Shown: positions 1-43,052 of the stretch, piece by piece | How the letters are laid out: each line of letters opens with the position of its first letter | Numbering within the stretch: the stretch's first letter is position 1 | NCBI GenBank assembly: GCA_031272965.1 | Contig: JAISSS010000048.1 | Coordinates: 1 to 43,052 of the forward strand | Direction of reading: 5' to 3' | From: Bacteroidales bacterium | Lineage (GTDB): Bacteria > Bacteroidota > Bacteroidia > Bacteroidales > Prolixibacteraceae | DNA length: 43,052 nt | Program-made: the position numbers and the translations under genes | The notes under the pieces: model-generated | Database searches by the model: none | Seen by the model: the letters and a program-made list of their open reading frames with translations, nothing else | Told to the model about the DNA's origin: nothing

Positions 1-2610
1 CTTGGCAGGCTCATTCCCGCGCTTTTTGCACTGAATCCGGATTTTTTGCCTGACTGTCAGCCCTCCGTTGAGGCTCTGTACAGAATAAGCCTCACCGCAC
101 TGCATTTTACAGCGAATGGCGCCATCATTCCGCAAATAGTACAGACAGAAAATAAAAACTTTATCATCCGGTGGCTGCCTGCCATGATTGACCGGCGAGT
201 CAAGAGTATCACCGAAAAACTCGCAGCGCTTTTGCCGGATAATCTGCTGCTGATAAAAAAGACAGTGCGCAAGAAGGAGCAACTTTTACAGGTCGCGAAC
301 CAGACCGTAGAGCTGCTGTCACTGTTCATTTCCACATTCGTAAGACAGCTTTCGCTGTTGAAGGACGATTTATTTGAAAATCTGTTTTTCCAGCAGCAAA
401 AATACGCTTTTGGAGGAATTGCCGAAGACGCATTAAGTGGCGGCATAAAAGTATGGCTTGACCGCTACTATCTTACGGCAGAGCAGTTTAAACCTGTTAT
501 CACAGTATCCGAAACGCCGACAGACGATTTTGAGGTGTCCATTTTGGTGGAAGACGCCACACAGCCGGAACAGGTGCCAACGCCGCTGAAAGATGTCCTG
601 CAATTACAGCAGTATGAGCAGCACCGGTTCAAAATATTGCAGTCAATATCTCTGCTAACGCCCTTTGTACGCGGATTGGATACGTATATCAATCTCGGCG
701 GCACTACTCCTGTACTGTTTGACCTTAACGAATTTACGCCGTTCCTGCTCGAGATTTTGCCTGCAATCCGCCTCTTGGACATAAAAATACTGCTGCCCAA
801 GTCCTTACAGCAACTCATCCACCCGAAAATATCCATGCGTTTAAAGAAGAAATCTGCGGGTGCAAGCTTTCTACGCCTCGACGAGATGCTCGCTTTCGAC
901 TGGCAGGTGGCGCTTGGAGACCAGCTCGTGTCGCCCGAAGAATTTGAAAAATTGTTCACAAATGCCTCAAGGCTGTTCAAATTTAAGGAGAATTATATCT
1001 ATGTAAATGATACTGACCTGGAAAGACTCCATAAATCAATGACTTCTGAAAAGCCGATGAGCGCTTATGAGCTGCTGCAAACGGCATTAGCCGAAGAATA
1101 CGAGGGCGCTACGGTGTCGTTGACAGACGAGGTAAGGGCCATTATTACCGACCTCACTTCTGCCGACAATATTGCTTTGCCACAAGGAATTACCGCCACT
1201 TTACGCCCCTACCAGGAACGCGGGTTCTCGTGGATGTATAAAAATTCCCGCATCGGATTTGGCAGCATCATAGCCGACGATATGGGGCTGGGAAAAACGC
1301 TGCAAGTGATTTCCATACTCCTGAAATTCAAGGAAGAAAACGCCATCAACAAAAAGCACCGCGCATTAGTTGTCGCGCCAACCGGCCTGCTAACCAACTG
1401 GCAGGCGGAAATAGCCAAGTTTGCGCCATCGCTGTCAACGCACATCTTCCACGGAACACAGCGCTATTTGAAAAACTTCGACGCTGACGTCATGCTCACA
1501 ACATACGGCATCCTGCGCAGTGACCACGAACTGCTGAAAAAGCAGAAATGGCAGATAATGATTATTGATGAAGCGCAAAACATCAAGAACCAGGATACAG
1601 CACAAGCAAAAGCCGTAAAATCCGTTCCGGCAAACATCCACATCGCCATGAGCGGTACGCCTGTCGAAAACCGCCTGAGCGAATTCTGGTCAATTATGGA
1701 CTATACAAATAAGGGCTATTTGGGAAACCTGAAAACGTTTACAGAAAAATATGCCACACCGATACAGGTGTTTAACGACAACCATGCGATACGGAAATTC
1801 CGGAAAATCACAGCACCATTCATGCTCCGCCGCATGAAATCCGACAAAACAGTCATCTCAGACCTGCCGGATAAAATCGAGCAAAATCAGTTCGCCACGC
1901 TCACCAAGCAGCAGGCAGCGCTGTATCAGAAAACCATGCAGGCGGCAATGGAAGAAATCGAAGGCATCGAAGGACAGGACAATCAAACGCTGTTTAAACG
2001 ACAAGGACTTGTGTTACAGATGATTATGGCGCTGAAACAAATATGTAACCATCCTGCACAATTCCTCAAAGACAAAAAATATGACGCCACACTTTCAGGC
2101 AAGTGCGAACTGCTGTTTGAACTTATTGACAGCATCACCCAAAGTGGCGAAAAAGTCCTGATTTTTACGCAGTTTACCGAAATGGGCGCCATGCTCGAGA
2201 AATTTATCGCCGAGAAATTTGACGACAAGCCTTTGTTCTATCATGGCGGCTGTACCCTAAAACAGCGCGAAGAAATGGTACAGCGGTTCCAGAACAACCG
2301 CGCCGACCGGATTTTCATACTGTCGCTCAAGGCAGCCGGCACAGGTCTGAACCTCACCGCCGCATCACACGTCATCCATTATGACTTGTGGTGGAACCCC
2401 GCCGTGGAGAACCAGGCCACCGACCGCGCCTACCGTATAGGACAAAAACAAAACGTCATGGTACACCGCATGATTTGCAAGAACACTTTTGAAGAAAAAA
2501 TTGATGAAATGATTCAGAATAAAAAACATTTAGCCGACATGACCGTTGTATCCGGCGAAAACTGGATAGGCAGACTGAGTAACAGAGAATTACGGGAACT
2601 GTTCTGCTAA
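1..2610 (+). CDS. SNF2-family DEAD/H-like helicase (5' end outside window)
   Basis: ATP-dependent DNA translocase of the bacterial SNF2/Rad54-like family; its cellular role is not established. The frame is open from base 1 without a stop, so the true start lies upstream and the TTG at 46 should not be taken as one. The N-terminal ~370 residues are poorly conserved; bacterial members often carry a SWIM zinc finger still further upstream, which would lie outside the window. The helicase core is complete: RPYQERGFSWM, then Walker A DDMGLGKT (about nt 1276-1299), APTGLLTNW, Walker B IIDEAQ (about nt 1561-1578), MSGTPVENRLSEFWSI, and the C-terminal lobe with VLIFTQFTEM, SLKAAGTGLNLT and the arginine-finger motif QATDRAYRIGQ. 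A strong Shine-Dalgarno and the next gene follow 38 bases later on the same strand, so cotranscription is possible but the functions look unrelated. Confidence 0.93.
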   Translation, partial: LGRLIPALFALNPDFLPDCQPSVEALYRISLTALHFTANGAIIPQIVQTENKNFIIRWLPAMIDRRVKSITEKLAALLPDNLLLIKKTVRKKEQLLQVANQTVELLSLFISTFVRQLSLLKDDLFENLFFQQQKYAFGGIAEDALSGGIKVWLDRYYLTAEQFKPVITVSETPTDDFEVSILVEDATQPEQVPTPLKDVLQLQQYEQHRFKILQSISLLTPFVRGLDTYINLGGTTPVLFDLNEFTPFLLEILPAIRLLDIKILLPKSLQQLIHPKISMRLKKKSAGASFLRLDEMLAFDWQVALGDQLVSPEEFEKLFTNASRLFKFKENYIYVNDTDLERLHKSMTSEKPMSAYELLQTALAEEYEGATVSLTDEVRAIITDLTSADNIALPQGITATLRPYQERGFSWMYKNSRIGFGSIIADDMGLGKTLQVISILLKFKEENAINKKHRALVVAPTGLLTNWQAEIAKFAPSLSTHIFHGTQRYLKNFDADVMLTTYGILRSDHELLKKQKWQIMIIDEAQNIKNQDTAQAKAVKSVPANIHIAMSGTPVENRLSEFWSIMDYTNKGYLGNLKTFTEKYATPIQVFNDNHAIRKFRKITAPFMLRRMKSDKTVISDLPDKIEQNQFATLTKQQAALYQKTMQAAMEEIEGIEGQDNQTLFKRQGLVLQMIMALKQICNHPAQFLKDKKYDATLSGKCELLFELIDSITQSGEKVLIFTQFTEMGAMLEKFIAEKFDDKPLFYHGGCTLKQREEMVQRFQNNRADRIFILSLKAAGTGLNLTAASHVIHYDLWWNPAVENQATDRAYRIGQKQNVMVHRMICKNTFEEKIDEMIQNKKHLADMTVVSGENWIGRLSNRELRELFC

Positions 2611-2632
2611 ATCATTGCTTGTGATTAAAAAT

Positions 2633-2640
2633 AAAGGAGG
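2633..2640 (+). promoter_or_regulatory. Strong Shine-Dalgarno (AAAGGAGG) for the TolC-like gene
   Basis: AAAGGAGG lies 8 bases before the ATG at 2649. Such a complete anti-16S match is uncommon in this window, where most genes have AT-rich leaders without a recognisable ribosome binding site. It fixes the start of the downstream gene. Confidence 0.75.
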
Positions 2641-2648
2641 AAACATAT

Positions 2649-4082
2649 ATGAAACAAATGCTCACAATACTGTTTTTGGCAATAGCTGTTGCCGGTCATA
2701 CGCAGAGCGATTCGCTGCCCGCGTACCTGCACACCGCCGCACAGAACAACCCCGGCGTGATGGCGGCGTTCCATGCTTACGAGGCGGCATTGCAGAAAGT
2801 CCCGCAGGCTGCCGCTCTGCAAAATCCGACCCTCGACGCGGGGTTCTTCCTCAAACCGATGGAGCTCGTTGAAGGCCGACAAATCGCCGACTTCCGGCTG
2901 ATGCAGATGTTCCCCTGGTTCGGTACGCGGAAAGCCGCACGTACCGAAGCCCAAAATGCAGCACAAATGGCCTTTGAAGAGTTCCGCAACTCCCGCGACC
3001 AGCTATTTCTTGACGTCTATACTCAATGGTTCACACTTTGCCGGTTGCAACAGCAGGTAGCCAACAGCCGCGCCAATCGCAGCCTGCTGGCACAGCTTGA
3101 AACATTAGCCCTGCAAAATCCGGGAACCGCGTCCGGCAATTCACCCCAACCCAACATGCGCACTGCCCCCGACAATTCAACGCCTGCATCCGGCAGCTCA
3201 ATGCAGGGGATGAGCATGGGCAACGGACAACAGCCAACCACAACCGCTACCGCTACCAGCACAGAAATGCCCAATAACAGCATGGGAACAATGAGCGGCA
3301 ATACCTCGTCCGGCATGGCCGACGTGCTGCGCATCCAGATGGAAATAGCTGAAACAGACGCTAATACGGAAATATTACTGTCGGAAATAGCAACAGAAAA
3401 GGCGCGGTTTAATGCACTGCTAAACCGCAGCGCTGACAGTCCGGTGGAATTGCCCGATACCCTGCTGCAAATACCATTCCAGCTCGACCTCAACGCCACC
3501 CGCGCTCTGATTGACGCACAAAATCCCATGCTCGCCATGCTTGACGCGCAAGAACAGATGTATATTGCCCAAGCCGACATGCAGCGTAAAATGAGCTATC
3601 CGATGTTCGGCATCGGAATTGACTATATGCTCATTGCTCCATTGGAAGCCAACGGTTCAATGGGCAGTTCCATGTCCATGAACGGCAGGGATATGCTTAT
3701 GCCGATGTTATCCATTACGCTCCCGATTTGGCGCGGGAAATACCGCGCTCAACAACGTGAAACAGCCCTGCTGCAGCAGTCAGCACGCGAAAAACGCCAA
3801 AACGAACAAAACCTGCTCGAAGCAGAACTCCGCCGCGCCAGCTATCAGCTTGACGCCACTGCCCGCCGCACAGCGCTCTACCGCCACCAGTCAGAACTCG
3901 CCAAAACGACTTACAACATCACGGTCAGCGAATTTTCAACAGGCAAAAACACTCTCGCCAACGTGATTCAGGCGTCCCGACAACTCCTCGATTACGAACT
4001 GAAAATCGCCGAAGCCACTGCCAATTACAATACAACAGTTGCAGCAATACAGAAACTTATTGCAGGATTTAACAACGATTAG
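2649..4082 (+). CDS. TolC/CusC-like outer membrane efflux protein with Met-rich insert
   Basis: Outer membrane channel component of a tripartite efflux system. A signal peptide (MKQMLTILFLAIAVAGHTQ) is followed by the two OEP halves: the first with NPGVMAAFHAYEAALQKVPQ and MFPWFGTRKAART, the second with MLSITLPIWRGKYRAQQRE and a long helical C-terminus. Between the halves, about residues 157-223, lies a low-complexity insert rich in Met, Ser, Thr, Gly and Asn with eight methionines (for example MQGMSMGNG). Met-rich segments are typical of copper/silver efflux proteins, so a Cus-type metal role is inferred, not shown. No CusA/CusB-type partner is encoded nearby: the upstream gene is a helicase and the downstream DNA is a methylase remnant followed by an opposing gene. 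The channel may work with a pump encoded elsewhere. Confidence 0.85.
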   Translation: MKQMLTILFLAIAVAGHTQSDSLPAYLHTAAQNNPGVMAAFHAYEAALQKVPQAAALQNPTLDAGFFLKPMELVEGRQIADFRLMQMFPWFGTRKAARTEAQNAAQMAFEEFRNSRDQLFLDVYTQWFTLCRLQQQVANSRANRSLLAQLETLALQNPGTASGNSPQPNMRTAPDNSTPASGSSMQGMSMGNGQQPTTTATATSTEMPNNSMGTMSGNTSSGMADVLRIQMEIAETDANTEILLSEIATEKARFNALLNRSADSPVELPDTLLQIPFQLDLNATRALIDAQNPMLAMLDAQEQMYIAQADMQRKMSYPMFGIGIDYMLIAPLEANGSMGSSMSMNGRDMLMPMLSITLPIWRGKYRAQQRETALLQQSAREKRQNEQNLLEAELRRASYQLDATARRTALYRHQSELAKTTYNITVSEFSTGKNTLANVIQASRQLLDYELKIAEATANYNTTVAAIQKLIAGFNND

Positions 4083-4083
4083 C

Positions 4084-4217
4084 ATGGCAAACGAGAATTT
4101 ACAAAACGCAAACAAAGCAAAGACGAGTTCTACACGCAACTCTCTGATATTGAGAAGGAAGTGAAGCATTATACCGAACATTTTCGCTGTTCCGCCAATA
4201 CGTGGCACAACTTGTGA
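4084..4217 (+). pseudogene. Remnant of EcoRI-family DNA adenine methylase N-terminus, frameshifted
   Basis: Starting one base after the tolC-like stop, ATG at 4084 reads MANENLQNANKAK in one frame, then the adjacent frame reads KDEFYTQLSDIEKEVKHY up to TEHF before ending at the TGA at 4215-4217. Joined across a single-base frameshift near 4120-4123, this matches what I recall as the N-terminus of adenine-specific methyltransferases of the EcoRI_methylase family (K-K-D-E-F-Y-T-Q followed by an acidic helix). Full family members are roughly 300 residues or more; here about 36 recognisable residues survive, without the SAM-binding or catalytic motif. No restriction enzyme is nearby. The assignment rests on motif memory; the frameshift itself is directly visible. 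Confidence 0.6.
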
Positions 4218-4225
4218 GATACGGC

Positions 4226-4249
4226 AAAAAAACCCCGGCAAAGCCGAGG
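4226..4249 (-). terminator. Rho-independent terminator of the HEAT-DUF1080 gene
   Basis: Read on the minus strand: stem CCTCGGC, loop TTT, stem GCCGGGG (one G-U pair), then seven T residues (4226-4232). It sits about 27 bases past the stop codon at 4276, as expected for the end of the 8330-4276 operon. Confidence 0.85.
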
Positions 4250-4275
4250 TTCATAAATAGATTATCGAAAAATTA

Positions 4276-7047
4276 CTATTTCAGTTCCTTGATACGGATG
4301 TTCCTGAATTTCAGGTTAGAGCCGTGTCCGAGGAAGCCTATATGTCCGCTGGGGTTGAAGAGGCCGGGATGATTATTGTGGTCGGCAGTACCGTTTTTAG
4401 TAGCTTCCTTGAGGTCGGCATCAACAATCACTTTGCCGTTAAGGGTAACTTTTATACGGGTACCTTCGGCGCGGATTTCTTCGGAGTTCCATTCTCCCAC
4501 AGGTTTCATGGCGCCGTGTTTGGCGGGCACTATGCCATAAATTGAGCCGTGATGCTGATATGGCTTGATGTCTTTATACACGGGGTGTTCGCAGTCGAGA
4601 ATCTGGATTTCCATAGCGCTGTATGCGGCGTCGCCGTTCAGCGGAGCGCGGATACCTATGCCGTTATTGGCGGCGGGGGTCAGCTGGAACTCAAAGCGGA
4701 ACACGAAGTTGGCATATTCTTTGGCGGTCATCAGGTTTCCGTAGCCGCTGTCATTTTTCTTTGGCGCCACCACTATCACGCCGTCTTCGACAGTATAAGT
4801 AACCTTGTTCCCGACCCAGTTGTCCAGGTCTTTGCCGTTAAACAGGAGTTCAAATCCATCGGCGGCTTCAGCCTTGCTGAGGGTTGCCGTTCCCGCATCG
4901 CTACCGACTTTATCGATATATTGCTGGATATCAATCTTATAATACTGACTGTCTTCGCCTGAGATTTTTTCTTTTACTGTGGTCAGGATGCTTTTCACCT
5001 CGTCCCCTTTCAGTCCATCGCTTTCGCCGGGTGTTGGCAGAGCTATTTTCATGGCGGAGAACGCGGCAGGGGTGCTCAGGTCGCTGTCATCTAAAAACTT
5101 GGACACAAACAGCAGTCCCGACAGCGATTTCACTTGTGCGGCAGCCTGTAGAATCTTCGACTTGTCGGCAGTGGTCTTTGCAGCCGACATAATTTGCTCT
5201 AACTGGATGAGTTTCGTGTCGGATGTGAGCGACTGGCTGCCGAGCAGCCGCAGATATGCGCCGAGCGATGCTTCCGCCGAGCTGCTTCCACTTCGGTATT
5301 GGTTATACAGCAGTGATAATACGGAAGGATTTTGCCAGTTAACTAATGCCTTGGCGGCCGCATCCTTTTCTTCATTCGTACCTTTTTGCAGTATGGAAGC
5401 GATTTTTGCCTGCGCATCACCGCTCTTTAAATAGGGCAGTAATGGAACTAATTTCGCAGTAAGTCCTTTAGCATCAATCTTATCAAGCACCAACGATGAG
5501 GCAGGCACATTGTCGGCGGCTGTGTACAGATTGATGAGGGTATTTTGCAGCGACGATATTTCTTCGGGCTTGGAGGCTTTTTCGAGTGCGGTAATCAGGG
5601 CGGCGGTATTGTCGGCGCGGGCAGTTTTAGCGAGTGCGGCGAATGCGGCAGCTTTCACATCGGCATTTTGCGAAGAGATGCTGCTTTGGGCGAACTTGAA
5701 GAGCGCGGGCGTAGCGCGGGCGGCAGCTAACCGCAGCAACATGGCGCGTCCGTCGTTGTTCAGTTCCAACGGCTCAGGCGCCACTTCAAGCAGCGTTTTG
5801 TCAGTTACCTTGTTCAAAAGGACTTGTTCAATAGCCTTATAATCGGAATCAACCAGCAAATCCTGCTTGTTAATTAACAGGTTTGACAGATAAGGTATTG
5901 TGATTTCGTTGTTCTTGTCGTATGCAGACAAGGCGGTGATTGCGGCCTGCCGAACAGAGGCGTCGCCGGACGTGAGCGAGGGGGCAATCATATATTGCAG
6001 CACACCTGCACCGGATGTGGAACCGAAAGTCGAAAGCAGTTCGGTTTGCAGTTCGGGAGTGGACTTGCCGAACAGCGACGACCATTTGCCGATGGTGGAA
6101 GGCGCATATTCCTTAGCGATGTTCAGCACCGACTGCCGATATGCCTTGTCGTCCGATTTGATTTCTTTGAGCAGAGTCGGAGTAAGTTTGAACCCTTGTG
6201 TCTGGCCGAGCAGTTCAAGAGCTTCTGAACGATAGTGCAAAACATCGGAAGACGTGCAGTTTTTCAGCGCTTCTTTTGCTATTTTGTCGCCCAGTTTTTG
6301 GTTGCCGTTCCGGCTCAGCTCGGTAGCATATTGCAGGTACGACAGCACGGCGTTGTTGGCATCGGGCCTGTATCCGGCCGCTTTGACGGCACCCTGAAAA
6401 TACTTCAGCGATTTTGCGCTGCCAATGCTGGCCAATGCCGACAGGGTTTGTTTAGACGGCTGTAGCGACAGCAGTTTCTCTTCGGCCGGTTTATATTTCA
6501 GCTCACCGAGTGCCTTGATGAAGTCGGGCTGGTCGGTGGTAGCCGCGAGTATTTGTCGGGCGGCGGCGTCAGTGCCGATAGTAGTCAGTGTGGATAGAGC
6601 CGCATCGGAGGTGGCGCCGTTGAGGTATGCACCGAGCGCCGTCACGGTGGCATCACCGCCACAGAAAGCTAATTCGCGGATGAAATAGTCCTTCACTTCG
6701 GCATTAGAGGCCTTGGCGAGAGCAGCCAACAGCGCCGATTCTACCGGTGCCCGAAAATCCCCGTTGCCGGGGGCGCCTGCATAGCGGGCCAGACTGCTGA
6801 TTGCATACCGCGCCTGCAAATCGGAACCATCACTCGATGGCACAATCAAGGCGGCAATGCGGGCGATGCCGTCCTCTCCCAGACTGCTGTACTGGTTAAT
6901 GAGGCTCGCTACCTGCTCATTGCTACGCGCCGGAAGCTGTGCCAGCAGGTCGGCAATTTTTGTCTCCACGGTGCGGTTGTCCTGTGCGGACAGACTGACT
7001 GTCAGCGATAACGCAAACAGACAGGTAAAAATATATTTAATTTTCAT
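4276..7047 (-). CDS. Exported HEAT-repeat protein with C-terminal DUF1080 (3-keto-disaccharide hydrolase-type) domain
   Basis: Start placed at the ATG at 7047, giving a clean signal peptide (MKIKYIFTCLFALSLTVSLS, cleavage after AQ) and an AGGAAAAG leader; the in-frame ATG at 7080 would overlap the preceding gene and bury the signal. The product is 923 residues. Residues ~25-700 are Ala/Leu-rich repeating helical pairs of HEAT/armadillo character. The last ~194 residues form the DUF1080 beta-sandwich, beginning DGFELLFNGKDLDNW and including MEIQILDCEHPVYK, HHGSIYGIVPAK and SGHIGFLGHGSNLKFRNI. DUF1080 proteins are annotated as 3-keto-disaccharide hydrolases and often lie beside Gfo/Idh/MocA dehydrogenases, as here (20-base gap). 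The inferred role is periplasmic cleavage or binding of an oxidised glycoside; the substrate is unknown. Confidence 0.85.
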   Translation of the reverse strand: MKIKYIFTCLFALSLTVSLSAQDNRTVETKIADLLAQLPARSNEQVASLINQYSSLGEDGIARIAALIVPSSDGSDLQARYAISSLARYAGAPGNGDFRAPVESALLAALAKASNAEVKDYFIRELAFCGGDATVTALGAYLNGATSDAALSTLTTIGTDAAARQILAATTDQPDFIKALGELKYKPAEEKLLSLQPSKQTLSALASIGSAKSLKYFQGAVKAAGYRPDANNAVLSYLQYATELSRNGNQKLGDKIAKEALKNCTSSDVLHYRSEALELLGQTQGFKLTPTLLKEIKSDDKAYRQSVLNIAKEYAPSTIGKWSSLFGKSTPELQTELLSTFGSTSGAGVLQYMIAPSLTSGDASVRQAAITALSAYDKNNEITIPYLSNLLINKQDLLVDSDYKAIEQVLLNKVTDKTLLEVAPEPLELNNDGRAMLLRLAAARATPALFKFAQSSISSQNADVKAAAFAALAKTARADNTAALITALEKASKPEEISSLQNTLINLYTAADNVPASSLVLDKIDAKGLTAKLVPLLPYLKSGDAQAKIASILQKGTNEEKDAAAKALVNWQNPSVLSLLYNQYRSGSSSAEASLGAYLRLLGSQSLTSDTKLIQLEQIMSAAKTTADKSKILQAAAQVKSLSGLLFVSKFLDDSDLSTPAAFSAMKIALPTPGESDGLKGDEVKSILTTVKEKISGEDSQYYKIDIQQYIDKVGSDAGTATLSKAEAADGFELLFNGKDLDNWVGNKVTYTVEDGVIVVAPKKNDSGYGNLMTAKEYANFVFRFEFQLTPAANNGIGIRAPLNGDAAYSAMEIQILDCEHPVYKDIKPYQHHGSIYGIVPAKHGAMKPVGEWNSEEIRAEGTRIKVTLNGKVIVDADLKEATKNGTADHNNHPGLFNPSGHIGFLGHGSNLKFRNIRIKELK

Positions 7048-7067
7048 CTTTTCCTGTATTATAATTA

Positions 7068-8330
7068 TCAAATTTTCCATTCTCCACGCATGGGCTGGTT
7101 AATGAGTTTGTTAGCTTCCTCGTCGTTGACAAATTCCAGTTTTTCGGGGTCAAATTCGAGGTTACGGCCGAGGCGCAAGGCTACCACCCCCATGTTGACG
7201 ATGGTTGCCGAGCGGAATCCGTTCACCTCGTTGAGGGCGAATTTCTGGCGTGTCTTCACGGATTCACTGAACAGGGTAATTTGCGGGGCAGGGTCTGGCA
7301 GCGAATCGATGAACTGTTGCAGATTGGGGATTGTGGAACGAAATCCCTTGTATATTTTGCCTTTCGGCCCTTCGATATATGCGGCGTCCTTGTCGGCATT
7401 CGCGCCGTCGAGGACGATTTGGCATCCGTCGTCGTAAGTATAAGTGATTTTACGCCACGTACCGATAGCGTCGTAATGCTGTTGGGGGGCGTCAATTTCC
7501 ACTTTTACGGGGCTGGTATTGTCCTTTCCGAGGAAGTATTGCACGGGGTCAATGTAGTGTTGTCCCATGTCGCCGAGACCGCCACCATCATAGTCCCAAT
7601 AGCCGCGGAAAGTGCCGTGAGTACGGTGCACGTTGTACGGTTTTTTAGGAGCCGGACCGAGCCACATCTCGTAGTCTAATTCAGGCGGCACGGGTTGGGG
7701 CTTCAGACCGGTTTTGCCAACCCAGTAGAACTTCCAGTCGAAGCCGGTAACGCCGCTGATAGTAACCTTGAGGGGCCATCCGAGTACGCCGCTTTCGATG
7801 ACCTTTTTGAGGGGCTTTACGGTGGTTCCCAGACCGTAGAAATTGTCTTTAAAGCGGAACCACGTGTTGAGGCGGAACATGCGACCTGTAGCGCTGATAA
7901 CTTCCATTACGCGCTTGCCTTCGCCGATGGTGCGGGTCATAGGCTTCTCGCACCACACATCTTTTCCGGCCTGCGCCGCCATTACCGACATGATTCCGTG
8001 CCAGTGCGGAGGCGTGGCTATATGTACGATGTCAACATCTGTGCGTAACAGCAGCTCGCGGAAGTCGGCATACCCCTGTACGCCGGAACCGACCCTGTTG
8101 AGTACGTTTTCCAGATGCTTCTTATCGGCATCGCATATTGCCACAAGGCGGGTGCCTTCATAGCCGATATGCCCCTGCCCCATGCCACCCACGCCAATAA
8201 TGGCCTTCGTCAGCTGGTCGCTCGGCGCCATATAGCCCCGCCCCAATACGAAACGCGGAACGATAGATATACCTGCCGTTACCGCTAATGACTTCTTCAA
8301 GAAATCTCTTCTATTATGTCTCTCTGTCAT
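7068..8330 (-). CDS. Tat-exported Gfo/Idh/MocA-family oxidoreductase
   Basis: NAD(P)-dependent sugar or inositol dehydrogenase-type enzyme, 420 residues. The N-terminus has a twin-arginine signal (NRRDFLKKSLAVTAGISIVP), suggesting export with bound cofactor. The Rossmann motif is GVGGMGQGH, and the family Glu-Lys-Pro motif appears in DVWCEKPMTRT. The remainder, with MWLGPAPKKPYNVHRTHGTF and GGGLGDMGQHYIDPVQY, is typical of the large Bacteroidota/Planctomycetota clade of exported Gfo/Idh/MocA proteins. It is first in a two-gene operon with the HEAT-DUF1080 protein. A plausible job is oxidation of a glycoside to a 3-keto form, or the reverse, to labilise the glycosidic bond; the substrate cannot be read from sequence. 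Confidence 0.9.
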   Translation of the reverse strand: MTERHNRRDFLKKSLAVTAGISIVPRFVLGRGYMAPSDQLTKAIIGVGGMGQGHIGYEGTRLVAICDADKKHLENVLNRVGSGVQGYADFRELLLRTDVDIVHIATPPHWHGIMSVMAAQAGKDVWCEKPMTRTIGEGKRVMEVISATGRMFRLNTWFRFKDNFYGLGTTVKPLKKVIESGVLGWPLKVTISGVTGFDWKFYWVGKTGLKPQPVPPELDYEMWLGPAPKKPYNVHRTHGTFRGYWDYDGGGLGDMGQHYIDPVQYFLGKDNTSPVKVEIDAPQQHYDAIGTWRKITYTYDDGCQIVLDGANADKDAAYIEGPKGKIYKGFRSTIPNLQQFIDSLPDPAPQITLFSESVKTRQKFALNEVNGFRSATIVNMGVVALRLGRNLEFDPEKLEFVNDEEANKLINQPMRGEWKI

Positions 8331-8373
8331 CTGTTATTTATTTTAAAAAATATAATTGCAATTTTTCTGCCCG

Positions 8374-8403
8374 CAAAGATACAAAATAATTCTAAATCAA
8401 CAA
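8374..8403 (-). promoter_or_regulatory. Bacteroidota-type promoter (TTG-N19-TATCTTTG) for the Gfo/DUF1080 operon
   Basis: On the minus strand TTG (8401-8403) is followed after exactly 19 bases by TATCTTTG (8374-8381), matching the Bacteroides -33/-7 consensus. It lies 43 bases before the ATG at 8330 and outside the upstream coding region. It is the best-formed promoter in the window. Confidence 0.82.
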
Positions 8404-8415
8404 CTTATTTACATT

Positions 8416-9414
8416 CTATTTTTTTTCGGCCATCCGCAGAGCCAGGAAGAACATTGGCGCCCCGATAAGCGCCGTGATAACGCCGAGCGGTATTTCGAGG
8501 GAGGAAACAGAGCGGGCGAGGTCGTCAACGAGCAGTAAAAATGCGGCGCCAACGAGGAAGGAAGCAGGCAGTAAGCGGCGGTGGTCTGCCCCGACAAAAA
8601 AGCGCGTGAAATGCGGAATAATAAGCCCTACCCATCCGATGATGCCTGTTACCGATACGACCGATGCGGTGAGCAACGAAGCACAGCACACTAAGGTCAG
8701 GCGCAACCTGCCTGCATTAACGCCAAGAGATTTGGCCTCCTCGTCCCCGAAAGACAGTATATTGAGCTTCCATGAGTTAAGCAGTAGCGGAACGAGCGCC
8801 GCCAGCACAAGCGGCGCAACAACCCTGATTTCGCGCATGGACACATCCGTAAGGCTGCCCATCAGCCAGAACGTTATTTCAGGCAACCGCGATTCGCTGT
8901 CGGCAAGATATTTCATCAGCGAAGTCAGGGCAGTGAACATGGCGCCGACAATCATTCCCGACAGCACAAGCAACAGCAGACGGTCATGATTCATCGCCAT
9001 CACACGGCTGACCGAAAGCGACAGCGCCACAGCAATCAGCCCGGCTACAAATGCCGTCACCTGGATTCCCGCAATACCCGCCGACAGCATGATGGCAACT
9101 GCCGCCCCAAAGCCTGCTCCGGAACTGACCCCAAGTATATCGGGACTGACCACCGGATTGCGGAACAGCCCCTGATAGGCCGCCCCGGAAACCGACAGCG
9201 CCCCACCCGCCAATATCGCAATAAGAATGCGCGGCAACCGAACCCGCATCACCAATAACGGCAAATTTTCATCGGTGTAGTCGCCGGTAAAAATATATCT
9301 CAAAAGTTCATCAACAGGCAACGAATAACGGCCTATTGTAAATGAAAAAACAGTTATCATTCCCAGAACAAGGGCCATTAAGCTCAATATCCATATATAT
9401 TTTAATCTCTTCAT
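8416..9414 (-). CDS. FecCD/BtuC-type ABC transporter permease
   Basis: Inner membrane permease of an iron-siderophore, haem, cobalamin or related metal-chelate importer, 332 residues, the usual family length. It begins MKRLKYIWILSLMALVLGMI and has about nine to ten hydrophobic segments. Family motifs include RLPRILIAILAGGALSVSGA, QGLFRNPVVSPDILGVSSGA, the coupling-helix region with LGVNAGRLRL, and GIIGWVGLIIPHFTRFFVGADHR. It follows the ATPase gene with a 6-base gap. No periplasmic substrate-binding protein or TonB-dependent receptor lies beside it, so the ligand is unknown. Confidence 0.93.
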   Translation of the reverse strand: MKRLKYIWILSLMALVLGMITVFSFTIGRYSLPVDELLRYIFTGDYTDENLPLLVMRVRLPRILIAILAGGALSVSGAAYQGLFRNPVVSPDILGVSSGAGFGAAVAIMLSAGIAGIQVTAFVAGLIAVALSLSVSRVMAMNHDRLLLLVLSGMIVGAMFTALTSLMKYLADSESRLPEITFWLMGSLTDVSMREIRVVAPLVLAALVPLLLNSWKLNILSFGDEEAKSLGVNAGRLRLTLVCCASLLTASVVSVTGIIGWVGLIIPHFTRFFVGADHRRLLPASFLVGAAFLLLVDDLARSVSSLEIPLGVITALIGAPMFFLALRMAEKK

Positions 9415-9420
9415 TTACAG

Positions 9421-10200
9421 CTATATTACAGGCAGGCAAGTTCTTATTATGCGGTTATTTACATCTTTCATCCGGCATACACAAACATTTACGTCATAGA
9501 TTTCTTTCAGCATGGCATCAGTTATAACGCTGTCGCAGTCGCCTGATTTCCAGAGTTTCCCGTTGTGAGCAACCAATACATTTGCCCTGCACATAAACGC
9601 ATGGTCCGGTTCATGTGTGGCCATCAATATTCCGAGGGATTCATCTTTCAGGGCGTTAACCTGCGCGATGATTTTCACCTGATTTCCGAAGTCGAGGCTG
9701 GCAGTAGGTTCGTCCATGATGAGGAATGTTGGCTGTTGTGCCAAGGCCCGTGCCACGATGACCATTTGCTGTTCGCCGCCACTCAGACGGGTAAACAGGC
9801 GGTCGCTCAGGTGGCTGATATGCAGTCTTTCGAGACAGTCGTCAGCAATCAGGCGGTCTTTTCGGCGCGGGTATGCGAAAGTGGACAGATGCGCTGTTCT
9901 GCCGAACAATACGACGTCGCGCACCGGAAAGGGGAAAGCCAATGCCCGCGCCTGTGGCACATAGGCCACTACCCGCGCATAGTCGCGACGCCCCCAGCGT
10001 CGTATGCTGCGGCCATCCAGCAACACATCGCCCCCCAACAACGGAACAAGCCCTAACAGCGACCGGAACAGTGTGGTCTTCCCCGCCCCGTTTTTGCCCA
10101 GAAAGCAAGTGGTGGTGCCGGTTGAAAGCGTCAGATTAACATCGGTCAATACGGCTTTCCCGCTATATCCTAAGGTCGCATTCCTGATTTCGAGTTCCAT
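9421..10200 (-). CDS. FecE/BtuD-type ABC transporter ATP-binding protein
   Basis: Cytoplasmic ATPase of the metal-chelate importer completed by the next gene, 259 residues. Walker A GKNGAGKTT, Q-loop region YVPQARALAFPFPV, signature LSGGEQQMVIVARALAQQ, Walker B FLIMDEPTASLD and switch histidine ATHEPDH are all present. Order ATPase-permease with a 6-base gap supports coupled translation. The C-terminal ~50 residues (KSGDCDSVITDAMLKEIYDV onward) resemble the usual FecE-family tail. The 40 bases separating it from pgeF hold no clear promoter, so it is probably transcribed with the upstream genes. Confidence 0.94.
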   Translation of the reverse strand: MELEIRNATLGYSGKAVLTDVNLTLSTGTTTCFLGKNGAGKTTLFRSLLGLVPLLGGDVLLDGRSIRRWGRRDYARVVAYVPQARALAFPFPVRDVVLFGRTAHLSTFAYPRRKDRLIADDCLERLHISHLSDRLFTRLSGGEQQMVIVARALAQQPTFLIMDEPTASLDFGNQVKIIAQVNALKDESLGILMATHEPDHAFMCRANVLVAHNGKLWKSGDCDSVITDAMLKEIYDVNVCVCRMKDVNNRIIRTCLPVI

Positions 10201-10240
10201 ACGGTTTATTTGTTGTGAATTAATTTACATTGTTTACAGT

Positions 10241-10984
10241 CTATAGCATTATGCCGGTAGCCATGCGCCCTGTATTAATGGATTCACGGCGGGCAGAATA
10301 GAGCAGATATGGATTATCAAATGAACACAAGTTCATAATTTCAATGTTATTTGCCACTACTCCTTCCGAAATTAGCTGGCATCTATTCGCTTCCTGCAAA
10401 TTCAGCAGGAACTTTCCGGCGGTTAGCGCAGGCTTCAGAAATTGCGGGGCAAAATGCGCGGCCACGTCAGCGGCAACCGCGTAGGCAGGCTGATGAATTG
10501 AAGGGCCGATAGCGGCGACCACCTGCGACGGCGCTACAGCAAAGCAACGCTGCATCATGGCAAGCGTGGCGGTAACGATTCCGGCAGCCGTGCCGCGCCA
10601 TCCGGCATGAACAGCCGCAACAGCCCGCCGCTGGGGAGCATACAGCAGTATGGGGACACAGTCAGCCGACTGTACACACAGACATAACCCCGGCGTATCG
10701 GTAATCAGCGCATCGGTAGCCGGGAAGTCGTAAGCATCGGGCGGTGCAGTAACCTGTACAACCGTCGCGCTGTGCACCTGCCGCGGAAACAGCACATTGC
10801 AGACGTCAATGTTCATGGCCGCAGCAAGCTCGTGACGGAACGGCATAAACTCCGACGGCTCATCGCCTGTGAAACGCACAACCGCCCCCGACTGCCATCC
10901 GCAACGGGTAGTGGTAAAATGCCGAACTCCAAGCCGCGACAAGTTGTCAAAAGTGATGAATCTCTCGTCAGGGGCAGGCATCAT
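10241..10984 (-). CDS. pgeF: Laccase-domain purine nucleoside phosphorylase/peptidoglycan editing factor (YfiH/PgeF)
   Basis: Member of the YfiH/DUF152 multicopper-oxidase-like family, reported to act on purine nucleosides and linked to peptidoglycan editing. Metal-site motifs are visible: PRQVHSATV, QSADCVPILLY and HAGWRGTAAGI, followed by IGPSIHQPAY. Length 247 residues is normal. Its start codon overlaps the recX stop (ATGA at 10981-10984), so the two are translationally coupled. Confidence 0.93.
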   Translation of the reverse strand: MMPAPDERFITFDNLSRLGVRHFTTTRCGWQSGAVVRFTGDEPSEFMPFRHELAAAMNIDVCNVLFPRQVHSATVVQVTAPPDAYDFPATDALITDTPGLCLCVQSADCVPILLYAPQRRAVAAVHAGWRGTAAGIVTATLAMMQRCFAVAPSQVVAAIGPSIHQPAYAVAADVAAHFAPQFLKPALTAGKFLLNLQEANRCQLISEGVVANNIEIMNLCSFDNPYLLYSARRESINTGRMATGIML

Positions 10985-11451
10985 AGCAGCATTTTCAGGG
11001 CTACATTTATCAGCTCGGATTCAAAGCCGCGTCCTTGCGCATAGCGGTACAGCTTGTCATGCAGCTCGCGGGCATTCCCTGCCCGGACAGTCTTCCGCTT
11101 CTCGCGGATAAGCGAAAGCAGAGCAGTGAAATAAACCGCCTCATCGATTTCTTCAAGCGCCGCGTTGACCACTGCTTCAGGGATTTTTTCCTGTCGCAGC
11201 ATAAACGCTATTTTTATTCGGCCCCACTTATTAAATGTAAATTTATCATTAACAAAACTTTGCGTATAACGGACGTCATCAATAAACCCTTCGGTACGCA
11301 AACGGGCTAACGGAGCCTCAATCTCCTTGTCTGAAAGCCCCCATCTTTTCATCTTCAAAATAATTTTGAACGCACTTTTCTCGCCCTTATTACATAAGGT
11401 TACGCAGCGCAGATAGGCGTCTTTCTGAATATCATTAAATTCCGGATGCAT
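10981..11451 (-). CDS. recX: Recombination regulator RecX
   Basis: Small all-helical protein of 156 residues that modulates RecA filament growth. The sequence carries the family pattern of three-helix repeats: LSDKEIEAPLARLRTEGFID, DDVRYTQSFVNDKF and GRIKIAFMLRQEKIPEAVV, with a basic C-terminal repeat. It is not beside recA, which is common in this phylum. It sits 7 bases after the outer membrane barrel gene and overlaps pgeF by four bases. Confidence 0.88.
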   Translation of the reverse strand: MHPEFNDIQKDAYLRCVTLCNKGEKSAFKIILKMKRWGLSDKEIEAPLARLRTEGFIDDVRYTQSFVNDKFTFNKWGRIKIAFMLRQEKIPEAVVNAALEEIDEAVYFTALLSLIREKRKTVRAGNARELHDKLYRYAQGRGFESELINVALKMLL

Positions 11452-11458
11452 CAGCTTC

Positions 11459-12262
11459 TTACAATATTTTTATTCCAACACTCATAGGGAAAATTTCGGG
11501 GGCTCTTTCGGCCTTAAACAGAGGCGTTAATGCATATTTAAAATAAAAGGACAGCCCGTTGACGGAGCCAATCATAAAGATCATATCATACTTCACGGTA
11601 TTCAGGCTGAAACTGCTGTGGTCTTTGTGCGTCCCGTCGGAATCCTTGACTTTTGTATGCGAACCAATGTTAAAATTAGCTGTTACACCAGCCGATATGA
11701 ACAGGTTCTCCGGCGCATGAAATTCCAGCAACATCGGCAGAGTTAAATAGGTAACCATTAATTTCGACTTTCGCGGGTTGCTCAGCGGCACCGGTTGTAT
11801 CGGACGGGTATTGCTCAACGTGATGTCGCGGGCAAAACTGTAATTGTCGAAAGTAAAGCCTATTCCGGTGAGTATGCCAAACCGGCGGCTGGTCAACGGT
11901 ATGCCGATATCGACAAGGTTAAGATTGACCTCAAAAGACTTGCCGGCCTTACTGTGGGTAAGTTCCATAAAGCCCTCATCGGATTCGGGATAGAGACCAT
12001 GTCCGTAGTCTTCCGACAGAAAGTAGTTAAACCCCAGTCCAACCCCCTCCCAATGGCCGCTAAACCGCTGCTCCTTACACGCTGGATACGGACAATTTCG
12101 GAAATACCAATTGTCGCTATTAGTACTGCCGGATGCATAGTAATAGGTTGTGCCATCAGCATTAGTTCCTCCGCCGACAGAAAAATATCCATCCTGCCGA
12201 TTCTGCTGTCCCGCAACCGGAATCGCTGAAAGCAGACATGCTGCAAAAAATACTCTTTTCAT
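11459..12262 (-). CDS. Outer membrane beta-barrel protein, uncharacterised
   Basis: 267 residues with a signal peptide (MKRVFFAACLLSAIPVAGQ) and alternating hydrophobic strands ending in a C-terminal amphipathic strand (EIFPMSVGIKIL), typical of Bacteroidota porin-like or PorT-type barrels. An N-terminal segment of about 40 residues contains YYY, SGS and two cysteines (NCPYPACKEQ), possibly a disulphide. No specific family was recognised. It is the first gene of the run recX-pgeF-ABC importer, so it could be the outer membrane partner of that importer, but its small size argues against a TonB-dependent receptor. Confidence 0.65.
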   Translation of the reverse strand: MKRVFFAACLLSAIPVAGQQNRQDGYFSVGGGTNADGTTYYYASGSTNSDNWYFRNCPYPACKEQRFSGHWEGVGLGFNYFLSEDYGHGLYPESDEGFMELTHSKAGKSFEVNLNLVDIGIPLTSRRFGILTGIGFTFDNYSFARDITLSNTRPIQPVPLSNPRKSKLMVTYLTLPMLLEFHAPENLFISAGVTANFNIGSHTKVKDSDGTHKDHSSFSLNTVKYDMIFMIGSVNGLSFYFKYALTPLFKAERAPEIFPMSVGIKIL

Positions 12263-12276
12263 ATTTATAATAGTAT

Positions 12277-12284
12277 TATCTTTG
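12277..12284 (+). promoter_or_regulatory. -7 element TATCTTTG of the TerC gene
   Basis: TATCTTTG followed by TGGCGTAAAAATATAG lies 39 bases upstream of the ATG at 12324. A -33 TTG is not evident at 19 bases. The downstream GCGTAAAA octamer recurs at two other promoters in the window. Confidence 0.65.
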
Positions 12285-12323
12285 TGGCGTAAAAATATAG
12301 AAAATATCTAAGCGAATTACAAA

Positions 12324-13118
12324 ATGCAACAAATTTTTTTGAATCCTGACGCATGGATGGCATTCCTTACGCTGGTTTTTTTGGAAGTAGTGCTCGGAAT
12401 TGACAATATCATATTCCTCTCAATCATGTCGAACAAGGCCCCACACACACAGCAGGCACGGGTGCGCAATATCGGACTGCTGCTGGCAATGCTGGGCAGG
12501 ATAGCGTTACTCTTTGGCGTGTCGCTACTGATGAAGCTGACCACACCGCTGTTCAGCCTGTCGAACCGATGGATGAGTATGGCCATTAACGGCCAAAGCA
12601 TCATCATCCTGCTGGGCGGACTGTTTCTGCTCTACAAGAGCGTCAGTGAAATCCATCACAAGCTCGAAGGCGGCGCTGAAACACACGAGACAAAAAATAA
12701 CGCCGGAAACGTTCTTTTCATCCTACTGCAAATTCTGGCGCTCGACTTAGTGTTCTCTATCGACAGCGTATTGACGGCTATCGGAATGGTGAGCTTCACC
12801 GAATTTGGCTATGCGGGCGCTATGGCAGTGATGATTGCCGCAATTATGGTAACGGTAGCCATCATGCTGTTCTTCTCCACGCCGGTAAGCCGCTTCGTGA
12901 ATGAGCATCCCACCGTACAGATGTTGGCGCTCTCGTTCCTGATACTGATTGGCATGACACTTTTGGTGGAAGCCGGACATCTGGCACACCTGACAGTATT
13001 GGGCACCTCTATCAGCGAAATCCCGAAAGGCTACATCTACTTCGCAATTTTCTTCTCGCTGGGGGTGGAAACCCTGAACCAGAAAATGAACAAAAGAAAG
13101 AAAACAGGAAAAGCCTGA
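12324..13118 (+). CDS. TerC-family integral membrane protein
   Basis: 264-residue inner membrane protein of the TerC/Alx/YoaE superfamily, implicated in metal (manganese, tellurite) homeostasis. The two repeated family motifs are clear: FLEVVLGIDNIIFLSIMSN near residue 19 and LALDLVFSIDSVLTAIGMV near residue 137, each with the conserved acidic residue in a membrane helix. About seven hydrophobic segments and a short Lys-rich cytoplasmic tail (NKRKKTGKA) are seen. It is transcribed alone, divergently from the outer membrane barrel gene. Confidence 0.93.
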   Translation: MQQIFLNPDAWMAFLTLVFLEVVLGIDNIIFLSIMSNKAPHTQQARVRNIGLLLAMLGRIALLFGVSLLMKLTTPLFSLSNRWMSMAINGQSIIILLGGLFLLYKSVSEIHHKLEGGAETHETKNNAGNVLFILLQILALDLVFSIDSVLTAIGMVSFTEFGYAGAMAVMIAAIMVTVAIMLFFSTPVSRFVNEHPTVQMLALSFLILIGMTLLVEAGHLAHLTVLGTSISEIPKGYIYFAIFFSLGVETLNQKMNKRKKTGKA

Positions 13119-13160
13119 ATCAAAATTCGGAAACAGAAAAGCTACTTTATAACAAATAGT

Positions 13161-13181
13161 TACGGCCGTGTGCCAGCCGTA
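13161..13181. terminator. Possible hairpin between convergent TerC and glf genes
   Basis: TACGGC (13161-13166) and GCCGTA (13176-13181) form a 6-base-pair stem around a 9-base loop in the 71-base gap between two convergent genes. There is no T tract, so intrinsic termination is uncertain. Confidence 0.35.
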
Positions 13182-13189
13182 TTACTGCA

Positions 13190-14290
13190 CTAATCCAGCA
13201 GGCGGTGGCTGTCGGCAATTGCGGCCGCAACAACCTGGTCCATGTTATAATAGCTGTAGTTACCAAGGCGTCCACCAAAATGCAAATGGCTGTCAGCAGC
13301 TGCCAACGCCTGATATTTAGAGAACAATTGTCCATTTTTAGCATCATTGACAGGATAATACGGCTCGTGTATATCATTGCCCGACAACGGATATTCGCGG
13401 GTAATCACTGTGCCGCGTTGCCGACCAAACTCAAAATGCTTATGCTCAATGATGCGCGTATATGGCGTTTCAGCGTCGGTATAGTTAATGACCGCATTGC
13501 CCTGATAATTTGCGGTGTCAGGCATATACTCGTGTTCAAACCGCAGACTGCGATAGTCGAGTTTGCCAAAACAGCAGTCAAAATAGCGGTCTATCTCGCC
13601 GGTATAAACCGTCAGGCGTGTTTGTCGCAGCAGCGCTGTTTTCTGAATCAAAAAATCAGTATTCAGACGGACTTCAATACCGTCAGTAAGAGCGTCAATC
13701 AGGGGATTGTAGCCACCAATCGGGATGCCTTGAAACGGGTCGTTAAAATAGTTGTTATCGAAGGTGAACCGAAAAGGCAGCCGCCTGATGATGAACGCGG
13801 GCAACTGACAGGCCGGTTTTCCCCACTGCTTCTCCGTATAGCCTTTAATGAGTTTATAATAAATGTCATGGCCGGCCAGACTGAGCGCCATTTCCTCCAG
13901 ATTGGAGGGGTTGTCAGTGGCATATTGCCGGCGCTGCCGCTCAATTTCGGCCATTGCCGCGGCTGGCGTGGTTACGCCCCACAACTGATAAAAAGTGTTC
14001 ATATTGAACGGCAAATTATAGAGCTTGCCGCAGAAATTGGCGACAGGAGAATTAATATAATGATTAAACCGTACAAAACGATTAACATAATTCCACACCT
14101 CTTCGGAAGACGTGTGGAATATATGTGCCCCGAAAGCGTGAACGCGGATGTCATCCACGGTATCGCACCACAAATTGCCCCCCTTATGCGGATGCTTCTC
14201 CACGAGCAGGCATTTACGCCCTCGCAGATGCGCCTGGTGAGCAAATACTGCGCCATATAATCCGGCTCCGGCAATGATAATATCGTACAT
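13190..14290 (-). CDS. glf: UDP-galactopyranose mutase
   Basis: FAD-dependent enzyme converting UDP-galactopyranose to UDP-galactofuranose for cell-surface glycans. The 366-residue length is typical. The FAD-binding start MYDIIIAGAGLYGAVFA, the HPHKGGNLW segment, HAFGAHIFHTSSEEVWNYV, YTEKQWGKPA, PIGGYNPLIDAL and the C-terminal HFGGRLGNYSYYNMDQV are all family landmarks. It starts one base after the stop of the DUF4422 glycosyltransferase, forming a two-gene unit that probably makes and transfers galactofuranose. Confidence 0.95.
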   Translation of the reverse strand: MYDIIIAGAGLYGAVFAHQAHLRGRKCLLVEKHPHKGGNLWCDTVDDIRVHAFGAHIFHTSSEEVWNYVNRFVRFNHYINSPVANFCGKLYNLPFNMNTFYQLWGVTTPAAAMAEIERQRRQYATDNPSNLEEMALSLAGHDIYYKLIKGYTEKQWGKPACQLPAFIIRRLPFRFTFDNNYFNDPFQGIPIGGYNPLIDALTDGIEVRLNTDFLIQKTALLRQTRLTVYTGEIDRYFDCCFGKLDYRSLRFEHEYMPDTANYQGNAVINYTDAETPYTRIIEHKHFEFGRQRGTVITREYPLSGNDIHEPYYPVNDAKNGQLFSKYQALAAADSHLHFGGRLGNYSYYNMDQVVAAAIADSHRLLD

Positions 14291-14291
14291 G

Positions 14292-15089
14292 TTAAATTTT
14301 TATTTTCTTAAAGTAAATCAGCGGCAATTCGGCCACATTCAATTGCTGGCGGGCAAACCAGACGTTCAGCAGCCGCTCTGCAATGAAGCCCATCACCCGC
14401 GTCTGGTATCCTGTAAGCGTCTGAAAATCAATGCGCTTCTCTATTGCGAACAGCAATGGGAACAGCCATTCTGCATATTGGCGGAACTGTTCCCGTCTTA
14501 ATACGAACATATTGTTAGCATACAGCCGATTGGAATTCATGACTTGCTCAAATTCAGGCATATAATCAGGGCATTGCTCGCGGATAACGTCTTCGAGCAG
14601 CGTCAATTCTCTGGCGCTGTGATAGCGGCAGTAATGCGTCGCCACAGAATAGCGCAATCGGCGTGGTGTGGGGAGTATGGCGTCATACATTTCAAATATT
14701 TGTTCAATTTCAGGGCCGCTTAGTATTCGCGGGCGAAACAGCGCGAGGTTATTGGTATAGATGAGGCCATACCGCTTCCCATAGAGTCTTGTCGGCCAAT
14801 AAGTCAGCCGCTTTAAGCGATAAAGTAGCGGTTCCGGACGGGCAGTATAATAGCGGCGATAGTGACATGTCCCAATGATGTCGCAGTCATCAATATTTTT
14901 CCAGAGCCAGTAAATGCCGGTCAGCTCACAATAATGGGGGTTCATGGCGGATATATTGTCGCCCGTATTATCACACAGGAATCCGTCGGCGCCACGCCCC
15001 ACCATCAGCGGGCAGTTAACGCCATCGTCCACTACCACCGGCATTGGCTTGTGATAGAAAGCGAATATTTTGATTTTCGACTCGTTCAT
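14292..15089 (-). CDS. DUF4422 family glycosyltransferase
   Basis: 265 residues from the ATG at 15089 (MNESKIKIFAFYHKP); the longer frame to 15119 begins with TTG and is rejected. DUF4422 proteins are found in exopolysaccharide and capsule loci and are treated as glycosyltransferases. Landmarks are GDNISAMNPHYCELTGIYWL, HYRRYY, the ILPTPRR region and NMFVLRREQF. It lies one base before glf, which suggests a galactofuranosyl donor. Its promoter element ends 4 bases before the ATG, implying a leaderless or nearly leaderless transcript. Confidence 0.88.
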   Translation of the reverse strand: MNESKIKIFAFYHKPMPVVVDDGVNCPLMVGRGADGFLCDNTGDNISAMNPHYCELTGIYWLWKNIDDCDIIGTCHYRRYYTARPEPLLYRLKRLTYWPTRLYGKRYGLIYTNNLALFRPRILSGPEIEQIFEMYDAILPTPRRLRYSVATHYCRYHSARELTLLEDVIREQCPDYMPEFEQVMNSNRLYANNMFVLRREQFRQYAEWLFPLLFAIEKRIDFQTLTGYQTRVMGFIAERLLNVWFARQQLNVAELPLIYFKKIKI

Positions 15090-15093
15090 GGCC

Positions 15094-15101
15094 CAAAAAT
15101 A
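15094..15101 (-). promoter_or_regulatory. -7 element TATTTTTG directly before the DUF4422 start
   Basis: TATTTTTG on the minus strand ends 4 bases from the ATG at 15089. By the usual spacing, transcription would start at or next to the start codon. A -33 TTG at 19 bases is not seen. Confidence 0.5.
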
Positions 15102-15133
15102 GCAATTATTCCGATTCAACGGTATTTTTTTAT

Positions 15134-15141
15134 TACTTTTG
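15134..15141 (+). promoter_or_regulatory. -7 element TACTTTTG of the ECF sigma factor gene
   Basis: TACTTTTG followed by CGTCCG, 30 bases before the ATG at 15172, in the divergent region shared with the DUF4422 gene. It fits the housekeeping consensus, so the sigma gene is probably not solely autoregulated. Confidence 0.55.
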
Positions 15142-15171
15142 CGTCCGAATCAGTAATGCCGCACAGGAAAC

Positions 15172-15768
15172 ATGACGGAACGGACGACACATTTGCGAGG
15201 CGACAAGGGCGCCGGAGAAACTAAAACGGACGAGGACCTTCTGCAACAGTATATCACGACTGGAAATCAGGCCTGTTTTGCCGATTTGTTCAATCGTTAT
15301 ACCGGATTGCTTTACGGGGTATGCCTGAAATATCTGCATGACGCCGCCCGCGCCGAAGATGCCGTGATGCAACTCTTTGAAGAACTGCTGCCACAAATAG
15401 GACGGCATCAAATACGAGTGTTCCGAACATGGCTCTATTCAGTAACCAAAAATCATTGCCTGCAAATACTGCGGAATGAGAAAAAAAAAATTATCACAGA
15501 ATTAACGCCGAATTTTATGGAATCGGACGAGATTTTGCATCTACTTGATGACGAAGATGTGTCCGAAACCGACGAGCGGCTCAATGCACTTGGCAAGTGC
15601 ATGACACAACTGCCTGAACAGCAGCGTATTGCAATCACCAAGTTCTTTATGGACGAAATGTCTTATGCCGACATCGCCGCCCAAACAGGATTTACCGCCA
15701 ATCAGGTAAAGAGTTATATACAGAACGGGAAACGGAACTTAAAGATTTGTATTGAGAGGAACAGATGA
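15172..15768 (+). CDS. ECF-type sigma-70 family RNA polymerase sigma factor
   Basis: 198 residues. Region 2 is seen as FADLFNRYTGLLYGVCLKYL and AEDAVMQLFEELLP, and region 4 as LPEQQRIAITKFFMDEMSYA followed by the helix-turn-helix DIAAQTGFTANQVKSYIQNG. Region 2 to region 4 spacing is normal, with an acidic linker (LLDDEDVSETDE). The stop overlaps the start of the next gene (ATGA at 15765-15768), a membrane protein with an anti-sigma-like cytoplasmic N-terminus. The pair is therefore likely a transmembrane signalling unit. The target regulon is unknown; the ABC ATPase 43 bases further on is a candidate. Confidence 0.92.
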   Translation: MTERTTHLRGDKGAGETKTDEDLLQQYITTGNQACFADLFNRYTGLLYGVCLKYLHDAARAEDAVMQLFEELLPQIGRHQIRVFRTWLYSVTKNHCLQILRNEKKKIITELTPNFMESDEILHLLDDEDVSETDERLNALGKCMTQLPEQQRIAITKFFMDEMSYADIAAQTGFTANQVKSYIQNGKRNLKICIERNR

Positions 15769-17093
15769 ACATATTAAACTATATACGAAGTGCCGGACGC
15801 GGCAAGGCGGCTAACCGGACAGAACGGGCAGCCATGCACGACGTGTTTCTGGCCGATGCGTTAGACGGATTTGCCAGCGTTGAGGGTGCCCATGCCGAGG
15901 CCATAGAACGCCTGCAACAGCGCATCGACCACAAAGCACAACCGCCGCATACAGCATATCGCTGGTATGCGGCCGCAGCCGTGCTCGTTCTGTTGCTCGC
16001 CGTCAGCGGGTATCTGCTCACAATACAGCAACCGGAATACCGGAATGTAACCGACGCCGCCGAAGCAATACTGCCGGAACACAACAGCGAACAGCCCGCC
16101 ACCACGCAATATGCTGTCACCCGGACAGAGGCCGTTGAGGAAACGTCGGAAAGTACACCGACAGATACGCCTCAAGCCATGCCTGCATCGCAACCGCCCC
16201 TCCCTGTCAGGCACACTGCAACTGCGGAACAGTATGCACCGGCAGCCGTAGCGCCCCAAGCCACAATCACTCTTCAAGAGACAAGCCGCTCCGCAGAAAA
16301 GGCTGTTGCCAACAGCGAAGAATTAAGCATAAGCGAAGAGCCCGCTGAAGATGCAAACCCACAGGATGCCAAAACTGCCGCCATTGCCACCACCGGACAA
16401 TTATCGGGCAATAGCATCACAACCAATAATATGGTAATAAAAGAACAAAAGATAAAAATAGAGCTTGAACCAAAGCACAGAGTTTTGGAACGAATTGGCG
16501 ATGTCCCCAACACTGCACCGATTTTTCCTTCCTCCGCAGGCCTCGCCAACGATGCCATCGTTATGGCTTATGGCATCAGACAGCCCGCTGTAAAAACTGC
16601 CGATTCTGCACCAGCCGGAACATCCCGCGTTGCCGGTTATGTGGTTGACGGGAACGGCAAGCCTGTTTCCGGCGCTGTTATCATAAATGACAACAACACT
16701 CTCGCAGTTGCCGACCACAATGGGCGATTTGAGTGGCAGGCCGCGTCAAATGCCGTTGCTCAAGTGACCATGGCTGGATGTGAAACTGTTACCATAATTG
16801 CCAGCGAACGCCTGCAAGTCGTTGTCGTGCCGTGCGGGACGATGTCGGCAGTGCGGCAACACCCGCCGGAGAAAACGTTCCGCCGCTATGTCAGGAATCA
16901 TCTACAGCAACAGGACGGCTGCAGGGGCGAGGTAGAACTCGCCTTCACTGCGGGCGACAACGGCATCGCCACCGGTATAACCGTCAGCAGGTCGTTATGC
17001 GCAGAAGCCGACATCGAAGCCATCCGCTTAGTGATGACATGGAACCGGTGGCGTAGCGGCAAACAAAACATTACCATCAAGTTCGGCACATAA
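15765..17093 (+). CDS. Membrane protein with anti-sigma-like N-terminus, carboxypeptidase-regulatory-like and TonB-like C-terminal domains
   Basis: 442 residues. Residues 1-65 are cytoplasmic and carry a DVFLADALDGF motif that I associate with sigma-linked membrane proteins in this phylum. One membrane helix spans about 67-86 (WYAAAAVLVLLLAVSGYLLT). A long Ala/Pro/Thr/Glu-rich periplasmic linker follows (about 90-270). Then comes a CarboxypepD_reg-like beta-sandwich starting SRVAGYVVDGNGKPVSGAVI, and a C-terminal TonB_C-like fold (DGCRGEVELAFTAGDNGIAT to FGT). A reasonable reading is an anti-sigma or energy-transducer-like sensor coupled to the overlapping ECF sigma gene. Binding of the sigma factor is inferred only from overlap and topology. 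Confidence 0.75.
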   Translation: MNILNYIRSAGRGKAANRTERAAMHDVFLADALDGFASVEGAHAEAIERLQQRIDHKAQPPHTAYRWYAAAAVLVLLLAVSGYLLTIQQPEYRNVTDAAEAILPEHNSEQPATTQYAVTRTEAVEETSESTPTDTPQAMPASQPPLPVRHTATAEQYAPAAVAPQATITLQETSRSAEKAVANSEELSISEEPAEDANPQDAKTAAIATTGQLSGNSITTNNMVIKEQKIKIELEPKHRVLERIGDVPNTAPIFPSSAGLANDAIVMAYGIRQPAVKTADSAPAGTSRVAGYVVDGNGKPVSGAVIINDNNTLAVADHNGRFEWQAASNAVAQVTMAGCETVTIIASERLQVVVVPCGTMSAVRQHPPEKTFRRYVRNHLQQQDGCRGEVELAFTAGDNGIATGITVSRSLCAEADIEAIRLVMTWNRWRSGKQNITIKFGT

Positions 17094-17136
17094 ATTATCA
17101 ACATATAAATTAACTGAAACACAAATACTTATAGCC

Positions 17137-18018
17137 ATGACGTCATCCGATAAAATAGTCAGTTGCATAGCCCTTAACAAGCGTTACGGCGATGTGCAAG
17201 CCCTGCATGATGTGTCATTTGAGGTAGAGCGCGGCGAGATTTTCGGGTTAATAGGTCCTGACGGCGCCGGAAAGAGTACTCTGTTCAGAATCCTGACCTC
17301 GCTGCTGCTTGCCGATTCCGGCACTGCCATCGTGGATAGCCTGAATGTGGTGAGCGACTACAAGCAGTTACGCCGCCGCATCGGGTACATGCCCGGCCGG
17401 TTCTCGCTGTACCAGGATTTAACGGTCGAAGAAAATCTCAACTTTTTTGCAACAGTATTCAATACTACTATCACCGAAAACTACCACCTCATAAAGGATA
17501 TATACAGCCAGATAGAGCCGTTTAAGGAGCGGAAAGCAGGGAAGCTGTCAGGGGGCATGAAGCAGAAATTAGCCCTCTCATGTGCGCTGATTCACAAACC
17601 ATCGGTATTGTTTCTGGATGAACCGACCACCGGCGTTGACCCCGTATCGCGGAAAGAATTTTGGGAGATGCTGAAAAAATTGAAGAAAGAGAACATCACT
17701 ATCGTCGTTTCAACACCTTATATGGATGAGGCGCGACTGTGCGACCGCATTGCACTGTTACAGCACGGGCAGATACTGACCATAGAAAGCCCGCAAAAAA
17801 TCACCGCAGGGTTCCCGCAAAAACTCTACCGCGCCCACGCAGCCGACAACCACGGGCTGCTCGTGAGCCTGCGTAATGACAAAAACATTCGCTCCGTATT
17901 CATGTTTGGCGAATATCTGCATATCCTCTTCGTCGGGGAACCGGACATCACAATCCCCAATCTCACCGAAATAAAGCCCTCAATCGAAGACTGCTTCATG
18001 TATCTGATGAACAGGTAA
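17137..18018 (+). CDS. ABC transporter ATP-binding protein (ABC-2 export type), no permease adjacent
   Basis: 293 residues: Walker A GPDGAGKST, Q-loop YMPGRFSLYQDLTVEENL, signature LSGGMKQKLALSCALIH, Walker B VLFLDEPTTGVDP and a C-terminal extension typical of multidrug/ABC-2 exporters (YhiH, DrrA type). Such ATPases usually sit with HlyD-like and ABC-2 permease genes; none is here, as the next gene is convergent. The 43-base gap from the TonB-like gene has no TAnnTTTG element, so it is probably read through from the sigma operon. Confidence 0.9.
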   Translation: MTSSDKIVSCIALNKRYGDVQALHDVSFEVERGEIFGLIGPDGAGKSTLFRILTSLLLADSGTAIVDSLNVVSDYKQLRRRIGYMPGRFSLYQDLTVEENLNFFATVFNTTITENYHLIKDIYSQIEPFKERKAGKLSGGMKQKLALSCALIHKPSVLFLDEPTTGVDPVSRKEFWEMLKKLKKENITIVVSTPYMDEARLCDRIALLQHGQILTIESPQKITAGFPQKLYRAHAADNHGLLVSLRNDKNIRSVFMFGEYLHILFVGEPDITIPNLTEIKPSIEDCFMYLMNR

Positions 18019-18048
18019 CTAAACAGAATCAGCATAGAGGGGCACAAG

Positions 18049-18084
18049 TAATGCAGGGACAGGATGCGCTCCATCCCTGCATTA
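18049..18084. terminator. Strong stem-loop between convergent genes
   Basis: TAATGCAGGGA (18049-18059) pairs perfectly with TCCCTGCATTA (18074-18084), an 11-base-pair stem with a 14-base loop that can add a GGA/TCC pairing. It lies 30 bases after the ABC ATPase stop and 39 before the end of the opposing gene. No T tract follows on either strand, so it may be a bidirectional stabilising or factor-dependent terminator hairpin. Confidence 0.6.
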
Positions 18085-18122
18085 TTAGAGGGCAATTCAA
18101 TAAGGGAACCGAGTTGCCAAAA

Positions 18123-19535
18123 TCAGTTTTTCTTTGCCATCTCCAATGCGGAAGTCGTCGTATAATATTTAACCAGCATATTCGGGACTTCCCATTCGGG
18201 CATTTTGCCACGTTTAAGGAAGCGCAGATAGGTCTTGGTTACTTCTCCGAAGTGGGCTTCGTGGCCGACCTTATATTTGTCGGGAATATCTACCGTCCAG
18301 AGCTTGTCTTCCAATTTGACGAGTTTCAGGCCGGGATACATATTTGCGATATCCTGATTAACAGCCTTTTGAAGTCCCGCCTCGAAAGTTGCCAGGCCAT
18401 CGTTGATAGTTGCACGGATAAATACGGCAGGTTTATAATTTTCTTCGGCGCCTTGCTTAATAATAAGTTCACACAGCGAACCGCGCATGATACTGTAGTG
18501 GGTGTCGCCGGTTCCTTCCGGGGCTTGAAAGTTCCAAATGACCGATACTTTAGCGGTTTTTCCCCGCAGTTTATAGATAAATTCCCCGTTTGAATAGACT
18601 TGTAGGGCGCCATCGGCTACGTTGTTTTTCAGGAAGTCGGGGAAGGCATCCATTTGGGTAGCCTGCGTAAACTGTTCCTTTGTAACAGCTGTTGGCCAGT
18701 GCCGGGCGCTGAGAATCTCAACATCGCTTTTTTTCAGCGGCTGTTCGGGGAAGGCTTCCCATTGAATAAGGTCAACCAGATGCGTTGTTACGTCAACGAT
18801 TCCTTCGCCCTGCTGGGTTACGTCAAAGAACCACGCCGGACGCTTAACGGTCTTCCCCGCAACGGGCTTATAGAAGTGGTGTACGCTTTCTTTGGATATT
18901 GCCGGTTCATCAGGCGTTCCGTCCACAAGTTTGCCGAATACTTCGGGAATTTTGGACAGCTCACGCTGGATGATGGTAGTAATCTCAAAGCGCTCTGTCA
19001 TAATGTCGTAAAGGAACAGCCCTTTTTCTGTAGCAGTATTAAAGGCGGCTTCCAGCTTGTCAAAGCCTTCTTTGCTGATGACTAACGGCTTATCTGCGAA
19101 TACATTTAGCCCTGCATTGACAGAGGCTGTGATGTAGTCGATTTTGCGGTTATTATTACCGGCAAGCACTACCACGTTACCGGCCTTCTCGTCGAGGGCT
19201 TTTTGCAGGAAGTCGGCGCCATAGTAAGTTTTTTCCGTCCATGCGGTGGGGGCGTCGGCGCGGGAATTAAAGCCTTCGATTGCGGCCAGATAGTCGGCTA
19301 CGTCCGGCCCTTGCGGGGCATAGACGTGTACTGTCGGCGCTATTTGCTCATACATGAGCTTCTGAACCAGCGAGGCATGGAAATGACCGGGGTCAATGGT
19401 GATGAGCTTCACCTCGCCATTAGCACCCGTAAACGCAGGCGCAGAGGTAGTATCGGTACCGGGCTTTTTGCTGCCTCCGGTGCATCCTGCCAGCGCTACC
19501 AATAGCAGGGGATAGATATGAACATGTTTCATCAT
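18123..19535 (-). CDS. Gfo/Idh/MocA-type oxidoreductase lipoprotein with putative oxidoreductase C-terminal domain
   Basis: 470 residues with a lipoprotein signal (YPLLLVALAGC, Cys18), so anchored in the periplasm or outer membrane. The N-terminal half is Rossmann-like: ITIDPGHFHASLVQKL, VVVLAGNNNRKIDYITAS and NVFADKPLVISKEGFD, where Asp replaces the Glu of the usual EKP motif. The C-terminal part (GIVDVTTHLVDLIQWEAFPE onward) matches what I recall as the Oxidoreduct_C domain. These proteins are part of 3-keto-glycoside metabolism in Bacteroides-type genomes, linking it functionally to the DUF1080 operon 10 kb away. ATG codons at 19535 and 19532 are both possible starts. Confidence 0.85.
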   Translation of the reverse strand: MMKHVHIYPLLLVALAGCTGGSKKPGTDTTSAPAFTGANGEVKLITIDPGHFHASLVQKLMYEQIAPTVHVYAPQGPDVADYLAAIEGFNSRADAPTAWTEKTYYGADFLQKALDEKAGNVVVLAGNNNRKIDYITASVNAGLNVFADKPLVISKEGFDKLEAAFNTATEKGLFLYDIMTERFEITTIIQRELSKIPEVFGKLVDGTPDEPAISKESVHHFYKPVAGKTVKRPAWFFDVTQQGEGIVDVTTHLVDLIQWEAFPEQPLKKSDVEILSARHWPTAVTKEQFTQATQMDAFPDFLKNNVADGALQVYSNGEFIYKLRGKTAKVSVIWNFQAPEGTGDTHYSIMRGSLCELIIKQGAEENYKPAVFIRATINDGLATFEAGLQKAVNQDIANMYPGLKLVKLEDKLWTVDIPDKYKVGHEAHFGEVTKTYLRFLKRGKMPEWEVPNMLVKYYTTTSALEMAKKN

Positions 19536-19560
19536 TCAACAAAAATTATTTAGTTTGCTG

Positions 19561-19568
19561 CAAAAATA
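19561..19568 (-). promoter_or_regulatory. -7 element TATTTTTG of the oxidoreductase lipoprotein gene
   Basis: TATTTTTG followed by CAGC on the minus strand, 25 bases before the start at 19535. The same TATTTTTGCAGC string occurs before the lipoprotein gene starting at 39238. Confidence 0.6.
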
Positions 19569-19625
19569 AGCATTTTTTTCATACCTCCGTTTTTTTTCTA
19601 CAGTTTACTTCCCGACAGTTGCCTG

Positions 19626-20789
19626 TCAACCGCCAAAAGCGTCGGCAATTCGCTGCAGGGCAGTCTTCAGTGTGGCACGGGTACATCCGAAGTTGAGGCG
19701 CATGTATCCTGTTCCCTGCTGACCGAACTGGCTTCCGCGGTTAAGGCCTACCCCTGCCTGAATAAGGCGGGTATTGAGTTCATCGTCGGTCAGGCCGAAA
19801 GACGAGAAGTCGAGCCATGCAAGGTAGGTGGCGTCGGGTGGCATCGGGACAATGCCCGGCGCCGATTGCTGTAGCGTCGATTGGAGCAGATAGAAGTTGC
19901 CGCGCAAGTATTCCAGCAACTCTTCGAGCCAGTGCTCTCCGTGCGAATAGGCGGATTCTAATGCGATGTTGCCGAACAGATTTCCCATATGCAGGTGCGG
20001 GGTGTGCAGTCTTTTCTCGTATTTTTTGAACTGCAGTTTGTTTCGTATAACGAGGAAAGATGTTGTCAGTCCGGCCAGATTGAACGTCTTGCTGGGGGCC
20101 ATAAGTACGGCACAGTTTGCGGCGGCGGCCTCCGACAGGGTGGGTAGCGGTATATGCTTTCGGGCGCCCAGAATCAGGTCGGAATGAATCTCGTCGGAGA
20201 TGATAAATACGTTATGTTTCAGGCAAATATCGACCAATTCTGTCAGCTCTTCACGGTTCCATGCCATACCGCCGGGGTTATGGGGGTTGCAAAGCAGCAG
20301 CAGCTTGGTATGGCGGGTGATTTTACGCTTCAGGTCGTCGAAGTCAAAGGTATAGCGTCCGTTCTCTATCTTCAGCGGATTTTCAATTATGCGGCGGCCT
20401 GTGAGGCGGACAGAATCGAAAAACGGGGTGTAAACCGGCGGCTGTAGAACGACTTCTTCGTCCTGAGCAGACATGGCTTCGATAGCGAGTGTCAATCCGG
20501 CGACGACACCCGGACTGAATGAAATCCATTCGGGTTTGATGGTCCAGCCGTGCCGTCGTGCCAGCCATCCGGTAATTGCCTGACGGTATGCGTCAGTGCG
20601 GATAGTGTAACCCAGAATCTCATGTTCCAACCGCTTGCGCAAGGCATTAATAACGAAATCAGGGGTCCTGAAATCCATATCGGCCACCCAAAGCGGCAAC
20701 ACATCGGCAGTTCCGAAAAACGCCTGTCGTCCGTCATATTTGATACAATCGGTTCCTTCGCGGTTTATTTCTTCGTCAAAATTATACAT
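19626..20789 (-). CDS. PatB/MalY-family pyridoxal-phosphate C-S lyase (cystathionine beta-lyase type)
   Basis: Fold-type I aminotransferase-like enzyme, 387 residues, that cleaves carbon-sulfur bonds of cystathionine or related amino acids. Landmarks: PLWVADMDFRTPDFVINAL near the N-terminus, SFSPGVVAGLTLAIEAMS, CNPHNPGGMAWNREEL, the Asp of ISDEIHSDLIL, the Schiff-base Lys in APSKTFNLAGL, and the terminal Arg-containing YMRLNFGCTR. It is monocistronic. The 155-base region upstream is AT-rich and holds the inverted repeat ACTGTT-N9-AACAGT. Confidence 0.92.
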   Translation of the reverse strand: MYNFDEEINREGTDCIKYDGRQAFFGTADVLPLWVADMDFRTPDFVINALRKRLEHEILGYTIRTDAYRQAITGWLARRHGWTIKPEWISFSPGVVAGLTLAIEAMSAQDEEVVLQPPVYTPFFDSVRLTGRRIIENPLKIENGRYTFDFDDLKRKITRHTKLLLLCNPHNPGGMAWNREELTELVDICLKHNVFIISDEIHSDLILGARKHIPLPTLSEAAAANCAVLMAPSKTFNLAGLTTSFLVIRNKLQFKKYEKRLHTPHLHMGNLFGNIALESAYSHGEHWLEELLEYLRGNFYLLQSTLQQSAPGIVPMPPDATYLAWLDFSSFGLTDDELNTRLIQAGVGLNRGSQFGQQGTGYMRLNFGCTRATLKTALQRIADAFGG

Positions 20790-20814
20790 AATTAATATTG
20801 TTATAATCGTTTAG

Positions 20815-20835
20815 ACTGTTCATATTGTAAACAGT
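20815..20835. promoter_or_regulatory. Inverted repeat upstream of the PatB-like gene, possible operator
   Basis: ACTGTT (20815-20820), a 9-base spacer and AACAGT (20830-20835) form a perfect 6-base dyad about 26 bases before the PatB-like ATG. The rest of 20790-20944 is AT-rich without coding signal. Regulator binding is only a possibility. Confidence 0.25.
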
Positions 20836-20944
20836 TTATCCGGTTTTGATGTTTTTTTGCACTATAATTTGGTCGTCAATAATAAACGATTATTCGTGTA
20901 AATACTCAATTTGTCAACAATTTCATCGTATAAATGTTCAAAAA

Positions 20945-21472
20945 TCACCCTTTAGAACGGTCAAAGAAGGGGTTTTTGGAGGAGGCAGATACCGGAATTG
21001 CGAATACGGTACGGCATCCGGGCAGCAGATTTAGCGATTGGGCGGCATAGCCTGCGGAGAACATCACACGGGTATCTAATCGCATGTCAGCGGCAGTGGC
21101 ACAGGCCGAGCCGATAGCGATACCTGCATCAATGGTGTTGAGTGCACATGGCACAGGTGCAGGCTTCTCTCCGCAAGTGGAGTATCCGCAGTGGCCGCAG
21201 TTCAACGCATGTGTTTTGCTTTGAGTTCCAATCAGCAGTACGGCTTCTGCAGACAGGATATTTTCAGCGTCGCGCAGGAAGAACTGATGTCCGTTCTGGT
21301 GGCCGAGTTCGGCGGTTGTTTTTGACAAAAGTTCAATATCTTTGCCGTCTATCGCGGCTATCTCAATGATGTCCATACCTTTACCTTTGGGAGCGGTACG
21401 CGCTGCGGTCATCATTTGCCTGACACAGTCCATCACGTGTTCATGGCGGCATTGTCGTTCATCTATAATCAT
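20945..21472 (-). CDS. DUF2148 ferredoxin-like domain protein
   Basis: 175 residues from the ATG at 21472; the longer frame back to 21580 would overlap the preceding gene and is rejected. The N-terminal part (MDCVRQMMTAARTAPKGKGM) resembles the nitroreductase-like start of this family. The C-terminal part carries the cysteine cluster NCGHCGYSTCGEKP plus further cysteines (CALN, SACATAAD), consistent with an iron-sulfur site. The function of DUF2148 proteins is unknown. It lies 23 bases after the heparinase-like gene on the same strand, probably cotranscribed, although no functional link is obvious. Confidence 0.85.
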   Translation of the reverse strand: MIIDERQCRHEHVMDCVRQMMTAARTAPKGKGMDIIEIAAIDGKDIELLSKTTAELGHQNGHQFFLRDAENILSAEAVLLIGTQSKTHALNCGHCGYSTCGEKPAPVPCALNTIDAGIAIGSACATAADMRLDTRVMFSAGYAAQSLNLLPGCRTVFAIPVSASSKNPFFDRSKG

Positions 21473-21495
21473 CTGATAAATATTAGAGCGGTTAT

Positions 21496-23424
21496 TTATT
21501 TTGCAATTGTTACATGGAAATCGCCTGACAGGGCGGCATTGAGAGCTACAAGCCGGATGCGGGTTACGCCATCTGGCCAATAGTTTTTCAGAGAGCGGTC
21601 GGATACGGGTATGTACTCGATTTGTGGGGTCAGCGTTTTCGGGTCGTAGCGCATTTCGAGGCTGAATCCGTTGCCGTCGAGCTGCAAAACCCCAGGCTTC
21701 AGCGCAGTTACTTTGCAGCAGGTGATATAGTTTGCCGACAGCTGGCCGGAGGCTTCGGCGAGGCGGAAGCGGTCGCGAATCACGAAATTTTTCCCGCGGT
21801 TAAGCGTATAAGTACGCACCCAGCTTTCCACTTTCGCAGCGGGGGGATATGCCTCGGCAATATCTAAAGAGAAGGTAACAGCTCTGGCAGAAGCCTTGAA
21901 GGCGAGATTTTTGGCATGAAACTGCGCACCTGCCTGCTGCTCAACGCCATTGATGACAGGCAGGTTGTGGTAGCCTGACTGCATGGTCCATATTTCATAG
22001 CGGCGTGAGCTGAATGTCTTTGCCACATATTCCTCGCGTCCGAGGTCTATCAGGCATGGCTTACCATCGTAATAGAGCAGGCATGTTCCCACGTCGTTAT
22101 GGTTATGACTTTCGTCATTGAATCCGCCTTTGGCGCCGAAGAAGAAGCCTTTGTAGCTGTCCGCCTTGTCGCGGGCGCCTGCAATTTCGGTATCGGGGAA
22201 CCAGAAGTCGGGCACTAATGCTTCGGCCTTATCAGCATTGCGGAGCTGGTCGAGCAATTGCAGGTCGCGGATTTGGTCGCCTATTTTGCCCCCCAGAGCG
22301 CCATCCCCCCAATGGTTCAGCTCGGCTAAATAAGCGCCAAACTTATACATCAACGGGCTGTTGATAGCTTTCCCGTAGCGGTAAACTGTTGAGGGGGCGC
22401 CACCGGTACGGGCGTCAGCATCTGCAAAATTGATGTAATAAGGTGCATGGATATTGACCTGCGGAAAATAGTTGCCAATATTCTTGACCAATTGGTTGTC
22501 GAACACGTCGAACTTGCCGCCGGTAGCTTTTTTCAGCGTTTCAAGGTTCTCATAGAGCAGGGCCCCTGCCGCCCCCCAATATGAGGGGCCTTCGTCGCAG
22601 CCGCCGTCATCGGGATAGCCATTGAGGAACTTGTCTAAGGAATTGATAATCTTAGTTACGGCTTTGAGGCGGGTTGCAGCATCGTTTTCGACCAGTAGAT
22701 AAGAGACCAGCATATTATAGTTCACCCACGGGTTCCAATTGTTCGGGCGGCCGCCGCGAAATCCCATGTAACCAAAGTCATCGCGGGTGAGATAGGGAGA
22801 GAGCGATTTGCGGTGCAGCTCCTGCCGAAGGCGTTGGGCTATCAACGGATGGACGGCATTAAAGGCATCCTCAAACATGAACAGCGTCCACGACAGATTA
22901 GCAGTAACCTCGCCTACACCGAGGTCAACGGTAGGGTCGTTGATGTCAGGCAGGCCTCCCTTTATTTTTTGGAAGTAGAGGTGCGCCGACCATCCCCACC
23001 ATGTTTGCTCGCTGAAATACCACACCGCATTGATAATCTGGTCAAGGAAGCGGCCTTTACCTTCGACAAGCTCGCCCATCACTAATGCAATCAGCGTATT
23101 GCTACAGGCAGCATACACTTCCTGGCGACGTCCTCCGCTGCGAATAAATTCCAGATAGTCAGTGGCTTTCACCACCGGCCAGTCATAGTTAAGACAGCTC
23201 TCGGCACGTTTGATGTAGCCCGCACGAATAGCGGCAGGCAATCCGTCCCAGAAGCTGCGGTCGCTATATGCAGGGGCCCCTGTCCATGAACCGTCCATAC
23301 ACAGCACCGTCGGGAGATTTATTGCTTCCGCTTCTTTTGCCAGAATATTGCGCTCTTTGATTTGCGGCGCCGAAAAGCACGACAGCGCAAGCAGGGTCGC
23401 AACTATTGTCATGATACATTTCAT
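21496..23424 (-). CDS. Heparinase II/III-like secreted protein
   Basis: 642 residues with a signal peptide (MKCIMTIVATLLALSCFSAP). The N-terminal two-thirds is an alpha-barrel (WDGLPAAIRAGYIKRAESC, NWNPWVNYNMLVSYLLVEND, DDGGCDEGPSYWGAAGALLY). The C-terminal beta-sandwich contains the heparinase II/III core ESHNHNDVGTCLLYYDGKPC and SGYHNLPVINGVEQQ. This places it among PL12/15/21-like lyases or their uncharacterised relatives acting on uronic-acid polysaccharides. No SusC/SusD pair or sulfatase is nearby, so it is outside a classical polysaccharide utilisation locus. The substrate is unknown. Confidence 0.88.
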   Translation of the reverse strand: MKCIMTIVATLLALSCFSAPQIKERNILAKEAEAINLPTVLCMDGSWTGAPAYSDRSFWDGLPAAIRAGYIKRAESCLNYDWPVVKATDYLEFIRSGGRRQEVYAACSNTLIALVMGELVEGKGRFLDQIINAVWYFSEQTWWGWSAHLYFQKIKGGLPDINDPTVDLGVGEVTANLSWTLFMFEDAFNAVHPLIAQRLRQELHRKSLSPYLTRDDFGYMGFRGGRPNNWNPWVNYNMLVSYLLVENDAATRLKAVTKIINSLDKFLNGYPDDGGCDEGPSYWGAAGALLYENLETLKKATGGKFDVFDNQLVKNIGNYFPQVNIHAPYYINFADADARTGGAPSTVYRYGKAINSPLMYKFGAYLAELNHWGDGALGGKIGDQIRDLQLLDQLRNADKAEALVPDFWFPDTEIAGARDKADSYKGFFFGAKGGFNDESHNHNDVGTCLLYYDGKPCLIDLGREEYVAKTFSSRRYEIWTMQSGYHNLPVINGVEQQAGAQFHAKNLAFKASARAVTFSLDIAEAYPPAAKVESWVRTYTLNRGKNFVIRDRFRLAEASGQLSANYITCCKVTALKPGVLQLDGNGFSLEMRYDPKTLTPQIEYIPVSDRSLKNYWPDGVTRIRLVALNAALSGDFHVTIAK

Positions 23425-23446
23425 ATTTCGATATATTATTTACATA

Positions 23447-23454
23447 CAAATATA
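23447..23454 (-). promoter_or_regulatory. -7 element TATATTTG of the heparinase-like gene
   Basis: TATATTTG on the minus strand, 22 bases before the ATG at 23424. The 117-base gap to the MFS gene is otherwise AT-rich and non-coding. Confidence 0.5.
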
Positions 23455-23541
23455 TGAAAAAAATGCAGATAGCCGCGCTAAAATACCGCACTACATTTAA
23501 TATATAATCTATATGTTAAAACTGCCTGCTATCATAACTGC

Positions 23542-24753
23542 CTATTTCCGTTTTAAATCGGGCAGCAGCCAGGCAACCATCCCTAACAGAGGGGCGTATG
23601 CGCAGAAGCGGTAGATAGTTTCAATGCCGTGAACGTCAGCTATTTTGCCCAATACCGCCGACGAGATTCCGGCGATGCCGAATGCCAGTCCAAAGAACAG
23701 CCCTGATACCATCCCCAATTTATAGGGCAGTAATTCCTGCGCATACAACAAAATTGCAGGGAAGGCCGAGGAGAGCATCAGGCCGGAGCAGAAGCTCATA
23801 ATTACCGTCCACAGCAGGTCGGTATGCGGCATCAGCAGCGCGAAAGGCGCCGCACCGACTATGGAAATCCATATCACATACTTGCGCCCGATGCGGTCGC
23901 CCACCGGCCCGCCAAGCATCGTGCCGATAGCAGTGGCCAGCAGAAATACGAACAGGAATATCTGCGACTGCGCTACACTCACGCCAAACTTCTCCAATAA
24001 ATAGAAAGTATAATAGCTTGACAGGCATGACATATACACATATTTGGAGAAAATCAGGACGAGCAGTATTGTTATCGTAACAACGGTTTTCAGGGGCGAC
24101 AATGGCATTTGTCTTGTTACCCGCACGTTAGCGACCTGACGGTTGGCGGTCAGCTGTTTCCTGTACCAGCGACTAACAGGCTGTGCCACCATTAATGCCA
24201 TTAACGCCAATGCCGTAAGCCATACGATATTACGCTGTCCATAAGGGGCCACGATGATTGCCACCAGCAGAGGACCGATAGCCCCGCCGAGGTTTCCGCC
24301 CACCTGAAACAGCGACTGCGCAAAACCGCGTCGCCCGCCGGACGCCAGCGACGTCAGCCGCGAAGCCTCCGGATGCAGCGTAGAAGAACCTATCCCTGTA
24401 ATAAATACGGACGCCATAGCCCATAACGGCGTCCGTGCGAAAGCTAACGACGCCAATCCAACCAGGGTGAAAAGCATCCCCATCGGCAATGCCCGCGACC
24501 AGGGCCGCCGGTCAAAGAAAATGCCGACCACCGGCTGAAATACGGACGCCGAAATCTGATAGGCCAGTGTTATCAGCCCTATTTGTCGAAACGTTAACTG
24601 CATTTCGCTTTTCAATACCGGATATGACGCCGAGATGGCCGACTGCAACGCATCGTTTGCTAAATGCAATATACTGAGCGCAATAAGGATGCGCATCGCA
24701 CTGACGCCCGCAGTTTGCTGGGGCATAGCGGATTCTTTATGTTTAGACATCAT
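23542..24753 (-). CDS. Major facilitator superfamily transporter, fosmidomycin-resistance (Fsr)-like
   Basis: 403-residue inner membrane protein with about twelve hydrophobic helices in two halves. ILHLANDALQSAISASYPVL, LITLAYQISASVFQPVVGIF and the loop FITGIGSSTLHPEASRL are characteristic of the Fsr branch of MFS efflux proteins; the second-half loop reads GGPVGDRIGRKYV. The natural substrate is unknown. Its start lies inside the last codons of the upstream glycosyltransferase gene (11-base overlap), so the two are translationally coupled. Confidence 0.9.
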   Translation of the reverse strand: MMSKHKESAMPQQTAGVSAMRILIALSILHLANDALQSAISASYPVLKSEMQLTFRQIGLITLAYQISASVFQPVVGIFFDRRPWSRALPMGMLFTLVGLASLAFARTPLWAMASVFITGIGSSTLHPEASRLTSLASGGRRGFAQSLFQVGGNLGGAIGPLLVAIIVAPYGQRNIVWLTALALMALMVAQPVSRWYRKQLTANRQVANVRVTRQMPLSPLKTVVTITILLVLIFSKYVYMSCLSSYYTFYLLEKFGVSVAQSQIFLFVFLLATAIGTMLGGPVGDRIGRKYVIWISIVGAAPFALLMPHTDLLWTVIMSFCSGLMLSSAFPAILLYAQELLPYKLGMVSGLFFGLAFGIAGISSAVLGKIADVHGIETIYRFCAYAPLLGMVAWLLPDLKRK

Positions 24754-25477
24754 TTCTTTCGGCTCTTTTTTGCAACTGGCCGGTCAATTTCAGCCAGTAG
24801 TATTTCACAGGGTTGGAATATTTCAGTAACTTCCACGGACGGCTACTGTGCGGGCGATGTAACACGGGGCATTGCATGAGCAGGTAATTCCGGAAGCCCA
24901 TCCGTAACGCCTGATGCGAAATGGTTACATCGTACCAGCTTTGACCGGCCGGCAACGTCCTGAAATCGAAGGCCGACAGGAAAGCATTGGTGAGTAGCGT
25001 ACAGCAGAAACTGAGCCGCTTGCGGGTATTTACGGCGCCATCCCTATATTTTCCGGCATACAGATAGGGGAAATTTACGGCGCCGCTTGCGTCAACTGTT
25101 ACGGCCGCCACCATGCCCGCATTGTCGAGCGACTGCGCATGAGCGTACAATTGCCGGACAGTATCTTCGCTGACAGTAACATCTGATTCTATAATGAGCA
25201 AATGTGCATTATTTGACAATGCATTCGCCTGCGCTTGCTGCAATATCAACAGATAATTAGGCGACGGATGCACGGTTATATCCGACAGATTAACCAGTCT
25301 GAATCGCATGCGTTCAGACGCATCCTTCAGTCTCAAAGTATTCTCTTCCGTGCTGAAATCATTATAAACCGTATAGTCGAAAACGGTATCGATACGCGAG
25401 GCCACGACCGCTTCAAAGGTCTGCAGAGCCGTATCCAATGAGTTCTTTACGGGCGTAATTATATGTAAACTGTTCAA
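24743..25477 (-). CDS. Family 2 (GT-A) glycosyltransferase
   Basis: 244 residues. It begins SLHIITPVKNSLDTALQTFE, with TVYNDFSTEENTLRL, then IIESDVTVSEDTVRQLYAH as the likely donor/metal (DxD-like ESD) region. The C-terminal LMQCPVLHRPHSSRPWKLLK resembles small rhamnosyl- or galactosyl-type transferases. The start codon is TTG at 25477, since no in-frame ATG exists between the upstream stop and the first conserved strand. A promoter element lies 26 bases upstream. It is coupled by overlap to the MFS gene. Confidence 0.8.
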   Translation of the reverse strand: MNSLHIITPVKNSLDTALQTFEAVVASRIDTVFDYTVYNDFSTEENTLRLKDASERMRFRLVNLSDITVHPSPNYLLILQQAQANALSNNAHLLIIESDVTVSEDTVRQLYAHAQSLDNAGMVAAVTVDASGAVNFPYLYAGKYRDGAVNTRKRLSFCCTLLTNAFLSAFDFRTLPAGQSWYDVTISHQALRMGFRNYLLMQCPVLHRPHSSRPWKLLKYSNPVKYYWLKLTGQLQKRAERNDV

Positions 25478-25503
25478 TTTGAATGTTACTTTTAATTAAA
25501 CAG

Positions 25504-25511
25504 CAAAAGTA
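25504..25511 (-). promoter_or_regulatory. -7 element TACTTTTG of the glycosyltransferase-MFS operon
   Basis: TACTTTTG followed by C on the minus strand, 26 bases before the TTG start at 25477 and downstream of the terminator at 25536-25578. This placement supports the TTG start. Confidence 0.55.
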
Positions 25512-25535
25512 GTAAAAATATCCGGTATAGCGCTC

Positions 25536-25578
25536 AAAAAAAATCCACGCCTGCAATTTGGCAGACATGGATTTTTTT
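25536..25578 (-). terminator. Terminator of the NAGPA lipoprotein operon
   Basis: On the minus strand AAAAAAATCCA and TGGATTTTTTTT flank an inner CTGC/GCAG pairing around a short AT loop, ending in a run of eight T. It lies 21 bases after the stop at 25600. The poly-A/poly-T arms would allow bidirectional function. Confidence 0.85.
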
Positions 25579-25599
25579 CGTGCGGCGAGTTACGGCAGG

Positions 25600-28155
25600 T
25601 TATTGCTTCGTGGAGAACATCAGTCCGTTGGCCACGCGGCGCGTTTCGGACGGGCTGTTTCGGACGGCGCCGTCAATTACCATCGCAGAAGAGCCGCCGC
25701 CATCGAAGTTCATACCGATGTCAGCGCCTAATGCCTGCAATATCACTCCGGCCTGTCCGGTGGACGAGCCACATGAATAGCCGGTTTGACGTCCGTCGAT
25801 GAGAACTAACCATGCTTTTTTGCTGTCACTTGTCCATCCCAATACGGTGCGGGGATGTGTTTCTGCCCACGTCTCATAAACCGTACCGTTTCGCAGTATA
25901 ATCCCATAACCGCGCGTGTCGCAGCCCACCACGTTGAGATGAGCGTCGGTAGTAGCCGCCCCGTCAGCAAAGATATTGGTCTGGACAGTAACCTTGTCGC
26001 CCACATTGAGTGCGGCAAAGAAGGATTTGGCATCGGTGGCAGCCGAGAAAGTGGCCGAAACTTTCATGTTGCGCAGCAGGATATGCTGTGAGGCCTTAAG
26101 GTAGAAACGGAACATGCCTTTACCCTCGTCGCCCCATTCACTGATTATCGATTTGAGGTCTATGGTGATTGATTTCCATTTTGCTTCGTTGCCTGCATCA
26201 AGGCCGGTGTTGTCAAGATGCAGATTGTCGAAAGATTTGCCGGTTTCGACCTCCGGATTTCCGTAGAGAATTTTCAGGTCGTTAATTTCCGAAGCGCTTT
26301 GATAATCGAAGGTCAGCGAGGCCGTAGCCGCCCGTTTCACGTTGCCGGTCAGCTTCGTGGTATTGACATAGCAGGTGGGGTCCGGTATTGAGGTGGTTGC
26401 AGCGGTGGCGGTCAGCTCCCAATATGACGTTTTGTCAGCTACTGTAACGTTATACGAATTAGACATGCCGAGCGTTTGCAGGGGCTGATTGTTCAGGCCG
26501 CAACCCACGAGTATTGCGCCATCGCCATTGAAGCGGGCGCCTGTAGCCGCGGGCACATCGTTACTCTTGGCTGTAACGGTGAACTCCATTGGGGCATTGG
26601 TTTTCCATCCGCCCGCGGGTTGCGACAGGCGCACAAAGTCGGCCGTATAAGGCGCCCATGCAAAAGCCGAATCAGAAGAAGAATAAGCGTGAGCGAGGTT
26701 GTTATACAGCATGACTACCCCCTTGTTGTCTTCGTTGTTGACGCCGTTAACGTCTTGACATAGCGGAACTGTTACTCCGCCTGCGGAGACGCTACCCGAC
26801 CATGTGAAGTAATTTACTGCGTTCATGCTCTTGTCGTCCTTAATTAACAGTCCGCAGGCACTTCCGCCCCACGGGGCATGTGCTATTTTCCCGTTGACCA
26901 CTTCCATGCCGTCAGGACGGTTATTGAGTTTGCCATATCCGATAGTGGTCGCATTCATTTGGAAGAAATCTGCATTCGTTACGGCCACCGGTCGGCGTCC
27001 TATTTTAGCGAGATATGTAACCGCACTGTTATACATTTGTAAAGGCGTGGCAGAATTGACGCGTGACACTGACGGGGGCGCAGGAACCACTTCGAGTCGG
27101 TGCTCGGCCTTTGTAAGGTCAACTTCGGTAACGGTGAAAACAAGTCCCTTACCGTAGTTCGGTGTTACGCTGCTAATAAATTCAGGCAGCTTAATCTGAT
27201 ACCATCTTATGCCGGAAGTAAATACGTGTGATGCTATCGTGTCGCCGAAATAGCGGCCTGAATTTATTTTTATTGAGAACTTTGGCTGCGCAACCGTAAC
27301 AGGTATTGTCCGTTCCACAGAGCCGCATTTGACGGTGATTATGGCGAGGCCATTTTTTATGGCGACAACGTGTCCTGTAGCCGACACTGTGGCGACAGCC
27401 TCGTTATCTGACGACCATGTAAACGTAACTCCGGCGGCGTCGGCTGGCACCGGCGTGGCAGTAATTGTCTGCTCGTCGTAAGGATAGAGGTTCAGCGACG
27501 AGTGCGACAGCTGTATTCCTGTCAGCGGCGCCGCCAATACCGTAACGGGGATGTCAGTTTTTACCGCGCCGCTTTTAACAGTGATAACGGCCTCGCCTGC
27601 TTTCTTGGCGGTTACTTTGCCCGTATAATTCACAGAGGCGATATTTGCATCGCTCGACGTCCATGAGAGCTCCACATCGGAGGCGTCTTCGGGCACAGGG
27701 GTAGCTTTTAGTTTCTGCTCCTCGCCGATGTTCATGGTCAGCGATTCGGGGGCTACGCTGATAGCGGTCAGCGGCACAGCGGCGGCTGTTACCTTCACCG
27801 GCACCAGCTGTATAATCTGCGTACTGATACGTCCGGCAACAGAAACGGTGGTCGAGCCGACGGCTTTACCGGTAATCAGCCCGTCTTCCGACACGTCCGC
27901 AATTGCGGGGTTGATAGCGCTGTAAATAAATGGCTGTTCGGCAGGGTCGGCATCGGCAGGGTCAGGAGAGGCGTTAAGCTGTCGGCTGTTGCCAACCACA
28001 AGCCCAACACTCTCTGGCGTTACAATGATACCCGTCAGTTCCGTTTTTTTTTCCGGTTCCGGCGGCGTTACAGAATCTCTGCATCCGGCAAGCGCTACCG
28101 GCAGTACCACCGACAATGCGACGGTGTAAAAAAATTTTGATTTCAATAATGTCAT
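25600..28155 (-). CDS. Lipoprotein with three Ig-like (Big_2) domains and a phosphodiester glycosidase (NAGPA) domain
   Basis: 851 residues with lipobox VALAGC (Cys25). Three bacterial Ig-like group 2 repeats follow (about 38-120, 123-205, 208-290), each opening LTGI/LTAI and ending in a VTV strand. The rest is a NAGPA-type domain: the first half includes RRPVAVTNADFFQMN and NRPDGMEVVNGKI; the second half RGYGIILRNGTVYETWAETH, HPRTVLGWTSD, VLIDGRQTGYSCG and NFDGGGSSAMVIDG. Between the halves (about 600-710) lies an inserted beta-sandwich with ASLTFDYQSASEINDLKILY and WKSITIDLKS, perhaps carbohydrate-binding. NAGPA enzymes hydrolyse sugar phosphodiesters, so a surface role on phosphodiester-linked glycans is inferred. 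It is paralogous to the gene one base upstream and has one extra Ig repeat. Confidence 0.87.
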   Translation of the reverse strand: MTLLKSKFFYTVALSVVLPVALAGCRDSVTPPEPEKKTELTGIIVTPESVGLVVGNSRQLNASPDPADADPAEQPFIYSAINPAIADVSEDGLITGKAVGSTTVSVAGRISTQIIQLVPVKVTAAAVPLTAISVAPESLTMNIGEEQKLKATPVPEDASDVELSWTSSDANIASVNYTGKVTAKKAGEAVITVKSGAVKTDIPVTVLAAPLTGIQLSHSSLNLYPYDEQTITATPVPADAAGVTFTWSSDNEAVATVSATGHVVAIKNGLAIITVKCGSVERTIPVTVAQPKFSIKINSGRYFGDTIASHVFTSGIRWYQIKLPEFISSVTPNYGKGLVFTVTEVDLTKAEHRLEVVPAPPSVSRVNSATPLQMYNSAVTYLAKIGRRPVAVTNADFFQMNATTIGYGKLNNRPDGMEVVNGKIAHAPWGGSACGLLIKDDKSMNAVNYFTWSGSVSAGGVTVPLCQDVNGVNNEDNKGVVMLYNNLAHAYSSSDSAFAWAPYTADFVRLSQPAGGWKTNAPMEFTVTAKSNDVPAATGARFNGDGAILVGCGLNNQPLQTLGMSNSYNVTVADKTSYWELTATAATTSIPDPTCYVNTTKLTGNVKRAATASLTFDYQSASEINDLKILYGNPEVETGKSFDNLHLDNTGLDAGNEAKWKSITIDLKSIISEWGDEGKGMFRFYLKASQHILLRNMKVSATFSAATDAKSFFAALNVGDKVTVQTNIFADGAATTDAHLNVVGCDTRGYGIILRNGTVYETWAETHPRTVLGWTSDSKKAWLVLIDGRQTGYSCGSSTGQAGVILQALGADIGMNFDGGGSSAMVIDGAVRNSPSETRRVANGLMFSTKQ

Positions 28156-28156
28156 C

Positions 28157-30466
28157 TCACTTGATTTTTGTTGTTATCATTACTCCGTTAGCCACATTGC
28201 GCAGTGCATAGTTGGTATTGCTTGGTCTGTTTTTTATTTCTCCGTTGACGGCGATAGCCGAAGAGCCGCCTCCGTCAAGATTTACGGCGTTATATGCGCC
28301 GAGCGCTTTGAGGATTGCGCCCACCTGCAGGCATGTTGCACCCACAGAATAGTTTTCTTGGCGTCCGTCAACCACGATGAGCCATGCGCGTTTGCCATCC
28401 TGCGACCAGCCCACAGCAGTGCGGGGATGCGCTTCTGCCCATATCTCAACCGGCGTTCCATTGCTGAGGATAACGCCACTGCCATCGGGCTGACATCCCA
28501 CAACATTTATGTATTTGTCGGTAATGGCCGCCCCGTTGAGCTTCACGTTCATGGTGATGTTCACCTTGTCGCCCACGTTAAGACCGGAAAGGAAGGTTCT
28601 GGAATCTGTCGGCGGGGTAAATCCGGTAGTTTTGACTTCCATTCTGCGGACCAGCAGATGGTTTCCGGCGCTGCTCCCCACGTCAAGGCGCAGCGTAGCG
28701 TTGCTCGTGCCCCAGCTCCACGTAGAATTTGTCAACGCGGGTTTGAGGTCTAAGGTAAATGTCTTCCACCTTGACTCGTCGCCTGCATCAATTCCGGTAT
28801 TGTCGAATATCAGGTTGGCATTGGTAGAGACGTTTGCGGCCGCTCCGGGATTGCCGTAAAACACCTGCGCATCGGTGATGCCCGTTGCACTTTGATATTC
28901 AAAGGTGAAGACAGCGGTAGTTGCAGTCTGTAGCCCCGTCGGCAATAAAGTTGTGTAAACATAGGGGTCGTCGCCGATAGTGTTCAGTTCCCAATAATCG
29001 CCCTTGTTGACGGCGGTCATGGCATGCGGCCCTTCGGGATTCGTCCCGAAGCCGAACTCGCTGGCGCCATTACCTACCAGTATTGCGCCATCGCCGTCAA
29101 AGTCCAGTCCGCCGGAGGGTATTTTCGCAGGGATAGCAGTAACGATGTTTTTTTCAATTTTCGTAACGGTAAATTCCATTCTGTCATTTGTGCGCCATCC
29201 TCCGGCGGGAAATGAAAGACGCACCATGTCGCTCGTGTATGGCGACCATGCGAAGGCCGAATCTGTGGGGTATGAGTTGCCGAGCGTATTAAACAGTGTC
29301 AGTTCGCCTTCCCCTGCGTACCCGTTGACTTCGGCCAACGCCATTGTCTTGCCGCCAGCATCCACTGTGCCGGAAAATGTAACGTTGCCATAGCCGGACG
29401 CTTTATCATCTCTGACAAAAAACGAAGGCGTTCTGCCGGACATTGCTGTCTGAACCACCATGCCGTTTGCGACTTCCGCTCCGCAGGGGCGGTTACCGAT
29501 ATACCCGTAACCGCTTGTATAGTCGCCCATCAGAAAGAAGTCGGCATTGGTTACCGCAGCCGGTGTCCATCCTGTCGGAGCGTATTCAGATTTCTTGCGG
29601 TTGTACATCTGTAACGGGTTTTCAACGTTGCCCAATGTAGCCTGCGATGCGGGGACAACTTCGAGCCTGTTGTCGGAATTAGACAGGTCAACTTCGGCTG
29701 CCGTAAATACAAGCCCCTTACCGGCAACGGCAGTTGCGCCGCTCACATTGTTGACAAAGTCCGGCAACTGTATCTGATACCATTTTATCCCATCAGCAAT
29801 TACCCCCGTCTGTAGCGTATCGCCGACATATTTTTTCGAGCCGACAGTAACTGTAAACGGTTCCACAACGGAAACAGGGATTGTTGTGGAAATGTCGCCG
29901 GCGCTGACAGTAATAACCGCGGTACCGGCCTTTCGGGCGCTGACATTACCGCTGATTGACACCATAGCAACGTCAGGAGCGCTTGACATCCACGAAAACG
30001 CTGCATCGGTGGCATTTTCAGGCACGGGAGTAGCCACAACTTTCCGCTCGTCGCCCACTTGAAGGTTCAATGACGACGGCTCTACAATGATGCCGGTAAG
30101 CGGCACCGGCGTAGCGGTTACAGTTACAGGTATTGACTTAGCAATTTTACTGCTTATTCGCCCTGACACAGTAACCGATGTGGCGCCTGCCTCCTTACCT
30201 GTTATCAATCCGCTCTCCGAGACTGAGGCCACTGCCGGATTGGCGATAGAGAACACAAAAGGCTGTTCGGCGGGGTCTGCATCGGCAGGCTCCGGCAATG
30301 CCTCAAGTTGCAAACTGCTATTCACGGCAATGTTCACTGCTGATGGCGTAACAGAAATGCCCGTCAATGCAATTTTCGCACTATCAACGGAATTGCTGCA
30401 TCCAGCGGCAAAAGCCATCCAAATAGCCGTAAGCAAAACAGTTAGAATTTGTTTAACGTTCTTCAT
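28157..30466 (-). CDS. Lipoprotein with two Ig-like (Big_2) domains and a phosphodiester glycosidase (NAGPA) domain
   Basis: 769 residues with lipobox FAAGC (Cys23). Two Big_2 repeats (about 33-113 and 117-198) are followed by the same architecture as the next gene: NAGPA first half (TPAAVTNADFFLMGD, NRPCGAEVANGMVV), an inserted sandwich (TAVFTFEYQSATGITDAQVF) and the NAGPA second half (GSGVILSNGTPVEIWAEAH, HPRTAVGWSQDGKRAWLIVV, NLDGGGSSAIAVNG). The shared string PADADPAEQPF in the first Ig repeat of both proteins supports a tandem duplication. The catalytic-type residues are retained in both copies. The gap to the second copy is one base. Confidence 0.87.
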   Translation of the reverse strand: MKNVKQILTVLLTAIWMAFAAGCSNSVDSAKIALTGISVTPSAVNIAVNSSLQLEALPEPADADPAEQPFVFSIANPAVASVSESGLITGKEAGATSVTVSGRISSKIAKSIPVTVTATPVPLTGIIVEPSSLNLQVGDERKVVATPVPENATDAAFSWMSSAPDVAMVSISGNVSARKAGTAVITVSAGDISTTIPVSVVEPFTVTVGSKKYVGDTLQTGVIADGIKWYQIQLPDFVNNVSGATAVAGKGLVFTAAEVDLSNSDNRLEVVPASQATLGNVENPLQMYNRKKSEYAPTGWTPAAVTNADFFLMGDYTSGYGYIGNRPCGAEVANGMVVQTAMSGRTPSFFVRDDKASGYGNVTFSGTVDAGGKTMALAEVNGYAGEGELTLFNTLGNSYPTDSAFAWSPYTSDMVRLSFPAGGWRTNDRMEFTVTKIEKNIVTAIPAKIPSGGLDFDGDGAILVGNGASEFGFGTNPEGPHAMTAVNKGDYWELNTIGDDPYVYTTLLPTGLQTATTAVFTFEYQSATGITDAQVFYGNPGAAANVSTNANLIFDNTGIDAGDESRWKTFTLDLKPALTNSTWSWGTSNATLRLDVGSSAGNHLLVRRMEVKTTGFTPPTDSRTFLSGLNVGDKVNITMNVKLNGAAITDKYINVVGCQPDGSGVILSNGTPVEIWAEAHPRTAVGWSQDGKRAWLIVVDGRQENYSVGATCLQVGAILKALGAYNAVNLDGGGSSAIAVNGEIKNRPSNTNYALRNVANGVMITTKIK

Positions 30467-30493
30467 TGTTAATTATTCCTGAAAACTATGGCG

Positions 30494-30501
30494 CAAAGAT
30501 A
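30494..30501 (-). promoter_or_regulatory. -7 element TATCTTTG of the NAGPA lipoprotein operon
   Basis: TATCTTTG followed by CGCC on the minus strand, 27 bases before the ATG at 30466, in the 121-base region divergent from trmN6. No clear TTG is found at 19 bases. Confidence 0.65.
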
Positions 30502-30587
30502 CAAATAAAAAGCAAATAAAAATTGTTTTTGAAATTAATTTTGTTACTTCGCTTTACAATTTGCGAACAAGTAATTAACATGATTAT

Positions 30588-31286
30588 ATGTATGTATTTC
30601 ATTTTAAGCAGTTTACGATAAAACAGGAACACTCGGCCATGAAGGTAGGCATCGACAGCCTGCTGCTTGGAGCGTGGGTTGACTGGCAGGGGGCGACATC
30701 CATACTTGACGTGGGCGCCGGTACCGGATTGCTGGCATTGATGGCGGCTCAGCGCTCTCCAGCCCGTATTGATGCAGTAGAAATCGAGGAAAAAGCCGCA
30801 CAGGAAGCCGCCGAGAACTTCCGCAACTCGCCATGGCACGACCGATTACAGCTGTTTCATGCCAATTTCCTCGATTTCGCACCAAGCACCCCGTATTCGC
30901 ATATCATTTCCAATCCACCCTATTACAATTCGCAACGACCGCCGACAGCTGGCCGGGCGCTGGCACGACACAACGAAACCCTGTCGCTACAGTCTCTTAT
31001 TCAGAAAGCTGTCGCACTTCTGACCGACGTCGGGCACATAAATCTGATATTGCCTTACGACAGCGCAGAGTCGCTCCGCATAACCGCATTTCATAACAAT
31101 CTGTATATAAGTCGTTTATGTATAATATCACCCAATGAAAACCGTAAACCCCACCGCATAGCCGTCGAACTGTCGCGCCAGCCTGCCATCGAGCAGCGTG
31201 AAACACTCTGCATCAGCGACGCCGCCACCGGCAAATATTCCGCTCAATACCGCCTGCTTACACAGGATTTCTATCTGCGACTGTGA
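30588..31286 (+). CDS. trmN6: tRNA1(Val) (adenine(37)-N6)-methyltransferase
   Basis: SAM-dependent methyltransferase of 232 residues, YfiC/TrmN6 type, modifying A37 of tRNA-Val. The family N-terminus FHFKQFTIKQEHSAMKVGID is followed by LLLGAW, the SAM motif ILDVGAGTGLLALMAAQR, the acidic VEIEEKA and the N6-adenine catalytic motif NPPYYNS. The ATG at 30588 fits the family start; the ATG at 30592 is out of frame. It appears monocistronic. Confidence 0.92.
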   Translation: MYVFHFKQFTIKQEHSAMKVGIDSLLLGAWVDWQGATSILDVGAGTGLLALMAAQRSPARIDAVEIEEKAAQEAAENFRNSPWHDRLQLFHANFLDFAPSTPYSHIISNPPYYNSQRPPTAGRALARHNETLSLQSLIQKAVALLTDVGHINLILPYDSAESLRITAFHNNLYISRLCIISPNENRKPHRIAVELSRQPAIEQRETLCISDAATGKYSAQYRLLTQDFYLRL

Positions 31287-31367
31287 AAAAATATTCACCC
31301 AATCAACTAATAGTAATGGACCGTTCTGAAAAGTAAAATTTATTTCTCTGCAAACGACATTTTTTAG

Positions 31368-31375
31368 TATTTTTG
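31368..31375 (+). promoter_or_regulatory. -7 element TATTTTTG of the nuo operon
   Basis: TATTTTTG followed by CGGCGTAAAAGAG, 21 bases before the nuoA ATG at 31397. The region 31287-31396 is otherwise non-coding. The GCGTAAAA octamer is shared with the TerC and DUF1097 promoters. Confidence 0.65.
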
Positions 31376-31396
31376 CGGCGTAAAAGAGTATAACGG

Positions 31397-31747
31397 ATGA
31401 ATTTTTTATTGTTGTTTGTAGCGTTTCTTACGGCAGTGGCTTTCGTGTCAATTCTGCTGTTAGCAGCGAAGGCCATTTCGCCCCGCTCATATAATCCTCA
31501 AAAGGAAGAGGCGTATGAGTGTGGTGTGCCTACGCGCGGCGAATCGTGGATGCAGTTCCGTGTAGGATATTATCTGTTTGCCATATTGTTTCTGATGTTT
31601 GAAATAGAGACAGTATTCCTGTTTCCATGGGCAGTAGTAACCAAAGATTTAGGCGTTAGCGGGTTGTTTGGAGTGTTGTTTTTCATGGTAATATTAGTTC
31701 TTGGGCTCGTTTATGCCTGGCGGAAAGGAGCGTTGGAATGGAAATAA
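31397..31747 (+). CDS. nuoA: NADH-quinone oxidoreductase subunit A
   Basis: Small membrane subunit of respiratory complex I, 116 residues with three hydrophobic helices. The loop [20 protein letters not shown] with its conserved Glu-Cys-Gly and the second helix [17 protein letters not shown] are diagnostic. It overlaps nuoB by ten bases and is the first gene of nuoA-nuoB-nuoCD. Confidence 0.97.
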
Positions 31748-32325
31748 AGAAGCCGAAAATAGCATCAATCCCTTACGATGATTTTCCTGATAACGATACG
31801 CTGGAGCAGATGGCACGGGACATGCGTAGCAATGGCGTCAATGTAGTTACAGGCGTTCTTGACGACCTCATCAATTGGGGGCGCTCCAATTCGCTGTGGC
31901 CGCTCACCTTTGCCACCAGTTGCTGCGGTATAGAATTTATGGCGCTTGGCGCGGCACGGTATGACATGGCCCGCTTCGGCTTTGAAGTTACCCGTGCCAG
32001 TCCCCGTCAGGCTGACTTGTTGCTGGTGTCCGGCACCATTACCAACAAAATGGCGCCGGTATTGCGGCGGCTGTACGACCAGATGGCAGACCCCAAATAT
32101 GTGGTTGCCGTTGGGGGATGCACCATCAGCGGCGGGCCATTTAAGAAGTCATACCACGTTGTGAACGGTATCAACAGTATCGTGCCGGTGGATGTATATG
32201 TGCCCGGATGTCCCCCCCGCCCCGAAGCGTTCTTTTTCGGACTGATGCAACTGCAACGGAAAATAAAAGTCGAAAAGTTCTTCGGCGGCGCTAACAAAAA
32301 AGAAAAGAAACCCGAAAATGACTGA
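31738..32325 (+). CDS. nuoB: NADH-quinone oxidoreductase subunit B
   Basis: Hydrophilic subunit of 195 residues carrying cluster N2 near the quinone site. The cluster ligands are visible as the tandem cysteines in [20 protein letters not shown], then [13 protein letters not shown] and [11 protein letters not shown] Lys-rich tail ([10 protein letters not shown]) ends the protein. The start overlaps nuoA and the stop overlaps nuoCD by eight bases, showing tight coupling. Confidence 0.97.
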
Positions 32326-33883
32326 ACAAATTGAGATACAACCGGACCGGCTGCATGAGGAAATGCTGCGTCTGCACAGGGAACAGCAAATGGACTTCCT
32401 CGAAGACATCATCGGGATGGATTGGGGCGACGACGGGCTGGGAATAGTCTATCTGCTCGAATCGTCGGCCACAGGAGAGCGCGTTGCCCTGAAAACCCGC
32501 ACCGTTAACCGGAACTCGCCGGAATTGCCCTCCGTATGCGACATCTGGCAGGCCGCAAACTTCAAAGAGCGGGAAGTGTATGACTATTTCGGGATACAGT
32601 TCATCAATCACCCCGATATGCGCCGCCTGTTCCTGCGCGAAGACTGGACGGGCTACCCGCTGCGGAAAGATGACGACCCCACCGATGCGCGGAATCCCCT
32701 GCGGATGGACAACGAAATGCCGGTGGATACCACCACCGAGCTGCGCCTGAACCCTGACGGAACGCTCTCCGACGAGGAAAAGGCAATCTTTGACGCGGAA
32801 GAATACGTAATTAACATCGGCCCGCAACACCCCGCAACACACGGCGTACTGCGGTTCCGCGTGTCATTGGAAGGCGAGATTATCCGCAAAATTGACGTCA
32901 ACTGCGGCTACATCCATCGCGGAATAGAGAAGATGTGTGAAAGCCTCACCTATCCGCAGACGCTCGCCCTCTCCGACCGCCTCGACTATCTGGGCGCCCA
33001 CCAGAACCGCCACGCCCTCTGCCTATGTATAGAACAGGCCATGGGCTTGGAAGTGCCGCAACGGGTACAGTATATCCGCACCATTATGGACGAGTTGCAA
33101 CGCATCGATTCTCACCTGCTGTTCTACTCGTGCCTGTGTATGGACTTGGGCGCACTCACCGCGTTCTTCTACGGCTTCCGCGACCGCGAGAAAATTATCG
33201 ACATCTTCGAGGAAACCTGCGGTGGCCGCCTCATTATGAACTATAATACTATTGGCGGAGTGCAGGCCGACATCCATCCCAACTTCGTGCGTCGTGTCAA
33301 GGAATTTATTCCCTACCTGCGGGGTATCATCCACGAATATCACGACGTGTTTACCAACAACATCATTGCCCGGCAACGGCTGAAAGGCGTAGGCATACTG
33401 AACCGCGACACGGCAATCTCGTATGGCGCTACCGGCGGCACGGGACGCGCTTCGGGCTGGTCGTGCGACGTCAGGCGGCGGATGCCTTACGGCGTCTATG
33501 AAAAAGCCGGATTCCGCGAAATCCTCTATACGGAAGGCGACTGCCTTGCCCGCTACATGGTGCGCATGGACGAAATAATGGAATCGCTCCGTATCATCGA
33601 ACTGCTGATTGACAATATCCCCGAAGGCGAATGGCAGGTCAAAGCGCCAAAAGTCGTCAAACTGCCCGTCGGCGCGTGGTATTCGGCAGTGGAAGGCAGC
33701 CGCGGCGAGATGGGAGTCTATATTGAAAGCCGCGGCGACAAATATCCCTATCGACTGCATTTCCGCAGCACCGGACTGCCATTGGTATCGGTTATTGACG
33801 ACATTTGCCGCAATTCCAAAATCGCCGACCTCATTGCCATCGGTGGCACATTAGATTACGTGGTGCCGGATATCGACAGGTAA
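32318..33883 (+). CDS. nuoCD: NADH-quinone oxidoreductase fused subunit C/D
   Basis: 521 residues. The N-terminal ~150 residues are NuoC-like ([34 protein letters not shown]). The remainder is Nuo[68 protein letters not shown] and the complete C-terminus YVVPDIDR. The C/D fusion is common in this phylum. No nuoH, I, J, K, L, M or N follows: a strong terminator comes 40 bases later and the next gene is on the opposite strand. Confidence 0.97.
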
Positions 33884-33922
33884 CCGGCCTCTAAAGCAAA
33901 ATTAATACCCCACTATAAAGTG

Positions 33923-33956
33923 AAAAGCAGCGAACAAATAAATGTTCGCTGCTTTT
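33923..33956 (+). terminator. Terminator after nuoCD (bidirectional)
   Basis: AAAAGCAGCGAACA (33923-33936) and TGTTCGCTGCTTTT (33943-33956) form a perfect 14-base-pair stem with a 6-base loop, ending in four T. The symmetric A/T ends let it serve both the nuo operon and the convergent larC gene. Confidence 0.88.
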
Positions 33957-33998
33957 GGATAAACTGTTATGTCTCCTGTGTGCCAAAAAAATCAGGGC

Positions 33999-34060
33999 AA
34001 TCATAAAAATCATACGAAAATCAAGGGTCAGACAATCGCGGGTCAAATCCGCAATGACGG
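33999..34060. repeat. Composite intergenic repeat-like element
   Basis: The AT-rich segment AATCATAAAAATCATACGA is followed by a palindromic segment, GCGG-N7-CCGC at 34038-34052, continuing into AATGACGGG. Both halves look like dispersed intergenic motifs I recall from Bacteroidota and other genomes (the second resembles the widespread GTCATTGCGGG...CCCGCAAT palindromes). Only one copy occurs in this window, so the repeat call depends on recall. The rest of 33957-34090 shows no coding signal. Confidence 0.35.
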
Positions 34061-34090
34061 GAAGGGCGCCCGTGTACTTTAACCAAAATT

Positions 34091-35314
34091 CTACCCCCGA
34101 ATCGATGGCAGCGATTCATAACATTTTCTCACAGCCTGTTCCACCTCGGCAAGGCTAACATGGTGTTTTGCGGCAGCACGGCAGCAATCGTCATGTTCCG
34201 GCTTGAATTTCAAGGGGTTGTCTTTATAAAAGCACCGTTTTACGGCAATGTCCCCATAACGGGTAGCGACGGTTATGATGTCGCGGCGTAGCGCTGTTTT
34301 CTCTACTTCCGACATACGCAGGCCGACAGTGGTAGTATGAATGAATATCTGTTCTTTTACGGCTTCGGCAACTTCCCTCCCGCATAGAGCAGAGAGCGTC
34401 ACTGCCGGACGGGACTTTTTCATCAAAACCGGCGTCAGCCATACGTCAACGGCGCCAGCAGCAAAGAGCTGTTCCATGAGGAAATCGTAATGTTCAGGGT
34501 TCATGTCGTCGATGTTGCACTCTATCAGCGCTGATTTGGTTGCAGAGCTATTAGCATCCTCATCGCAGAGGAATACGCGCAATACATTGGGGACTTCGCT
34601 GTCGCGCTGGCCGATTCCGTAGCCTGTAGCGGTGATGACAAGAGCGGGCGCTTCGGTAAATTCGTCCACAGTTGCGGCCAAAATTGCCGCGCCGGTGGGA
34701 GTGGTGGCTTCAAATGGCGTCAAGCCGGTGCGGACAGGTATATTCCTGAGTATTTCGGCAGTTGCGGGCGCCGGTACCGGCAGCAGGCCATGCTGGCAGC
34801 GCACCATGCCGCCGCCAAGCTGCACCGGCGACGACAGCACCCTGTCAACGTGCAGGCGGTCGAGGCATATAGCCGCCCCCACTATGTCGGCAATGGAATC
34901 AAGCGCTCCAACTTCGTGGAAATGAACTTCCTCAACCGGACATTGATGCACTTTGGCTTCGGCCTCCGCAACTCTGCGAAATATATTAAGTGACAGCGAC
35001 TTAACTGCTTCCGACAGCGCGCTGTCACGAATGAGACGTTCTATATCGGGCATTGTCCGTGCCTCGTGATGATGGCCGTGTGCATGGCAATGGTCGTGTT
35101 TATGCCCGTGTTCATGCGGCTCAATAATCACGGTTGCCATTGTTCCGCCGATTCCGCGTCGCTGCGCAGGGCCAACTTCGAGCCGGAATCCGGGAACGTT
35201 CAATTTTGCCAGTTCCGCAGAGAGGTATTCCGCGTCAACGCCGAGGTCAACCAGGGCGCCGAGGTTCATGTCGCCGCTGATTCCGGCAAAGCAGTCATAA
35301 TATAAGGTTCTCAT
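34091..35314 (-). CDS. larC: Nickel pincer cofactor biosynthesis protein LarC
   Basis: CTP-dependent cyclometallase that inserts nickel into the pyridinium dithiocarboxylate nucleotide to give the NPN cofactor of lactate racemase-type enzymes. 407 residues in one uninterrupted frame, unlike lactobacillar LarC, which is split by a programmed frameshift. It begins MRTLYYDCFAGISGDMNLGA; residues 67-83 are a histidine-rich nickel-binding stretch (HEHGHKHDHCHAHGHHH). Further motifs are EEVHFHEVGALDSIADIVGA, TPTGAAIL and IECNIDDMNPEHYDFLMEQL. The start overlaps the larE stop by four bases. No larB or larA is encoded here. Confidence 0.95.
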   Translation of the reverse strand: MRTLYYDCFAGISGDMNLGALVDLGVDAEYLSAELAKLNVPGFRLEVGPAQRRGIGGTMATVIIEPHEHGHKHDHCHAHGHHHEARTMPDIERLIRDSALSEAVKSLSLNIFRRVAEAEAKVHQCPVEEVHFHEVGALDSIADIVGAAICLDRLHVDRVLSSPVQLGGGMVRCQHGLLPVPAPATAEILRNIPVRTGLTPFEATTPTGAAILAATVDEFTEAPALVITATGYGIGQRDSEVPNVLRVFLCDEDANSSATKSALIECNIDDMNPEHYDFLMEQLFAAGAVDVWLTPVLMKKSRPAVTLSALCGREVAEAVKEQIFIHTTTVGLRMSEVEKTALRRDIITVATRYGDIAVKRCFYKDNPLKFKPEHDDCCRAAAKHHVSLAEVEQAVRKCYESLPSIRG

Positions 35315-36132
35315 TTTGAGCTTTTATTTAATACGCGGTTTAACTTCCCTGATACCAATCCTTCCGGGTCAAGCAATACTTCTTCGAAACCGACAGCTTT
35401 GATTTTTTCAACGACCTCATTACCGACAGCCTGCAGGCGGGGAAATTCGGCAGGCGGCACTTCCACCTTTGCCATATTTCCATAGTGGCGGACGCGCACG
35501 TCGCTGAATCCCAGTTCATTCACTATGCTTTCGGCCGCTTCTATCTGCCGCAGTTTTTCCTGTGTAACCGGCTGATTATAGGGGATTCGCGAACTCAGGC
35601 AGGGGCTGGCCGGCTTGTTCCAGTTGGGCAGGCCAAAATACTGCGCAAGTTGGCGCACGTCCGGCTTGGTGATGCCACATTCGGCAAGCGGCGACAGTAC
35701 ACGGTGTTCGGTCGCGGCCTGCATACCCGGACGGTAATCGCCGCCATCATCACTGTTAGCGCCACTTAACACGTCAAAGGCCGGATACTGCTCCTTAATT
35801 CGCTGCAACGAATCAAACAAGTGCATCTTACAAAAATAGCACCGGTTTACGGGATTGCTGTTATACCGTTCATCAGCTATTTCGCCGGTATAAATCTCCT
35901 CAAGCCGGATGTCATAGCGACGACAGAAGTCACGGGCAAGTTCCAGGTCGCGTGATTTCAGGCTCTCGGAACCTGAAATCACGCCAACAACGTTGTCTCG
36001 CCCCTGGAAATGCCGCGCCATATACAGCGCCAGCGACGAATCAATGCCGCCGGAAAACGCCACGATTGACCCCTGCCGCGCCAGGAACCACTGCTCTAAC
36101 CGATTAAGTTTGTCTTTTAATAATGCCTCCAT
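35311..36132 (-). CDS. larE: ATP-dependent sulfur transferase LarE
   Basis: PP-loop enzyme of 273 residues that thiolates the NPN cofactor precursor. The ATG at 36132 is preferred over a TTG at 36177 because GGAGAG sits just before it. The PP-loop AFSGGIDSSLA is at residues 25-35. The Cys of PASPCLSSRIPY corresponds to the sulfur-donating Cys of lactobacillar LarE. An additional NRCYFCK motif gives a CxxC plus a third Cys, as in the iron-sulfur type LarE that recycles sulfur rather than sacrificing itself; that assignment is inferred. It overlaps larC, forming a two-gene operon. Confidence 0.94.
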   Translation of the reverse strand: MEALLKDKLNRLEQWFLARQGSIVAFSGGIDSSLALYMARHFQGRDNVVGVISGSESLKSRDLELARDFCRRYDIRLEEIYTGEIADERYNSNPVNRCYFCKMHLFDSLQRIKEQYPAFDVLSGANSDDGGDYRPGMQAATEHRVLSPLAECGITKPDVRQLAQYFGLPNWNKPASPCLSSRIPYNQPVTQEKLRQIEAAESIVNELGFSDVRVRHYGNMAKVEVPPAEFPRLQAVGNEVVEKIKAVGFEEVLLDPEGLVSGKLNRVLNKSSK

Positions 36133-36228
36133 AGGTCTCTCCAATTGAGGCTGTAAAAGTAACACTTTTTCCCGCAATGATATTACTAATCGCCGAAAAT
36201 TTAATATTGCAATTATTTTTCAACCGTC

Positions 36229-37626
36229 CTAATCACGTCCGAAAGCCAGCGAAACACCGCCCTGGAAAGCGATGCCGTTGATGCCTACGGGGATAAAGTT
36301 TTTCGAGTAGCGTAACGGGATGCGGTCAACCGCAAAGAACAGGCTGTAGAAGCCGAGCTGCGAATGTACGCCTATTCCGATGGTTGGGAACTTGCCGTTG
36401 TGCAGGGTAGCGTTCAGCGTTGGCGCCAGCCACTTCAGCGGACGGAAGTTGGCAGATGCTGTAACATCGGCATAAGCCGACTTGTTGGCAAACAGGGTGG
36501 TTATTAACATTCCGACGCCGAGCTTGTCGTTCAGCAGGCAGTATTCGCCGCCTATGTTCAGCCGTGTGGACAGCGAGGAGGAATAGGACTTGCCGTCGCC
36601 GCGTTGCAGAGCATCCGTGAAGACGTCTCCAAGCTCATCGCGCAGGTTGCTGCCGATTTCGTCAACATCGTCTCCCACGATATAGTCAATGCCATCAAAG
36701 GAATAGCTGTCGGACACCTCCATCGTGGTGATGTTGTTTTTCCAGCGGATAAATCCGAGGTCGGTCAGGGCAGCCGACAGTTGCAGGTTTGGCAGTAGCC
36801 GGAAGGTCGCGCCAAGGTCAATGCCTATGCCGGAACCGCCTGCGAATGAAAAGTCGTCATCATATTCCATGCCGCCAAAGTCAGGGGTTTCCCGGTTCCC
36901 GTCATTTTTAAAAGGCAGGGTTATCGGAGCGGAAATACTCAGGGTACCTTTACCGTTTACGGCCCACTCATCGACGCCTGCCACAAGGTTAAAGCGGTCG
37001 AAGTCAGTCTTTATATTGGCCTGGCCGAGCAGGATTTTGAATTTTCCGCCGACGGTTAATCTCTCGTCAATTATATGCGAATATCCGAATCCCATTTCCG
37101 AATAAAGCGAGGCGTCTATGCCGAGCTTTTTCAGATCGAAGTTGCCATGTTCACCGGTGCCATACAACACTATATGGAAGAGGTCTTTGGGCAAATAAAT
37201 CCCTGCATCCAGCCGCTCGGAAAAGTTGAACGTAAAATATCCTCTTTCGGCGATGCGAAATCCGAATGACAGGATGTCGAAGTTAAAATCCGTATAGAAG
37301 CGGGATGTTTTGGTGAGCTTATTGTAGAACTTGTCGCGCTCGGCCTCCGCGGCGGGATGCAAAAACAGGACGGTTTTTTCTTCACCGTTGATGTTCTTGC
37401 TGACGAAGGCATCACTCAACCGCACCGGCAAGCCGCAGTCAACGCGCCAGTTGGGCATTACAGGAATGTCGATAAACAATTTCGACTGGGGCTGGAAGGC
37501 AGGGTTGTAAGCGCTGCGTTCAGGAACACCGCGCATAAAATAAACCGTATTTATCTGGGCGGTTGCTGCCCCGCTTGCCAGCAGCAGCACTGCCGCTAAA
37601 AGAACTTTATATTGAGATAATTTCAT
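36229..37626 (-). CDS. DUF5723-family outer membrane protein
   Basis: 465 residues from the ATG at 37626, which opens a clean signal peptide (MKLSQYKVLLAAVLLLASGA, ending TAQ); the upstream ATG at 37674 would overlap the preceding gene. The body is a beta-rich barrel with alternating strands: AYNPAFQPQSKLFIDIPVMP, FDILSFGFRIAERGYFTFNF, GMGFGYSHIIDERLTVGGKF-type strands and a C-terminal QGGVSLAFGRD. The family is recalled as DUF5723, of unknown function. It follows an uncharacterised lipoprotein gene by 40 bases, so the two may form an envelope pair. Confidence 0.78.
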   Translation of the reverse strand: MKLSQYKVLLAAVLLLASGAATAQINTVYFMRGVPERSAYNPAFQPQSKLFIDIPVMPNWRVDCGLPVRLSDAFVSKNINGEEKTVLFLHPAAEAERDKFYNKLTKTSRFYTDFNFDILSFGFRIAERGYFTFNFSERLDAGIYLPKDLFHIVLYGTGEHGNFDLKKLGIDASLYSEMGFGYSHIIDERLTVGGKFKILLGQANIKTDFDRFNLVAGVDEWAVNGKGTLSISAPITLPFKNDGNRETPDFGGMEYDDDFSFAGGSGIGIDLGATFRLLPNLQLSAALTDLGFIRWKNNITTMEVSDSYSFDGIDYIVGDDVDEIGSNLRDELGDVFTDALQRGDGKSYSSSLSTRLNIGGEYCLLNDKLGVGMLITTLFANKSAYADVTASANFRPLKWLAPTLNATLHNGKFPTIGIGVHSQLGFYSLFFAVDRIPLRYSKNFIPVGINGIAFQGGVSLAFGRD

Positions 37627-37666
37627 TTTTTTTCTGTATATTGTTAAACAGTCAGTTTTCTGTATC

Positions 37667-39238
37667 CTACTCATTATTAAAGATAAAGCCGCCGGAAATA
37701 ACTAATCCCATTTTCAGGCTCAGGAAGTCAGAGGCATTGAGTTTGGCTTTGCTTGCCGAATTGCCAAACAGCCGGAATCCGAGTTTCAGATATGTGGCTT
37801 TTTGCAGGTCTTCAAATTCGGTTTTTGTGAGTTCGAAATTGATGTCGCCCGTCTTTTCAACAGTAACATCGCCGTCGGCAGAAGTGTCGGCCTGTGCGAA
37901 ATCGCCGAGTACTTTTTCGGACTGGCCGCCGATTTGCAGGGGCCGGTAATCGGCGTCAAGGGGGGCAATGCTGAGGCTGAATCCGAGCGGCAAATGCGAT
38001 GTGTAGTTCAGCCGCAATGTGGTTTTACTGCCATCAACGAGATTGATGTCGCCGCCAATGTCAAGTGAAGTGGTGTCGGAATAGACTAAATTACTGCCCT
38101 CATTCAACCATAAGGGCAACAGCGCCGTGATGCCCACGTTCATGGCCGCATCGGTAGAGAACGATTGCATATCGCCGCGCGTGGCGGCATTAGTGATGTC
38201 GGCTATTTCTTTTGTCTTAATGGCAAACGACACCCCTACACCTTCCCCCAGCGATTCGCGGCTAAGCATGTGGGAGAATATCTCACGGTCATCCGCATTG
38301 GATATGGCCTCACGGTTGACAGTGATAGTTTTGCCACTCTCAACCGGGAAGTCTAATCCCCCGTCCGAAAATTCCAGGTCGTTGACCTTGGCGAGGTTGA
38401 ATATCAGCGGAATATCTATGCCGCTCTGCTCCACGGCAAAGTCAATTTGCGGGGCATAGAAGCTGATTTGACTGTCACCAAGAAAGTCGGCTACATTGGC
38501 AATCACGCTCTCCTTATTCACGGGTTTTTCGAAGCCGTAGCTGAACCAGCCATAAACAGTAAAGTCGTCAGAACTGATGCCTACATTAATCGCGGTGCCG
38601 CTTCCACCGGTCGTGGTAACGCGCAGCTTGTAATCGTCTGCGTTAATGATTAGCGGATTGGCTTCGGTAATCGTAATTTTGCCGCCTATAATCGGATAGA
38701 CCGTCCCGTCGGAAGCTATCAGCGACACAGCCGTAAGGCTGGTAGCAGAGATGGTTAACGTACCACTTGTATAAGTTACATGGTCAATGACGTGCTTGTT
38801 CTGGCTCGACGGGGACGGTATCGCCGTAGAAAGGTCGAACTTGAACGGAATGTCAAACTGCGCTCCGGCAGGGACAGGCGCTCCGCCGGTCGCAGGCAGG
38901 CTCAGGCTTTTAACTTTCGATTTCAGAGAGGAAAACGCCTCACTGAAATTCTTGTCCTCCTCCATCGCATAACTGAACGAATCAACGTAAGCAACCGCAA
39001 GAATACCGGTAGCTGTAGTGTCAAGCGTTACATGTGTGTCGCCGGGAATTTCTCCTTTCGAGCGTTTCACTATTTCCCGAATAGATATTGAACTTCTGTT
39101 CAGTATGGGAAAAGCAAAATCGCCCTTTACTAAGACCTCATCTGTGGAAAGATTGTTCAGGTCAATGCCCTTTTCAACACATGACGCAAAGACACCGACC
39201 ACAAAGAGACAACAAAAAAAACTTTTCTTTAAATTCAT
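37667..39238 (-). CDS. Uncharacterised lipoprotein, beta-rich
   Basis: 523 residues from the ATG at 39238; the longer frame to 39289 would remove the signal from the N-terminus. The signal MNLKKSFFCCLFVVGVFASC places the lipid-modified Cys at residue 20. The remainder is Ser/Thr-rich and rich in beta strands, with repeated segments such as SISIREIVKRSKGEIPGDTH, FKFDLSTAIPSPSSQN, AAMNVGITALLPLWLN and TTLRLNYTSHLPLGFSLSIA. No enzyme motif is visible. Similar large lipoproteins precede DUF5723 genes in related genomes as far as I recall. A promoter element lies 25 bases before the chosen start. Confidence 0.75.
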   Translation of the reverse strand: MNLKKSFFCCLFVVGVFASCVEKGIDLNNLSTDEVLVKGDFAFPILNRSSISIREIVKRSKGEIPGDTHVTLDTTATGILAVAYVDSFSYAMEEDKNFSEAFSSLKSKVKSLSLPATGGAPVPAGAQFDIPFKFDLSTAIPSPSSQNKHVIDHVTYTSGTLTISATSLTAVSLIASDGTVYPIIGGKITITEANPLIINADDYKLRVTTTGGSGTAINVGISSDDFTVYGWFSYGFEKPVNKESVIANVADFLGDSQISFYAPQIDFAVEQSGIDIPLIFNLAKVNDLEFSDGGLDFPVESGKTITVNREAISNADDREIFSHMLSRESLGEGVGVSFAIKTKEIADITNAATRGDMQSFSTDAAMNVGITALLPLWLNEGSNLVYSDTTSLDIGGDINLVDGSKTTLRLNYTSHLPLGFSLSIAPLDADYRPLQIGGQSEKVLGDFAQADTSADGDVTVEKTGDINFELTKTEFEDLQKATYLKLGFRLFGNSASKAKLNASDFLSLKMGLVISGGFIFNNE

Positions 39239-39263
39239 GTCTAACGATAATTTGTTTAGGCTG

Positions 39264-39271
39264 CAAAAATA
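39264..39271 (-). promoter_or_regulatory. -7 element TATTTTTG of the lipoprotein-DUF5723 operon
   Basis: TATTTTTG followed by CAGCCTAAAC on the minus strand, 25 bases before the ATG at 39238. It supports the internal start. Confidence 0.6.
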
Positions 39272-39377
39272 GTAATAAAAAGGATACAATTGATTAAAAC
39301 AATATGATTTTTTTATATGGAAAGTATTTTATTTATATAACAGACTGAATTGCATTTACTGTTTCTGGAAAAACATA

Positions 39378-39385
39378 TATTTTTG
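39378..39385 (+). promoter_or_regulatory. -7 element TATTTTTG of the glycosyltransferase-like gene
   Basis: TATTTTTG lies 17 bases before the ATG at 39403 in the AT-rich 164-base divergent region 39239-39402, which is otherwise non-coding. Confidence 0.55.
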
Positions 39386-39402
39386 ACACAAAATTAGTTT
39401 CT

Positions 39403-40410
39403 ATGAATTTAAATTTAACTGACCTGACGACCGTTTATATCGCATGTTTACCGCACAACACGTCCGGAGGGCCGGAATTGCTGCACCAGTTAGCCTGGAA
39501 GTTGAATCGGCAGGGAATCAGGGCATGTATGTTCTACCTGAAGCGCAGTTCATCGCCGGTGGCCGATATATACCGGCAATATGTTGATTCTTACGTGTTT
39601 GAAGTGGAGGATTCCCGTCATAACATTTTGATTGTGCCGGAAGGCCGTACTTATCTGCTGCCACGCTACCGCAATATACAGAAGGTAATATGGTGGCTCA
39701 GTGTGGACAACTATTTTATTTCCCGCAATTTTCCGGAGAACCGCCTTCGCAGGGTTCTACGATTGCGCCGCTATTTTATGCCGGAAAATCCGACCACCCA
39801 CGATGATATTACACTGCATTTAGTGCAGTCAAAATATGCAGCCGATTTCTTAGACAGTTATGCGATTAATAATTATGTATATCTTACCGATTATCTGCGG
39901 GCTGACTTCTTCGCTCGCAGTAGAGAACTGTCAGGCACGGTCAAAGAAGATATCGTCATTTATAATCCCAGGAAAGGTTTTAAGTTTACGGAGAAACTCA
40001 TCGCCGCCTGCCCTGATATACATTTCACGGCGATTGAAGGCATGACGCCATCGGAAGTTGTTATGTTGATGGCCAAATCAAAGGTATATATTGACTTCGG
40101 CAATCATCCCGGTCGCGACCGGCTGCCTCGCGAAGCGGCCATGATGTTAGACTGTGTCATTACCGGCAAACGCGGCGCCGCCGGCAACGACATTGATACG
40201 CCCATACCGCCGGAATTTAAGTTCGACGACCGCGACGCAGATGTTCCGGCAATCAGGGAGGCCCTGCGGAAGCTGCTAGCAAATTATGCGGCCGAAGTTA
40301 AAAAATTCGCTGCCTATCGTGCCACTATACAGCAACAGGAACATTTATTCGATTCCGAAATCAATGCCATATTTACCCGTCATGTTAAGAAAAAGCTCTT
40401 TTTTTCTTAA
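39403..40410 (+). CDS. Glycosyltransferase-like protein, GT-B type (uncertain)
   Basis: 335 residues. The N-terminus TVYIACLPHNTSGGPELLHQ followed by LAWKL resembles GT-B donor domains. The C-terminal half has IHFTAIEGMTPSEVVMLMAK and then VYIDFGNHPGRDRLPREAAM, a pattern like the nucleotide-sugar binding region of GT4-type enzymes. It may act in surface polysaccharide assembly. Exact family and substrate are not recognised. It is monocistronic, and its last codons (HVKKKLFFS) lie in a perfect hairpin. Confidence 0.65.
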   Translation: MNLNLTDLTTVYIACLPHNTSGGPELLHQLAWKLNRQGIRACMFYLKRSSSPVADIYRQYVDSYVFEVEDSRHNILIVPEGRTYLLPRYRNIQKVIWWLSVDNYFISRNFPENRLRRVLRLRRYFMPENPTTHDDITLHLVQSKYAADFLDSYAINNYVYLTDYLRADFFARSRELSGTVKEDIVIYNPRKGFKFTEKLIAACPDIHFTAIEGMTPSEVVMLMAKSKVYIDFGNHPGRDRLPREAAMMLDCVITGKRGAAGNDIDTPIPPEFKFDDRDADVPAIREALRKLLANYAAEVKKFAAYRATIQQQEHLFDSEINAIFTRHVKKKLFFS

Positions 40411-40414
40411 CATG
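40381..40414 (+). terminator. Perfect hairpin overlapping the end of the glycosyltransferase-like gene
   Basis: CATGTTAAGAAAAA (40381-40394) pairs with TTTTTCTTAACATG (40401-40414) around a short loop, a 14-base-pair stem. The stop codon TAA (40408-40410) is inside the 3' arm. No T tract follows directly, so it may act in termination or in mRNA 3'-end stability. Confidence 0.55.
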
Positions 40415-40438
40415 GTAGAATGAATTGATTTTTTATCT

Positions 40439-40446
40439 TAATTTTG
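40439..40446 (+). promoter_or_regulatory. -7 element TAATTTTG of the DUF1097 gene
   Basis: TAATTTTG followed by CAGCGTAAAAAGAG, 21 bases before the ATG at 40468. It shares the GCGTAAAA octamer with the nuo and TerC promoters. Confidence 0.6.
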
Positions 40447-40467
40447 CAGCGTAAAAAGAGAGTTTTT

Positions 40468-40986
40468 ATGAAAAACACAGTTTTTGCCGCAGGTTCTGCC
40501 TGGACGGCGTTTTTAGCGTTTATTATTGTCATTATTGACCAGTTATTAAAAAGTTCAATGCCTATTGGCGCCACAACGGGCTTCACTTACGTGGCCTTCG
40601 TTGCGTGGGCGGTGTATTTCTTTTCGGGCTGTACGCTCAAAGGCGGAATCCGCGCAATGCTCGGTTGGGCTATCGGGATAGGGTTCTCTATCGGGATAGT
40701 CAAGATTGCCGGACTGTTCGGGTTCACCCCGTTCTTCTGCGTACCGATAGCAGTGTTCATCGTAGTTTTCCTCGTGCTTTACCTCGAAAAAGTGCCGTGG
40801 ATAGACCTCATTCCGGCAATGTTTGTCGCCTCCGGCACATATTTCGGAATGATAAACTACGTCGCTGCAGGCGATTTGACGAACTGCGCCAAGGTGGAGC
40901 TGATTTACGGCTTCATTGGGTTCCTCTTCGGATGGATAACCATCGCAGGCAAAGACGTCATTGCGAAGGCTCTGACAAAGAAGTAA
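40468..40986 (+). CDS. DUF1097-family inner membrane protein
   Basis: 172 residues from the ATG at 40468, preceded by AAAGAGAG; the frame is open further upstream but has no better start. It has about six hydrophobic helices: AWTAFLAFIIVIIDQLL, TYVAFVAWAVYFFSG, IRAMLGWAIGIGFSIGIV, the stretch FFCVPIAVFIVVFLVLYLEK, LIPAMFVASGTYFGMINYVA and the terminal LIYGFIGFLFGWITIAG. The family (YcdZ-like) has no established function. It converges on guaB with a 6-base gap. Confidence 0.8.
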   Translation: MKNTVFAAGSAWTAFLAFIIVIIDQLLKSSMPIGATTGFTYVAFVAWAVYFFSGCTLKGGIRAMLGWAIGIGFSIGIVKIAGLFGFTPFFCVPIAVFIVVFLVLYLEKVPWIDLIPAMFVASGTYFGMINYVAAGDLTNCAKVELIYGFIGFLFGWITIAGKDVIAKALTKK

Positions 40987-40992
40987 TAATTC

Positions 40993-42486
40993 TTACATAT
41001 CAGAATCTTTTCTGATGACGTCGTGAGTGCCGCCTTCCACGATGCTGGTAGCTGAGACGAGCGTGATTTTGGCATTATTTTTCAGCTCGCTGAAATTACG
41101 GGCGCCACAGCTACACATTGTGGAGCGGATTTTTCCGAGTGTCTGGTCGAGGTTGTCCTTGAGCTTTCCGGCGTACGGCACATAGCTGTCCACCCCCTCT
41201 TCAAATTTCATGGATTCGGAGGCCCCGCCCATGTCGTATCGTTGCCAGTTGCGGGCGCGGTTGGAACCTTCCCCCCAATATTCTTTAAGATACCTGTTGT
41301 TAATCATGATTTTTCGACCGGGGCTTTCGTCAAAACGGGCGAAGTAACGCCCCATCATAATGAAGTCGGCGCCCATAGCCAATGCAAGTGTGAGGTGGTA
41401 GTCCTGCACGATTCCGCCGTCAGAACATATCGGGATATAGCGCCCCGTTTTATTGAAATACTCGTCGCGGGCAGCCGCCACATCGATAATGGCCGTTGCC
41501 TGGCCGCGTCCGATGCCTTTCTGTTCGCGGGTGATACAGATAGAACCGCCTCCGATGCCCACTTTCACGAAATCGGCACCTGATTCAACTAAATAAAGGA
41601 AGCCATCGCGGTCAACCACATTCCCCCCACCGATAAAGCCGTTAAAGTTCTGCTTGACATACTGGATAGTATCGCGTTGCCATTCGGAGAAGCCGTCAGA
41701 GGAATCCACGCACAGCACGTCAGCACCTGCCTCCATCAGTTCGGGAACGCGCTCACGGTAGTCGCGGCTATTGATACCCGCCCCCACCAACAATTTCATG
41801 TTGCCGTCCGACAACTCATTAGGATATTCTTTATGGCTTTCATAGTCCTTGCGGAACACGAAGAATTGTAGCCGCCTCTTTTCATCAATAATTGGCAGCT
41901 GATTGAGCTTATGGTCCCAGATGATATCGTTGGCTTCATTGAGCGAGATTCCTGCCTGGCCGGTAATCAGCTTGTCGAATGGCGTCATAAAGTCTTTGAT
42001 TTTCCTGTCTAACGGGTCGCGCGAGGGCCGGTAATCGCGGCTGGTAACTATTCCCAACAGCTGGCCGTTAGGGGTCCCGTCTTCGGTAATTCCCAGCGTT
42101 GAATGGCCGGTAATTTCTTTCAGTTTCAGCACGTCAGCAAGGGTATGCGCAGGCGTGAGGTTCGAATCACTGACCACAAAACCTGCTTTAAATTTCTTTA
42201 CACGACGTATCATTTCCGCCTGTGAATCAACAGGTTGTGAGCCAAATATAAACGACATTCCCCCATTACGCGCCAACGCTATAGCCAGATTATGGTCGGA
42301 AACAGCCTGCATAATGGCCGAAACAAAGGGAATATTTAGTTCTATAGCCGGCTTTTCTCCTCTTCCAAACCCCGTCAACGGGGTCTTTAATGAAACATTA
42401 TCCGGCGTACAGGCTTTGGTGGTCAAGCCCGGAATCAGCAGATATTCGCTGAACGTTCTGGAAACTTCTTCGGTATATTGCGCCAT
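40993..42486 (-). CDS. guaB: IMP dehydrogenase
   Basis: 497-residue enzyme oxidising IMP to XMP in guanine nucleotide synthesis. The ATG at 42486 ([20 protein letters not shown]) is chosen because a promoter element lies 29 bases before it, inside the longer open frame. Two CBS domains occupy about residues 100-215 ([45 protein letters not shown]). Catalytic parts: [27 protein letters not shown], the active-site loop [14 protein letters not shown] with the nucleophilic Cys, [20 protein letters not shown] and the flap [17 protein letters not shown]. The active-site Cys is followed by Ile-Thr rather than the more usual Thr-Thr. Confidence 0.96.
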
Positions 42487-42515
42487 GTCAACTTCTTTTA
42501 TGGTTAAAAATTGTG

Positions 42516-42523
42516 CAAAGATA
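42516..42523 (-). promoter_or_regulatory. -7 element TATCTTTG of guaB
   Basis: TATCTTTG followed by CACA on the minus strand, 29 bases before the ATG at 42486. TTG occurs 22 bases further upstream, three more than the consensus spacing. Confidence 0.6.
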
Positions 42524-42572
42524 CATATTTTTCCGATACGGCGAGCAAAAATTTTCACATGACGTTCCTATG

Positions 42573-43052
42573 TCATCCGGCATCAATGACTCTCCGCGCT
42601 TCCGCAATCAGTTTTTCTGCTTTGATTTTCAGATGGCTGCAATCAACAGGCGAAGCATTGACTTCGTCTTCATCATTGTTCCATGCTCGGCATCCTCCGC
42701 CGCAGAGATACCGAAATTCACAGTCCTTGCACCGCTCGATGGTATCTACGCTTCTTTCCGCAAATACGGCGAACTGTTTTGAGCGCAATACCAGTTCAAG
42801 CCCGTCTGTGATCACATTTCCAACACAAGCCCTTGTGGTGCGCCAAGCCACGCATGGATAAGCATCCCCTCCGGGTTCAACGTAAAGATTCTTGCCGATG
42901 CCGCATGTTTTTATCGGGAATATTCCTCTTATTAATAATTGCCGCTCATTTAACTGACTGAGTTGGCCGCCGCAAATCAGAGGTTCTTCCGCCTCGCTCG
43001 CTCTGCCTAACGGGAAAAGCGGTTTGTAGCGCGGCGGAGCGATATCCAGTTG
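42573..43052 (-). CDS. Radical SAM enzyme, C-terminal SPASM domain (5' part outside window)
   Basis: The frame is open from the window edge at 43052 to the stop at 42573, giving 159 C-terminal residues; the GTG at 42851 is internal and not a start. The complete SPASM pattern is present: C-x11-G-x4-C in TCGIGKNLYVEPGGDAYPC, then CKDCEFRYLCGGGC (C-x2-C-x5-C-x3-C) and a final Cys in PVDCSHLK. SPASM domains hold auxiliary iron-sulfur clusters in enzymes that modify ribosomal peptides or activate sulfatases and similar targets. The radical SAM CxxxCxxC core and any precursor peptide would be outside the window. Peptide maturation is the more likely role, but substrate type is not determined. Confidence 0.88.
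   Translation of the reverse strand, partial: QLDIAPPRYKPLFPLGRASEAEEPLICGGQLSQLNERQLLIRGIFPIKTCGIGKNLYVEPGGDAYPCVAWRTTRACVGNVITDGLELVLRSKQFAVFAERSVDTIERCKDCEFRYLCGGGCRAWNNDEDEVNASPVDCSHLKIKAEKLIAEARRVIDAG

Follow-up and report, generated by a model that had tools for sequence, protein, structure and literature searches.

The short stretch directly behind the tolC-like efflux gene, positions 4084 to 4231 (+ strand) of the window, is very probably a non-functional remnant of an EcoRI-family (PF13651) N6-adenine DNA methyltransferase gene, which arrived behind tolC and then decayed. Here, the window is the whole 43,052-nt stretch of Bacteroidales DNA that was analysed. The remnant consists of three collinear pieces in three different frames and keeps about 53 of the about 350 residues of an intact EcoRI-family enzyme. 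The single open frame of about 320 to 390 aa that in a working enzyme covers the whole PF13651 profile is absent, a working methyltransferase product is impossible, and the remnant does nothing now. Members of PF13651 methylate adenine in their target site, and by family membership the ancestor of the remnant would have done the same.

Three collinear pieces of a methyltransferase gene

The tolC/cusC-like outer membrane efflux gene (2649 to 4082, + strand; Pfam PF02321 OEP, E 1e-30) is complete at 477 aa, and its C terminus aligns with those of relatives. Its stop codon, TAG at 4080 to 4082, is separated by a single C from the methylase ATG at 4084. Piece 1 (4084 to 4122, + strand, frame 1) comprises this start codon and MANENLQNANKAK, and lies in a 26-codon open reading frame (ORF). 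Its ATG lines up with the start codons of intact homologues, L204 and L198 among them, the nearest intact start being MANENLQ in L204. Piece 2 (4119 to 4187, + strand, frame 3) reads KDEFYTQLSDIEKEVKHYTEHFR, that is, KDEFYTQLSDIE through to EHFR; homology extends to 4187 and the frame is closed by a TGA at 4215 to 4217. Piece 3 (4181 to 4231, + strand, frame 2) reads FSLFRQYVAQLVRYGKK and comes from the middle of the enzyme. Together the pieces cover profile positions 1 to 32 and then 148 to 164, in the correct order and on the correct strand.

Several searches agreed on the family. First, piece 2 alone matched Pfam PF13651 EcoRI_methylase at 34.3 bits (E 2.2e-8; curated cut-off, 26.4 bits), and pieces 1 and 2 joined (36 residues) at 44.7 bits (E 1.4e-11). 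Second, an unguided six-frame PF13651 search of the organism's own genome recovered the remnant at E 3.6e-7 and 30.7 bits, again above the cut-off. Third, piece 3 was placed at PF13651 profile positions 148 to 164 in a whole-library Pfam scan (E 0.048), and tblastn of the intact homologue L005 against the whole window found it at E 3.6e-4 with 82% identity. Finally, when a profile built from 16 homologues was run on the six-frame translation of the window, the three best matches were piece 2 (33.8 bits), piece 3 (12.3 bits), and piece 1 (5.6 bits), compared to a best score of 8.0 bits and a mean of 3.1 bits when the window was dinucleotide-shuffled 60 times; in 300 shuffles of positions 4083 to 4275, the best score was 4.9 bits. 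Pieces 2 and 3 therefore score above all 60 window shuffles, and piece 1, which is insignificant alone, rests on its position and on the roughly 10 bits that it adds when joined to piece 2. The N-terminal part is up to 81% identical over 36 residues to intact Bacteroidales enzymes (L204), and the middle piece up to 88% identical over 16 residues (L190). Neither tblastn with intact homologues nor the 16-homologue profile found further parts of the enzyme in the window. The pieces, their order, and their homology are direct observations.

These results bear out a sequence-only reading which had named the family, had taken two adjacent frames to spell the N terminus of an EcoRI_methylase, and had placed its start one base after the efflux gene stop. 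The single frameshift that it described is also present. Its view that the homology is lost after about 36 residues was incorrect, as 17 further residues follow in frame 2 (4181 to 4231).

Lesions and the neighbouring terminator

Compared to intact enzymes, the remnant carries three lesions. The first is a small frameshift near codon 13. The second, between the segments ending in EHFR and containing FSLF, is an internal deletion that removed about 100 codons and is out of frame; pieces 2 and 3 overlap in the T run at 4181 to 4184. Since an internal piece of the enzyme survives, decay included an internal deletion and not only the loss of an end. The third is the absence of the 3′ half, the homology ending after the GKK codons. 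The A run at 4226 to 4232 (+ strand) is at once these GKK codons, the end of methyltransferase homology, and the U tract of the terminator of the opposing gene. That joins fall in short one-base runs would fit illegitimate recombination.

The terminator itself, which the sequence-only reading had also pointed out after the remnant, is an intrinsic-terminator-like hairpin of 10 pairs followed by the U tract (4226 to 4252, − strand), with a fold of −15 kcal/mol and a z score of −3.54, although a simple consensus terminator scan did not list it. The opposing gene (4276 to 7080, − strand) encodes HEAT repeats and a PF06439 3-keto-disaccharide hydrolase domain (Pfam). It adjoins a Gfo/Idh-like oxidoreductase gene here and in 7 of the 11 relatives fetched (20 genomes searched). 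The 3′ neighbourhood seen here was not found in relatives, all 11 of those fetched having other genes there. As no sister species from the same genus came to light, the intact ancestral state at the locus was not seen.

The junction with tolC and alternative explanations

Homology of tolC with its nearest counterpart in named records, that of L040 (59% identity; a Dysgonamonadaceae metagenome-assembled genome), runs to LIAGFN, the last conserved residues, which end about 10 nt upstream of the methylase ATG. The join therefore lies within about 10 nt 5′ of the methyltransferase ATG. Methyltransferase homology at E 1e-3 near tolC was found in none of the 109 other loci fetched (110 including the organism's own, the only one to show it), and tolC was found near the methyltransferase in none of 46 methyltransferase loci. 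Among the loci seen, the neighbourhood is thus private to this genome, and relatives do not conserve the string as a short ORF behind tolC.

What usually follows tolC is different. A long ORF starts 200 nt or less behind the gene in 79 of the 87 loci with tolC readable as far as its stop codon (own copy included), and it is cusB-like in those inspected. The organism's own cusB (Pfam HlyD_D23, HMBD, HMA; 61% identical to the L043 protein) is on another contig, C123, at whose very end it lies (16895 to 18397 of 18397; L163), truncated about 6 residues from its expected start. The proposal that genes once downstream of tolC had been lost is therefore better replaced by one of separation, as cusB persists in the genome. 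This parting of tolC from cusB in the assembly could be due either to incoming DNA, which we consider much the likelier, or to an assembly fault. In the same genome, an ACR_tran (RND pump) gene copy at G000:C113:5546-8688 appears broken, having one TAG in frame and its second half split, and adjoins an intact copy.

We infer the route of arrival, the order of the lesions, and the split from cusB as follows. A methyltransferase gene, alone or with a restriction partner, would have arrived, probably by horizontal transfer, and settled immediately after tolC; its join, at the very end of tolC, would have parted tolC from cusB. Decay would then have brought the frameshift near codon 13, the deletion of about 100 internal codons at the T run, and a truncation that took away all that lay beyond about codon 164, as far as the A/U run of the adjacent terminator. 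Several observations go against this explanation. With the join where it is, the ATG has no more than about 10 nt of leader in front of it, a tight fit for which the explanation does not account. The lack of an endonuclease relic beside the remnant and of a sister species with an intact locus also counts against it, as does the draft state of the genome, in which the contig carrying cusB stops just within that gene.

The strongest alternative, which we nonetheless consider unlikely, is that the remnant is genuine but its junction with tolC is a fault of assembly or strain mixture, so that cusB truly follows tolC and the remnant belongs next to the opposing gene at some other place or in another strain. 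The usual position of a cusB-like gene close behind tolC in relatives would agree with this, as would the location of the organism's own cusB at the very end of C123, since in this draft genome (155 contigs, 2.6 Mb, 84% complete) any given spot has a chance of roughly 1% of lying within 50 nt of a contig end. However, the sequence at the end of C123 is found neither in the window nor on any other contig, unlike a branch in an assembly graph, and positions 4030 to 4280 are present only once in the assembly. Furthermore, a random chimera would not be expected to place its join exactly 5′ of a conserved start codon and no more than about 10 nt from the point where tolC homology ends. Much less probable still is that the frameshift or the internal deletion is a sequencing or assembly error and that the cell has a working gene. 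In favour of this, the assembly is a draft, and one of the lesions, a short frameshift, lies where the sequence is rich in A. On the other side, the gene has lost about 100 codons from its interior and its entire 3′ half, the sequence enters the terminator of the neighbour directly, no other part of the enzyme was found in the window, and the genome has just one further member of the family, a divergent ORF on contig C88. A chance origin of the strings can be dismissed, as can a genuine short peptide gene whose 26-codon ORF begins one base after the tolC stop as in coupled genes, given the E value of 2.2e-8 to a curated family, the lower scores of all 60 shuffles, and the lack of the string behind tolC in all 109 other loci.

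Family spread and restriction partners

PF13651 was found in 14 of the 140 genomes of the organism's family (13 of 139 without its own) and in 54 of the 393 sampled genomes of the order (53 of 392 without its own), a patchy spread such as would be expected of a mobile gene. A protein search with the joined peptide found family members in 12 phage and 60 plasmid records, none of them a close source, and the remnant DNA had no match at 1e-5 to phage records. Local DNA alignments with intact genes extend slightly upstream of the remnant ATG. Tracing the origin by the 14 to 16 nt before the ATG was dropped, as the leader profile did no better there than at many ordinary gene starts of the window. 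The genome holds a second, divergent PF13651 protein in an open frame (G000:C88:577-1128; L001; 441 aa, match 130 to 312), which is its sole other member of the family.

The remnant resembles the EcoRI-family enzymes L204, L190, and L005 in its start and 36 N-terminal residues and in its middle piece (82 to 88% identity), and is unlike them in how little it retains. It also differs from EcoRI-type Type II systems, where a cognate endonuclease gene stands beside that of the methyltransferase. Such a gene is just upstream of the intact methyltransferase in L005, L007, and L123, assigned in L123 by Pfam (PF02963) and in L005 and L007 by 86 to 88% identity to L123. Neither gene nor relic of this endonuclease was found in the window by tblastn of the L123 protein (best E, 0.47), and a PF02963 search of the organism's own genome was empty, but control genomes were silent too. 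An earlier proposal of a past insertion of a restriction-modification gene is supported, its family assignment being upheld by the PF13651 match; a whole restriction-modification system may have inserted at tolC.

A different gene accompanies the methyltransferase in other Bacteroidales. In L220 to L226, L228, L230, and L231, an ORF with GmrSD_N and HNH-like domains stands downstream of the EcoRI-family methyltransferase in place of an EcoRI endonuclease; the L228 protein was tested and identified by PADLOC as REase_II (2.3e-149), and the remaining loci were judged by look. This suggests that the GmrSD_N/HNH gene is a second type of partner for EcoRI-family methyltransferases. Such cassettes, which make up most of L220 to L231, include the nearest relative of the N terminus of the remnant (L204, which is the same place as L228). 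Unlike them, the window has neither their endonuclease gene, there being no GmrSD_N/HNH gene among the ORFs adjoining the remnant, nor the leader RNA described below.

A candidate leader RNA of Bacteroidales restriction genes

Outside the window, comparison of intact loci pointed to a conserved leader of about 250 nt that abuts the ATG and is closed by the inverted repeat GATTGATAG/CTATCAATC. With one or both arms exact as the criterion, this repeat was present just before the ATG in 12 of 46 methyltransferase loci, with both arms exact in 9. The loci concerned, L220 to L231 and L232 to L248, are from genomes of other Bacteroidales, and in many of them the leader stands upstream of an intact EcoRI-family methyltransferase gene. 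Among the 393 sampled Bacteroidales genomes, the repeat occurred in 17 distinct places in 13 genomes, of which 14 were directly before a PF13651 gene, and the reversed control gave none among the matches listed.

RNAalifold on an alignment of 10 leaders gave a poor consensus with a covariation term of −0.44, which either speaks against a leader structure or reflects two badly aligning sub-groups. As we ascribed it to the sub-groups, a per-helix complement test on the 10 leaders was used in its place, in which pairing between the two strands of a helix within one sequence was compared to 90 cross pairs between sequences. Helix P2 had a mean complement of 9.5 nt within a sequence compared to 5.0 nt between sequences, with 1 of the 90 cross pairs reaching 9.5 nt. 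The corresponding values were 8.1 and 5.0 nt for helix P3 (2 of 90 cross pairs) and 8.0 and 5.2 nt for helix P1 (5 of 90). By this test, covariation among relatives supports the leader RNA. At the gathering threshold, neither the window nor any of the 12 leader loci had an Rfam match; below it, chance-level matches (E up to 5) appeared in 6 of these 12 loci. Scanning the wider loci for tRNA and tmRNA genes was negative in 9 of the 12.

The leader is also found before other genes. In L247 the same leader precedes an MmeI-type IIG restriction gene, and in L236 it precedes ORFs in broken frames which carry methyltransferase-like motifs and are, we presume, probably another methyltransferase. L243 has the inverted repeat without the leader. 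The leader looks like a candidate structured regulatory RNA common to unrelated restriction systems.

That the gene of the remnant once had such a leader is suggested by its nearest relative, L204, and by that relative only. It is a tentative idea, and one more probably wrong than right, that the remnant comes from a Bacteroidales restriction cassette governed by the leader RNA, whose coding part was cut off at the ATG, spliced behind tolC, and then decayed.

Significance

The remnant is an ordinary pseudogene remnant, produced by an ordinary kind of gene decay. It nevertheless offers a small, clear case of a restriction-modification gene dying after its arrival, with joins legible to a few bases, at a site that is also the point where an efflux operon came apart. 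The real value of the case is that comparison with intact relatives exposed an apparently covarying leader RNA before several kinds of Bacteroidales restriction genes. This candidate RNA is more interesting than the remnant and merits a study of its own.
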